NCBI GenBank assembly: GCA_003650925.1 | Contig: QMSP01000023.1 | Coordinates: 1-32,456, forward strand | Direction: 5' to 3' | Source: Thermoprotei archaeon | Lineage (GTDB): Archaea; Thermoproteota; Thermoprotei; QMSL01 | Length of the DNA: 32,456 nucleotides | Part shown: piece after piece, positions 1 through 32,456 of the stretch | Layout: every line of letters begins with the position of its first letter | Position numbering within the stretch: the first letter of the stretch is position 1 | The notes under the pieces: model-generated | Database searches by the model: none | Seen by the model: the letters and a program-made list of their open reading frames with translations, nothing else | What the model was told of the DNA's origin: nothing | Program-made: the position numbers and the translations under genes

Positions 1-222
1 CCAGTGAAGCCGCTGCCTGGTTATGATTTGTGGAATGAGAGCAAACAGGCTTGGAGCGTATGCTTTATCGTGATTATTCCACTCTACATCATGGCCTTGA
101 CCATGCCGCATAACATTGTGTTGTTCTTAGTAGCAAGTTTAGCTTCGATAGTAATACTCACAGCAGATCACACTTTGAGAAGGATGGGAAGGATGGGAAT
201 ACTATACAGAGTGTTCTCCTGA
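1..222 (+). CDS. C-terminal part of a small membrane protein (unrecognised)
   Basis: An open frame enters from the left edge and stops at 220-222. A GTG lies at 4-6, but the frame is open to the edge, so the true start is probably outside the window. The visible 73 residues hold two hydrophobic stretches (about residues 18-33 and 37-53 of the visible part), then a short basic tail with two Arg-Met-Gly units. I do not recognise the family. Just downstream lies a decayed gene, so this could also be a remnant. Only the hydrophobic character is seen; no function is proposed. Confidence 0.4.
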   Translation, partial: PVKPLPGYDLWNESKQAWSVCFIVIIPLYIMALTMPHNIVLFLVASLASIVILTADHTLRRMGRMGILYRVFS

Positions 223-380
223 AGAAGATACATTATTTGTCATAGCTCGTAATCCTCATTCAAGCAGGGATATCATAGCATGGCTGCGATCATAGCTGTT
301 AAGCGTATGTGAGCGCTCTCTCAGGATTAATCTCCTTCAAAATAATGAACTATCCCAACTAAGATTACTAGAGAGGTGAG

Positions 381-1366
381 GTGATGTCGAGAGTGCTCAT
401 GATAGTGATAGACCAGCTTCCTGGCCATTGGGCTAAAGAGGTTAAGGTCCTTGATAACATGCCACCTGTCAATGTGTGGGACTATGCTAGACTGGGCTTT
501 GCCAAGAATTTCCGCTTTCTTATTGAAAATGGCATCTTCTGTTTTGCATGGAATAAGGGCGAGTGTGATACGCCACATGGCATGAAGTACCTAGCAACTG
601 GTCGATATAACGCTGCTCCTTACTGGGCTAGCGTCAATGGATGGCCTTATTACCCAAGGACTCCTGATAGGCCAGGGCCCATAGGATTATTTGAGTATGC
701 TCAGCACCATGCTCCCAATCGCATAAAATCAGCTTCCTTCACCACTGACCATTGGCTTGTTCCTGGCTACTTCTTCACTCATGGATATGGACTTGCTCTC
801 TCAGGATATTTTCCTGATGAACTCATGTGGAGAAACTTCGTCATGCCTTTTCTGAGGAAGAGGAGGAATTGAGATCTAGTTCACGTGTACTTCCCAGTCA
901 TGGACTCTGTGTCATTTTGCCCAATATATCAGGAGCCTATGCCTCATCCAAGGTCATCTAAGCACGCCTACATGCTGTTCCTCGACTCTCTCTTAGGAGA
1001 GATAATTGAATACCTAGTCTACAACAAGCTATGGGAGGAGACCTACTTGATACTAGCACCGGATCATGGCTATCATGCAGGATGCTCCACAGCTCGCAAA
1101 CTATGCGCTAGAAGTGCTAACTGGTGCTGTGACCATCCTCCACCTCATGATTGTGAAGTATGGGATTTTGAGCATAATAAGAGCACAGGAAGGTATTCAG
1201 GCTGTACGAGAAGGACTTTGTTCTTGGTGTCAGGGTGCTCAAGAATGCTGAAATAATTGATGTTGCTCCTACCATAGCTGATATACTAGACATACCTTAT
1301 GATTGCGAAGGTAAATCGATCTTCAAGAGGAGGTGTGAACTCATGGACTTGAGAAGCACAGATTGA
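381..1366 (+). pseudogene. Decayed alkaline-phosphatase-superfamily phosphodiesterase/sulfatase
   Basis: The reading starts after a good ribosome-binding site (GAGAGGTGA) at GTG 381 or ATG 384 with VLMIVIDQLPG, the usual first strand of the AlkP superfamily. The frame is cut by TGA at 870-872. The same frame then continues with DLVHVYFPVMDSV and the metal-site strand LILAPDHGYHAG (around 1050-1083). Near 1230-1240 it must shift to reach the typical C-terminal VLKNAEIIDVAPTIADILDIP, ending at TGA 1364-1366. Around 842-870 another frame reads HAFSEEEEL, which suggests two compensating indels there, and the segment around 905-960 also looks scrambled. Intact, it would be about 325 residues. Long genes nearby have no such lesions, so this looks like true decay rather than poor sequence. 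Family members cleave phosphate or sulfate esters; no product is expected here unless recoding or sequencing error explains the lesions. Confidence 0.75.
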
Positions 1367-1452
1367 AGTAAGCGTGAGTAGTGCTGATGAGTTGATAGAG
1401 GTTAATAGCTAAATCTCGAATAGTTGAGAGAGAAATCCGGAGGGGTGATCGC

Positions 1453-2562
1453 TTGAGGAAGATAGGCTTCGGCGTTATTGGATGTGGTAATGTGGCTAAT
1501 AACTTCTACATGCCTTATATAGCTAAGGTCGCTAATCTGGTAGCTGTATGTGATGTCATACTTGAGAGAGCGAAGAGGTCTGCTTCACTGTGGGGAGCAA
1601 AAGAGTACTATGATGATCCTGAGAAAGTTCTTAAACACCCCGATGTGGAAGTCGTTGTCATACTGACTAGTCATGAGTCACATGCCCCTCTAGCCATAAG
1701 GGCAGCAGAGGAGGGGAAGAACTTCATATTGCAAAAGCCCATGGGCATAAGTCTCAAGGAGGCTGAGGAGATAGCAAGAGCTGTGAGGAAGAACAAGGTG
1801 AAGGCTCTGATAGAGCCCTCAGATCCCTTCTTCTCTCCTCTGGTTAGAAAGATAGAGGAGCTGATCAAGGAGGGCAAGATAGGGAGGGTGTGCTTTTTCA
1901 CTTCAAGCACTGCTCATAGTGGACCGACGTGGGGAGAATGGTTCTACAGGTGGGAGCGAGGAGGAGGGCCCATATATGACCTAGGCGTCTATGATGTGGC
2001 TAGAGCTATAAAGCTCTTCGGAGAGCCAAAGGAGCTTCACGTAGCAGCTTCGCTTGTAGTAAAGGAGAGGCTCATCATAAGGCCTGAAGAGCACACCTCA
2101 ACTATAGCTCCTGAATACTACAAGAAGTATCCAGGATCCATGTACTATCAAGGCATCAAGCCCAGCTTAAGAATAAAGCCCACAGCGCCAGACAATGTGG
2201 TCATGGTTCTCAGATTCAAGGACGATATTCTAGGAGTCATAAGGGCTAACTTTGTGACCTTTGCAGGCATGGAGTTTGGGATGAAAGTATATGGCACGGA
2301 GGCCATCGTAGAAGTTCCAAACTTCTATAGGTGCCTAATGAAGATCAGAAGAAGTGATGGGCAGGAGGAAGTGCTTGAAGAGAAGGACATAGGGGAGTTG
2401 AGACTATACTACTATGATTCAGTAGACCATACGATAGAGTGCATAGTGGAGGATAAGGAGCCTCTTCCATCGGTCGAGTGGGGCTTAAAGATCATGAAGG
2501 TGCTTGCTAAAGCTCATGAACTGAGCGTAAAAGGAGGGGGATATGAGAAATTCTCCGAGTAG
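1453..2562 (+). CDS. Gfo/Idh/MocA family oxidoreductase
   Basis: A 369-residue NAD(P)-dependent sugar or cyclitol dehydrogenase. The N-terminal Rossmann domain begins at once with FGVIGCGNVANNF (GxGxxA type, residues 5-17), and QKPMGISLKEAEEI (about residue 95) is the family's (E)KP motif. The C-terminal half is the alpha/beta substrate domain, with the GGGPIYDLGVYDVARAI helix that carries conserved acidic residues. The start is TTG 1453: GGAGGGGTGATC sits directly before it, and the GTG inside that site is out of frame. The length is normal for the family. It opens the glycan cluster and converges on an isomerase-like gene at 2601, so a role in making or modifying a sugar for the surface glycan, or in sugar catabolism, is an inference. 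The exact substrate cannot be told. Confidence 0.9.
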   Translation: MRKIGFGVIGCGNVANNFYMPYIAKVANLVAVCDVILERAKRSASLWGAKEYYDDPEKVLKHPDVEVVVILTSHESHAPLAIRAAEEGKNFILQKPMGISLKEAEEIARAVRKNKVKALIEPSDPFFSPLVRKIEELIKEGKIGRVCFFTSSTAHSGPTWGEWFYRWERGGGPIYDLGVYDVARAIKLFGEPKELHVAASLVVKERLIIRPEEHTSTIAPEYYKKYPGSMYYQGIKPSLRIKPTAPDNVVMVLRFKDDILGVIRANFVTFAGMEFGMKVYGTEAIVEVPNFYRCLMKIRRSDGQEEVLEEKDIGELRLYYYDSVDHTIECIVEDKEPLPSVEWGLKIMKVLAKAHELSVKGGGYEKFSE

Positions 2563-2600
2563 CCAGATCTCTAAGGGACGAACCCCATAGGAATCTCTCG

Positions 2601-3386
2601 CTAGCGACTTAGAAGCTTTCTCATACACTTCACTATCTTGGGCACAGCTTCCATGGGATCCTCCTTGCCCTCATATTCTATGGATATCACTCCCTTGTAT
2701 CCAGCCTTTCTACATATATCAAACACCTTCGAATAATCTATGTTCTTATCCCCCCTCTCCTCATCGACCTCTAGCACTTTAGCGTGAACATGAGCAGAAT
2801 ATTGAATTGTCTGCTCTATTTTGTCATACAACTTCTCATCTATGCCAAAGTTTCCTGTATCGAGATTCAGCCTAAGGAAGGGAGAATTGACCTGCTCTAT
2901 TATGTACTTGATATCCTCAGGCGTAGCTGCTGCTCCATGTGCATCATGGTTCTCGATAGCGAGTACAACTCCCATTTCCTCAGCATATCTACATACTCGC
3001 CTGAAGGAGTCCACAGCAAGGTCAAGAGCCTTGGCCTTGTCAATCTTCTCAGGTATTGTACCAGCAAATACCCTCACCACATAGGCGCCAAGGTAGACGG
3101 CTACGTCAATACCTCTCCTTACATATTCCTCTTGCAGCTTTCTCTCGAAGGGGTTGAGGAGGCAGAAGTTGTTATTAATCGAGTAAGATGAGAGATAAAG
3201 CCCATAATCTAAGAGATCTCTCTTGACCTCTCTAAGCGTTGTGAAATCGGTGCTCTCGAAATATATATCCAACAATTCTACAGCGTCAAGCTCTAGCCTA
3301 TAGGCCTCCTTTATAAAGTCCTTTATGCTTATGTGATGCTTGCTAAGAAGCTCATGATATGAATAGGCTGAGCAACCAAGGCGCAT
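2601..3386 (-). CDS. Sugar phosphate isomerase/epimerase family (xylose-isomerase-like TIM barrel)
   Basis: A 261-residue AP-endonuclease-2-type TIM barrel. Visible are LGCSAYSY at the first strand, LDAVELLDIYFE, VVLAIENHDAHGAA (metal-binding Glu and His), LRLNLDTGNFG (metal Asp), AHVHAKV and the last strand VISIEYEGKEDP with its metal Glu. These residues normally bind a divalent metal that drives keto/aldo isomerisation or epimerisation. The start ATG 3386 follows GGGAG at good spacing. It is tail-to-tail with the Gfo/Idh/MocA gene, a pairing common in sugar catabolic and inositol-type loci. It is head-to-head with the glycosyltransferase at 3503, leaving a 116-bp gap that should hold both promoters. 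The substrate is not identifiable. Confidence 0.88.
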   Translation of the reverse strand: MRLGCSAYSYHELLSKHHISIKDFIKEAYRLELDAVELLDIYFESTDFTTLREVKRDLLDYGLYLSSYSINNNFCLLNPFERKLQEEYVRRGIDVAVYLGAYVVRVFAGTIPEKIDKAKALDLAVDSFRRVCRYAEEMGVVLAIENHDAHGAAATPEDIKYIIEQVNSPFLRLNLDTGNFGIDEKLYDKIEQTIQYSAHVHAKVLEVDEERGDKNIDYSKVFDICRKAGYKGVISIEYEGKEDPMEAVPKIVKCMRKLLSR

Positions 3387-3502
3387 GTAACTCCCGAGCT
3401 AACTCTAGGAGCTTGCCTTAGATAAAAGTGTTGTCAAGTCTCTTAGACTTATAGCTATCACAGCACTGATCAAGAATAGAGTGCAATATATGGTGTGACT
3501 GC

Positions 3503-4699
3503 ATGAAGATAACAGTCATAGAAGCTGATATGACAAAGGTGGGAGGAGGGCAGCTCATAGCCTTAGAGGCCATAAGGGCTTTTAGAGATGTAGGATGGGA
3601 TGTGACACTAGTTACAGCAGCTATGGGCAAGGGCGTGCTTGAGGCCTTTGGCACACTGCCGAAAGGAGTTGAAGTTGTGGAGATTGCACCAAGTCTAAGG
3701 AAGTTTAGGCTGTACAAGAATATGATAGTCGGAGTGTATGGTGAAGTCATTGATAGTGATGTAGTGTTCAACGTCTATGGAACCTACCCATTCTGGCCTC
3801 CTTCAGGAAAGGTATTGGTGTACATACATTTCCCCTTCAAGGTATATGATAGAGCACCGAGGAACCCTTTGTGGAGGCTATACGCATCACCTCAGGCCTT
3901 AAATGAAGCTCTTAGAAGGCTTTCTTTAAAGCGAAGGATATACTTGACTAACTCAAGGTTTACAGCATGGGCTTTCATCAGGAGAAGAGGCTCAGCTCCC
4001 ATATATGTCCTATATCCTCCCGTGAAGCCCCTAAGGCCTAGCAAAACTAAGGAAGACATCATTGTAAGTCTGGGAAGAATAAGTCCTGAGAAGAATCAGC
4101 TTGAGCAGCTACTCATAGCTAAAGTCATGAGAGAGAAAGGCATGAAGTTCGACCTGTTCATCATGGGGTCTCTGGACAAGAGCTCAAGAAAGTGCATGCA
4201 ATACTATGAGCTGCTTATGAGGAAGATGTCTGCGTGGAACCTTAAGGGACGTGTTGAGATCCTAGCTAACGTATCAAGAAGGGACATGGAGGAGATAGTG
4301 GGAAGAGCCAAGGTCATGCTTCATACATATAAATTCCACTTAAAGGATCTTGGCACCATAGGAGAACACTTCGGTATAGCTGTTGCTGAGTGCATGAGTG
4401 CAGGGGCTATTCCCATAGTGCCAGCTGTGCCGAGCGGCGTTTGGTGGGATATCCTTGAGAGGGGTAGATATGGCTATGGATATCATAGTATAGCTGAGTG
4501 TGCTAGCAAGATAGGCATGATAATCAAGAGCTGGAGCGACCATGAGCTGCTATCTCGAGAGTGCATTAGGCGAGCAGGAATGTATTCATTTGAGAGGTTC
4601 AGAAAAGAGATCGTTAAGGTAGTGAGGAAAGTTTCAGAGGAGGCCAAGTACATCAGTGAGCCACAGAGATTCTCCATGAGTGTAAGCATAGGAGTGTGA
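3503..4699 (+). CDS. Glycosyltransferase, GT4 (GT-B fold), ALG11-like
   Basis: 398 residues. The N-terminal Rossmann-like half opens with ITVIEADMTKVGGGQLIALEA (Gly-rich acceptor loop). The linker YVLYPPVKP leads to the donor half IIVSLGRISPEKNQLEQ. The EX7E nucleotide-sugar motif is E288/E296 (GEHFGIAVAE). VYIHFPFKVYDR (about residues 106-117) recalls ALG11-type mannosyltransferases, which elongate lipid-linked glycans on the cytosolic face; that specificity is inference. The start ATG 3503 has GGTGTGAC just upstream. The gene is followed after 7 bp by the AlkP-like gene, so they are probably co-transcribed. No membrane segment is evident, so the enzyme should be cytosolic and peripheral. 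Confidence 0.9.
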   Translation: MKITVIEADMTKVGGGQLIALEAIRAFRDVGWDVTLVTAAMGKGVLEAFGTLPKGVEVVEIAPSLRKFRLYKNMIVGVYGEVIDSDVVFNVYGTYPFWPPSGKVLVYIHFPFKVYDRAPRNPLWRLYASPQALNEALRRLSLKRRIYLTNSRFTAWAFIRRRGSAPIYVLYPPVKPLRPSKTKEDIIVSLGRISPEKNQLEQLLIAKVMREKGMKFDLFIMGSLDKSSRKCMQYYELLMRKMSAWNLKGRVEILANVSRRDMEEIVGRAKVMLHTYKFHLKDLGTIGEHFGIAVAECMSAGAIPIVPAVPSGVWWDILERGRYGYGYHSIAECASKIGMIIKSWSDHELLSRECIRRAGMYSFERFRKEIVKVVRKVSEEAKYISEPQRFSMSVSIGV

Positions 4700-4706
4700 T
4701 TGCACG

Positions 4707-5531
4707 ATGAAGAGTCAGAGAGAGTTAATCTATGATTACTTCAAGGAGAGGAAAAGGCTTCTCATCATACTTGATGCATGTCGACCTGACTTCCTATTGA
4801 ATTATCTAGGTGTCCTTGATGAGTTTGAGGTAAGCTTTGAGAGAGTAATATCCTCAGGGAGTAACACAAATGAATGGTTAACAAGGACTTTCACTGAGCC
4901 TATGGATGTAGTGTATGTTACAGCTAATCCATGGAGTAGAGTAGTGCTTAGGGATAAAAGTGTATTTAAAGCTCTAGTTGATGTCTCAGCCAGATTTTGG
5001 GATAAGGAGCTTGGAACTGTAAGAGCTGAATATGTTAACCTGATGGCTTTAAGATATCTGCTAAGAGGAGAGAACATTATGGTTCACTACATGCAACCTC
5101 ATGCACCTTTTGTGTGTAAGACGTGGTTAAGAGGCACCTATACAGGGCCTATAGCAGCTGCCAAGACGATATACCGTCTTGCCTCGAGAAGCTTGAGGGC
5201 TAGAAGAGAGTTTATTCGAGCTTACGCCAAGAATCTAGTCTATGTGCTTAAAGTCGCCAAAAAGCTCATACGCTCAGCTCTAAGGTTCAACTATAGGATT
5301 GTGCTTACATCAGACCACTCAGAGCTCATGGGCGTATATGCTCCTATCAAGACCTTGAAGAGAGCACCAAAGGATAACATAGGCAGATTCATGAAGAGGT
5401 GGGTTCCATATGCCATAGGATACCTCTGGGTTGTTGGTCATCCTAGTGAGTGGGGAGGTGAGCTTCTTGAAGTTCCATGGGTTGAAATAAAGGGCTTTAG
5501 ACGCATACTAGGTCTAGAGCTCTCACATTAA
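4707..5531 (+). CDS. AlkP-superfamily (sulfatase-like) protein of glycan locus
   Basis: 274 residues. LLIILDACRPDFL (residues 18-30) is the first strand of the sulfatase/AlkP fold with metal-site Asp23. SGSNTNEW (50-57) occupies the place of the catalytic Ser/Thr. VHYMQPHAPF (126-135) and VLTSDHSELMG (199-209, Asp203/His204) match the remaining metal-binding loops (compare DHGE in LTA-synthase and sulfatase relatives). No signal peptide or transmembrane helix is visible, so it is probably cytosolic or membrane-peripheral. It is shorter than typical sulfatases (400 or more). The start ATG 4707 lies 7 bp after the preceding glycosyltransferase, with GGAGTGTGAT upstream. Likely roles are removing or transferring a phosphate, sulfate or phospho-alcohol on a glycan. 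The fold assignment is fairly sure; the reaction is not. Confidence 0.7.
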   Translation: MKSQRELIYDYFKERKRLLIILDACRPDFLLNYLGVLDEFEVSFERVISSGSNTNEWLTRTFTEPMDVVYVTANPWSRVVLRDKSVFKALVDVSARFWDKELGTVRAEYVNLMALRYLLRGENIMVHYMQPHAPFVCKTWLRGTYTGPIAAAKTIYRLASRSLRARREFIRAYAKNLVYVLKVAKKLIRSALRFNYRIVLTSDHSELMGVYAPIKTLKRAPKDNIGRFMKRWVPYAIGYLWVVGHPSEWGGELLEVPWVEIKGFRRILGLELSH

Positions 5532-5602
5532 GTCCTGGGCAGATAGCTTGAGTGAGGAAGGATAATGTGTAGGAAGCATGACTTCACAGTGATTATACAT
5601 CA

Positions 5603-5640
5603 ATTATTTAAACGTCTAGACATTAAGTCTAACCAAGAGT
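5603..5640 (+). promoter_or_regulatory. Promoter of the GT2 gene with a small inverted repeat
   Basis: ATTATTTAAA at 5603-5612 fits an archaeal box A about 26 bp before a start site near 5634, giving an almost leaderless mRNA for the ATG at 5641. TAGAC-attaa-GTCTA at 5617-5631 is a 5-bp inverted repeat between box A and the likely start site, a position where repressors act. Confidence 0.5.
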
Positions 5641-6426
5641 ATGAAGGTCACTGTAATAACTCCACTATATGGGCATGACCATAGGGCTCGAGAGGCCTTC
5701 AGAAAACTCCTTTTGAGCATGATAAGGGAGAGGCCTAGTGAATGGATAGTAGTATATGATGATACAGCGCTATGGATCGAAACTGAGAAGGTTCCTGGCT
5801 TTATGAAGCTGGTTAGATCTCCTGATGTAAGACAGGCTCATAAGAAGAATATAGCTCTCAATATGGCTCAAGGCGACATCATAGTCTTCATAGATGCAGA
5901 TCAAGAGGCTGAGAAAGGGCTATTGAGCGAGATCAGACAGCTCTTTGAGAGAGGAGCTGATGTGGTTATCATACCTGAGAGATTTGGAAGCCCTAGGAGC
6001 TACTTCGAGCTATGCTACTTCACGATACGCGAGTTATATTGGTTACTCGTTGAAGGCATACCTCGTGCTTTTAGAAAAGAGCTTGTGGAGGACATCAGGT
6101 TCAGACCATCACTACATTATGCTGAGGACATAGAGTTCTGGCGGGAGCTGAGGAATAGGTACAGGGATATAAAAGTATTCAAAACAAGGAGGTTTCTTAT
6201 CCACAACGAAACCTTTAGCTTTACGAAGATGATGAGGAAGATCATTGCCTCATCAAGAGCAAAGAAAGCCATGAGGTACAGAGAGGGGAAGAAGACCTTC
6301 GTGAGACAGAGGTTCGTTTATTTGCTTGTGAAAAAGATCGCTGAGGAGCCATGGCTTATACCAGGCGTAGTATTGCTCTTGCTGATGAGGTCTATTTTGA
6401 GGAGAGTAATTCTTCGTATATCCTAG
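5641..6426 (+). CDS. Glycosyltransferase family 2 (GT-A fold)
   Basis: 261 residues. The GT-A nucleotide-binding start VTVITPLYGHDHRAREAF is followed by the conserved stretch QAHKKNIALNMAQGDIIVFIDAD. DAD at 85-87 is the DXD metal/nucleotide-sugar motif. HYAEDIEFWREL (near residue 160) supplies the ED acid of the catalytic site. A hydrophobic C-terminal helix (WLIPGVVLLLLM) could anchor the protein to the membrane. Translation is probably near-leaderless from the box A at 5603. The last 35 bp overlap the end of the opposite-strand GT4 gene (6392-6426). It should add a sugar to a lipid carrier or a growing glycan; donor and linkage are unknown. Confidence 0.88.
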   Translation: MKVTVITPLYGHDHRAREAFRKLLLSMIRERPSEWIVVYDDTALWIETEKVPGFMKLVRSPDVRQAHKKNIALNMAQGDIIVFIDADQEAEKGLLSEIRQLFERGADVVIIPERFGSPRSYFELCYFTIRELYWLLVEGIPRAFRKELVEDIRFRPSLHYAEDIEFWRELRNRYRDIKVFKTRRFLIHNETFSFTKMMRKIIASSRAKKAMRYREGKKTFVRQRFVYLLVKKIAEEPWLIPGVVLLLLMRSILRRVILRIS

Positions 6427-7507
6427 CTATGAGCTCAGCCTCTCTCCTCCAAGTAAAGAGCGACTCAACTCTTCTTCTACCAGCTCTTCCCATCCTCTCA
6501 GCCTTCTCATAATCCTTAAGGAGTTCAATCAGCCTACTGGCTATGGAGTTCACATCTCTCGGCTCAACTAGGTATCCTGTTACGCCATCTATGACTATCT
6601 CCGAGGGGCCACCTGCTCTTGTAGCCACGACAGGCCTTGCAGAAGCCATGGCCTCAAGGATAACAGCTCCAAAGGGCTCGAATGTAGAGCATAGAATGAA
6701 AACTCGACAGCAAGAGTACACTTTAGGCAGAGCCTCATGAGCTACTCTGCCCTTGAACATAACATGATCTTCAAGGTTCATTTCATGAACCTTATCCCTT
6801 AGAGCTTGTTCATAGGGACCACTACCCACTACAACAAGCTTTGCACTGGGGACTTCCCTCAATATGATAGGCATGGCCTCAATGACAAACTGTACTCCTT
6901 TCTCCTCTTCAAGTCTACAGACAGTGAGTATTATGGGCTCTGATGGCAAGGGTGATGGTGTGAATCTATCTATATCAACGCCTCGAGGGACTATGGCTAT
7001 CTTATCTAAAGGAACCTCGTACTCTCTAGCTACTATTCTTGCCATAGCCTTGCTAGCAACTATCACGCGATCTGAAGACTGGCAAGCCTTCCTCTCCATG
7101 TACCATGCCATCATCCTAAATGGCTTCAGCTTTGCTATAAAGCCTATGGGACTCTTTATTCCTAGGGGCATCATCCTTGAGGATAGTTGAGAATGTACCC
7201 AGGGTATGGTCTTTTTTATCCTAACCATAGAGAAACCTGTTGTTGAAAAAGTATGGACTAGATCAAAGTCCTCTTTATCCATGAGAGAAGCGAGCTGCTT
7301 GGGATTAGGAAAGAGCGCCGTTCCTCTCACTCTAAAGTACTTCATCTTGACGTAGCGGGGATTACCTTCTTGCTCAACATCAGTGTTCACGAAAAATACT
7401 TCATGACCCATCACGGCAAGTTCCATGGCCACTCTCTGTACGTGGACGTCCCCACCAAAGGCTTTAGGGTTTGTTTCATGATATCTCCCTATGATTAGAA
7501 TTTTCAT
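6392..7507 (-). CDS. Glycosyltransferase, GT4
   Basis: 371 residues with a full GT-B layout. The acceptor domain starts MKILIIGRYH with the Gly-rich FGGDVHVQRVAMEL. IAIVPRGVDIDRF is the linker. The donor domain has ILTVCRLEEEKGVQFVIEAM, LVVVGSGPYEQAL and the EX7E motif E277/E285 (EPFGAVILE), followed by PVVATRAGGPSEIV. The start ATG 7507 overlaps the stop of the upstream GT4 gene by ATGA, so the two are translationally coupled. The 3' end runs 35 bp into the convergent GT2 gene. It is expected to be cytosolic, acting on lipid-linked glycan. The nearest specificities in this family are mannosyl/glucosyltransferases, but the donor cannot be read. Confidence 0.92.
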   Translation of the reverse strand: MKILIIGRYHETNPKAFGGDVHVQRVAMELAVMGHEVFFVNTDVEQEGNPRYVKMKYFRVRGTALFPNPKQLASLMDKEDFDLVHTFSTTGFSMVRIKKTIPWVHSQLSSRMMPLGIKSPIGFIAKLKPFRMMAWYMERKACQSSDRVIVASKAMARIVAREYEVPLDKIAIVPRGVDIDRFTPSPLPSEPIILTVCRLEEEKGVQFVIEAMPIILREVPSAKLVVVGSGPYEQALRDKVHEMNLEDHVMFKGRVAHEALPKVYSCCRVFILCSTFEPFGAVILEAMASARPVVATRAGGPSEIVIDGVTGYLVEPRDVNSIASRLIELLKDYEKAERMGRAGRRRVESLFTWRREAELIARIYEELLSSK

Positions 7508-8475
7508 CTGATGCCCTCCTTTAGCAGCTTATACATCTCAAGCATCTTCTCTGCACATTGCCTCCAGCTGAACATGTTCTCAATGCGCTTGCGAGCTGCC
7601 TTTAGGTCTATCAGGTCAGGGTTCTTAAGGATAGCCTCTATTTTATCAGCAAAGTCCTTTACATCGCCGGGTCTTGCGTAGAGGGCATAAGGGCCAGCTA
7701 CCTCTCTTATCGCAGGTATATCGCTTACTACAACAGGGACTTGACAGCTAAGAGCTTCTGCTGTTACAAAAGAAAAGCCTTCTCCCTCCTCTATCATGGT
7801 TGGCACCACTACAACTGATGCCATATTATAGAACCTAACCAGCTCATCATCGCTGAGGCCTCCAGATACTCTAACCTCAAAGCTAACTTTTCTTCTCCTA
7901 AGCTCTTCAACTATGTGAGGGAATATGCTTGCTTTATATTTTGCCATTCTCCCCACATAGGCTACTATGGGCGTACTAGGCTTTTCAACCTTCAGAGGTC
8001 TGAACTTCTGAGTATCAACACCATTATGAACTACGTGAATCTTCTCCTCCTCAACATTGAGTCTATTGACGAGCTGTTCAGCTATAGCTCTAGTAGGTGT
8101 GGTTATCAGGTCAGCTTTCTCGATGGCCTTAACTTGTAGTCGTGCTCTGAACCTGTAGAGACGCTGAGGGCCTAGGTCGTGGACCGTTAGAACATAGTTC
8201 CGCTTTGCCATGATGGCTGGAAGTGCAGCTCTAAAGTTCCCTGCATGGACTACGTCATATTTGCTTTTCAATAGCTTGAAGGAGGCTGAGGCTATGCCTA
8301 TTGAAGTGCCTATCCATCTCATCCTCCTAGCTACTGTGATTACGTCCACGTCCAAGCCTAGGTCTTTGAGTCTAGGCACTAGCTCACATGCCCACCTATT
8401 CACTCCTCCTATGGGGTACTTGGGATTGTATATTGGCACCACTAGGGCTACTTTCAAAGCTCTAAGCCTCTGCAC
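7504..8475 (-). CDS. Glycosyltransferase, GT4 (compact)
   Basis: 323 residues. The acceptor domain is VALVVPIYNPKYPIGGVNRWACELVPRL. HVVHNGVDTQKFRP is the linker. The donor domain is VAYVGRMAKYKASIFPHIVEEL, with EX7E at E232/E240 (EGFSFVTAE) and CQVPVVVSDIPAIREVAG. It is shorter than most GT4 enzymes because the loops of the acceptor half are reduced. It lies between the flippase gene (31-bp gap) and the next GT4 (ATGA overlap), all on the minus strand, so one operon flippase-GT4-GT4 is likely. Context points to a glycan that is built on a lipid and flipped by the adjacent transporter. Confidence 0.9.
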   Translation of the reverse strand: MQRLRALKVALVVPIYNPKYPIGGVNRWACELVPRLKDLGLDVDVITVARRMRWIGTSIGIASASFKLLKSKYDVVHAGNFRAALPAIMAKRNYVLTVHDLGPQRLYRFRARLQVKAIEKADLITTPTRAIAEQLVNRLNVEEEKIHVVHNGVDTQKFRPLKVEKPSTPIVAYVGRMAKYKASIFPHIVEELRRRKVSFEVRVSGGLSDDELVRFYNMASVVVVPTMIEEGEGFSFVTAEALSCQVPVVVSDIPAIREVAGPYALYARPGDVKDFADKIEAILKNPDLIDLKAARKRIENMFSWRQCAEKMLEMYKLLKEGIR

Positions 8476-8506
8476 TCTTCTTTTAAATAGATACTCGCAT
8501 AACTAG

Positions 8507-10090
8507 TTATCGCCTGATTCTACATAAGGCATGAGCCATGGTGGGGAGAAGAACTTTCCATATTATGTAATCGCCTATTCTTCTTGCTTCACGATCTATG
8601 AGGTAGATGATAGATGAATACGTTACAATGCCTATCATTACGAGAGGTGCTAACAGAAGTAGCACCTCCGATATTCTCATGGACTCAAGCGCGCTGATTT
8701 CTATGTTGTACATCATGAAGGAAGTTCTGACTACAAGCAGCATTATCAAAGAGGCTATGAGGTATGTATACATGTTTCTCAGAAGAGTTGATAAGGAAAT
8801 GCCACCAATCAGCCTAGCTGCTATCCGAAGTCTTACTAGCATGGCTGTTATGAAGATTATGACTCTTGCAATAAATAGTGCAAGAACTATCTCCAAGGGG
8901 CCAGGCCTTCTGATGAAGGCAAAGAGGAATACTATGACTACATAGACAAGGCCTTGTAGGAGGTGTATGGTGGACACTTTGAATAAGTAGCTTCTGACCA
9001 AAACCCTAGGGTCAGTCGTCTCTACATCAGCTCTCTCAATAGAGAGAATGCAGGAGTCAAAAGCTAAGGAGAGGATATTCACTAAAGGGGCCATGACTGC
9101 TAGCGCAAGGAGACTTTGGAGACCTATATACTCCTTTCCGAATAGAGCCAATATGAGCGGAGATATGGCTATCAGGCCAAAGAGGGATGGCAGGCTCATC
9201 ATAAATATAAGCCTTAGGGTCACCTCTAAGCTTCTTCTTATCTCATCCTTTACACCACTCCAAAGAGCCTTACTATAGAAAGGACTTGTGATGGCCACAG
9301 TGTAGAACACAGGTCCTGAGGCCGATAGCAAAACCTGTAGGTATGCCAACGCCAGACCTGGGCTTTGACACATAGTGTAGATAATGAAGTTATCTAGCGA
9401 ACTAATTCTCTTGGCAAGCAGGTCGTATGCCTGAAGCCATGATAGCTTATACCATCGTTTCAAGAGGTCCAAGCTGAAAGAGCTCCCTCGTACGTCGTGG
9501 TACACTACGGAGAGTATGTAGAGCAGCTGCAGAACATAAGCCATGATCATTGAGATCATGGCTGTTATCAGGTTTATCATGTGAGAGAACGCATAGACAA
9601 GAGCTATTATTACCTTGAAGGTCTCAAAGATGAACATGCCTATGCCCAAGGACTGAGGAGCAAGGGCTCTAGCCATGGCAAGGAAAGCTTGAAGGATGTA
9701 TAGCAACACGAGGAGTATAGCTGCTAGGAGGATTAGGCTTATGTTATCCCTCAGTTCAGTGATCGTTGTCACAGAAACTAGGAGGAAGATGGGAACCATC
9801 ACTGAAGAAAGAAGTATGGCGTTCATCAATCCTGTTAATGAAGAATTCTTGAAGCCTCTTGCTCTATATCTTACGATCCATCTATTGAAAGTTGTAGCAG
9901 GTATTATGAAGTAGACTAGTAGAATGTTTATAAGTCTCCATAAGCCCACATCTGTGGGTGCTAAGTTCCTAGTTATCAACATAATGAATAACATCCCTGT
10001 GAAAGCTGAGTACACTCTTGCTGAGAAGTTTATCAGACTGCTATATCTCAGCCTTATCCTAGGCTTCTCCTCAGGTGCTGAGGAGCTCAT
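8507..10090 (-). CDS. MOP-superfamily flippase (Wzx/oligosaccharide type)
   Basis: About 527 residues with a dozen or more hydrophobic helices spread over the whole length. The N-terminal FSARVYSAFTGMLFIMLITRNLAPTDVGLWRLINILL is typical of polysaccharide-biosynthesis flippases (lipid-linked glycan export across the membrane). I start it at ATG 10090 because GAAGTGAT lies 7 nt upstream; an in-frame GTG at 10102 overlaps that ribosome-binding region and would add four residues. A box A (CTTTTATAT on the minus strand, 10140-10148) should drive the flippase-GT4-GT4 operon. It is the only multi-spanning transporter in the glycan cluster, so it most likely moves the product of the five glycan genes to the outer face for protein N-glycosylation or exopolysaccharide. 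Confidence 0.88.
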   Translation of the reverse strand: MSSSAPEEKPRIRLRYSSLINFSARVYSAFTGMLFIMLITRNLAPTDVGLWRLINILLVYFIIPATTFNRWIVRYRARGFKNSSLTGLMNAILLSSVMVPIFLLVSVTTITELRDNISLILLAAILLVLLYILQAFLAMARALAPQSLGIGMFIFETFKVIIALVYAFSHMINLITAMISMIMAYVLQLLYILSVVYHDVRGSSFSLDLLKRWYKLSWLQAYDLLAKRISSLDNFIIYTMCQSPGLALAYLQVLLSASGPVFYTVAITSPFYSKALWSGVKDEIRRSLEVTLRLIFMMSLPSLFGLIAISPLILALFGKEYIGLQSLLALAVMAPLVNILSLAFDSCILSIERADVETTDPRVLVRSYLFKVSTIHLLQGLVYVVIVFLFAFIRRPGPLEIVLALFIARVIIFITAMLVRLRIAARLIGGISLSTLLRNMYTYLIASLIMLLVVRTSFMMYNIEISALESMRISEVLLLLAPLVMIGIVTYSSIIYLIDREARRIGDYIIWKVLLPTMAHALCRIRR

Positions 10091-10139
10091 GTATATCATC
10101 ACTTCTAGACTTCTCCACTAGAGAGACGAGAGGAAGCTG

Positions 10140-10192
10140 ATATAAAAGGCTCTATGCATAAACTTTTGTTATTCTTGAAGAGCCTCATAGAG
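10140..10192 (-). promoter_or_regulatory. Flippase operon promoter with overlapping inverted repeats
   Basis: Minus-strand box A is CTTTTATAT (10140-10148), about 26 bp from a start site near 10118. Just upstream, AGGCTCT (10147-10153) pairs with AGAGCCT (10179-10185), while CTCTATG (10150-10156) pairs with CATAGAG (10186-10192). The two 7-bp pairings share bases and exclude each other. The segment also lies directly behind the stop of the amidohydrolase gene, so it may act in termination instead. Confidence 0.45.
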
Positions 10193-10206
10193 TACATTTA
10201 ATGACC

Positions 10207-11973
10207 TTAGGGTCGCTCTCCTCGAGCTCTTCTGAACCTGATGACTTTCCCTGGCTTTGCTCCAGTATGCCTACCCTTCTCTACGACCAGTACACCATTC
10301 ACTATGACATAATGTATCCCTTTAGGAGGCCTTCTGGGCTCTTCTTTATCTATCACCTCACTTATTGTGTTGTAGTCAAAGATCACGATGTCAGCATAGG
10401 CTCCAGGCTCAATAACCCCTCTTCTATCTATCATGAATCTTCTGGCTGGCATGGATGTAAGCCTCCTTATGGCCTCCTCTAGGCTTAGAACCTTCTCCTC
10501 TCTAACGTATTTTCTGATGAGGCGAGGTACTGCACCATAGGTATTTGGGTGAGGTAGATAATGTGGTGGACCTTTCATCTCCCAGTAGAGGCTAAAGGAG
10601 TAGGTGTCGAGGCCTATCATACATCTCTCATGCCTGAGGAAGGTCTTTATCTCTTCCTCTCCTCTCTCGACCTTTTCATAGATTATGGTATTGGGATCGC
10701 TTGCTAGGATGTCGAATAGTGCATCTATGGGGTCTTTTCCTTCTTCTCTAGCGATTTCAGCTATGGTCTTGCCCTTGTACTTATCTTCCTTGTGGCCTAC
10801 TACCTCCAGCTCTTCGCTCCAATAAGGATTCACGCTTGGGTGAAGGAAGAGCACCTTGCCCTCCAGGATGGCCTTCTTTATTTCATCACGAAAGTCCTTC
10901 ATACGAAGTGCTCTTGAGAGAGCTTCTCTTGAGCCCAGCTCCCTAAGCCAAGGAGCTAGTATTGAGGCTAAGTACCTGAAGGTTAATGTGCCTCCAGTGG
11001 TGTTGGGTATTATGTCAAAATACACGTCGACACCTCCCTTTATTGCTTCATCTATGACTTCAAGTGTTGCCTCGGCTGAGGCTCTCTCCAGCTCAGGTGA
11101 AGGTCTTGGAAATATGGTGAAGCCAGATGTCAAGTGGGACAGCTCCACTTTCACTCCAGCTCGCCTTCCTATCTCCAACGCCTCCTTTATGCCAGCTAAC
11201 TTATCCCTTATAGTCACTTCATCTCTTCTAATACTCCTCCAGTGAGTGAAGTAGAAGCCTCCATACTCCTTGACAACCTTGACTAACTCCACTAACTCCT
11301 CTGTTTTGGCATAGCATCCAGGGACATAATCTAAGCCACTACTCATGCCAAGAGCTCCCGCCTCCATGGCCTCCCTGATGAGCTCTTTCATCTCCTTAAG
11401 CTCTTCGGGCTTAGGCTCTCTCTTCTCAAGACCCATCACTTGAGCTCTTATGGTATTGTGCCCTACAAGAGGCACATGGTTAACAGATATCCTATTTCTC
11501 TCTAGCCAGTCAAGGAATTCAGCAAATGTATGCCAGTTTATATCGACTCCATATACCTCTTTGACCTTTTTCCTCATCTCTTCAAAGGGGATGAGCTCAT
11601 CAAGACCATACTTATATGGCCTTACCTCATTTAGTAGGTCTAGGTCCCAGAACATGTTGGGAGGCCAGTATTTGCGTATAGGCGCTATGGTGTTCCCGCA
11701 ATTGCCTCCTATTGTGGTTGTGACTCCCTGCATGACATATCCATCAGCTGTAGGGAAGATCGGAAGAGTTTTATCCGCATGTGAATGTACATCAATGAAG
11801 CCAGGACAGACAATGAGGCCCTTTGCATCTATTACAAGTTTAGCATCACCCTTTACCTCAGGGCCGACAGCCTCTATGAAGGGAGCTTTTATTGCTACAT
11901 TGGCCTTGAACATAGGCCTTCCAGTGCCATCAACTACGTAACCATTCACTATAAGGATGTCGTACTCCTCCAT
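10207..11973 (-). CDS. N-acyl-D-amino-acid deacylase / D-aminoacylase family amidohydrolase
   Basis: 588 residues from ATG 11973. GGTGAT sits 4 nt before that ATG, and the in-frame GTG at 11982 is part of this site. The N-terminal beta-sandwich strand DILIVNGYVVDGTGRPMFKANVAI leads into GLIVCPGFIDVHSHADKTL with the metal-binding HxH. GGNCGNT, GHNTIR, GALGMSSGLDYVPGCYA, FTHWRSIRRDE, VKVELSHLTSG and IGLDTYSFSL follow in the order seen in D-aminoacylase/DAN deacylases. The C-terminal ARRFMIDRRGVIEPGAYADIVIFDY is the usual amidohydrolase closing segment. Enzymes of the family hydrolyse N-acyl-D-amino acids, and some relatives act on other amides. The gene follows the M29 aminopeptidase by 64 bp on the same strand, fitting a peptide or amino-acid scavenging set. 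Confidence 0.88.
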   Translation of the reverse strand: MEEYDILIVNGYVVDGTGRPMFKANVAIKAPFIEAVGPEVKGDAKLVIDAKGLIVCPGFIDVHSHADKTLPIFPTADGYVMQGVTTTIGGNCGNTIAPIRKYWPPNMFWDLDLLNEVRPYKYGLDELIPFEEMRKKVKEVYGVDINWHTFAEFLDWLERNRISVNHVPLVGHNTIRAQVMGLEKREPKPEELKEMKELIREAMEAGALGMSSGLDYVPGCYAKTEELVELVKVVKEYGGFYFTHWRSIRRDEVTIRDKLAGIKEALEIGRRAGVKVELSHLTSGFTIFPRPSPELERASAEATLEVIDEAIKGGVDVYFDIIPNTTGGTLTFRYLASILAPWLRELGSREALSRALRMKDFRDEIKKAILEGKVLFLHPSVNPYWSEELEVVGHKEDKYKGKTIAEIAREEGKDPIDALFDILASDPNTIIYEKVERGEEEIKTFLRHERCMIGLDTYSFSLYWEMKGPPHYLPHPNTYGAVPRLIRKYVREEKVLSLEEAIRRLTSMPARRFMIDRRGVIEPGAYADIVIFDYNTISEVIDKEEPRRPPKGIHYVIVNGVLVVEKGRHTGAKPGKVIRFRRARGERP

Positions 11974-12037
11974 TAATATCACCAGCTCGTCACTGTAAAC
12001 TTATAGAGCTGTCCAAAGCTTAAAAAGAGTGCAAGAT

Positions 12038-13108
12038 TTAGGCTATCAGCCACTTACCATTCTCCATCACTAGCTTACCATCGAAGTACACTTTGCCATC
12101 CTTCCTCAAGTCCTTGATGAGATCCCAGTGGATAGCTGATTCATTCTTACTAAGAGTCTCTTTGTAGCCTCTCCCCAAGGCTATGTGGATAGTTCCCCCT
12201 ATCTTCTCATCGAAGAGTATGTTATGTACAGGCCTCGTTATGTTGTAGTTGAAGCCTATTCCAAACTCTCCAACTCTTTTAGCCCCTTCATCAGTAGCTA
12301 TGAGCTTCTTAAGGAGCTCTTCTCCTCGCTCAGCTCTGGCCTCTACCACAACTCCATTCTTAAACCTCAGATACACTCCTTCCACTAGATTACCAGCATA
12401 TACCGCAGGGATATCAAAGTATATCTCTCCATTGACGCTATCCTCTACTACGCTAGTGAATATCTCTCCATCAGGCATGTTATGCTTTCCATCAGCTACT
12501 ATGGCTTTTCTGCCCTTTACACTAAACCTGAGGTCTGTTCGCTCACCTATGATCCTGACCTCGTCAGTTGCTTCAATAGCCTTCTTGATCTTCTCCATTC
12601 TCTTCGATAGCTCTCGCCAGTCAATAAGACATGAGTTGAAGACGAACTCCTCGAACTCCTCATAGGGCATGTTAGCCTCTTGTGCTAGCGCAGAGGTTGG
12701 ATAGTAGAAGACACACCACCTTGTCTTCTCAACTCTCCAGTCCAAGATGGGCTTTAGCACCTTCATCCTCAAGCCTATCCTAGAGGGGTCTATTGTTGAG
12801 AGCTCTCTTGTATTCCTTGGCGCTCTTATGCCTATGAACACATCAGTCCTCTGCACCTCATAATAGTCCACCTCAGGGAAGTACTTGAGCTGCTCTTCAC
12901 TAGCATGTTTGAAGAATATGTAGCTTAGCTCTGGGAGACGTAGTTTCACCCTTGGATATGCTCCTCTTAACAGAGCTTGTTTGTACAATTCAACAATGAG
13001 AGGTCTTGCGTCTACATCAGCTTCTATCAGAACTCTATCGCCTTTCCTCACTTCAGTGGAATAGTCGATTAGTATTTCAGCTATCTTCCTGACCCTCTCG
13101 TCGACCAT
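12038..13108 (-). CDS. Family M29 aminopeptidase (AmpS/AmpT type)
   Basis: 356 residues from ATG 13108 (an in-frame GTG lies one codon upstream). The N-terminal domain has YSTEVRKGDRVLIEADVDARPLIVELYKQAL. The C-terminal catalytic domain carries the family block FDEKIGGTIHIALGRGYKET (about residues 300-319) and NESAIHWDLIKDL, which give the Glu, His, His and Asp ligands of the two-metal centre. M29 enzymes are metal-dependent exopeptidases known from Thermus and other thermophiles and are about 360-410 residues long; this one is at the short end. No signal peptide is visible, so it acts in the cytosol. Neighbours are a flavin-reductase-like gene 48 bp upstream and a D-aminoacylase-like gene downstream, all on one strand. 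Confidence 0.93.
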   Translation of the reverse strand: MVDERVRKIAEILIDYSTEVRKGDRVLIEADVDARPLIVELYKQALLRGAYPRVKLRLPELSYIFFKHASEEQLKYFPEVDYYEVQRTDVFIGIRAPRNTRELSTIDPSRIGLRMKVLKPILDWRVEKTRWCVFYYPTSALAQEANMPYEEFEEFVFNSCLIDWRELSKRMEKIKKAIEATDEVRIIGERTDLRFSVKGRKAIVADGKHNMPDGEIFTSVVEDSVNGEIYFDIPAVYAGNLVEGVYLRFKNGVVVEARAERGEELLKKLIATDEGAKRVGEFGIGFNYNITRPVHNILFDEKIGGTIHIALGRGYKETLSKNESAIHWDLIKDLRKDGKVYFDGKLVMENGKWLIA

Positions 13109-13156
13109 CACTTTAGTCTAAAGAAGGTGTTCACCTATTAAGCTTTAGACCAATGC

Positions 13157-13711
13157 TCAGGCCCTAGAGGCCAGCAACAACTTACCTGGTGTTGTGAAAG
13201 CTCGTCCTGCGGAGTGAAGTAGTATCCTTGCTCTTCTGAGATCCCATCCGTACCTATCGCTATAGTAGTGCTCCTTTACGTGTATGGCCAGCATATCAGC
13301 TATGTAGAACTTCACCTCACCTATTTCGAGAGCTTTATCCACTCTGCACTCGATGATAGCCAAGGCTTCTTCAATTCCAGGGACCTTGATCTTGCTCGAG
13401 GGATGTAGCTTCAGAGCTAGACTTTTTATCTTATCCTCAATTCTGCCACTTCTCGTACCTGCTAGCCACACTTTATCGAGAAGAGACTCGTCAACTACAT
13501 TTACAGTGAACTCACCGAACCTATCTATCAAATTGCTTGTATAGGAATCCTTGCTTATTGCTACGCCTAGCTTGGGAGGCTCTTCGCTTATGGGAGTGAG
13601 CCAGGATGCAGCCATGACGTTGAACTTCCCCTCACCTCCACTGACTATTAGATAAACAGGTCTTGGATGAAGCACTCTGTAGTCATCATTACTTATGGTC
13701 TTGAACACCAT
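13157..13711 (-). CDS. Flavin-reductase-like FMN-binding split-barrel protein
   Basis: 184 residues. HPRPVYLIVSGGEGKFNVMAASWLTPISEEPPKLGVAISKDSYT is the classic start of the flavin-reductase domain (FMN bound between split-barrel subunits). FGEFTVNVVDESLLDKVWLAGTRSGR and a closing VKEHYY segment complete a normal-length domain. Known members reduce free flavin or act as flavoredoxin-type electron carriers; which one applies is open. ATG 13711 lies 5 bp from the likely start site, inside a promoter that carries a perfect 18-bp palindrome, so the gene is probably controlled by a dedicated repressor and may be translated from a nearly leaderless mRNA. Confidence 0.88.
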   Translation of the reverse strand: MVFKTISNDDYRVLHPRPVYLIVSGGEGKFNVMAASWLTPISEEPPKLGVAISKDSYTSNLIDRFGEFTVNVVDESLLDKVWLAGTRSGRIEDKIKSLALKLHPSSKIKVPGIEEALAIIECRVDKALEIGEVKFYIADMLAIHVKEHYYSDRYGWDLRRARILLHSAGRAFTTPGKLLLASRA

Positions 13712-13712
13712 G

Positions 13713-13746
13713 CTCTCTATCTATAGAGAGGCCTTGCCGATTTAAG
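13713..13746 (-). promoter_or_regulatory. Palindromic operator and box A of the flavin-reductase-like gene
   Basis: CTCTCTAT-ct-ATAGAGAG at 13713-13730 is a perfect inverted repeat with 8-bp arms. A minus-strand box A-like CTTAAATC lies at about 13738-13745, placing transcription start near 13716, so the palindrome covers the start site immediately upstream of ATG 13711. Confidence 0.55.
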
Positions 13747-13782
13747 GCTTTAATGCGTAATAGAGAGCACATAGCTATATGG

Positions 13783-14571
13783 CTACACCCTAATGAGGCT
13801 GGGGACTTTTCCAAGCTCCCTCCTGATATAGGCTCTGAGGAGCTGTGTACGAGGCGAGTTAAGGATCTCATCAGCCCAGCCCTGCTCTACAACTCTGCCC
13901 ATGTAGAGGAATATAACATAATCGGCTAGCCTCTTGGCTTGACCTATATTATGAGTTACTACCACTATGGTATAGTCGCGACTCAGCTCATGTAGTAACT
14001 TCTCGATGCGCTCAGTCGACTTAGGATCGAGAGAGGCAGTTGGTTCATCGAGGAGTATTATGTCAGGGTCAACAGCCAAGGCTCTAGCGATACATAACCT
14101 TTGTTGTTGACCACCACTTAGCCTTGTTGCAGGCTCGTCTAGCCTACTCCTCACCTCATCCCATAGACCTACTTTCCTTAGGCATCCTTCAACTATTTTA
14201 TCCAGCATCTTCTTATCCTTGATGCCATGTATGCGAGGACCATAAGCCACATTGTCATAAATGCTCATGGGGAGAGGATTGGGCTTTTGAAACACCATTC
14301 CTACTTTCCTCCTGAGCCAGTAGACGTCTACTTCATCATCATATATATCGATGCCCTCTACGTAGACCTTGCCCTCAACTTTTGCTCCCTCAACAAGGTC
14401 AAGCATTCTATTGAATGACTTGAGAAGAGTGCTCTTTCCACAGCCTGATGGACCCATGATAGCTGTTATACAGTACTTGGGTATGAAGACGTTGACATCT
14501 CTTAGAACGTGTAGACTGCCATAGAAGACATTGAGACTCCTTGTCTCTATAGCAGCCTTGATGTATCTCAT
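13783..14571 (-). CDS. pstB: Phosphate ABC transporter ATPase PstB
   Basis: 262 residues from ATG 14571 (an upstream in-frame TTG at 14577 would add two). Walker A GPSGCGKST (about residues 40-48), Q-loop VFQKPNPLPMSIYDNVAYG (the Pst-specific KPNPFP-like sequence), signature LSGGQQQRLCIARAL, Walker B IILLDEPTASLD and the switch His in VVVTHN are all present. It powers high-affinity phosphate import at the cytoplasmic face together with the fused permease at 14678. A box A (TTTTATACT, minus strand, near 14622-14630) lies in the 106-bp gap before it, inside a large inverted repeat, so pstB can have its own promoter besides read-through from pstS-pstCA. Confidence 0.96.
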   Translation of the reverse strand: MRYIKAAIETRSLNVFYGSLHVLRDVNVFIPKYCITAIMGPSGCGKSTLLKSFNRMLDLVEGAKVEGKVYVEGIDIYDDEVDVYWLRRKVGMVFQKPNPLPMSIYDNVAYGPRIHGIKDKKMLDKIVEGCLRKVGLWDEVRSRLDEPATRLSGGQQQRLCIARALAVDPDIILLDEPTASLDPKSTERIEKLLHELSRDYTIVVVTHNIGQAKRLADYVIFLYMGRVVEQGWADEILNSPRTQLLRAYIRRELGKVPSLIRV

Positions 14572-14605
14572 TTTCAAGCCCGTTCTCTATAACATAAAGG
14601 ATAGT

Positions 14606-14673
14606 TATATAGCTTATCATAGTATAAAATTGGGCTACATATATAACTGTAGAAATGTATGATGAGCTATATA
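14606..14673 (-). promoter_or_regulatory. Inverted repeat bracketing an internal pstB promoter
   Basis: TATATAGCTTATCAT (14606-14620) and ATGATGAGCTATATA (14659-14673) are inverted copies matching at 14 of 15 positions, 38 bp apart. They start 4 bp after the stop of the fused permease gene. The minus-strand box A TTTTATACT lies in the loop region, with a start site expected near 14600. The repeat could be a two-site operator (DNA looping or a dimer of dimers) or an intercistronic RNA hairpin. Confidence 0.5.
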
Positions 14674-14677
14674 GTCT

Positions 14678-16510
14678 CTATATGACGTATCTCCTAAGTC
14701 TTCTTGAGATTAAACGAGCTACTACGTCAAGGATGAGAATGAGAAAGAGTATTATTAGGCAAGATGCATACATGTAGTCTAGCGCTCCTTCATACTTTGA
14801 ATACTCCATGCCCAGCAGGTATATTCTGGCAGCTAAGTTTCCTATAGGGCTCCATAGGTCAGATGGGGGGTAGTAGCTTGGGCCAGCTGTTAATATCACA
14901 GGCGCTGATTCGCTCATGGCTCTCAGCAGAGCTACTAGGGAGGCAGCAACCAAGGTAGGTGATGATTGCTTTAGTGCTACTACAATGGCATGATATTTTC
15001 TCCCGCCAAGTGCATATACAGCCTCTTTTATGCTACTAGGAACCGTAAGTAGGGCCTCCTCAGTGCTTCTAGCTACGTATGGAAATATCATGAGTGACAT
15101 GGTAAGTGCTCCTGACAGCAATGAAATGCCTCCTGTAATGGCCTTAAGGCTAACCACGAAGACTGAGAAGCCCACTACACCATATACTATGCTGGGAATG
15201 AAAGTCATTATATTGCACGAATACCTTATGAAGGCGGGTATAAAACCCCTCCTGGAGTACTCCACTAGGTAGATTCCTGTCATAATCCCTATTGGCAGTG
15301 CGAAGAGCAGAGCTAAGGATGATAGAAGAAGTGATCCTATTATGTCATTGAGTAGGCCGCCTCTGAAGCCTATGCCACCATCCATGGGCATGAGCCTAAG
15401 ACATTCATAGATGAGCTGGGGGCCTAGTTTAACCAAGGCTGTCAAGCCCTTGACTAGGAAAATGGCTAATATGAGAAATAGAACTCCAATTACTATAGCA
15501 CAGGAGACGATCATCAAGCACCTTGCCAGGCTCTCCTCCATGACAGCTAGCCTTCCATGAGGAACATAGGATATATTGCGAGCTCTTACAAGGCGTAAAC
15601 CCTTCTTCATCTTAGCTGAAAACAATACGCCTGCTGAGGATATCAAGAGTAGTAAAAGGGATGCTGAGAACAGGACATTCCACTCGAAGAAGCCAGGCGA
15701 TAGACTGCCTATATTCATTAAGATTAGAGTTGTTATTGGAGTTGAAGGCGAGAATATGGAGATAGGGGACTTCGGTGGCATTGATGGCCCGCATACCATG
15801 GAAACTGCCATGGTCTCTCCAACAGCTCTACCAAAGCCTAGCACAAGACCTGTCATAATGCCTGGAAAAGCCACTGGAAGAGCTACTGTCTTCACCATTT
15901 GCCATTTGGTAGCTCCAATAGCCAGTGATGCTTCAATATAGTCCTTAGGTACTGAGAGGAGAAATTCTACCTCAGAGAAGACAACTATTGGAAGAACCAT
16001 TACAGTCAAGACTAGGGAAGCTGAAAGAACGTTCCCTGTAGCTGACGGAATGAAGGAGAATATGGGAATCCATCTCCCTAGAGAGGAGCCTATCATAGGA
16101 CCTATGTACTGGTTTATGAGAGGAACTAGGAAGTAAAGGCCCCAAGCTCCATAGACAACACTTGGAATTCCTGCTAGTATCTCTACCAGGACTCTTATGG
16201 CATCTCTGACCTTGGAGCTACAATAGAAGACAACATATATTGAGAATAATAATGAGAGAGGAATGACAAAGGTCATTGTAAGCAGAGATATCGCTAATGT
16301 AGCTATTATTGAGGGAGCTAATCCATATTTCTCATTGGCTGGAAGCCAAGGGTCGGTTAGCAGTCTGACTCCTAGCTTGGCCATGGCAGGCAGGCTATTG
16401 TACACTATATATCCCATCATGAGTGTGAACATGATGATGACTAGGATGGCGAGGGATGATGATATCAGCTTGAACATCCTATCCATTAGGAGGTCTGTCC
16501 TGCTCTTCAC
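14678..16510 (-). CDS. Phosphate ABC transporter permease, fused PstC-PstA
   Basis: 610 residues with two complete permease domains in one chain. The first half (about 1-305) is PstC-like: LTDPWLPANEKYGLAPSI, IPSVVYGAWGLYFLVP, and the EAA loop EASLAIGATKWQMVKTVALP followed by GFGRAVGETMAV. The second half (about 325-610) is PstA-like: GGIGFRGGLLNDIIGSLLLS, FIPSIVYGVVGFSVFV, and the EAA loop KEAVYALGGRKYHAIVVALKQ, then RAMSESAPVILTAG. Together they make the phosphate channel as one polypeptide instead of the usual heterodimer. The start is GTG 16510; GGAGGTGAG lies 5 nt before it and the GTGA overlaps the pstS stop, so translation is coupled. Confidence 0.93.
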   Translation of the reverse strand: MKSRTDLLMDRMFKLISSSLAILVIIMFTLMMGYIVYNSLPAMAKLGVRLLTDPWLPANEKYGLAPSIIATLAISLLTMTFVIPLSLLFSIYVVFYCSSKVRDAIRVLVEILAGIPSVVYGAWGLYFLVPLINQYIGPMIGSSLGRWIPIFSFIPSATGNVLSASLVLTVMVLPIVVFSEVEFLLSVPKDYIEASLAIGATKWQMVKTVALPVAFPGIMTGLVLGFGRAVGETMAVSMVCGPSMPPKSPISIFSPSTPITTLILMNIGSLSPGFFEWNVLFSASLLLLLISSAGVLFSAKMKKGLRLVRARNISYVPHGRLAVMEESLARCLMIVSCAIVIGVLFLILAIFLVKGLTALVKLGPQLIYECLRLMPMDGGIGFRGGLLNDIIGSLLLSSLALLFALPIGIMTGIYLVEYSRRGFIPAFIRYSCNIMTFIPSIVYGVVGFSVFVVSLKAITGGISLLSGALTMSLMIFPYVARSTEEALLTVPSSIKEAVYALGGRKYHAIVVALKQSSPTLVAASLVALLRAMSESAPVILTAGPSYYPPSDLWSPIGNLAARIYLLGMEYSKYEGALDYMYASCLIILFLILILDVVARLISRRLRRYVI

Positions 16511-17592
16511 ATGTCCTCACCTCCACAGCTACAATGAGCTTCTACTAGCTCAAGGCCTTTAGAGACCTGTTCCTCATTTAGCCTCACATATCCTACAAGC
16601 TCGACAAACTCTTGTCCCTCCGTTAGACACCATGTGAGGAAGTCCGCAATATATTTAGGTATCCTGCCTTCCAAGGCATCAAGGTTCAGGCTTACATAAA
16701 GCTCCCTGGCTATGGGATATCCTCCAGGAACCCTTCCATGCTCTTTGATGAGCGCCATGCCTTGAGCTCCTTTTGCTATGGATTCATCAGTTGGCACACC
16801 GGTTGTTGAATCATAGTCGTATCCATTGTATGGAATCAGCATAGTGCCATTCCAGACCATGATAAGAAGAGCACGCATCCTGGCAGGATTGAAGATTGCC
16901 TTAGCTAGAAAACCAATAGCGATATCATCCTCTTCTACTGCTCTTCTCATGCCTTCATTGCCTGATACTCCCATGCCCTGAAGACCACTCCACTTAGCCT
17001 TCCAGCTTCCATATAGGAATGCTGCCAAGGTCTCAGCTGTTCCACTAGCCTCTGAGCGTATGTATGGTCGAAGTGTCAAATTGACCAGATTTGATCTCAT
17101 GAATATCAGGCCCTCATGGCCGCGCTCAATAGTGACCTTCACGTCTACAGGCTTATCGTCGAGTAGAACTCTAATCCATGTCTCAACGGGATATTCTTGT
17201 GGGGGATAATTGAAGATTGCCTGGAGCGCTTTCCTTGTGACACCGATCAAGGGCATCTTTTTATTCACTACAATTAGTACTGCATCATTGGCTAGGGCTA
17301 TGGTTACATTGTTAAAAGGAGGGTCTTCATCTAGGATAGGTCTTGAGTGAGCACCAAGCTCGACAACACCACTCCCCACTTGAAGTATCCCTTTACCACT
17401 TCCTCCTCCATAAACATCTATCCTCACGTCAGGCTTTATCCTTGAGTACGCGTAGGCCCAAACACACATGAGGGGTTCTACGCTTGTGGAGCCTGATACT
17501 AATATTGTGCTCACTCTCCTAGTCGATATTACGTGAAGTGCGAGTACTAATATTAGTGCTAGAGCTATGGTGATGAGTTTAGCTTTGGGCAT
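16507..17592 (-). CDS. pstS: Phosphate-binding protein PstS
   Basis: 361 residues from ATG 17592. The N-terminal basic MPKAK is followed by a hydrophobic segment (ITIALALILVLALHVI) that anchors or exports the protein. STILVSGSTSVEPLMCVWAYAY is the PstS phosphate-loop start (Ser-rich). VYGGGSGKGILQVGSGVVELGAHSRP, IRSEASGTAETLAAFL, IAIGFLAKA and VPGGYPIARELYV are the remaining conserved blocks of PBP-like phosphate binders. A frame open to GTG 17616 exists, but box A lies at 17618-17627, so that codon would be inside the promoter; ATG 17592 just after the expected start site is better. No lipobox Cys is evident, so anchoring is by the uncleaved helix or after cleavage is lost; this cannot be decided. 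Confidence 0.93.
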   Translation of the reverse strand: MPKAKLITIALALILVLALHVISTRRVSTILVSGSTSVEPLMCVWAYAYSRIKPDVRIDVYGGGSGKGILQVGSGVVELGAHSRPILDEDPPFNNVTIALANDAVLIVVNKKMPLIGVTRKALQAIFNYPPQEYPVETWIRVLLDDKPVDVKVTIERGHEGLIFMRSNLVNLTLRPYIRSEASGTAETLAAFLYGSWKAKWSGLQGMGVSGNEGMRRAVEEDDIAIGFLAKAIFNPARMRALLIMVWNGTMLIPYNGYDYDSTTGVPTDESIAKGAQGMALIKEHGRVPGGYPIARELYVSLNLDALEGRIPKYIADFLTWCLTEGQEFVELVGYVRLNEEQVSKGLELVEAHCSCGGEDM

Positions 17593-17617
17593 CTCAATGA
17601 TCCAAAAACTGAGCACA

Positions 17618-17627
17618 CTATAAATAT
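17618..17627 (-). promoter_or_regulatory. Box A of the pst operon
   Basis: The minus strand reads ATATTTATAG. Its centre is about 26 bp from position 17597, so transcription should begin within a few bases of the pstS ATG at 17592 and the mRNA is nearly leaderless. Confidence 0.6.
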
Positions 17628-17680
17628 TACGTATATACTAAGTTAGTCTCTATAGTTTAGCTCTGTTTCTATATAGATGC

Positions 17681-19138
17681 TCAAAGTGTTGAGCTGTCCT
17701 TGAATATATCACTGAGTCTCATAGGGATTATTGAGTGAGGCCCTGCTTCCTTAGCTCCCAAGGGAGTGATCAGAGCTAGCCTAGCTTTCTCCCACATCTC
17801 CTTTACATTTCTGGCTCCAGCATAACCAAAGGCTGCTTTGAGAGCATTAGCGAACTCAATAACAACTCTCTCTACAGGTCCTCTATAAGGCACTAGAGCT
17901 TCTATACCCTCTTCGATCTCCTTTATGACCCTGCTATACCTATCTATAGCGAATCTTCTCCTTTTAGCTGCATGAGAGGCCATTCCTCGATAATATTTAT
18001 ACTTCCTGCCTCTGAACTCTACCATGGGACCAGGAGATTCATCACAGCCAGCTAGGAGATAGCCAGTCATTACTGCTGATGCTCCTACAGCTATTGCCTT
18101 AGCTGCGTCAGCTGCACTCCTTATACCACCATCAGCTATTATAGGTATCTCACATTTCATCTCATGGGTAGCATCAGCTACTTGTGCTACAGCAAATAAG
18201 GTAGGAGCAAGCGCACCAGTGACCTCCCCTGTTGTACATATGCTTCCAGAGCCTATTCCTACTCTGAAACCATCAACCTTCTCTAGTCTTGATAAGATGT
18301 CCAGAGCAGCTTCCTTCGTGCCTATGTTTCCTATGACTATATCGGCGCTAACCTCCTTCTCCAGTCTCTTAGCTGCAGCAATGCAGTTCTCATTATGGAA
18401 ATGAGCAACATCCATCACAAGGATATCAACAAATTTATCAAGTTTAAGAGCTCTTTCTCTGTCAAATGGAGATATGGCAGCAGCGCATAGAAGCCTGCCA
18501 TCCTTACCTCTTGAGGCATCAAGGAATACTCTTCTATGAGAGAGGGACCTAACAGTGATCAAGCCCAGGAGTTTGCCTTCGTGTACAACAGGCAGCTCGC
18601 TTACCATAAGGTCTTTCATTATATTGAGTATTTCTTCTATGCTTTTGTCCTTGGTGGCAAAGGGGAATTTAGTGGTATAGTTTATGACAGGGGCTTCTTT
18701 AGGAGCTAGATAGGCATGAACTTTATGTATGATGCCTATGTAGTTGCCCTCATCATCCATTACTGGTATTAAGCTAACGTTTCGCTTCTCCATCATCCTT
18801 ATGGCGTCTTCAACTCTACTGCTGGGCGTAAGCCTTATATCATGGTCTACAAAGTCATCAGCTTCCTTCACCCTCTTGACCAGCTCTACCTGCTCCTCGA
18901 TACTACAGTTCCTGTGGATAACACCTAAAGCACCAAGCCTTGCAAGAGCTATTGCCATATCGGCTTCAGTCACAGTATCCATGGGAGAGGAAACCAAAGG
19001 GATGTTTAACTCATAGTTTTTAGTAACCTTGGTTTTAAGTACAACCTCATGAGGCTCAACCCTAGCATAGCCAGGAAGCAGAATGACATCTCTAAAGGTA
19101 AGCGCAAGAGGGGCTTTATTCAGTTTCTCTTCAAACAA
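17681..19138 (-). CDS. guaB: IMP-dehydrogenase-like protein with CBS pair (divergent active site)
   Basis: 485 residues with the IMPDH layout. The barrel start TFRDVILLPGYARVEPHEV leads into two CBS domains (about residues 98-200: VEDAIRMMEKRNVSLIPV and IEEILNIMKDLMVSELPVV). The barrel resumes at about 205 and holds VMDVAHFHNENC, GNIGTKEAA, the catalytic loop GSGSICTTG (Cys301), IPIIADGGIRSAADAAKAI, and the C-terminal AFGYAGARNVKEMWEKA-ITPLGAKEAGPHSI, which is IMPDH-like rather than GMP-reductase-like. Odd points: the Arg that normally follows CTT is Gly304, the flap reads RGMASHAAK where IMPDH has GMGSLGAM, and DRY (399-401) is kept. IMPDH makes XMP from IMP for GTP synthesis; GMP reductase activity is an alternative. 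TTG 19138 is the start, with GGAGGTG 9 nt upstream. Confidence 0.85.
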   Translation of the reverse strand: MFEEKLNKAPLALTFRDVILLPGYARVEPHEVVLKTKVTKNYELNIPLVSSPMDTVTEADMAIALARLGALGVIHRNCSIEEQVELVKRVKEADDFVDHDIRLTPSSRVEDAIRMMEKRNVSLIPVMDDEGNYIGIIHKVHAYLAPKEAPVINYTTKFPFATKDKSIEEILNIMKDLMVSELPVVHEGKLLGLITVRSLSHRRVFLDASRGKDGRLLCAAAISPFDRERALKLDKFVDILVMDVAHFHNENCIAAAKRLEKEVSADIVIGNIGTKEAALDILSRLEKVDGFRVGIGSGSICTTGEVTGALAPTLFAVAQVADATHEMKCEIPIIADGGIRSAADAAKAIAVGASAVMTGYLLAGCDESPGPMVEFRGRKYKYYRGMASHAAKRRRFAIDRYSRVIKEIEEGIEALVPYRGPVERVVIEFANALKAAFGYAGARNVKEMWEKARLALITPLGAKEAGPHSIIPMRLSDIFKDSSTL

Positions 19139-19182
19139 TACATGAACACCTCCTCAGGTTTTTTAGAAACTATCGTATAGTC

Positions 19183-19192
19183 CTTTTTATAC
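19183..19192 (-). promoter_or_regulatory. Box A of the IMPDH-like gene
   Basis: The minus strand reads GTATAAAAAG, a good box A. Transcription should start near 19162, giving a leader of about 24 nt that holds GGAGGTG before TTG 19138. The promoter sits between this gene and the end of the TnpB-like gene. Confidence 0.6.
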
Positions 19193-19216
19193 ATAACTCC
19201 TAATGATGCCATTCTA

Positions 19217-19229
19217 TTCGCCTAGCGAA
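19217..19229 (-). repeat. Small hairpin 3' of the TnpB-like gene (candidate element right end)
   Basis: TTCGC-cta-GCGAA is a perfect 5-bp inverted repeat 22 bp after the TnpB-like stop. IS200/IS605-type elements carry subterminal hairpins at both ends, and TnpB guide RNAs come from this side. No second copy in the window proves an element boundary. Confidence 0.3.
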
Positions 19230-19251
19230 ACTGTCTCATTTTTCATAGGCA

Positions 19252-20298
19252 TTAATAGGCGTTTATAGATTTTAAACACCTTATTGCTAGAAGATACGCT
19301 GAGCTTACATGTATATCTAATCCTAGTTTTCTGCTTAGAGGTATTGCATCTACTGATGTGAAAGCAGGATTTACCTGTACAAATTTTCCTTTCTTCTTTC
19401 TTACCATGACCTTGGCATGTTGCAATAGTTCTGCATAGGCGAATCTAGACACTTTTCTACTAGCACTTTTTGTCTTCATCTTTTTCTTAGGAATCTTCCT
19501 AATCTTTTCAAAGACAAAATACTTCACATTATGGTAACAGGCATAGTTAATCAGTTCTGAAAGAGCCTTCAGCCTTAGGTCTTTGGCTTTATTCTTGGGA
19601 AAACCAACTAATGTCACCTCTGGGAAATGTTTTGTCTTCACATCTCTTATGTTTCCATTAGTATCTACAATTACCATGCATATCCTATCAGGGTTTATAT
19701 CAAAACCAGCAATTAGATGTGCTTTAGAGCTAACCTTAACCTTGGTAGTATGTTTAGCATAAAGCTCTAAAGGTATATGAAGGTGCAAATAGTATTTTCC
19801 TTTGTTGAAAACCACACTTACTGAATATGGCATACCATTATTAGCTCGTTGGATAAGCTCCTCAATTAATGGAATGTGCCTTGAGTGAAACTTAACCTTA
19901 GCCTCTAACCATTCATGTCTTCCATCTACATGTGGAATCTTGATTAGTACTTTATCAACCGATACCAGTCTGATATTCCTATTTCCCTTTTCACATCCCT
20001 TACCAACACTATATAGTTGTGGTTTCTTGAAATTCAGTCTTTCCTGATCGAGATATGCCATAGCTCTCTTAGTTGCTGAATATGCATAATGAGCATTACC
20101 TATAAACTTGGTAACCCTCCTAGTAGCTTCTTCATGTTTCAAACCCTTCTTCATTAACCTATATGCCATCTCAACGGCATCTCTGAATAGTCGCCCAGTG
20201 TAGAGGAGTTTTGCTAATGCAAATCTATCTTCAATAACTAACCTACCTTTTATTGTAACTTTTTCTTCACTACTATTTTCCCGTCTTCTACGTGCCAT
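19252..20298 (-). CDS. TnpB-like (IS605 OrfB family) RuvC protein without zinc ribbon
   Basis: 348 residues. A basic N-terminus (MARRRR) and a helical/beta region precede the RuvC-like nuclease: motif I AGFDINPDRICMVIVD (Asp200), motif II YFVFEKIRKIPKKK (Glu264) and motif III GLDIHVSSAYLLAIRCL (Asp328). All three acids are present, so nuclease activity is possible. The CxxC...CxxC zinc ribbon that TnpB usually carries between VNPxxTS (here VNPAFTSVDA, 309-317) and motif III is absent, leaving only about 10 residues. ATG 20298 lies inside the abrB-like frame, so the two genes overlap by 49 bp. TnpB proteins are RNA-guided nucleases of IS200/IS605 transposons; no tnpA is visible. It may be a non-autonomous element or a domesticated nuclease. 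Confidence 0.8.
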   Translation of the reverse strand: MARRRRENSSEEKVTIKGRLVIEDRFALAKLLYTGRLFRDAVEMAYRLMKKGLKHEEATRRVTKFIGNAHYAYSATKRAMAYLDQERLNFKKPQLYSVGKGCEKGNRNIRLVSVDKVLIKIPHVDGRHEWLEAKVKFHSRHIPLIEELIQRANNGMPYSVSVVFNKGKYYLHLHIPLELYAKHTTKVKVSSKAHLIAGFDINPDRICMVIVDTNGNIRDVKTKHFPEVTLVGFPKNKAKDLRLKALSELINYACYHNVKYFVFEKIRKIPKKKMKTKSASRKVSRFAYAELLQHAKVMVRKKKGKFVQVNPAFTSVDAIPLSRKLGLDIHVSSAYLLAIRCLKSINAY

Positions 20299-20396
20299 TC
20301 TATCACATCCCCCACATCTATATTCAGAGCAACACGGACGGCTCTTGGGATGGCTACTAAGTATCGTTTCGAAACTCTCGATTCAGCTATTTTCAT
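20250..20396 (-). CDS. AbrB/SpoVT-type DNA-binding protein, 48 residues, overlapping tnpB-like gene
   Basis: The frame from ATG 20396 to TAA 20250 reads MKIAESRVSKRYLVAIPRAV, then continues with an ALNIDVGDVIEW core and a VEDGKIVVKKK end. This is the swapped-hairpin AbrB fold (ESRVSxKYQVxIPKxVRxxLxIxxGDxIxW in relatives), as in archaeal antitoxin-like regulators. AAGGA lies 5 nt before the ATG, and box A is at 20427-20436. The last 49 bp overlap the start of the TnpB-like gene in another frame, so both must come from one mRNA and are probably coupled. It likely represses this promoter; the perfect palindrome at 20442-20461 is a candidate site. No toxin gene other than the TnpB-like protein is adjacent. 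Confidence 0.85.
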   Translation of the reverse strand: MKIAESRVSKRYLVAIPRAVRVALNIDVGDVIEWHVEDGKIVVKKKLQ

Positions 20397-20426
20397 AGTA
20401 ATTCCTTAGTAATCTTCTCAGAAAAA

Positions 20427-20436
20427 CTTATAAATC
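20427..20436. promoter_or_regulatory. Box A shared by abrB-tnpB (minus) and a plus-strand RNA
   Basis: The plus strand reads CTTATAAATC and the minus strand GATTTATAAG; the core TTATAA is symmetric. On the minus strand it predicts a start near 20406, 10 nt before the abrB-like ATG. On the plus strand it predicts a start near 20457, at the first base pairs of the structured segment. Confidence 0.55.
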
Positions 20437-20441
20437 TTCTG

Positions 20442-20461
20442 CTACCAATATCTATTGGTAG
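20442..20461. repeat. Perfect 20-bp palindrome beside the abrB-tnpB promoter
   Basis: CTACCAATA-tc-TATTGGTAG has 9-bp arms without mismatch. It lies just upstream of box A for the minus-strand genes and between box A and the start site for plus-strand transcription, so a dimer bound here could control both directions. It could also be a left-end hairpin of an IS605-type element. Confidence 0.6.
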
Positions 20462-20616
20462 TTTCGATTCCGATGAAGGTTGAGGAGATGAACTTTGGAT
20501 GTGTCTCCATGTCGCTGAGGGGAGTTAGGAACAAAATGACTAGCTCTCGTAGGAGGCATGGAGACGAAACTCGGGTAATGAAAGCTTATGTAGGCAATCA
20601 TAGACCTACGTAAGCT
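20457..20616 (+). ncRNA. Candidate structured RNA divergent from abrB-tnpB
   Basis: No gene is present here, but four nested or serial helices are. GTTTC (20461-20465) pairs with GAAAC (20566-20570) and closes a junction. AAGGTT (20476-20481) pairs with AACTTT (20491-20496). GTCTCCATG (20503-20511) pairs with CATGGAGAC (20557-20565), with GAGTTAG/CTAGCTC (20522-20528/20540-20546) above it. A separate 12-bp hairpin follows (20583-20594 with 20605-20616). Three stems contain a G-U pair that is allowed only if the plus strand is transcribed (it becomes A-C on the minus strand). A box A 26 bp upstream would start the RNA near 20457. I see no match to tRNA, SRP RNA, RNase P RNA or a C/D guide. The 3' end is unknown. 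Confidence 0.5.
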
Positions 20617-21559
20617 AGAACCCTCTAACATAGGGCTTGCCTAGTGATGCTGGAGCCCCTATTCGCTTCCTTATTCTTTCAAAGCTTCCTACCAGGAGAA
20701 CAATTATTGTAGCAACGTAAGGGAAAGTGCCTAGAAGTGATGGGTCGATCCCCATGGCCTGTAGAGGCATCTGAAGCCAGTACTGAAGCACTTCAGTTGT
20801 CCCAAATAGATAAGCTCCTATCATAGCTCTTAGTGGATCCCACATGGCGAATATTACAAGAGCGAGCGCTATCCAACCTCTTCCAACGGTTATACCTTCA
20901 ACCCACATGGGCGTGTAGGCCAGGGATATGTGAGCACCAGCTAGACCAGCCATAGCACCTCCAAAGGTTGTACATATGTATCTAACTAAGTAGACATTGA
21001 CCCCCATAGCATCAGCTGCTGACGGATCCTCCCCTACAGCTCTTATCCAGATCCCATATTTCGTCTTGTACATTATGAACCAAAGGATGAGCGTTATAAA
21101 GTATGAAGCATACACAAGAATATCGTGGTGAAAGAATCCTTCTCCAATGATGGGAATCCTGCTGAGGCCAGGTATTTTCACGGGCCTTAGAGCTCTCTTA
21201 AGGGCTATTCCAACATAGTCCCTAGCCATGAGGCTACTAAGGCCAGTGCCGACCATGACAAGAGCTAGTCCAGCAACCACTTGATTAGCTTGAAGGCTTA
21301 TGCATACAAATGCATGAAGAAGACCTATTATGGCTCCAGCTACGATTGCAGCCAGTACTCCAAGTTCTGGACAGCCCGTGCTATAAGCTACGATGAAGCC
21401 AGTAGCAGCACCTATCAGCATTATCCCCTCAAGTCCTAGATTAAGAACTCCAGACCTCTCAGCATAGACTTCGCCTAAAGATGCTAAGAGGAGAGGAGTG
21501 CCAGCCTTTATGGAGATATTGAGTAGATGGCCAAGCTCTATAATGAGCGAGGAGGTCAT
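20615..21559 (-). CDS. Nucleoside ABC transporter permease (BMP-type, NupQ/YufQ-like)
   Basis: 314 residues, mostly membrane helices. PLLLASLGEVYAERSGVLNLGLEGIMLIGA (about residues 19-48) is the hallmark of this permease branch. ANQVVAGLALVMVGTGLSS, GEDPSAADAMGVNVYLVRYICTTFGGAMAGLAGA (the coupling EAA-like loop) and GRGWIALALVIFAMW follow. It pairs with the second permease to form the channel of a sugar-type (RbsC-like) importer fed by the BMP-domain lipoprotein-like binder. ATG 21559 overlaps the upstream permease stop by ATGA and has GGAGGT upstream. Last gene of the four-gene operon. Confidence 0.93.
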   Translation of the reverse strand: MTSSLIIELGHLLNISIKAGTPLLLASLGEVYAERSGVLNLGLEGIMLIGAATGFIVAYSTGCPELGVLAAIVAGAIIGLLHAFVCISLQANQVVAGLALVMVGTGLSSLMARDYVGIALKRALRPVKIPGLSRIPIIGEGFFHHDILVYASYFITLILWFIMYKTKYGIWIRAVGEDPSAADAMGVNVYLVRYICTTFGGAMAGLAGAHISLAYTPMWVEGITVGRGWIALALVIFAMWDPLRAMIGAYLFGTTEVLQYWLQMPLQAMGIDPSLLGTFPYVATIIVLLVGSFERIRKRIGAPASLGKPYVRGF

Positions 21560-22650
21560 CTCCCAGCACCTCCAACTAATGTAACCTTTATCCTATACCT
21601 TAGGATGAGCTCACTGGAAACGAGAGAGAGAAGTATTAAGCCATTGAAGAGGTAGACTACACTTATGGGGAGCTGAAGATCTATTCTTATTACATCGCCT
21701 CCCACAAGGAGGCCTCCGAAGAAGAAGGTCACGGGCAGTAGTACTAGTGGATTAAGGCGAGCTAGCCATGCAGTTATGATGGCAGTATAACCATATCCAC
21801 ATGATATAGTCCAAGGATATCTTAGCCTGTGATGTATTCCAGCAACCTCTCCTACTCCAGCTAGACCAGCAAGTCCACCGCTTATGATCATAACGAAAGC
21901 CAGCACCTTTGTCTTGTTTATGCCAGCATATCTGGCAGCTTCAGGGTTCAGGCCATAGACGTTGATCTCATAGCCTATCTTAGTCTCCTTCAAGAGAAGA
22001 TATACCAGAGGGACTAGAGCGAGAGAGATGAGGAGAGTTGGCCAGTGAATGCTGGTGCCAGGTATGAGAGGCAAACGAGCCTCGATAGGGAATTCATCAG
22101 TTATGGGATATCTCCATGTAGTAGCGCCTCTCCAAGGGCCATATATGAGAAACTCCACTATCTTCATGGCTATGTAGTTCATCATCAATGTCGCTATGAT
22201 CTCGTTTACCTCAAATTTAGCCTTCAGAATAGCAGGAATGAAAGCCCATAGTGCACCAGCTAGGAAGCCAAGCAGATACATGGATGGAATGATAAGCCAT
22301 GATGGATAGCCTTTCATACCATAGAGCGCAATCCACGTAGCAGCTACTGAGCCCATGAGGAGCTGGCCCTCAGCTCCGATGTTCCATACATTGGCCTTAA
22401 AGGCCACTATAAGGCCTAGTGAGCATAGTAGAAGAGGTATGAGCTTGACTATACTGAACTCGATACCATGCTCTGTGAGAAAAGAGTCGTGAAATATTTT
22501 AGCATATGCAGAAACAGGGTCTATGCCATGAGCTAAGAAGATGAAGGCTGCTATCATCAGTGCTACAGCAAGTGAGAATATAGCGACAAAGATCTGAAGC
22601 CATATTGGAGCCTCATACACCCTTTCTAGCCTTATCTTTATCCACTTCAC
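21556..22650 (-). CDS. Nucleoside ABC transporter permease (BMP-type, NupP/YufP-like)
   Basis: 364 residues. An N-terminal helix follows IRLERVYEAPIWLQIFVAIFSLAVALMIAA. KLIPLLLCSLGLIVAFKANVWNIGAEGQLLMGSVAA is the conserved block of this permease type. FEVNEIIATLMMNYIA, GLNPEAARYAGINKTKVLAFVMIISGGLAGLAGVGEV (coupling loop) and the GYGYTAIITAWLARLNP block follow. The frame begins at GTG 22650, giving a 38-bp overlap with the ATPase gene; a GTG at 22620 is an alternative that would cut 10 residues. Tight coupling with the ATPase is clear either way. Confidence 0.92.
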   Translation of the reverse strand: MKWIKIRLERVYEAPIWLQIFVAIFSLAVALMIAAFIFLAHGIDPVSAYAKIFHDSFLTEHGIEFSIVKLIPLLLCSLGLIVAFKANVWNIGAEGQLLMGSVAATWIALYGMKGYPSWLIIPSMYLLGFLAGALWAFIPAILKAKFEVNEIIATLMMNYIAMKIVEFLIYGPWRGATTWRYPITDEFPIEARLPLIPGTSIHWPTLLISLALVPLVYLLLKETKIGYEINVYGLNPEAARYAGINKTKVLAFVMIISGGLAGLAGVGEVAGIHHRLRYPWTISCGYGYTAIITAWLARLNPLVLLPVTFFFGGLLVGGDVIRIDLQLPISVVYLFNGLILLSLVSSELILRYRIKVTLVGGAGR

Positions 22651-24277
22651 TTTCCCTGACCCCCATCATGAGAAGACTTATCCTCTTGACATCAACTTCC
22701 TCATTCTTCATCACTCCCATTAAGCGTCCATCATACATCACTCCTATTCGATCGCTAAGCTCCATAACTTCATCCAAGTCCTCAGATACCAGCAGTATTG
22801 CAGCTCCACGCTCCTTCTCAGCGAGTAGTAACTTTCTGACCTGCTCAGTAGCTGCTACATCAAGGCCCATTGTTGGGTGAAAAGCAACAATGAGCCTAGG
22901 AGATTGACTTAGCTCTCGAGCAAGAACTACTCTCTGCATATTACCTCCTGAGAGGCATCTAACTCGCACATTAATGCTAGGGGTCTTTATCTCATATTTC
23001 TTAACTAGTTCTTCGCACCAGTGACTTATGTAGCTTCTGTTGAGCATTATTCTTCCAGAGAATGGATTTCTTCTGTAGTTTCTAAGGATAAGATTATCAG
23101 CTACACTTAGGTCTAAGACAAGGCCATATCTTACTCTATCCTCTGGTATGTATGCTACACCCATCTCAGCTATGGTCCTTGAGCCGCGATTAGTTACATC
23201 AACCCCCATAAGCCTTATCCTGCCCTTGAGAGCTCTTCTTAGACCAACTATAGCCTCCACAAGCTCTCTCTGGCCATTACCAGCTATGCCAGCTATGCCG
23301 AAGATCTCTCCTCTTCTTACGATAAAGCTCACGCCCTGCACTGCTAGCTCTCCTCTATCACCAAGAACATAGAGATCCTCTACTTCAAGAGCTATGTTAT
23401 TACCAGGATCTTCGCAGTGCTTACGCATGCGTGATAGGCTCCACTCAGAGATCATCTGGGGCACCTTTTCCTCTCCTAGCATCATCTTGATGAGAAGATG
23501 TGGATCAGCTTCAGAAGTGGGTATGGTGCCTATCTTCCTTCCTCTCCTCAGGACTGTTATCCTGTCGCTTACCTTCATTACCTCATTCAGCTTATGCGTT
23601 ATGAATATTATGGAGGCGCCTTCCTGGGCTAGATTCTTGATGGCTTCAAACAGATCCTCTCTTTCAAGAGGACTTAGAGATGTAGTTGGCTCATCTAATA
23701 TCAGTATTTTTGCCCCATACATGAGAACTCTCAGTATCTCCACCCTCTGCTTTTCACCTGCTGAAAGTTGCCATACCTTAGCCTTGGGATTAACTTTAAG
23801 ACCATACTTCTCAGAGTACTCCTTTATGAGCTCCTCTACTTTGGGGAGAGGATTTATTACAGAGGCCTGACGTAGGCCAAGGGCTATGTTCTCAGCTACT
23901 GTAAGTGAATCTATAAGCTTGGGGTATTGATGCACCATGCCTATGCCCATCGCTATAGCGTCTTTAGGAGATTTGAAGCGCACTTTCTTGCCATAAACAT
24001 ATATCTCTCCTTCATCAGGCTGGTGCACACCGTAGAGTATGCTGACAAGAGTGGTTTTACCAGCGCCATTCTCGCCGAGAAGAGCATGAACCTCTCCACA
24101 CTTTAGGTCAAAATCTATTCTATAATTGGCAATGACACCAGGGAACTTCTTAGTTATACCCTTCATGAGTACAACAACTTCTCCCTTATTCACATGATCA
24201 AGAAGAGTTCTAGCCTTAATATATGATCGTGAAGGAGAACGGCCACTATTAAAAAGAGGGATTTTTAGGGACTTCAT
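22613..24277 (-). CDS. Nucleoside ABC transporter ATPase, tandem domains (NupO/YufO-like)
   Basis: 554 residues with two ABC domains. Domain 1 has Walker A GENGAGKTT, Q-loop VHQYPKLIDSLTVAENIALG, signature LSAGEKQRVEIL and Walker B ILILDEPTTSL. Domain 2 has a degenerate Walker A (GIAGNGQRELVEAIVG), signature LSGGNMQRVVLARELSQSP and FHPTMGLD in place of Walker B, as in RbsA-type tandem ATPases where the second site is weak. About 37 residues precede the first domain, more than usual. The start ATG 24277 has GGAGGTG 8 nt upstream and lies 3 nt after the BMP gene stop. It powers uptake through the two permeases. Confidence 0.94.
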   Translation of the reverse strand: MKSLKIPLFNSGRSPSRSYIKARTLLDHVNKGEVVVLMKGITKKFPGVIANYRIDFDLKCGEVHALLGENGAGKTTLVSILYGVHQPDEGEIYVYGKKVRFKSPKDAIAMGIGMVHQYPKLIDSLTVAENIALGLRQASVINPLPKVEELIKEYSEKYGLKVNPKAKVWQLSAGEKQRVEILRVLMYGAKILILDEPTTSLSPLEREDLFEAIKNLAQEGASIIFITHKLNEVMKVSDRITVLRRGRKIGTIPTSEADPHLLIKMMLGEEKVPQMISEWSLSRMRKHCEDPGNNIALEVEDLYVLGDRGELAVQGVSFIVRRGEIFGIAGIAGNGQRELVEAIVGLRRALKGRIRLMGVDVTNRGSRTIAEMGVAYIPEDRVRYGLVLDLSVADNLILRNYRRNPFSGRIMLNRSYISHWCEELVKKYEIKTPSINVRVRCLSGGNMQRVVLARELSQSPRLIVAFHPTMGLDVAATEQVRKLLLAEKERGAAILLVSEDLDEVMELSDRIGVMYDGRLMGVMKNEEVDVKRISLLMMGVRESEVDKDKARKGV

Positions 24278-24280
24278 TAC

Positions 24281-25603
24281 CTAGGCACCTCCACCCTTTG
24301 GTATCTCACCAACCACGTTATCTACAAACCAGTCCATAGTCCATAGAGCATCATGTCCAAGACGTTCTCCAGGTGGCACTCTTAGATTGCCTTGCTGGTC
24401 ATATATGGGGCCTGTGAAGGGGTCGAATGTTGGGCTCTCCTCCATCATCTGAGCAAGCCTTATGAATACTAGGTCGTATACAGAGGGATTCTTTACCACG
24501 GTTCCATTGGGGAGCATAATTTCCTTCTCCACTATTATATTCTTGAGTACTGGTATGAACTTGGGGTTTATTGGGACTCCATAGTCACAGCCCAGCTCTA
24601 CAGCACCCTCTCTAAGCATCCACCAATAGTCAACGTTCTCCAGGTTGGTGTTCGTGTAGATGCCCAGCTTTATCTTCATCAGTATATCGGCATATATGAC
24701 CTCCCAGTGCACTAGCTGGCCACTAACACACACGTCAGGACCATACTTAAGCATGGGGCTGTAGTGGGCAAAGGCATAGACTGGTCTACCTTTCTCATAG
24801 TACTCTTGGCATACCTCTACTACGGTAGGAGTATCTTCAGTGAAGGCGAGAACATCGCAGCTATACTTGTTTATAAGAGTTTCAGCAAGCTCTCTAGCCT
24901 TAGTTGGATCATACCAAGCATGTATCCAGAGGACATAGACCTTAGCTTCTGGGTTAACCTCCTTAACGCCAAGAGCGAAGGCGTTTATGTGCCTTATGAC
25001 CTCAGGTGTTGGATGCGCAGCTACATAGCCTATATGTCCTGTCTTCGTAAGAGCTCCTGCTATGAGGCCGTTGAGATAGTATAGCTGATAGAACTCAGCG
25101 AAGTAAGTTCCCATGTTCTGTCGCCTTAGATATCCAGAGCAGTGGAAGAATATCACATCAGGATACTTCTCAGCTGCCTTGTAGGTTGCATCCATGAAGT
25201 CAAAGCTTGTGGCGAATATCACCTTATAGCCTTCAGCCACAAGCTTGTCTATCACCTGGAGACATTCAGCGCCACTAACCTTGGGCACAGCATAGGTCTC
25301 AAGCCAGTCCTTGAATACCTCAGCCACATAGCGTCTGCCTCTGTCGTGGCCATAGGTCCATCCATAGTCTTCAACTGGACCTACATAGATCCAAGCAGCC
25401 TTGATCTTCTCAGCAGGCGCTACCTCAGGAGGCTTTGCTTCTACTGCCGCTAGCCTCTTTGATAACTCAGCAACTTGGGCTCTAAGAGCCTCCACTTCTC
25501 CTCTTGCCTGATTCCAAGCTATGAACCATCCTCCTCCAAGGCCAGCTATGATACATATTATGGCTACGAGAGCTGTGAAGAGCGCGCCTTTGGGAGAGGC
25601 CAT
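24281..25603 (-). CDS. BMP/PnrA-family nucleoside-binding protein, membrane-tethered
   Basis: 440 residues. An N-terminal transmembrane helix (LFTALVAIICIIAGLGGGWFIAW) and a heptad-like coiled coil with Ala/Leu/Val repeats (about residues 35-56) precede the BMP domain. IKAAWIYVGPVEDYGWTYGHDRGRRYV is the ligand-site start typical of purine nucleoside receptors. VIFATSFDFMDATYKAAEKYPDVIFFHCSGY, GALTKTGHIGYVAAHPTPEVIRHINAFALGVKEVNPEA and VYVLWIHAWYDPTKARELAETLI follow. It would catch nucleosides outside the cell and deliver them to the permeases. The ligand is inferred from the family and from nearby nucleotide genes. GGGTGAGAT lies 3 nt before ATG 25603, close to the start. Confidence 0.9.
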   Translation of the reverse strand: MASPKGALFTALVAIICIIAGLGGGWFIAWNQARGEVEALRAQVAELSKRLAAVEAKPPEVAPAEKIKAAWIYVGPVEDYGWTYGHDRGRRYVAEVFKDWLETYAVPKVSGAECLQVIDKLVAEGYKVIFATSFDFMDATYKAAEKYPDVIFFHCSGYLRRQNMGTYFAEFYQLYYLNGLIAGALTKTGHIGYVAAHPTPEVIRHINAFALGVKEVNPEAKVYVLWIHAWYDPTKARELAETLINKYSCDVLAFTEDTPTVVEVCQEYYEKGRPVYAFAHYSPMLKYGPDVCVSGQLVHWEVIYADILMKIKLGIYTNTNLENVDYWWMLREGAVELGCDYGVPINPKFIPVLKNIIVEKEIMLPNGTVVKNPSVYDLVFIRLAQMMEESPTFDPFTGPIYDQQGNLRVPPGERLGHDALWTMDWFVDNVVGEIPKGGGA

Positions 25604-25653
25604 ACTATCTCACCCATGCTACTTATGACCCAGCGCTTTTATGTTGATAATGT

Positions 25654-25700
25654 TTAAAATATAAGGTTTTCTCTCTTTGACCTTAACATAAATATGTTAA
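25654..25700 (-). promoter_or_regulatory. Promoter and palindrome of the nucleoside importer operon
   Basis: The minus strand has TTATATTTTAA (25654-25664) as box A, with a start site expected near 25633. Nineteen bp upstream, TTAACAT-aaat-ATGTTAA (25683-25700) is a perfect inverted repeat with 7-bp arms, placed where an upstream regulator could touch TBP/TFB. The HTH-PRTase gene ends just upstream. Confidence 0.5.
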
Positions 25701-25712
25701 AGGAGGAGAGCA

Positions 25713-26423
25713 TCAGGACAGCTTAACTATCACGATCACTGGAACCTTCAGCTCACTCTCTAAGGCTCTAATACCATCATGTTTTCCTATTATAGCAAAG
25801 ACGCCTATTATCTCACATTCAGCTAGCCTACAGACATTAGCTAAAGCCCTAACCGTGCTGCCTGACCTTATCAGATCATCAGCTATAAGAACCCTATCTC
25901 CTTTCTTCAGCAGATATTTAGGCACATATATGTAGGTATACGTTCCAGAGGGGTAGACATGTTTAACCTCAATGAACTTGTCTACACCCACTTCTTTACG
26001 CTCTCTTGCAACAACTAAGAGAGCACCTATTTCATCAGCTATGAGAGTAGCTATAGGAATTCCATTAACCTCCTTAGTTAACACCTTCGTAACTCCTTTA
26101 TCGATGAAATATGTAGCAGCCACCTTAGCTACAGCCCTAAGCAGACGAGGATTTGATAGAAGCGACGTTACATCAACCACATTCTCCCTTACGTTTATGT
26201 ACTCTAGTATGATATTGCCTAGCCTCTTGCTCATAAGCTCAAGTATTTCTCTACACCTGTCAAGAGAAGGTATCACTTTGCCTGAAACATATCTACTCAA
26301 AGCCTGAGGAGAGAGCCTAAGGTCTCCAGACAGCTCCTCATAGGAGTACACCTCCTTAAGCGTTCTCAGCACCTCAATGGCTCGTAGCCTGAACTTGAGC
26401 TCATCATACTTGCTCAGCATCAT
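25713..26423 (-). CDS. HTH-PRTase transcription regulator (GfcR/PurR-like)
   Basis: 236 residues from ATG 26423. The N-terminal HTH (about residues 19-60: LRTLKEVYSYEELSGDLRLS then PQALSRYVSGKVIPSLDRC) resembles the Xre/winged type. The C-terminal type I phosphoribosyltransferase domain holds VLTKEVNGIPIATLIADEIGALLVVARE and the PRPP loop VLIADDLIRSGST (about 178-190, two acids then SGST). In haloarchaeal GfcR and bacterial PurR such proteins use the PRTase pocket as a sensor. Here a nucleoside importer follows 110 bp downstream and carAB lies upstream, so control of nucleotide genes by PRPP or a nucleotide is likely (inference). No ribosome-binding site precedes the ATG; it overlaps the TGA of the 44-codon ORF (TGATG), suggesting coupled translation. 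Confidence 0.85.
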   Translation of the reverse strand: MMLSKYDELKFRLRAIEVLRTLKEVYSYEELSGDLRLSPQALSRYVSGKVIPSLDRCREILELMSKRLGNIILEYINVRENVVDVTSLLSNPRLLRAVAKVAATYFIDKGVTKVLTKEVNGIPIATLIADEIGALLVVARERKEVGVDKFIEVKHVYPSGTYTYIYVPKYLLKKGDRVLIADDLIRSGSTVRALANVCRLAECEIIGVFAIIGKHDGIRALESELKVPVIVIVKLS

Positions 26424-26557
26424 CAATTACCATTAACAAAGTACCTAATAGACCTATCACTGAGAGATGAAGGTGGATATCCATGCTCGTTCCTTGAGAA
26501 GAGGCTATAGCTAAGCTGTACAACATATACTAAGGGGATGATGAGGGGCAGAAGCAT
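26423..26557 (-). CDS. Small 44-residue ORF upstream of the HTH-PRTase regulator
   Basis: ATG 26557 to TGA 26423-26425. The protein begins MLLPLIIPLVYVVQLSYSLF, one short hydrophobic segment, then a polar tail with NEHGYPPSSLSDRSIRYF. A strong box A at 26587-26596 predicts transcription from about 26566, only 9 nt before this ATG, so it would be read as a nearly leaderless mRNA. Its stop overlaps the ATG of the regulator (TGATG), which has no ribosome-binding site of its own. Layout, not similarity, supports it; I do not recognise the protein. It could be a membrane micropeptide or simply a translated leader that feeds ribosomes to the regulator. Confidence 0.45.
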   Translation of the reverse strand: MLLPLIIPLVYVVQLSYSLFSRNEHGYPPSSLSDRSIRYFVNGN

Positions 26558-26562
26558 TGGAT

Positions 26563-26596
26563 TGTACCTTTCTGTACCATAATGTTCCTTTTTATA
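26563..26596 (-). promoter_or_regulatory. Promoter with three 10-bp-phased repeats (operator)
   Basis: On the plus strand TGTACC, TGTACC and TGTTCC begin at 26563, 26573 and 26583, exactly one helical turn apart. The minus-strand box A TATAAAAAGG (26587-26596) touches the third copy, and the other two cover the expected start site near 26566. Repeats on one face of the helix between box A and start site are a typical archaeal repressor arrangement. The neighbouring HTH-PRTase protein is the natural candidate to bind here. Confidence 0.6.
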
Positions 26597-26623
26597 CTCT
26601 CAATACCATCATGACCCCATAAG

Positions 26624-26633
26624 ACTTATAAGG
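26624..26633 (+). promoter_or_regulatory. Box A of the kink-turn RNA candidate
   Basis: ACTTATAAGG on the plus strand. Its centre is about 26-28 bp from G26656, the first bases of the GC-rich structured stretch, and no plus-strand gene follows. Confidence 0.5.
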
Positions 26634-26654
26634 GGTAGCAATTTATGAGCTTAT

Positions 26655-26806
26655 TGGTGCCCCTCGGGTGGGTGAGGGGAGCAATGCTCCCGTAGCTTGC
26701 CCAAGGGAGACCGTGATGAACCTAACCGTGTCAGATATAGTTGATGAAGATACGGTTTAGGTGAACGGCATTCCATATGACCTGATGAGAGCTGGTCTAT
26801 GGGGAC
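26655..26806 (+). ncRNA. Candidate structured RNA with a canonical kink-turn
   Basis: This gene-free stretch is GC-rich in its first 60 bp and folds well as plus-strand RNA. CCCCTC/GAGGGG (26661-26665 region with 26674-26679) or GGGAGC/GCTCCC can form the 5' hairpin. Then CCGT (26711-26714) pairs with ACGG (26765-26768), GAT (26715-26717) is a 3-nt bulge, GA (26718-26719) faces GA (26763-26764), and ACCTA (26720-26724) pairs with TAGGT (26758-26762): C-stem, bulge, tandem sheared G-A pairs and NC-stem of a kink-turn, the L7Ae site. The stem goes on with CCGTGTC/GATACGG (26726-26732/26749-26755), whose G-U pair holds only on this strand. CCATA-t-GACC/GGTC-TATGG (26774-26783/26793-26801) is a final hairpin reaching the end of carA. 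It matches no RNA class I know. The 3' end is a guess. Confidence 0.5.
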
Positions 26807-27966
26807 TGACCTTTGCTTGCCACGAGCTTCACGAAGTAGTCAAATATCCATGAAGTGTCATTAGGACCAGGATATGCCTCGGGATGGAACTGAGTGGCTA
26901 TTATGGGTAGTTCCTCATGTCTAACCCCTTCAACTGTCTTGTCATCAGCATTAAGGAACCAGACTTTGAGGCCTGTTTCCTTAAGACTGACTGGATCGAC
27001 TGCATAGCCATGATTCTGAGAGGTTACATAACATCGCCTGGTGAGGAGGTCTATGCACGGCTTGTTCTGACCTCTATGTCCATATGGCAGCTTATATGTA
27101 TCGCCTCCAAGTGCAAGTGAGATTAATTGATTACCAAGGCATATGCCCAGGGTAGGTATCTTGTACTCAACAAGGTCCTTTATGCACTTTATGGTGCTCT
27201 TACATAGTTTGGGATCACCAGGCCCATTGCTCACTACAACGCCTATAGGATTGAATTCCATTATCTTGTCGGCAGGATAATCATACGGCACTCTGAGGAT
27301 TGAATAGCCTCTTCTAAGAAGGCTTCTGACTATGTTTAGCTTTACTCCACAATCTATAAGGACTACTAGACCCTTGTCATCATCAGCTTTGTGAAGTACG
27401 GGCTTCTTCACGCTTACCAGTTTAACAAAGTCTATCTGGTCATATCTAAGGCTTGACTCGAGCATTTGCCATAGAGCGTCTATGTCAGGCTCTTCCTCTC
27501 TTATATCGTACACCTTAAGCACCCCCATCATGACTCCCTTCTCTCTCAGCTTCTTAACTAGCCTTCTTGTATCTATACCATATATCCCAGGGACTTTCTC
27601 CTCATGGAGCCATTCATGAAGAATCTTCCTCGATGACCAGTGGCTAGGGCTCCAACAGACCTCATGTACTATGAGGCCACTCACTTGTATACTCCATGAC
27701 TCAAAGTGAACAGGAAGACCGAATTCATCGACCATAGCATAGCTTGGAACTCCATAGTTCCCTATGAGTGGATAGGTGAAGCACAGTATCTGGCCTTTGT
27801 AGGAAGGGTCTGTGAGAGCCTCTGGATAGCCTACCATCCCCGTTGTGAAGACAACCTCTCCTACTCTAGTACACTTGTATCCAAAGCCTTTTCCTGTGAA
27901 TAAGCTACCATCCTCTAGGAGAAGCACAGCCCTCCAATATCGAATGATCTCTTGCTTATCCACCAT
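26797..27966 (-). CDS. carA: Carbamoyl phosphate synthetase small (glutaminase) subunit
   Basis: 389 residues from ATG 27966. GGGGGTGATA directly precedes it, inside the end of carB, whereas an in-frame ATG at 27990 lacks a site. The N-terminal domain has AVLLLEDGSLFTGKGFG, VGEVVFTTGMVGYPEALTDPSYKGQIL and YGIDTRRLVKKLREKG. The class I glutaminase domain has VVVSNGPGDP, LGICLGNQLISLALGG (nucleophile Cys276) and the FHPEA catalytic His/Glu (361/363). It releases ammonia from glutamine and passes it to CarB for carbamoyl phosphate, used for pyrimidines and arginine. It follows carB with an 11-bp overlap, so it is translated from the same mRNA. Confidence 0.96.
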   Translation of the reverse strand: MVDKQEIIRYWRAVLLLEDGSLFTGKGFGYKCTRVGEVVFTTGMVGYPEALTDPSYKGQILCFTYPLIGNYGVPSYAMVDEFGLPVHFESWSIQVSGLIVHEVCWSPSHWSSRKILHEWLHEEKVPGIYGIDTRRLVKKLREKGVMMGVLKVYDIREEEPDIDALWQMLESSLRYDQIDFVKLVSVKKPVLHKADDDKGLVVLIDCGVKLNIVRSLLRRGYSILRVPYDYPADKIMEFNPIGVVVSNGPGDPKLCKSTIKCIKDLVEYKIPTLGICLGNQLISLALGGDTYKLPYGHRGQNKPCIDLLTRRCYVTSQNHGYAVDPVSLKETGLKVWFLNADDKTVEGVRHEELPIIATQFHPEAYPGPNDTSWIFDYFVKLVASKGQSP

Positions 27967-30900
27967 TATCACCCCCACGATATTCATCAAGAGATCTGAT
28001 GGATAGCCTACCTCCCTTCATGTAGTAGGCCATTGATCTCACGAGGAGTATGGCAAGCCTTGGGTTCAATACCAGAGGTACATTGAAGTCTGCACAAGCT
28101 CTCCTTATCTCATAGTCTCTCATATCATCTGAGTTGTTCTTTGAAAGGACGAGAACAAGGCCTATGAGACCTTCTTTAATCATTCTAGTATATTCTTGTA
28201 TAAGCTCTTCCTCATGAGGATTCAAGTGAAGTACCTCATATCCAAGCGAATTCAGGAGGATGGTTAATTCCTTAACTAGAGGGCTATGCTCTCCTACTAT
28301 GAGAATATTTTGCTCTTGAGAGGGTACCTTATTGGGAGGCACAGCTAGCCAAGCTTTAATAAAGGCATCATAGAGGTTGGCTCCCAGCGATGCCACCTCT
28401 CCTGTTGATCTCATCTCCACCCCTAGCTCTGGATAAGCACCCCTTAATCTAGTCCATGAGAACTGAGGACATTTGACTCCATAGTGTCTAGCAGGCGGCT
28501 CATAGATGAGGACATCATCAGGGAGGGGAAGCTTGCCCTTCATTAGGACATGAGCTGTAAGCTCCATCAAGTTCACTCCCTTAACTTTAGATACAAAGGG
28601 CATAGACCTTGAAGCCCTTAGGTTACACTCGATTACATAGACCTCATTGTCTTTCACCAGATATTGTATGTTGACTGGACCTTTTACTTTAAGAGCTGTG
28701 CATATCAAGTAAGTATATCTCCTAACTTTGTCTATCACTTCCTTATCAAGGCTTATAGGAGGTATGACCATGGTTGCATCTCCTGAGTGGACACCAGCCT
28801 CCTCTATGTGCTCTATCACTGCGCCTATGAAAACTCTCTTTCCATCTGCAACCGCATCCACTTCAACTTCCTTCGCATTCTCCATGAACTTGCTTATCAC
28901 AAGGGGATGTTCTTCTGATAATCTCTCAAGCTTCCTCAAGTACTCAAGCAGTTCATTAAGACTATGTATAACCCTCATGGCTGAGCCTGAGAGAACGTAG
29001 GAGGGTCGAACCATAACGGGAAAGCCTACCTTCTTGCAGAAGTCTACCACCTCGCTTACACTAGAGCATTCAGCCCAAGGAGGCTGAGGTATCTTAAGTT
29101 TGTCTAGGAGCAGGCTGAACTTGCGCCTGTCCTCAGCCATGTCAACTGAACTACCTTGAGTACCCAGGATTTTAACACCATGCCTCTCAAGGAGGGGGGC
29201 GAGGTTATTCGCTATTTGGCCTCCTACACAGGTGATAACGCCGAGAGGCTTCTCTTTCTCGTATATGTCAAGGACTTTTTCAAGAGTTAGCTCCTCAAAG
29301 TATAGCTTGTCATTGACATCCCAGTCAGTTGATACAGTCTCTGGGTTGTAGTTTATCACAATGACCTCATCCACACCCATCTTCTTAAGGGCCCAGGCCA
29401 ACTCTACTACACACCAGTCGAATTCAACAGAGACGCCTATCCTGAAGACGCCAGCTCCTAGCACTATAACTTTTCTTTTCCTAGTGGTGAAGTCTACATC
29501 ATCTTCATCACCACCATAAGTCACGTAGAGGTAATTCGTCACTGATGGCCACTCAGCGGCTAACGTATCGATCCTCTTCACTACTGGTAGGATACCTTTC
29601 ATCTTTCTAAAGCGTCTTACCATGTCCTCACTCCATCCAAGACAATGGGCAATTTGCCTATCAGAGAAGCCTAGCCTCTTGGCCTCTCTTATTAGTTCAG
29701 CGAGCTCATCCTCATTAGCCCCTCTTGAAGCAGCTTCCTTGAGCAGCTTTTTCATGTCGACTATGTTCTTGATTTTATACAAATACCATGGGTCGATGCC
29801 TGTAAGCTCATATACGATGTCTATTGAAGCACCTAGCTCAACAGCTCTAGCTATTTTAAATATCCTGTCAGGAGTTATCCTCCTCAACTGCCTTAATATT
29901 TCATCAAGGTTATCCTCCTCATCTTCATCATTACATACAAGACCTTCCTTGCCTATGTCAAGCATCCTAATGGCCTTCTGGAGGGCCTCCTCAAAGCATC
30001 GTCCTATGGCCATGACCTCTCCTATGCTTCGCATCTCTGTTCCTATCTCCCAACGAACTCTTCTGAACTTCTGAAAATCCCATCTAGGCATCTTGACAAC
30101 CACGTAGTCCAGGGCAGGCTCAAAGTGAGCAGATGTTACTCCAGTGACTTTGTTTATGAGCTCAGGTAGGGTATAGCCAAGAGCTAGCTTAGCAGCTATA
30201 TAGGCTAGAGGATAACCTGTAGCCTTGCTAGCCAAGGCTGAAGAACGAGACATCCTAGGGTTTGTCTCTATTACATAGTACTCCTCCGACCTTGGGTTTA
30301 GTGCCAGCTGAACATTACACTCACCAATGACACCCACAGCCTCAGCCACAGCTAGGGAGGCATCTCTTAGCATCTGATACTCACGATTGGTTAGCGTCTG
30401 AGAAGGAGCTACTACAATCGAGTCACCTGTGTGAATGCCCATGGGGTCAACATTTTCAAGGCATGCCACAGCCACTGAGTTGCCCTTATGGTCTCTAACA
30501 ACTTCGAACTCTATCTCCTTCCAGTGATGGAAATACTTCTCGACGAGAACCTGTCTTATAGGCGACTGGGCTAGAGCTTTCTCAACTAAAGCTACAAGCT
30601 CATCCTCAGAGAAGGCTACTGAAGAGCCTGCCCCGCCTAGATTAAAGGCTACTCTCAACATGACAGGATAGCCTATCTCCTTAGCAGCCTCAAGTGCTTC
30701 ATCGACTGAAGATACTGCTTTAGAGGGGGGTACAGGGATGTTGTTGTTCATCATGGTTTTCCTGAAGAGGTCTCTATTAGAAGCTCTGATTATGCCTTCT
30801 ACGGGCGTTCCAAGAACCTTGACACCATATCGCTGAAGGACACCTCGTCTATACAGCTCTACCCCACAATTAAGAGCAGTCTGACCGCCAAATCCAAGCA

Positions 30901-31159
30901 TTATGCCGTCAGGCCTCTCCTTCTCAATAACCTTCTCGACGAATTCAGGCGTTACAGGGAGAAGATATACTTTATCAGCCATCTTAGTGGAAGTCTGTAT
31001 GGTGGCGACATTAGGATTTACCAAAATAACCCTAATGCCTTCCTCCTTCAAGGCCTTTATGGCCTGAGAGCCACTGTAGTCGAATTCAGCCGCTTCAGCT
31101 ATTTTGATACTCCCAGAGCCTAGCACTAGCACAGAGTCTATGCCCTGAAGCCTAGGCAT
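27956..31159 (-). CDS. carB: Carbamoyl phosphate synthetase large subunit
   Basis: 1067 residues from ATG 31159; GAGAGGTG lies 6 nt upstream and the in-frame GTG at 31168 is part of that site. The two homologous halves are clear: [27 protein letters not shown] with the ATP-grasp [11 protein letters not shown] and [23 protein letters not shown], and then [23 protein letters not shown] with [17 protein letters not shown] and [22 protein letters not shown]. The middle oligomerisation domain and a C-terminal MGS-like allosteric domain (about residues 940-1067) complete the usual length. It makes carbamoyl phosphate from bicarbonate, ATP and ammonia. Order carB-carA is opposite to the common carA-carB. 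A box A-like sequence near 31287-31298 would leave a leader of about 100 nt. Confidence 0.97.
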   Translation of the reverse strand: [1067 protein letters not shown]

Positions 31160-31177
31160 CAAGAACACCTCTCAGAT

Positions 31178-31240
31178 TCATGAGGAGGGGAGAAGGGAGA
31201 CGAGGTGTATTAGAGATGATCTGTAGCGGTGATCGTCCAT
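31178..31240 (-). CDS. Possible 20-residue leader peptide ahead of carB
   Basis: ATG 31240 to TGA 31178-31180 encodes MDDHRYRSSLIHLVSLLPSS. It lies wholly within the predicted leader of carBA and ends 19 bp before the carB ATG. Two Arg codons occur in the first seven. A weak AAAGAG precedes the ATG. No conservation can be checked here, and a frame of this length is expected by chance, so it is listed only as a possibility. Confidence 0.2.
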   Translation of the reverse strand: MDDHRYRSSLIHLVSLLPSS

Positions 31241-31348
31241 GTAACTCTTTGCCCAAGACCCTTACCTGCAGTAGTAACAAGCTCGATTTAAAGCTTACGT
31301 TTAAAGTAAATGGTCACAGTATCGAAAACCCTTGAGAATATCGCATTG

Positions 31349-31786
31349 CTAGGAGTTCAACTTATAGTATGCTAGAATGGTCTTCATTATCTCTATAGCC
31401 TTCTTGGCCATGGCAAGGCATCGTTTAGCATCATCCTCAGAGTAGAGATCCCATGGAGTTAGTCCAAGAGAGGGGTCGCCGTAAGTTGTTCGTCCATGCT
31501 CAGGCGCAAGCTCATGAGCTATATTAGCTAGCTTATCTGCTAAAGAACGTGCGTCTGGAGGAAGGAGCTCCTTTACATCGAGAAGCTCTCTTGAGGGGTC
31601 ATGTGACCAGGAAGGAGCTCTAAATAAAGCTATGATCGCCTTGGCAGCATTCTCCACAGCCAATTGTGAGTAGGATACAACACCTCTCCAATCCCTCATT
31701 GAGAGGCTACGTTCAGCCTCAGTGAGAAACCCTTCAGCAAGTCTTCTCCTGAACCTAACCTCGTCTTTGGGGTCGTATATTACCAT
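31349..31786 (-). CDS. HEPN domain protein (partner of MNT)
   Basis: 145 residues, all helical. RRRLAEGFLTEAERSLSMRDWRGVVSYSQLAVENAAKAIIALF is the first long helix pair of HEPN proteins. HELAPEHGRTTYGD and the closing SEDDAKRCLAMAKKAIEIMKTIL follow the usual pattern in which a short Arg-aromatic-Asp turn comes before the last helix. The RNase motif R-x4-6-H seen in toxic HepT proteins is not visible, so RNase activity is doubtful. GAGGTGACCAG lies just before ATG 31786, and the MNT gene ends 4 bp upstream, so they form one operon. Such pairs act as toxin-antitoxin or as nucleotide-modifying stress modules; which one applies is undecided. Confidence 0.8.
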   Translation of the reverse strand: MVIYDPKDEVRFRRRLAEGFLTEAERSLSMRDWRGVVSYSQLAVENAAKAIIALFRAPSWSHDPSRELLDVKELLPPDARSLADKLANIAHELAPEHGRTTYGDPSLGLTPWDLYSEDDAKRCLAMAKKAIEIMKTILAYYKLNS

Positions 31787-31790
31787 CTGG

Positions 31791-32261
31791 TCACCTCTCG
31801 ATCATGGGCTTACCATCAGCTCTCATCCAGCCATATGCTCGACCTACTCTATAGCGTATCAGCCCCTTATCCTTTACAAACTTTCTAACAGCACTAACAA
31901 GCTCGGAGAGAACTCCTTTAGGGTCATGAAGAACTATGCAGTCATACAGGATGTTCAACATAGCGGAGGTGAGCTTAGTTTCGCCCCTGAGTATCTGCCT
32001 TGCAACACATAAATCAACATCAACAAGAGTTATGTCCTTCTTAATGTGCCTAGACAGAACATCATACAGTAGAAAACGTCTTCTCAGAGATCGTGGCCAA
32101 TCCCTCACTATAACGAGAATATCTACATCGCTTCTCTCATCAGCCTCACCCCTAGCATGGCTTCCAAAGAGACCTACAGCTACTATTTTCTCGCCAAACT
32201 TATCAATGAGCTCACTTATTGCATTTTTCAATGACTTGAGGGTCTCTTCACTTTGAGACAT
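31791..32261 (-). CDS. MNT-type minimal nucleotidyltransferase
   Basis: 156 residues. IVAVGLFGSHARGEADERSDVDILVIV (27-53) is the full nucleotidyltransferase signature: GS at 33-34, DxD at Asp45/Asp47, and a third acid at VDVDL (81-83). A C-terminal extension with a basic IRYRVGRAYGWMRAD tail follows. Enzymes of this class transfer AMP, and in MntA-HepT systems the MNT antitoxin AMPylates the HEPN toxin. Here MNT comes first, as usual for the pair. Box A GAATAAAAGC on the minus strand (32292-32301) predicts a start near 32271, 10 nt before ATG 32261. The divergent neighbour is tRNA-Thr. Confidence 0.86.
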   Translation of the reverse strand: MSQSEETLKSLKNAISELIDKFGEKIVAVGLFGSHARGEADERSDVDILVIVRDWPRSLRRRFLLYDVLSRHIKKDITLVDVDLCVARQILRGETKLTSAMLNILYDCIVLHDPKGVLSELVSAVRKFVKDKGLIRYRVGRAYGWMRADGKPMIER

Positions 32262-32347
32262 ACATCCCTCGATGAAATTTATGCAAGCGAGCTTTTATTC
32301 TGCACTACACATAAGAGAAAGGATAAAGGTTAATAACACACCTAGTC

Positions 32348-32355
32348 ATAAAAGA
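32348..32355 (+). promoter_or_regulatory. Box A of tRNA-Thr
   Basis: ATAAAAGA lies 26-28 bp before the mature 5' end of the tRNA, the distance expected for a start within a few bases of the tRNA. Confidence 0.45.
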
Positions 32356-32378
32356 TAGCTGGACAACAGGCAGGGCAT

Positions 32379-32455
32379 GCCCCGGTAGCTCAGCCCGGTA
32401 GAGCGCCGCACTGGTAATGCGGAGGTCCCGGGTTCAAATCCCGGCCGGGGCTCCA
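32379..32455 (+). tRNA. tRNA-Thr (anticodon GGT), CCA encoded
   Basis: Acceptor stem GCCCCGG/CCGGGGC (32379-32385 with 32445-32451), D arm GCTC/GAGC, anticodon stem CCGCA/TGCGG around the loop CTGGTAA (anticodon GGT at 32412-32414 within the loop), and T arm CCGGG-TTCAAAT-CCCGG. The discriminator is T (32452), the Thr identity base in archaea, followed by an encoded CCA (32453-32455). There is no intron. It reads ACC and ACU codons. Confidence 0.97.
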
Positions 32456-32456
32456 A

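Follow-up and report, generated by a model that had tools for sequence, protein, structure and literature searches.

TnpB nucleases, which work with guide RNAs known as omegaRNAs or reRNAs, are the closest described counterparts of the locus analyzed here. They belong to the OMEGA systems found in elements of the IS200/IS605 and IS607 types, SisTnpB1 from Sulfolobus islandicus being one example, and have the same TnpB/Cas12f-like fold, with RuvC residues D-E-D, that is predicted below for the protein of this locus. In OMEGA elements encoding IscB or IsrB, the RNA likewise lies 5' of the nuclease gene; it is transcribed from the nuclease's strand and carries the guide at its 5' end. The guide RNAs of TIGR-Tas systems are C/D-like. 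The TnpB elements that have been studied, including one from Sulfolobus (PMC10640517), have a target motif beside the left end, a guide RNA scaffold that ends at the right end, and a flank that serves as the guide.

The window, a 32,456-bp stretch of DNA, is one of the 81 contigs of a 2.14-Mb Thermoprotei archaeon assembly with a completeness of 98.6%. It contains a 1,401-bp mobile element (positions 19223 to 20623, itself strand-neutral) located at the 3' end of an importer permease gene. The left end of the element abuts a GCC motif on the plus strand (19220 to 19222), which occupies a TAM-like position. On the minus strand follow the gene for a 348-residue TnpB-like nuclease (19252 to 20298) and, overlapping its start, the gene for a 48-residue AbrB/MazE-type DNA-binding protein (20250 to 20396; Pfam PF04014, 1.1e-9). 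The plus strand then carries the TATA-like box TTATAAAT (20428 to 20435), recognized by its sequence as a promoter element of the RNA, and the scaffold of a structured RNA (20457 to 20623), the start of which is predicted; a start near 20457, as proposed in an earlier note on this DNA, is consistent with the position of the box. Like the TnpB/omegaRNA elements, this one has a motif on one side, a scaffold ending at the other, and no target duplication. It differs from them in that the RNA has a gene of its own, transcribed away from tnpB, which is inverted; that the zinc ribbon used by the studied TnpBs is absent; that the motifs are GCC or GGGGY instead of TTTAA/TTTAT; that the RNA ends in a kink-turn; and that the element has no tnpA. 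Unlike the IscB/IsrB systems, its RNA lies on the strand opposite the nuclease gene, the predicted guide is at the 3' end, and the protein is Cas12-like rather than Cas9-like.

The RNA segment is a member of a conserved structured RNA family that resides in a mobile element. Its plus strand folds with −60.9 kcal/mol (z = −5.5), which none of 200 shuffles equalled, and the minus strand gives a less stable fold (−36.4; z = −3.4). All of the helices that the earlier note had claimed between 20457 and 20616 are present in the sequence. The long central hairpin (20503 to 20565, plus strand) and the 12-bp hairpin (20583 to 20616, plus strand) are conserved among relatives with many compensatory changes, but the closing helix GUUUC/GAAAC, which is present in the window, is not conserved in relatives in alignments judged by eye. 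The extent claimed for the structure also needs correction, since the conserved unit reaches 20623, where ACCC (20620 to 20623) pairs with GGGU (20573 to 20576) and thereby closes a kink-turn.

In a DNA search of 41 genomes, any match was found in 5, including the source genome; three others (G001, G036, and G040) have relatives of the RNA, and the match in G035 covers 24 nt of the promoter region only. A covariance model, R1, was built from 13 sequences, among them the window copy, which matches it at 20464 to 20625 (E 1.9e-40) as a member of its own seed. With strict filters, under which weak matches are lost, a search of 398 Thermoproteota genomes with R1 gave 81 matches at E ≤ 0.01, distributed over 35 genomes. 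When aligned, 88 matches (79 distinct) from 100 chosen loci showed double changes at 36 of the 39 model pairs, and 92.3% of the paired cells in the distinct copies could pair, compared with 65.6% after shuffling and at most 51.0% in slid controls; this alignment was fitted to the model and leans towards it. The seed was aligned by sequence alone, and its structure was derived from the same alignment; here, double changes occur at 25 of 39 pairs, and the paired cells reach 91.3%, against 79.4% when shuffled and at most 45.9% when slid. The 5' domain is moderately supported, with 79.9% of its cells paired. A TATA-like box lies at −75 to −15 in 44 of 67 distinct copies, compared with an expectation of 23% from shuffled upstream sequence. 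Relatives also occur on three contigs (L017, L023, and L024) labelled Odinarchaeota, Aenigmatarchaeota, and Baldrarchaeota, which reflects either a wider spread or mis-binned contigs.

The family includes an RNA that has already been catalogued, Sso133 (Rfam RF02814, Sulfolobus sRNA133). At gathering thresholds, Rfam yielded a single match, a tRNA; the only weaker match of note was that between the central hairpin of the window RNA and RF02814 (E 0.013; 23.8 bits), which lies below the gathering threshold of 44. RF02814 matches were present at E ≤ 0.01 in 14 of 81 genomes of the class and above the cut-off in 3. Genome G054 holds three copies above the RF02814 cut-off (81.3, 59.3, and 59.3 bits), and the same copies match R1 (E 7.9e-7, 1.7e-5, and 1.7e-5); therefore, Sso133 belongs to the RNA family. 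The central hairpin is common to both, RF02814 models 73 nt only, and its listing names no partner.

The 3' hairpin of the window RNA (20573 to 20623, plus strand) reads GGGU-AAU-GA-[helix]-GA-ACCC and thus follows the order C helix, NNU, GA, helix, GA, C helix. By pattern, this is a kink-turn, comprising a C helix, a 3-nt bulge, tandem GA, and an NC helix. The C helix covaries among the variants CCGU/ACGG, GGGU/ACCC, GAGU/ACUC, and GGGG/CCCC; in 79 distinct rows, it is 96.2% paired, with double changes at all 4 pairs. The kink-turn probably recruits L7Ae. Several subgroups contain GUGAUGA and (C)UGA boxes resembling boxes C and D, and in Sulfolobaceae a second C/D-like motif was seen by eye farther up the 3' hairpin. 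Such boxes, together with the classification of the Sulfolobus member in Rfam simply as an sRNA, would suit a box C/D-like or other L7Ae-binding small RNA that has a cellular role of its own and hitch-hikes on TnpB elements. Box C/D RNAs have similar kink-turn boxes; however, the strands between boxes C and D of this family are complementary to one another (88 to 92% paired in helices 7 and 8) and leave no free guide strand, so that the RNA is not an ordinary C/D guide. Given, in addition, its strong and oriented linkage to TnpB, a hitch-hiking cellular RNA appears very improbable.

The end of the RNA coincides with the end of the element. In a Sulfolobaceae locus (L159), tnpB, an AbrB-like gene, and the RNA lie within 1,510 bp between search strings, and the joined flanks are 91, 87, 79, and 78% identical across the junction to the empty sites of G411, G409, G377, and G228, respectively. 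The junction reads ...CTTTGCC/TTCCTC... or ...GCC/CTCCTC..., with neither target duplication nor loss, and a shared CC leaves the exact cut ambiguous by 2 nt. GCC remains on the tnpB side, and the last helix of the RNA abuts the opposite flank. On the tnpB side, GCC borders six insertions from Sulfolobaceae, in a count for which GCC was included in the search strings, picked after the loci had been inspected. The target motif is likewise GCC in A-type elements and GGGGY in others. The S14/S8 insertion (L019) kept the promoter of the S8 gene when compared with relatives, and divergence hides the exact bases there.

In the window, removal of 19223 to 20623 converts the permease end from ...KPYVRGF* to ...KPYVRGE*, and the relatives end in KPYVRGER (L218) and KPYAREERTA (L217). 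Because the junction restores the permease end, the insertion site and both ends of the element are fixed within a base or two. The insertion has changed the last residues of the permease (20615 to 20627; VRGE to VRGF*), and the present stop codon is element sequence. These results also bear on the suggestion, made in the earlier note, that the RNA is antisense to the 3' end of the importer gene. The predicted transcript would run opposite the final codons of the permease gene, but it points into that gene only because the element landed at its 3' end; the overlap is a result of insertion, and other copies point towards unrelated genes (S14 or a radical-SAM-like gene) or intergenic DNA. We therefore consider an antisense function hardly credible.

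Past the RNA end, conservation of the flank is lost. An end pattern requiring the last six bases selected 65 distinct copies from the 88 rows, and in these position +1 is T (77%) or C (23%), +2 carries 0.24 bits, and +3 onward carries approximately 0 bits. No terminator is evident inside the element, as TTTTT occurs in only 3 of 67 RNA bodies. The approximately 20 nt of flank directly beyond the window RNA (20624 to 20643, plus strand) would be its guide segment. The would-be target of such a guide has the motif on its 5' side, as in TnpB and its TAM, and no target other than the insertion site was found.

Insertion beside a short motif without target duplication is a property of IS200/IS605 elements, and the 12-bp hairpin adjoins the element end. 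The structure could accordingly be mainly a DNA end for a transposase, like the hairpin ends of IS200/IS605, with the RNA incidental. Nevertheless, the 3-nt bulge and tandem GA of a kink-turn are characteristic of RNA, the conserved central hairpin is located deep within the element, TATA-like boxes are enriched upstream, and no Y1 (IS200) transposase was found in the element or in the source genome assembly (98.6% complete), in which several TnpB subfamilies are present; we regard a role as a DNA end as quite unlikely. The source genome encodes four serine recombinases, and those of IS607 type occur elsewhere, outside the element. An IS607-like shared CC/GG core would fit the GCC/ACCC, GCC/CCCC, and GGGG/ACGG ends, and GCC/ACTC ends misfit. 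The loci of IS607-type serine recombinases in the same genome were also considered as an explanation of the RNA and rejected, as they contain no significant R1 RNA (best E 0.23).

The RNA and the TnpB-like gene travel together. With a profile of 18 relatives and a threshold of E ≤ 1e-30, the TnpB-like gene was found in 42 of 398 Thermoproteota genomes (93 matches). Both are present in 25 genomes, the RNA alone in 10, TnpB alone in 17, and neither in 346 (Fisher p 1e-20, an indicative value as the genomes are related); the 10 are thus those of the 35 RNA-bearing genomes without TnpB above the threshold. A TnpB match lies within 2 kb of 23 of the 81 RNA matches, and all 23 pairs are divergent, with gaps of 143 to 285 nt in 22 and 539 nt in one, which bears out the view in the earlier note that a structured RNA in its own right is oriented away from the AbrB-TnpB genes. 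When the 5' flanks of homologous loci were compared, 22 of the best 30 of 93 TnpB matches had an upstream R1 match (E ≤ 0.01), always on the opposite strand; the other 8 lack an R1 match, and a looser motif scan was suggestive in some of these 8 only. The check that the earlier note had set for its own proposal thus came out in its favour, as the structure accompanies the AbrB-TnpB pair rather than the importer operon. Since 8 of the 13 seed sequences adjoin tnpB, distant families outside the seed (e.g., Sulfolobaceae) weigh most. Of the 79 distinct copies, drawn from loci partly chosen through TnpB and hence a biased sample, 44 have TnpB within 1 kb; 41 are divergent, and 3 that overlap a stop-to-stop TnpB frame were left out of the divergent count. 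Another 27 lack TnpB although their sequence extends 1 kb or more upstream, and for the remaining 8 it is too short.

The earlier note did not recognize the 1.4-kb block as a mobile element, nor the shared end of RNA and element, nor the membership of Sso133 in the family. These features bear on a second interpretation of the linkage, in which the RNA is regulatory or serves in packaging, for example, by controlling tnpB or the AbrB protein, and tnpB uses an ordinary 3' guide RNA. The AbrB-type genes hint at regulation, as does the divergent promoter region, and the Sulfolobus TnpB described in PMC10640517 uses a 3' omegaRNA. Yet no guide RNA overlaps the 3' end of tnpB on the same strand here; that end faces the target-motif side, so that a 3' guide RNA would read the wrong flank, and for the window tnpB this candidate was rejected because its end bears the target motif. 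The conservation of the RNA also stops at the element end, and the structure is kept in stand-alone copies without tnpB or AbrB. On this evidence, regulation or packaging is an unlikely function.

The TnpB-like protein retains the RuvC residues D200, E264, and D328, which are invariant in 18 aligned proteins; the zinc ribbon or TNB domain that would lie between the last RuvC motifs is absent, with no Cys pairs in the same alignment. The protein has no Pfam match, and it matches NCBIfam guided_TnpB at 1.3e-9 (37.8 bits), below the curated cut-off of 100. The TNB domain (PF07282) is, however, found at 1.6e-18 in another TnpB encoded by this genome, one of IS607 type. An AlphaFold2 model based on 10 sequences (pLDDT 81, pTM 0.50) matched in Foldseek Cas12f (8j12, 1.2e-9), ISDra2 TnpB (8bf8, 5.5e-5), and also Cas12k. 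In VIA, residues 14 to 178 align with Cas12f (Z 14.8, rmsd 2.7) and residues 193 to 348 with RuvC (Z 14.0, rmsd 3.1), with Z values of up to 15.8; the placement of the domains is uncertain, because whole-length VIA rows have rmsd values of approximately 10 to 14. The model thus points to a Cas12f/TnpB-type RNA-binding plus RuvC fold. The small gene between tnpB and the RNA, which encodes AbrB in the window, has an AbrB-like counterpart in L159, as judged by eye. In L051, its place is taken by a gene for another kind of small protein, and Pfam matches neither the L159 nor the L051 protein.

The window itself contains a second, stand-alone copy of the RNA (26548 to 26768, plus strand; R1 match at 26619 to 26770, E 5.4e-7) between a phosphoribosyltransferase-like gene and a carA-like gene. 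It consists of the left-end motif AGAAGCATTGG..., a promoter, and the RNA, without tnpB; it ends in GAACGG, and its left end resembles those of tnpB-bearing elements of the same genome. This copy is among the 9 of 27 stand-alone copies with a left-end motif within 400 nt, compared with 0.48 expected from shuffles; inspection revealed a left end in three more (L158, L160, and L163), and 15 have no recognizable left end. The copy in L158, from a Sulfolobaceae genome, was excluded as a right-end example because an IS607-type element end replaces the last helix at the 3' end of the RNA (approximately 2080 to 2100), and the copy in L163 (approximately 1826) lies just beyond the 3' end of an older tnpB relic. 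A Sulfolobaceae stand-alone copy had no match at 1e-5 in either the plasmid or the phage collection. The source genome has several near-identical copies at contig starts or ends (L032 to L034, L039, and L040), two of them near tRNA-like genes, with different right flanks. Near-identity, contig ends, and different flanks suggest recent movement and that the RNA element caused the assembly breaks there. PMC3718332 and PMC3839810 describe SMN1, which is mobile in S. islandicus and 320 bp long, and a related non-inverted-repeat element, SMN2. The stand-alone copies are of similar size to these nonautonomous elements and, in a comparison by description only, may overlap with them.

Taken together, we consider it fairly probable that the RNA is the guide RNA of a TnpB variant, with the guide copied from the flank. 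This is the most economical reading, because the geometry is that of TnpB and its guide RNA, with a separate RNA gene and an inverted tnpB. The element inserts after a short motif (GCC in the window), and a separate promoter at its far end would drive the structured RNA, whose last kink-turn helix lies right at the element end. The transcript may then continue into the flank, which would supply the guide, and the TnpB-like protein, encoded on the opposite strand behind the AbrB-type regulator, would bind the RNA, with L7Ae probably recruited by the kink-turn. The resulting ribonucleoprotein would cleave sites that lack the element (motif plus flank) and thereby favour its retention or renewed copying. 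Stand-alone copies would have arisen by internal deletion, with both ends and the RNA retained, and they may provide extra guides in trans. More tentatively, and with somewhat less confidence than doubt, the RNA-guided nucleases of these elements may form an archaeal lineage of their own. Its guide RNAs would be independent genes with an L7Ae-bound kink-turn, mobile with or without the nuclease, scattered over each genome, and reprogrammed by their landing sites, and they would be served in trans by a TnpB lacking the zinc ribbon. No description of a divergent RNA for TnpB was found in the titles and abstract openings of the open-access matches listed or in passages of PMC12558985, PMC5539422, PMC3718332, PMC3839810, PMC3674436, and PMC10640517, which is weak evidence of novelty, and a search of open-licence PMC text yielded no paper combining TnpB, AbrB, archaea, and guide RNA.

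Under the guide-RNA reading, Sso133, an orphan sRNA of Sulfolobus, would gain both a partner and a function, and the system would define a TnpB variant in which the RNA is a free-standing gene and not part of the nuclease mRNA. This reading raises the questions of whether RNA-guided cutting requires a zinc ribbon, whether the landing site programs mobile RNAs, and whether L7Ae serves RNA-guided nucleases. If true, a heat-stable nuclease of approximately 350 residues with a separate guide RNA may also be of practical use.

Follow-up and report, generated by a model that had tools for sequence, protein, structure and literature searches.

Cas12 descends from the TnpB nucleases; for TnpB, others have shown that an element is retained when the cut site is repaired from the occupied copy. 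In the TnpB systems described in the papers compared here, the guide RNA is located at or just past the 3' end of the gene. Of the systems studied so far, IS607 TnpB with a RAGATH-18-derived reRNA, e.g. that of ISFba1 (PMC11061315), comes closest to the family treated here. The scaffold of IS607 TnpB systems stops at the element boundary, the next nucleotides of the host serve as guide, and the TAMs are rich in G (GGG, AGGAG or GAGGG; PMC10711439, PMC11061315). Insertion of IS607 elements takes place at GG, preferably (G)GG, and causes no duplication; the ends of these elements are short direct motifs and not structures of 130 nt (PMC6188088).

The window analysed here, a stretch of 32,456 nt from contig QMSP01000023.1 of a Thermoprotei archaeon, contains a structured RNA on the plus strand between carA and a regulator gene. 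This RNA is most probably a guide scaffold, comparable to an omegaRNA or reRNA, of a family of TnpB-like transposable elements, and the copy beside carA is one without the tnpB-like gene.

The short element beside carA

The following features were assigned to this copy:

26547 to 26768, plus strand: short mobile element without tnpB, 222 bp; left end GG..., right end ...GAACGG
26547 to 26600, minus strand: left end and remnant of the 3' end of a TnpB-like gene, from comparison with full-length copies
26625 to 26632, plus strand: TATA box CTTATAAG of the RNA, perfect, centred 25 nt upstream of the RNA 5' end
26654 to 26768, plus strand: conserved RNA scaffold, match to covariance model R1 with 125.5 bits
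26659 to 26710, plus strand: 5' hairpin with a 13-bp stem and an upper stem GGGAG/CUCCC, from covariation; resembles Rfam Sso133
26711 to 26768, plus strand: kink-turn hairpin, from sequence and covariation
26769 to 26788, plus strand: putative guide segment of presumed length in unique flanking DNA; possible 3' tail of a read-through transcript

The scaffold RNA makes up the 3' half of the element. Left end and promoter are retained, the RNA is intact, and the gene is reduced to a stub whose antisense reading (26547 to 26600) resembles the C-terminus ...ERNTMIQKATV of the TnpB-like protein. The left-end motif of this copy, GGCAGAAGCATTGGATTGTACCTTTCTGTA, reaches a score of 28 out of 32 against the left end of the family. 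The putative guide begins with CATTCCATATGACCTGATGAG and lies between the element and the stop codon of carA at 26797.

In an earlier note on this DNA the RNA had been regarded as an orphan and, alternatively, as a cis-acting element antisense to carA. Neither view could be maintained: about 15 copies of the RNA are present in the same genome according to the covariance model, and the element ends 28 bp short of the carA stop, carA being the insertion site only. A second hairpin proposed at 26774 to 26801 is located outside the element, in the unique flank by the carA stop, and does not belong to the conserved RNA. The arrangement of carA beside the regulator was not found in the loci of relatives that were examined for an empty site of this copy.

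Structure and promoter of the RNA

The kink-turn that the earlier note had described in this intergenic region is present in the sequence with all of its parts. The C stem is formed by CCGU (26711–26714) and ACGG (26765–26768), the bulge consists of the three nucleotides GAU (26715–26717), and GA (26718–26719) is opposite to GA (26763–26764). In the NC stem (26720–26732/26749–26762), ACCUA (26720–26724) pairs with UAGGU (26758–26762), and this stem is lengthened by CCGUGUC/GAUACGG. It is closed by a loop of 16 nt (26733–26748) with TGATGA inside. The GC-rich pairings suspected towards the 5' end likewise proved to be a real hairpin with strong covariation.

Folding and covariation both bear out a structured RNA on the plus strand. 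The fold of this strand has a z-score of -4.86, and an equal fold was reached in none of 200 shuffles. A structure of 35 pairs was drawn by eye for 18 copies from the same sequences that were aligned, model-free, with MAFFT; here 95% of the cells were paired, 12 pairs were altered on both sides and the covariation score was matched by none of 500 shuffles. Pairing dropped to 35–47% when the partners were slid by 1–3 columns. With 107 distinct sequences, the compensatory changes looked for occurred as double changes at all 35 pairs, including the C stem of the kink-turn (CG to GC). The covariation score was then 0.523 in comparison to 0.169 for shuffled sequences (0/500 shuffles reached it), in an alignment built with the covariance model and thus biased to its structure; slid controls gave at most 0.11. 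Because of this covariation, a chance origin of the structure is excluded. The 3-nt bulge and GA/GA are retained in 78 of the 107 rows, several exceptions being antisense rows; the GA/GA core and the bulge are near-invariant while the stems covary. Judged from the motif, binding of L7Ae to the kink-turn is plausible and may occur.

The promoter motif noted upstream was located as CTTATAAG, whose distance to the RNA start at 26654 recurs in other copies. Upstream of the RNA, 53 of 109 copies have a TATA match of at least 7/8, in most cases at -25 or -65; for shuffled sequence the share is 8%. Due to this enrichment it is very probable that the RNA possesses its own promoter.

Some copies vary in structure. 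Those of the -65 subtype (e.g. L072, L080 and L090) have about 40 extra nucleotides at the 5' end of the RNA, which are rich in GATGA and possibly form one more structured domain. The loop at the tip of the kink-turn hairpin contains short direct repeats (GATAYARTT type) whose number varies among copies (e.g. L019 and L022). Two copies on different contigs (L138 on C57, L139 on C8) have an identical 5' half and different kink-turn hairpins, which resembles recombination.

Copies in archaeal genomes

When the own genome and 60 relatives were searched at the DNA level, 11 places matched in the own genome, and seven of the relatives had matches as well; several of the matches were located at contig ends, as expected of repeats. 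With the covariance model, the RNA was detected in 18 of 81 genomes of the class, with up to 20 copies per genome. Both ends could be identified for 15 full elements (about 1.3–1.5 kb) and 31 short ones (164–340 bp). The short elements have no gene; the full-length copies carry a TnpB-like gene head-to-head with the RNA. The family is best read as TnpB-like transposable elements of the Thermoproteota and some other archaea. On one contig of the Desulfurococcales (L163), several RNA copies occur inside about 4 kb.

The window also contains a full-length, divergent relative of the short element, which belongs to a different subfamily:

about 19219 to 20623, no strand assigned: full-length element of the other subfamily
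19252 to 20298, minus strand: gene of a TnpB-like RuvC nuclease, 348 aa; D200, E264 and D328 invariant
20498 to 20623, plus strand: RNA of the full-length locus, R1 match with 30.6 bits, E 6.6e-6

The C stem of its RNA is GGGU/ACCC instead of CCGU/ACGG. This subfamily has another left end and the right end ACCC, and a GG core is not evident. A protein with 78% identity to the TnpB-like protein of the window is encoded on a contig labelled as Odinarchaeota (L147), which points to transfer or mis-binning.

The TnpB-like partner protein

At loci found through the RNA, the ORF of the family, where present, is always located on the opposite strand and head-to-head with the RNA. To counter bias, a second search started from the protein and yielded 80 named archaeal loci, 51 of which had a complete N-terminus and upstream sequence. 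In 44 of these 51 loci the RNA was located divergently upstream, at a distance of 33–78 or 205–307 nt; an RNA upstream on the same strand as the nuclease gene was found in none of the 51, and a lone downstream match belongs to an adjacent element. Among the loci outside the training set of the second model, the divergent upstream RNA was present in 18 of 25. Instead of the position at the 3' end and on the same strand, typical of the TnpB family, the RNA has a 5' and divergent one in these 44 loci.

The RuvC triad (D200, E264, D328) is invariant across 53 proteins of the family. A zinc ribbon was not recognised between RuvC-II and RuvC-III, as CxxC is missing there in all 53 proteins. The protein encoded in the window had no Pfam match, and its NF040570 score was below the cut-off (37.8 vs. 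100 bits). Among the NCBIfam profiles, guided_TnpB, TIGR01766 and Cas12f2 matched proteins of the family weakly. A PDB sequence search with the single protein gave no match, and one with a profile gave weak matches to Cas12.

Structure prediction reached a pLDDT of 45.9 from the single sequence and of 90.6 (AlphaFold) with an alignment of 53 sequences. The best PDB fold matches of the AlphaFold model were Cas12f, Cas12k, ISFba1 TnpB (8iaz) and ISDra2 TnpB (8exa), with Cas12f at the top (E 4.9e-9, TM 0.60); all of these are RNA-guided. Other matches (RuvC, RuvX, Tex, Spt6) were limited to the RNase-H-like half. A fold search for a viral relative returned TnpB-like and RuvC proteins and nothing specific. 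According to the predicted structure, the partner is a protein of the TnpB/Cas12f fold; its RuvC triad is intact, and it presumably acts by cleavage.

Insertion sites and mobility

When copies were placed side by side, the shared RNA sequence stopped just after ...GTGAACGG, and the left side started with GGGGCAGAAACATTA. At 48 distinct insertion sites, homology breaks off abruptly on either side of the element. The left flank was informative at -1 (G in 41/48) and -2 (G in 26/48) only; in the right flank, +1 was always T or C in the 48 sites, and the positions beyond were near random.

The one clean empty site that was found concerns a GH99-like gene of the own genome (L067, contig C21), which is split by a full-length copy of 1418 bp, with its halves on either side. 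Precise excision would restore an open frame of 366–367 aa, for which GG is needed once; the proline of PLLGPYD, which depends on this GG, is present in most uninterrupted GH99-like homologues of other genomes. Two further loci were rejected: a second candidate for an empty site, at L128, apparently requires a large deletion and is not clean, and L112 as another interrupted gene is out of frame by the same boundary rule. In its sequence features, i.e. ends with a GG core and G-rich left flanks, the family matches the IS607 elements, with GG at both ends and in the target and no target-site duplication, as deduced from this one empty site.

A Y1 transposase is not available as mover in the own genome, which has none. 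A serine recombinase TnpA was not seen within the elements of the family, which are therefore at most non-autonomous. The own genome encodes four IS607-type serine recombinases (L238–L241), all of them outside these elements. The left end of one autonomous IS607-type element, GGGTCAGAAACCTT...CTTTCTGTA, resembles that of the family, in this one example. Mobilisation in trans by an IS607-type serine recombinase through the GG core is probable, although these observations are suggestive only. Three of the four recombinases adjoin a TnpB-like ORF, and two of these ORFs show a zinc ribbon.

Proposed function and alternative explanations

The RNA and the element end at the same position on the right side, and a transcript that reads through this end would therefore finish in unique host sequence. 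With a G-rich left flank, the RNA at the right end and a variable 3' tail, the anatomy fits the scheme of the IS607 systems and has the same polarity. From position and analogy, we infer that the 3' flank may serve as guide. The RNA is not a full member of an Rfam family, the best match being Sso133 with 27 bits at 26644–26709 (gathering threshold 44); the statement of the earlier note that its class could not be named no longer applies, as it resembles the guide RNA scaffold of a TnpB-like mobile element.

The TnpB-like protein would bind the scaffold and take the first flanking nucleotides as guide. The guided nuclease would then cut the matching empty site beside the G-rich motif of the left flank, and repair from the occupied copy would retain the element. 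A nuclease made by full copies would also use guide RNAs provided in trans by short copies such as that beside carA, and movement would probably be performed by IS607-type serine recombinases at the GG core. L7Ae might bind at the kink-turn.

The conserved structure could also be the mere DNA end of a MITE-like element, i.e. hairpins recognised by a transposase, the RNA having no function. This is improbable, even if the structure terminates a mobile element on the right side and the short copies with both ends identified outnumber the full ones (31 vs. 15). A DNA end does not account for a separate TATA box at a constant spacing from the RNA, for the conservation of G-U-containing pairs and of the RNA-type GA/3-nt bulge while the stems covary, or for the constant divergent link to a nuclease of an RNA-guided fold, and ends of IS607 elements do not consist of 130-nt structures (PMC6188088).

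It is quite unlikely that the TnpB-like protein is an RNA-guided regulator similar to TldR, or a defence effector, and not a nuclease for transposon retention. A guide RNA that is divergent and has a promoter to itself would be conceivable for a regulator, and the architecture differs from that of canonical TnpB; however, the copies are mobile and numerous, and D, E and D are invariant in 53/53 proteins, unlike in TldR, which has lost its active site. Hardly credible, finally, is a host sRNA (an antisense regulator or an L7Ae-bound RNA of the H/ACA, C/D or RNase P type) that travels with the mobile element or became fixed in it and has an incidental link to the nuclease, as its box-C-like GUGAUGA kink-turn and the weak Rfam matches to Sso133 and an H/ACA family might suggest. 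The many copies at scattered insertion sites, their unique 3' flanks and the nuclease linkage in 44/51 loci, on which an H/ACA or C/D guide was rejected, speak against it, and in Metallosphaera Sso133 itself precedes genes of this nuclease family in divergent orientation.

Beyond the reading as a guide scaffold, a wider one is put forward with considerable reservation: the family might represent an archaeal lineage in its own right, with RNA-guided nucleases that have no zinc ribbon, a divergent, self-promoted guide RNA and a box-C-like kink-turn bound by L7Ae, in which many guide-only elements without nuclease, such as that beside carA, spread and persist by lending the guides of their insertion sites to a nuclease whose gene lies at another place in the genome. 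If true, a divergent, self-promoted guide RNA with a motif that binds a host protein would widen the range of architectures known for RNA-guided nucleases of transposons, and its partner nuclease, with about 350 residues and no zinc ribbon, would be a very small hyperthermophilic candidate. A testable function can now be offered for the sRNA family Sso133 of Sulfolobus and likewise for a family of putative transposases without assigned role.

Comparison with known systems

This last family is TIGR01765 of NCBIfam, named 'putative transposase', which has a name without assigned function and no RNA noted; it is matched by over half of the family proteins (29/53, best 1.3e-22). Sso133 (RF02814, Sulfolobus sRNA133) was found with 93.6 bits (threshold 44) at two loci of Metallosphaera yellowstonensis (L192 and L194), at both of them divergently upstream of the same nuclease family. 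Due to these matches, Sso133 can be regarded as the 5' half of a relative of the RNA; its model spans the 5' hairpin and omits the kink-turn half and the element boundary.

Common to the IS607/RAGATH-18 systems and the archaeal family are a non-coding RNA that is independent of the coding sequence, a G-rich TAM (here deduced from the left flank), an element of the IS607 type and the TnpB fold. As in the archaeal RNA, a possible kink-turn is present in RAGATH-18 (PMC11061315), and the guide follows the conserved RNA, an order that is probably the same in the archaeal family. RAGATH-18 did not appear among the Rfam matches at gathering or E ≤ 5, in a release for which the presence of this family was not confirmed. 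The position of the RNA differs: it lies downstream of tnpB in IS607/RAGATH-18 and upstream, divergent and with its own TATA box in the archaeal family. Unlike IS607 TnpB, the archaeal protein has no zinc ribbon and scores far below the cut-offs of the TnpB family. The hosts differ as well, IS607/RAGATH-18 occurring mainly in gut bacteria and the present family in archaea.

The fold of a RuvC nuclease (8exa) is shared with TnpB of ISDra2 (IS200/IS605), and both the ISDra2 omegaRNA and, presumably, the archaeal RNA consist of a structured part followed by a guide from the flanking sequence. In IS200/IS605, however, the omegaRNA lies on the tnpB strand, shares sequence with the 3' end of this gene and arises by processing of its mRNA, whereas the archaeal RNA is divergent; the absence of a Y1 transposase from the own genome is a further difference. 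Cas12f (type V-F) has the fold in common, but the archaeal protein is smaller and without zinc ribbon, and a CRISPR array was not seen at the loci of the family. In the open literature that was covered, no description of such a divergent arrangement was found. Compared with these systems, the archaeal family looks like a branch, apparently not yet described, of the nuclease family from which CRISPR-Cas12 arose.
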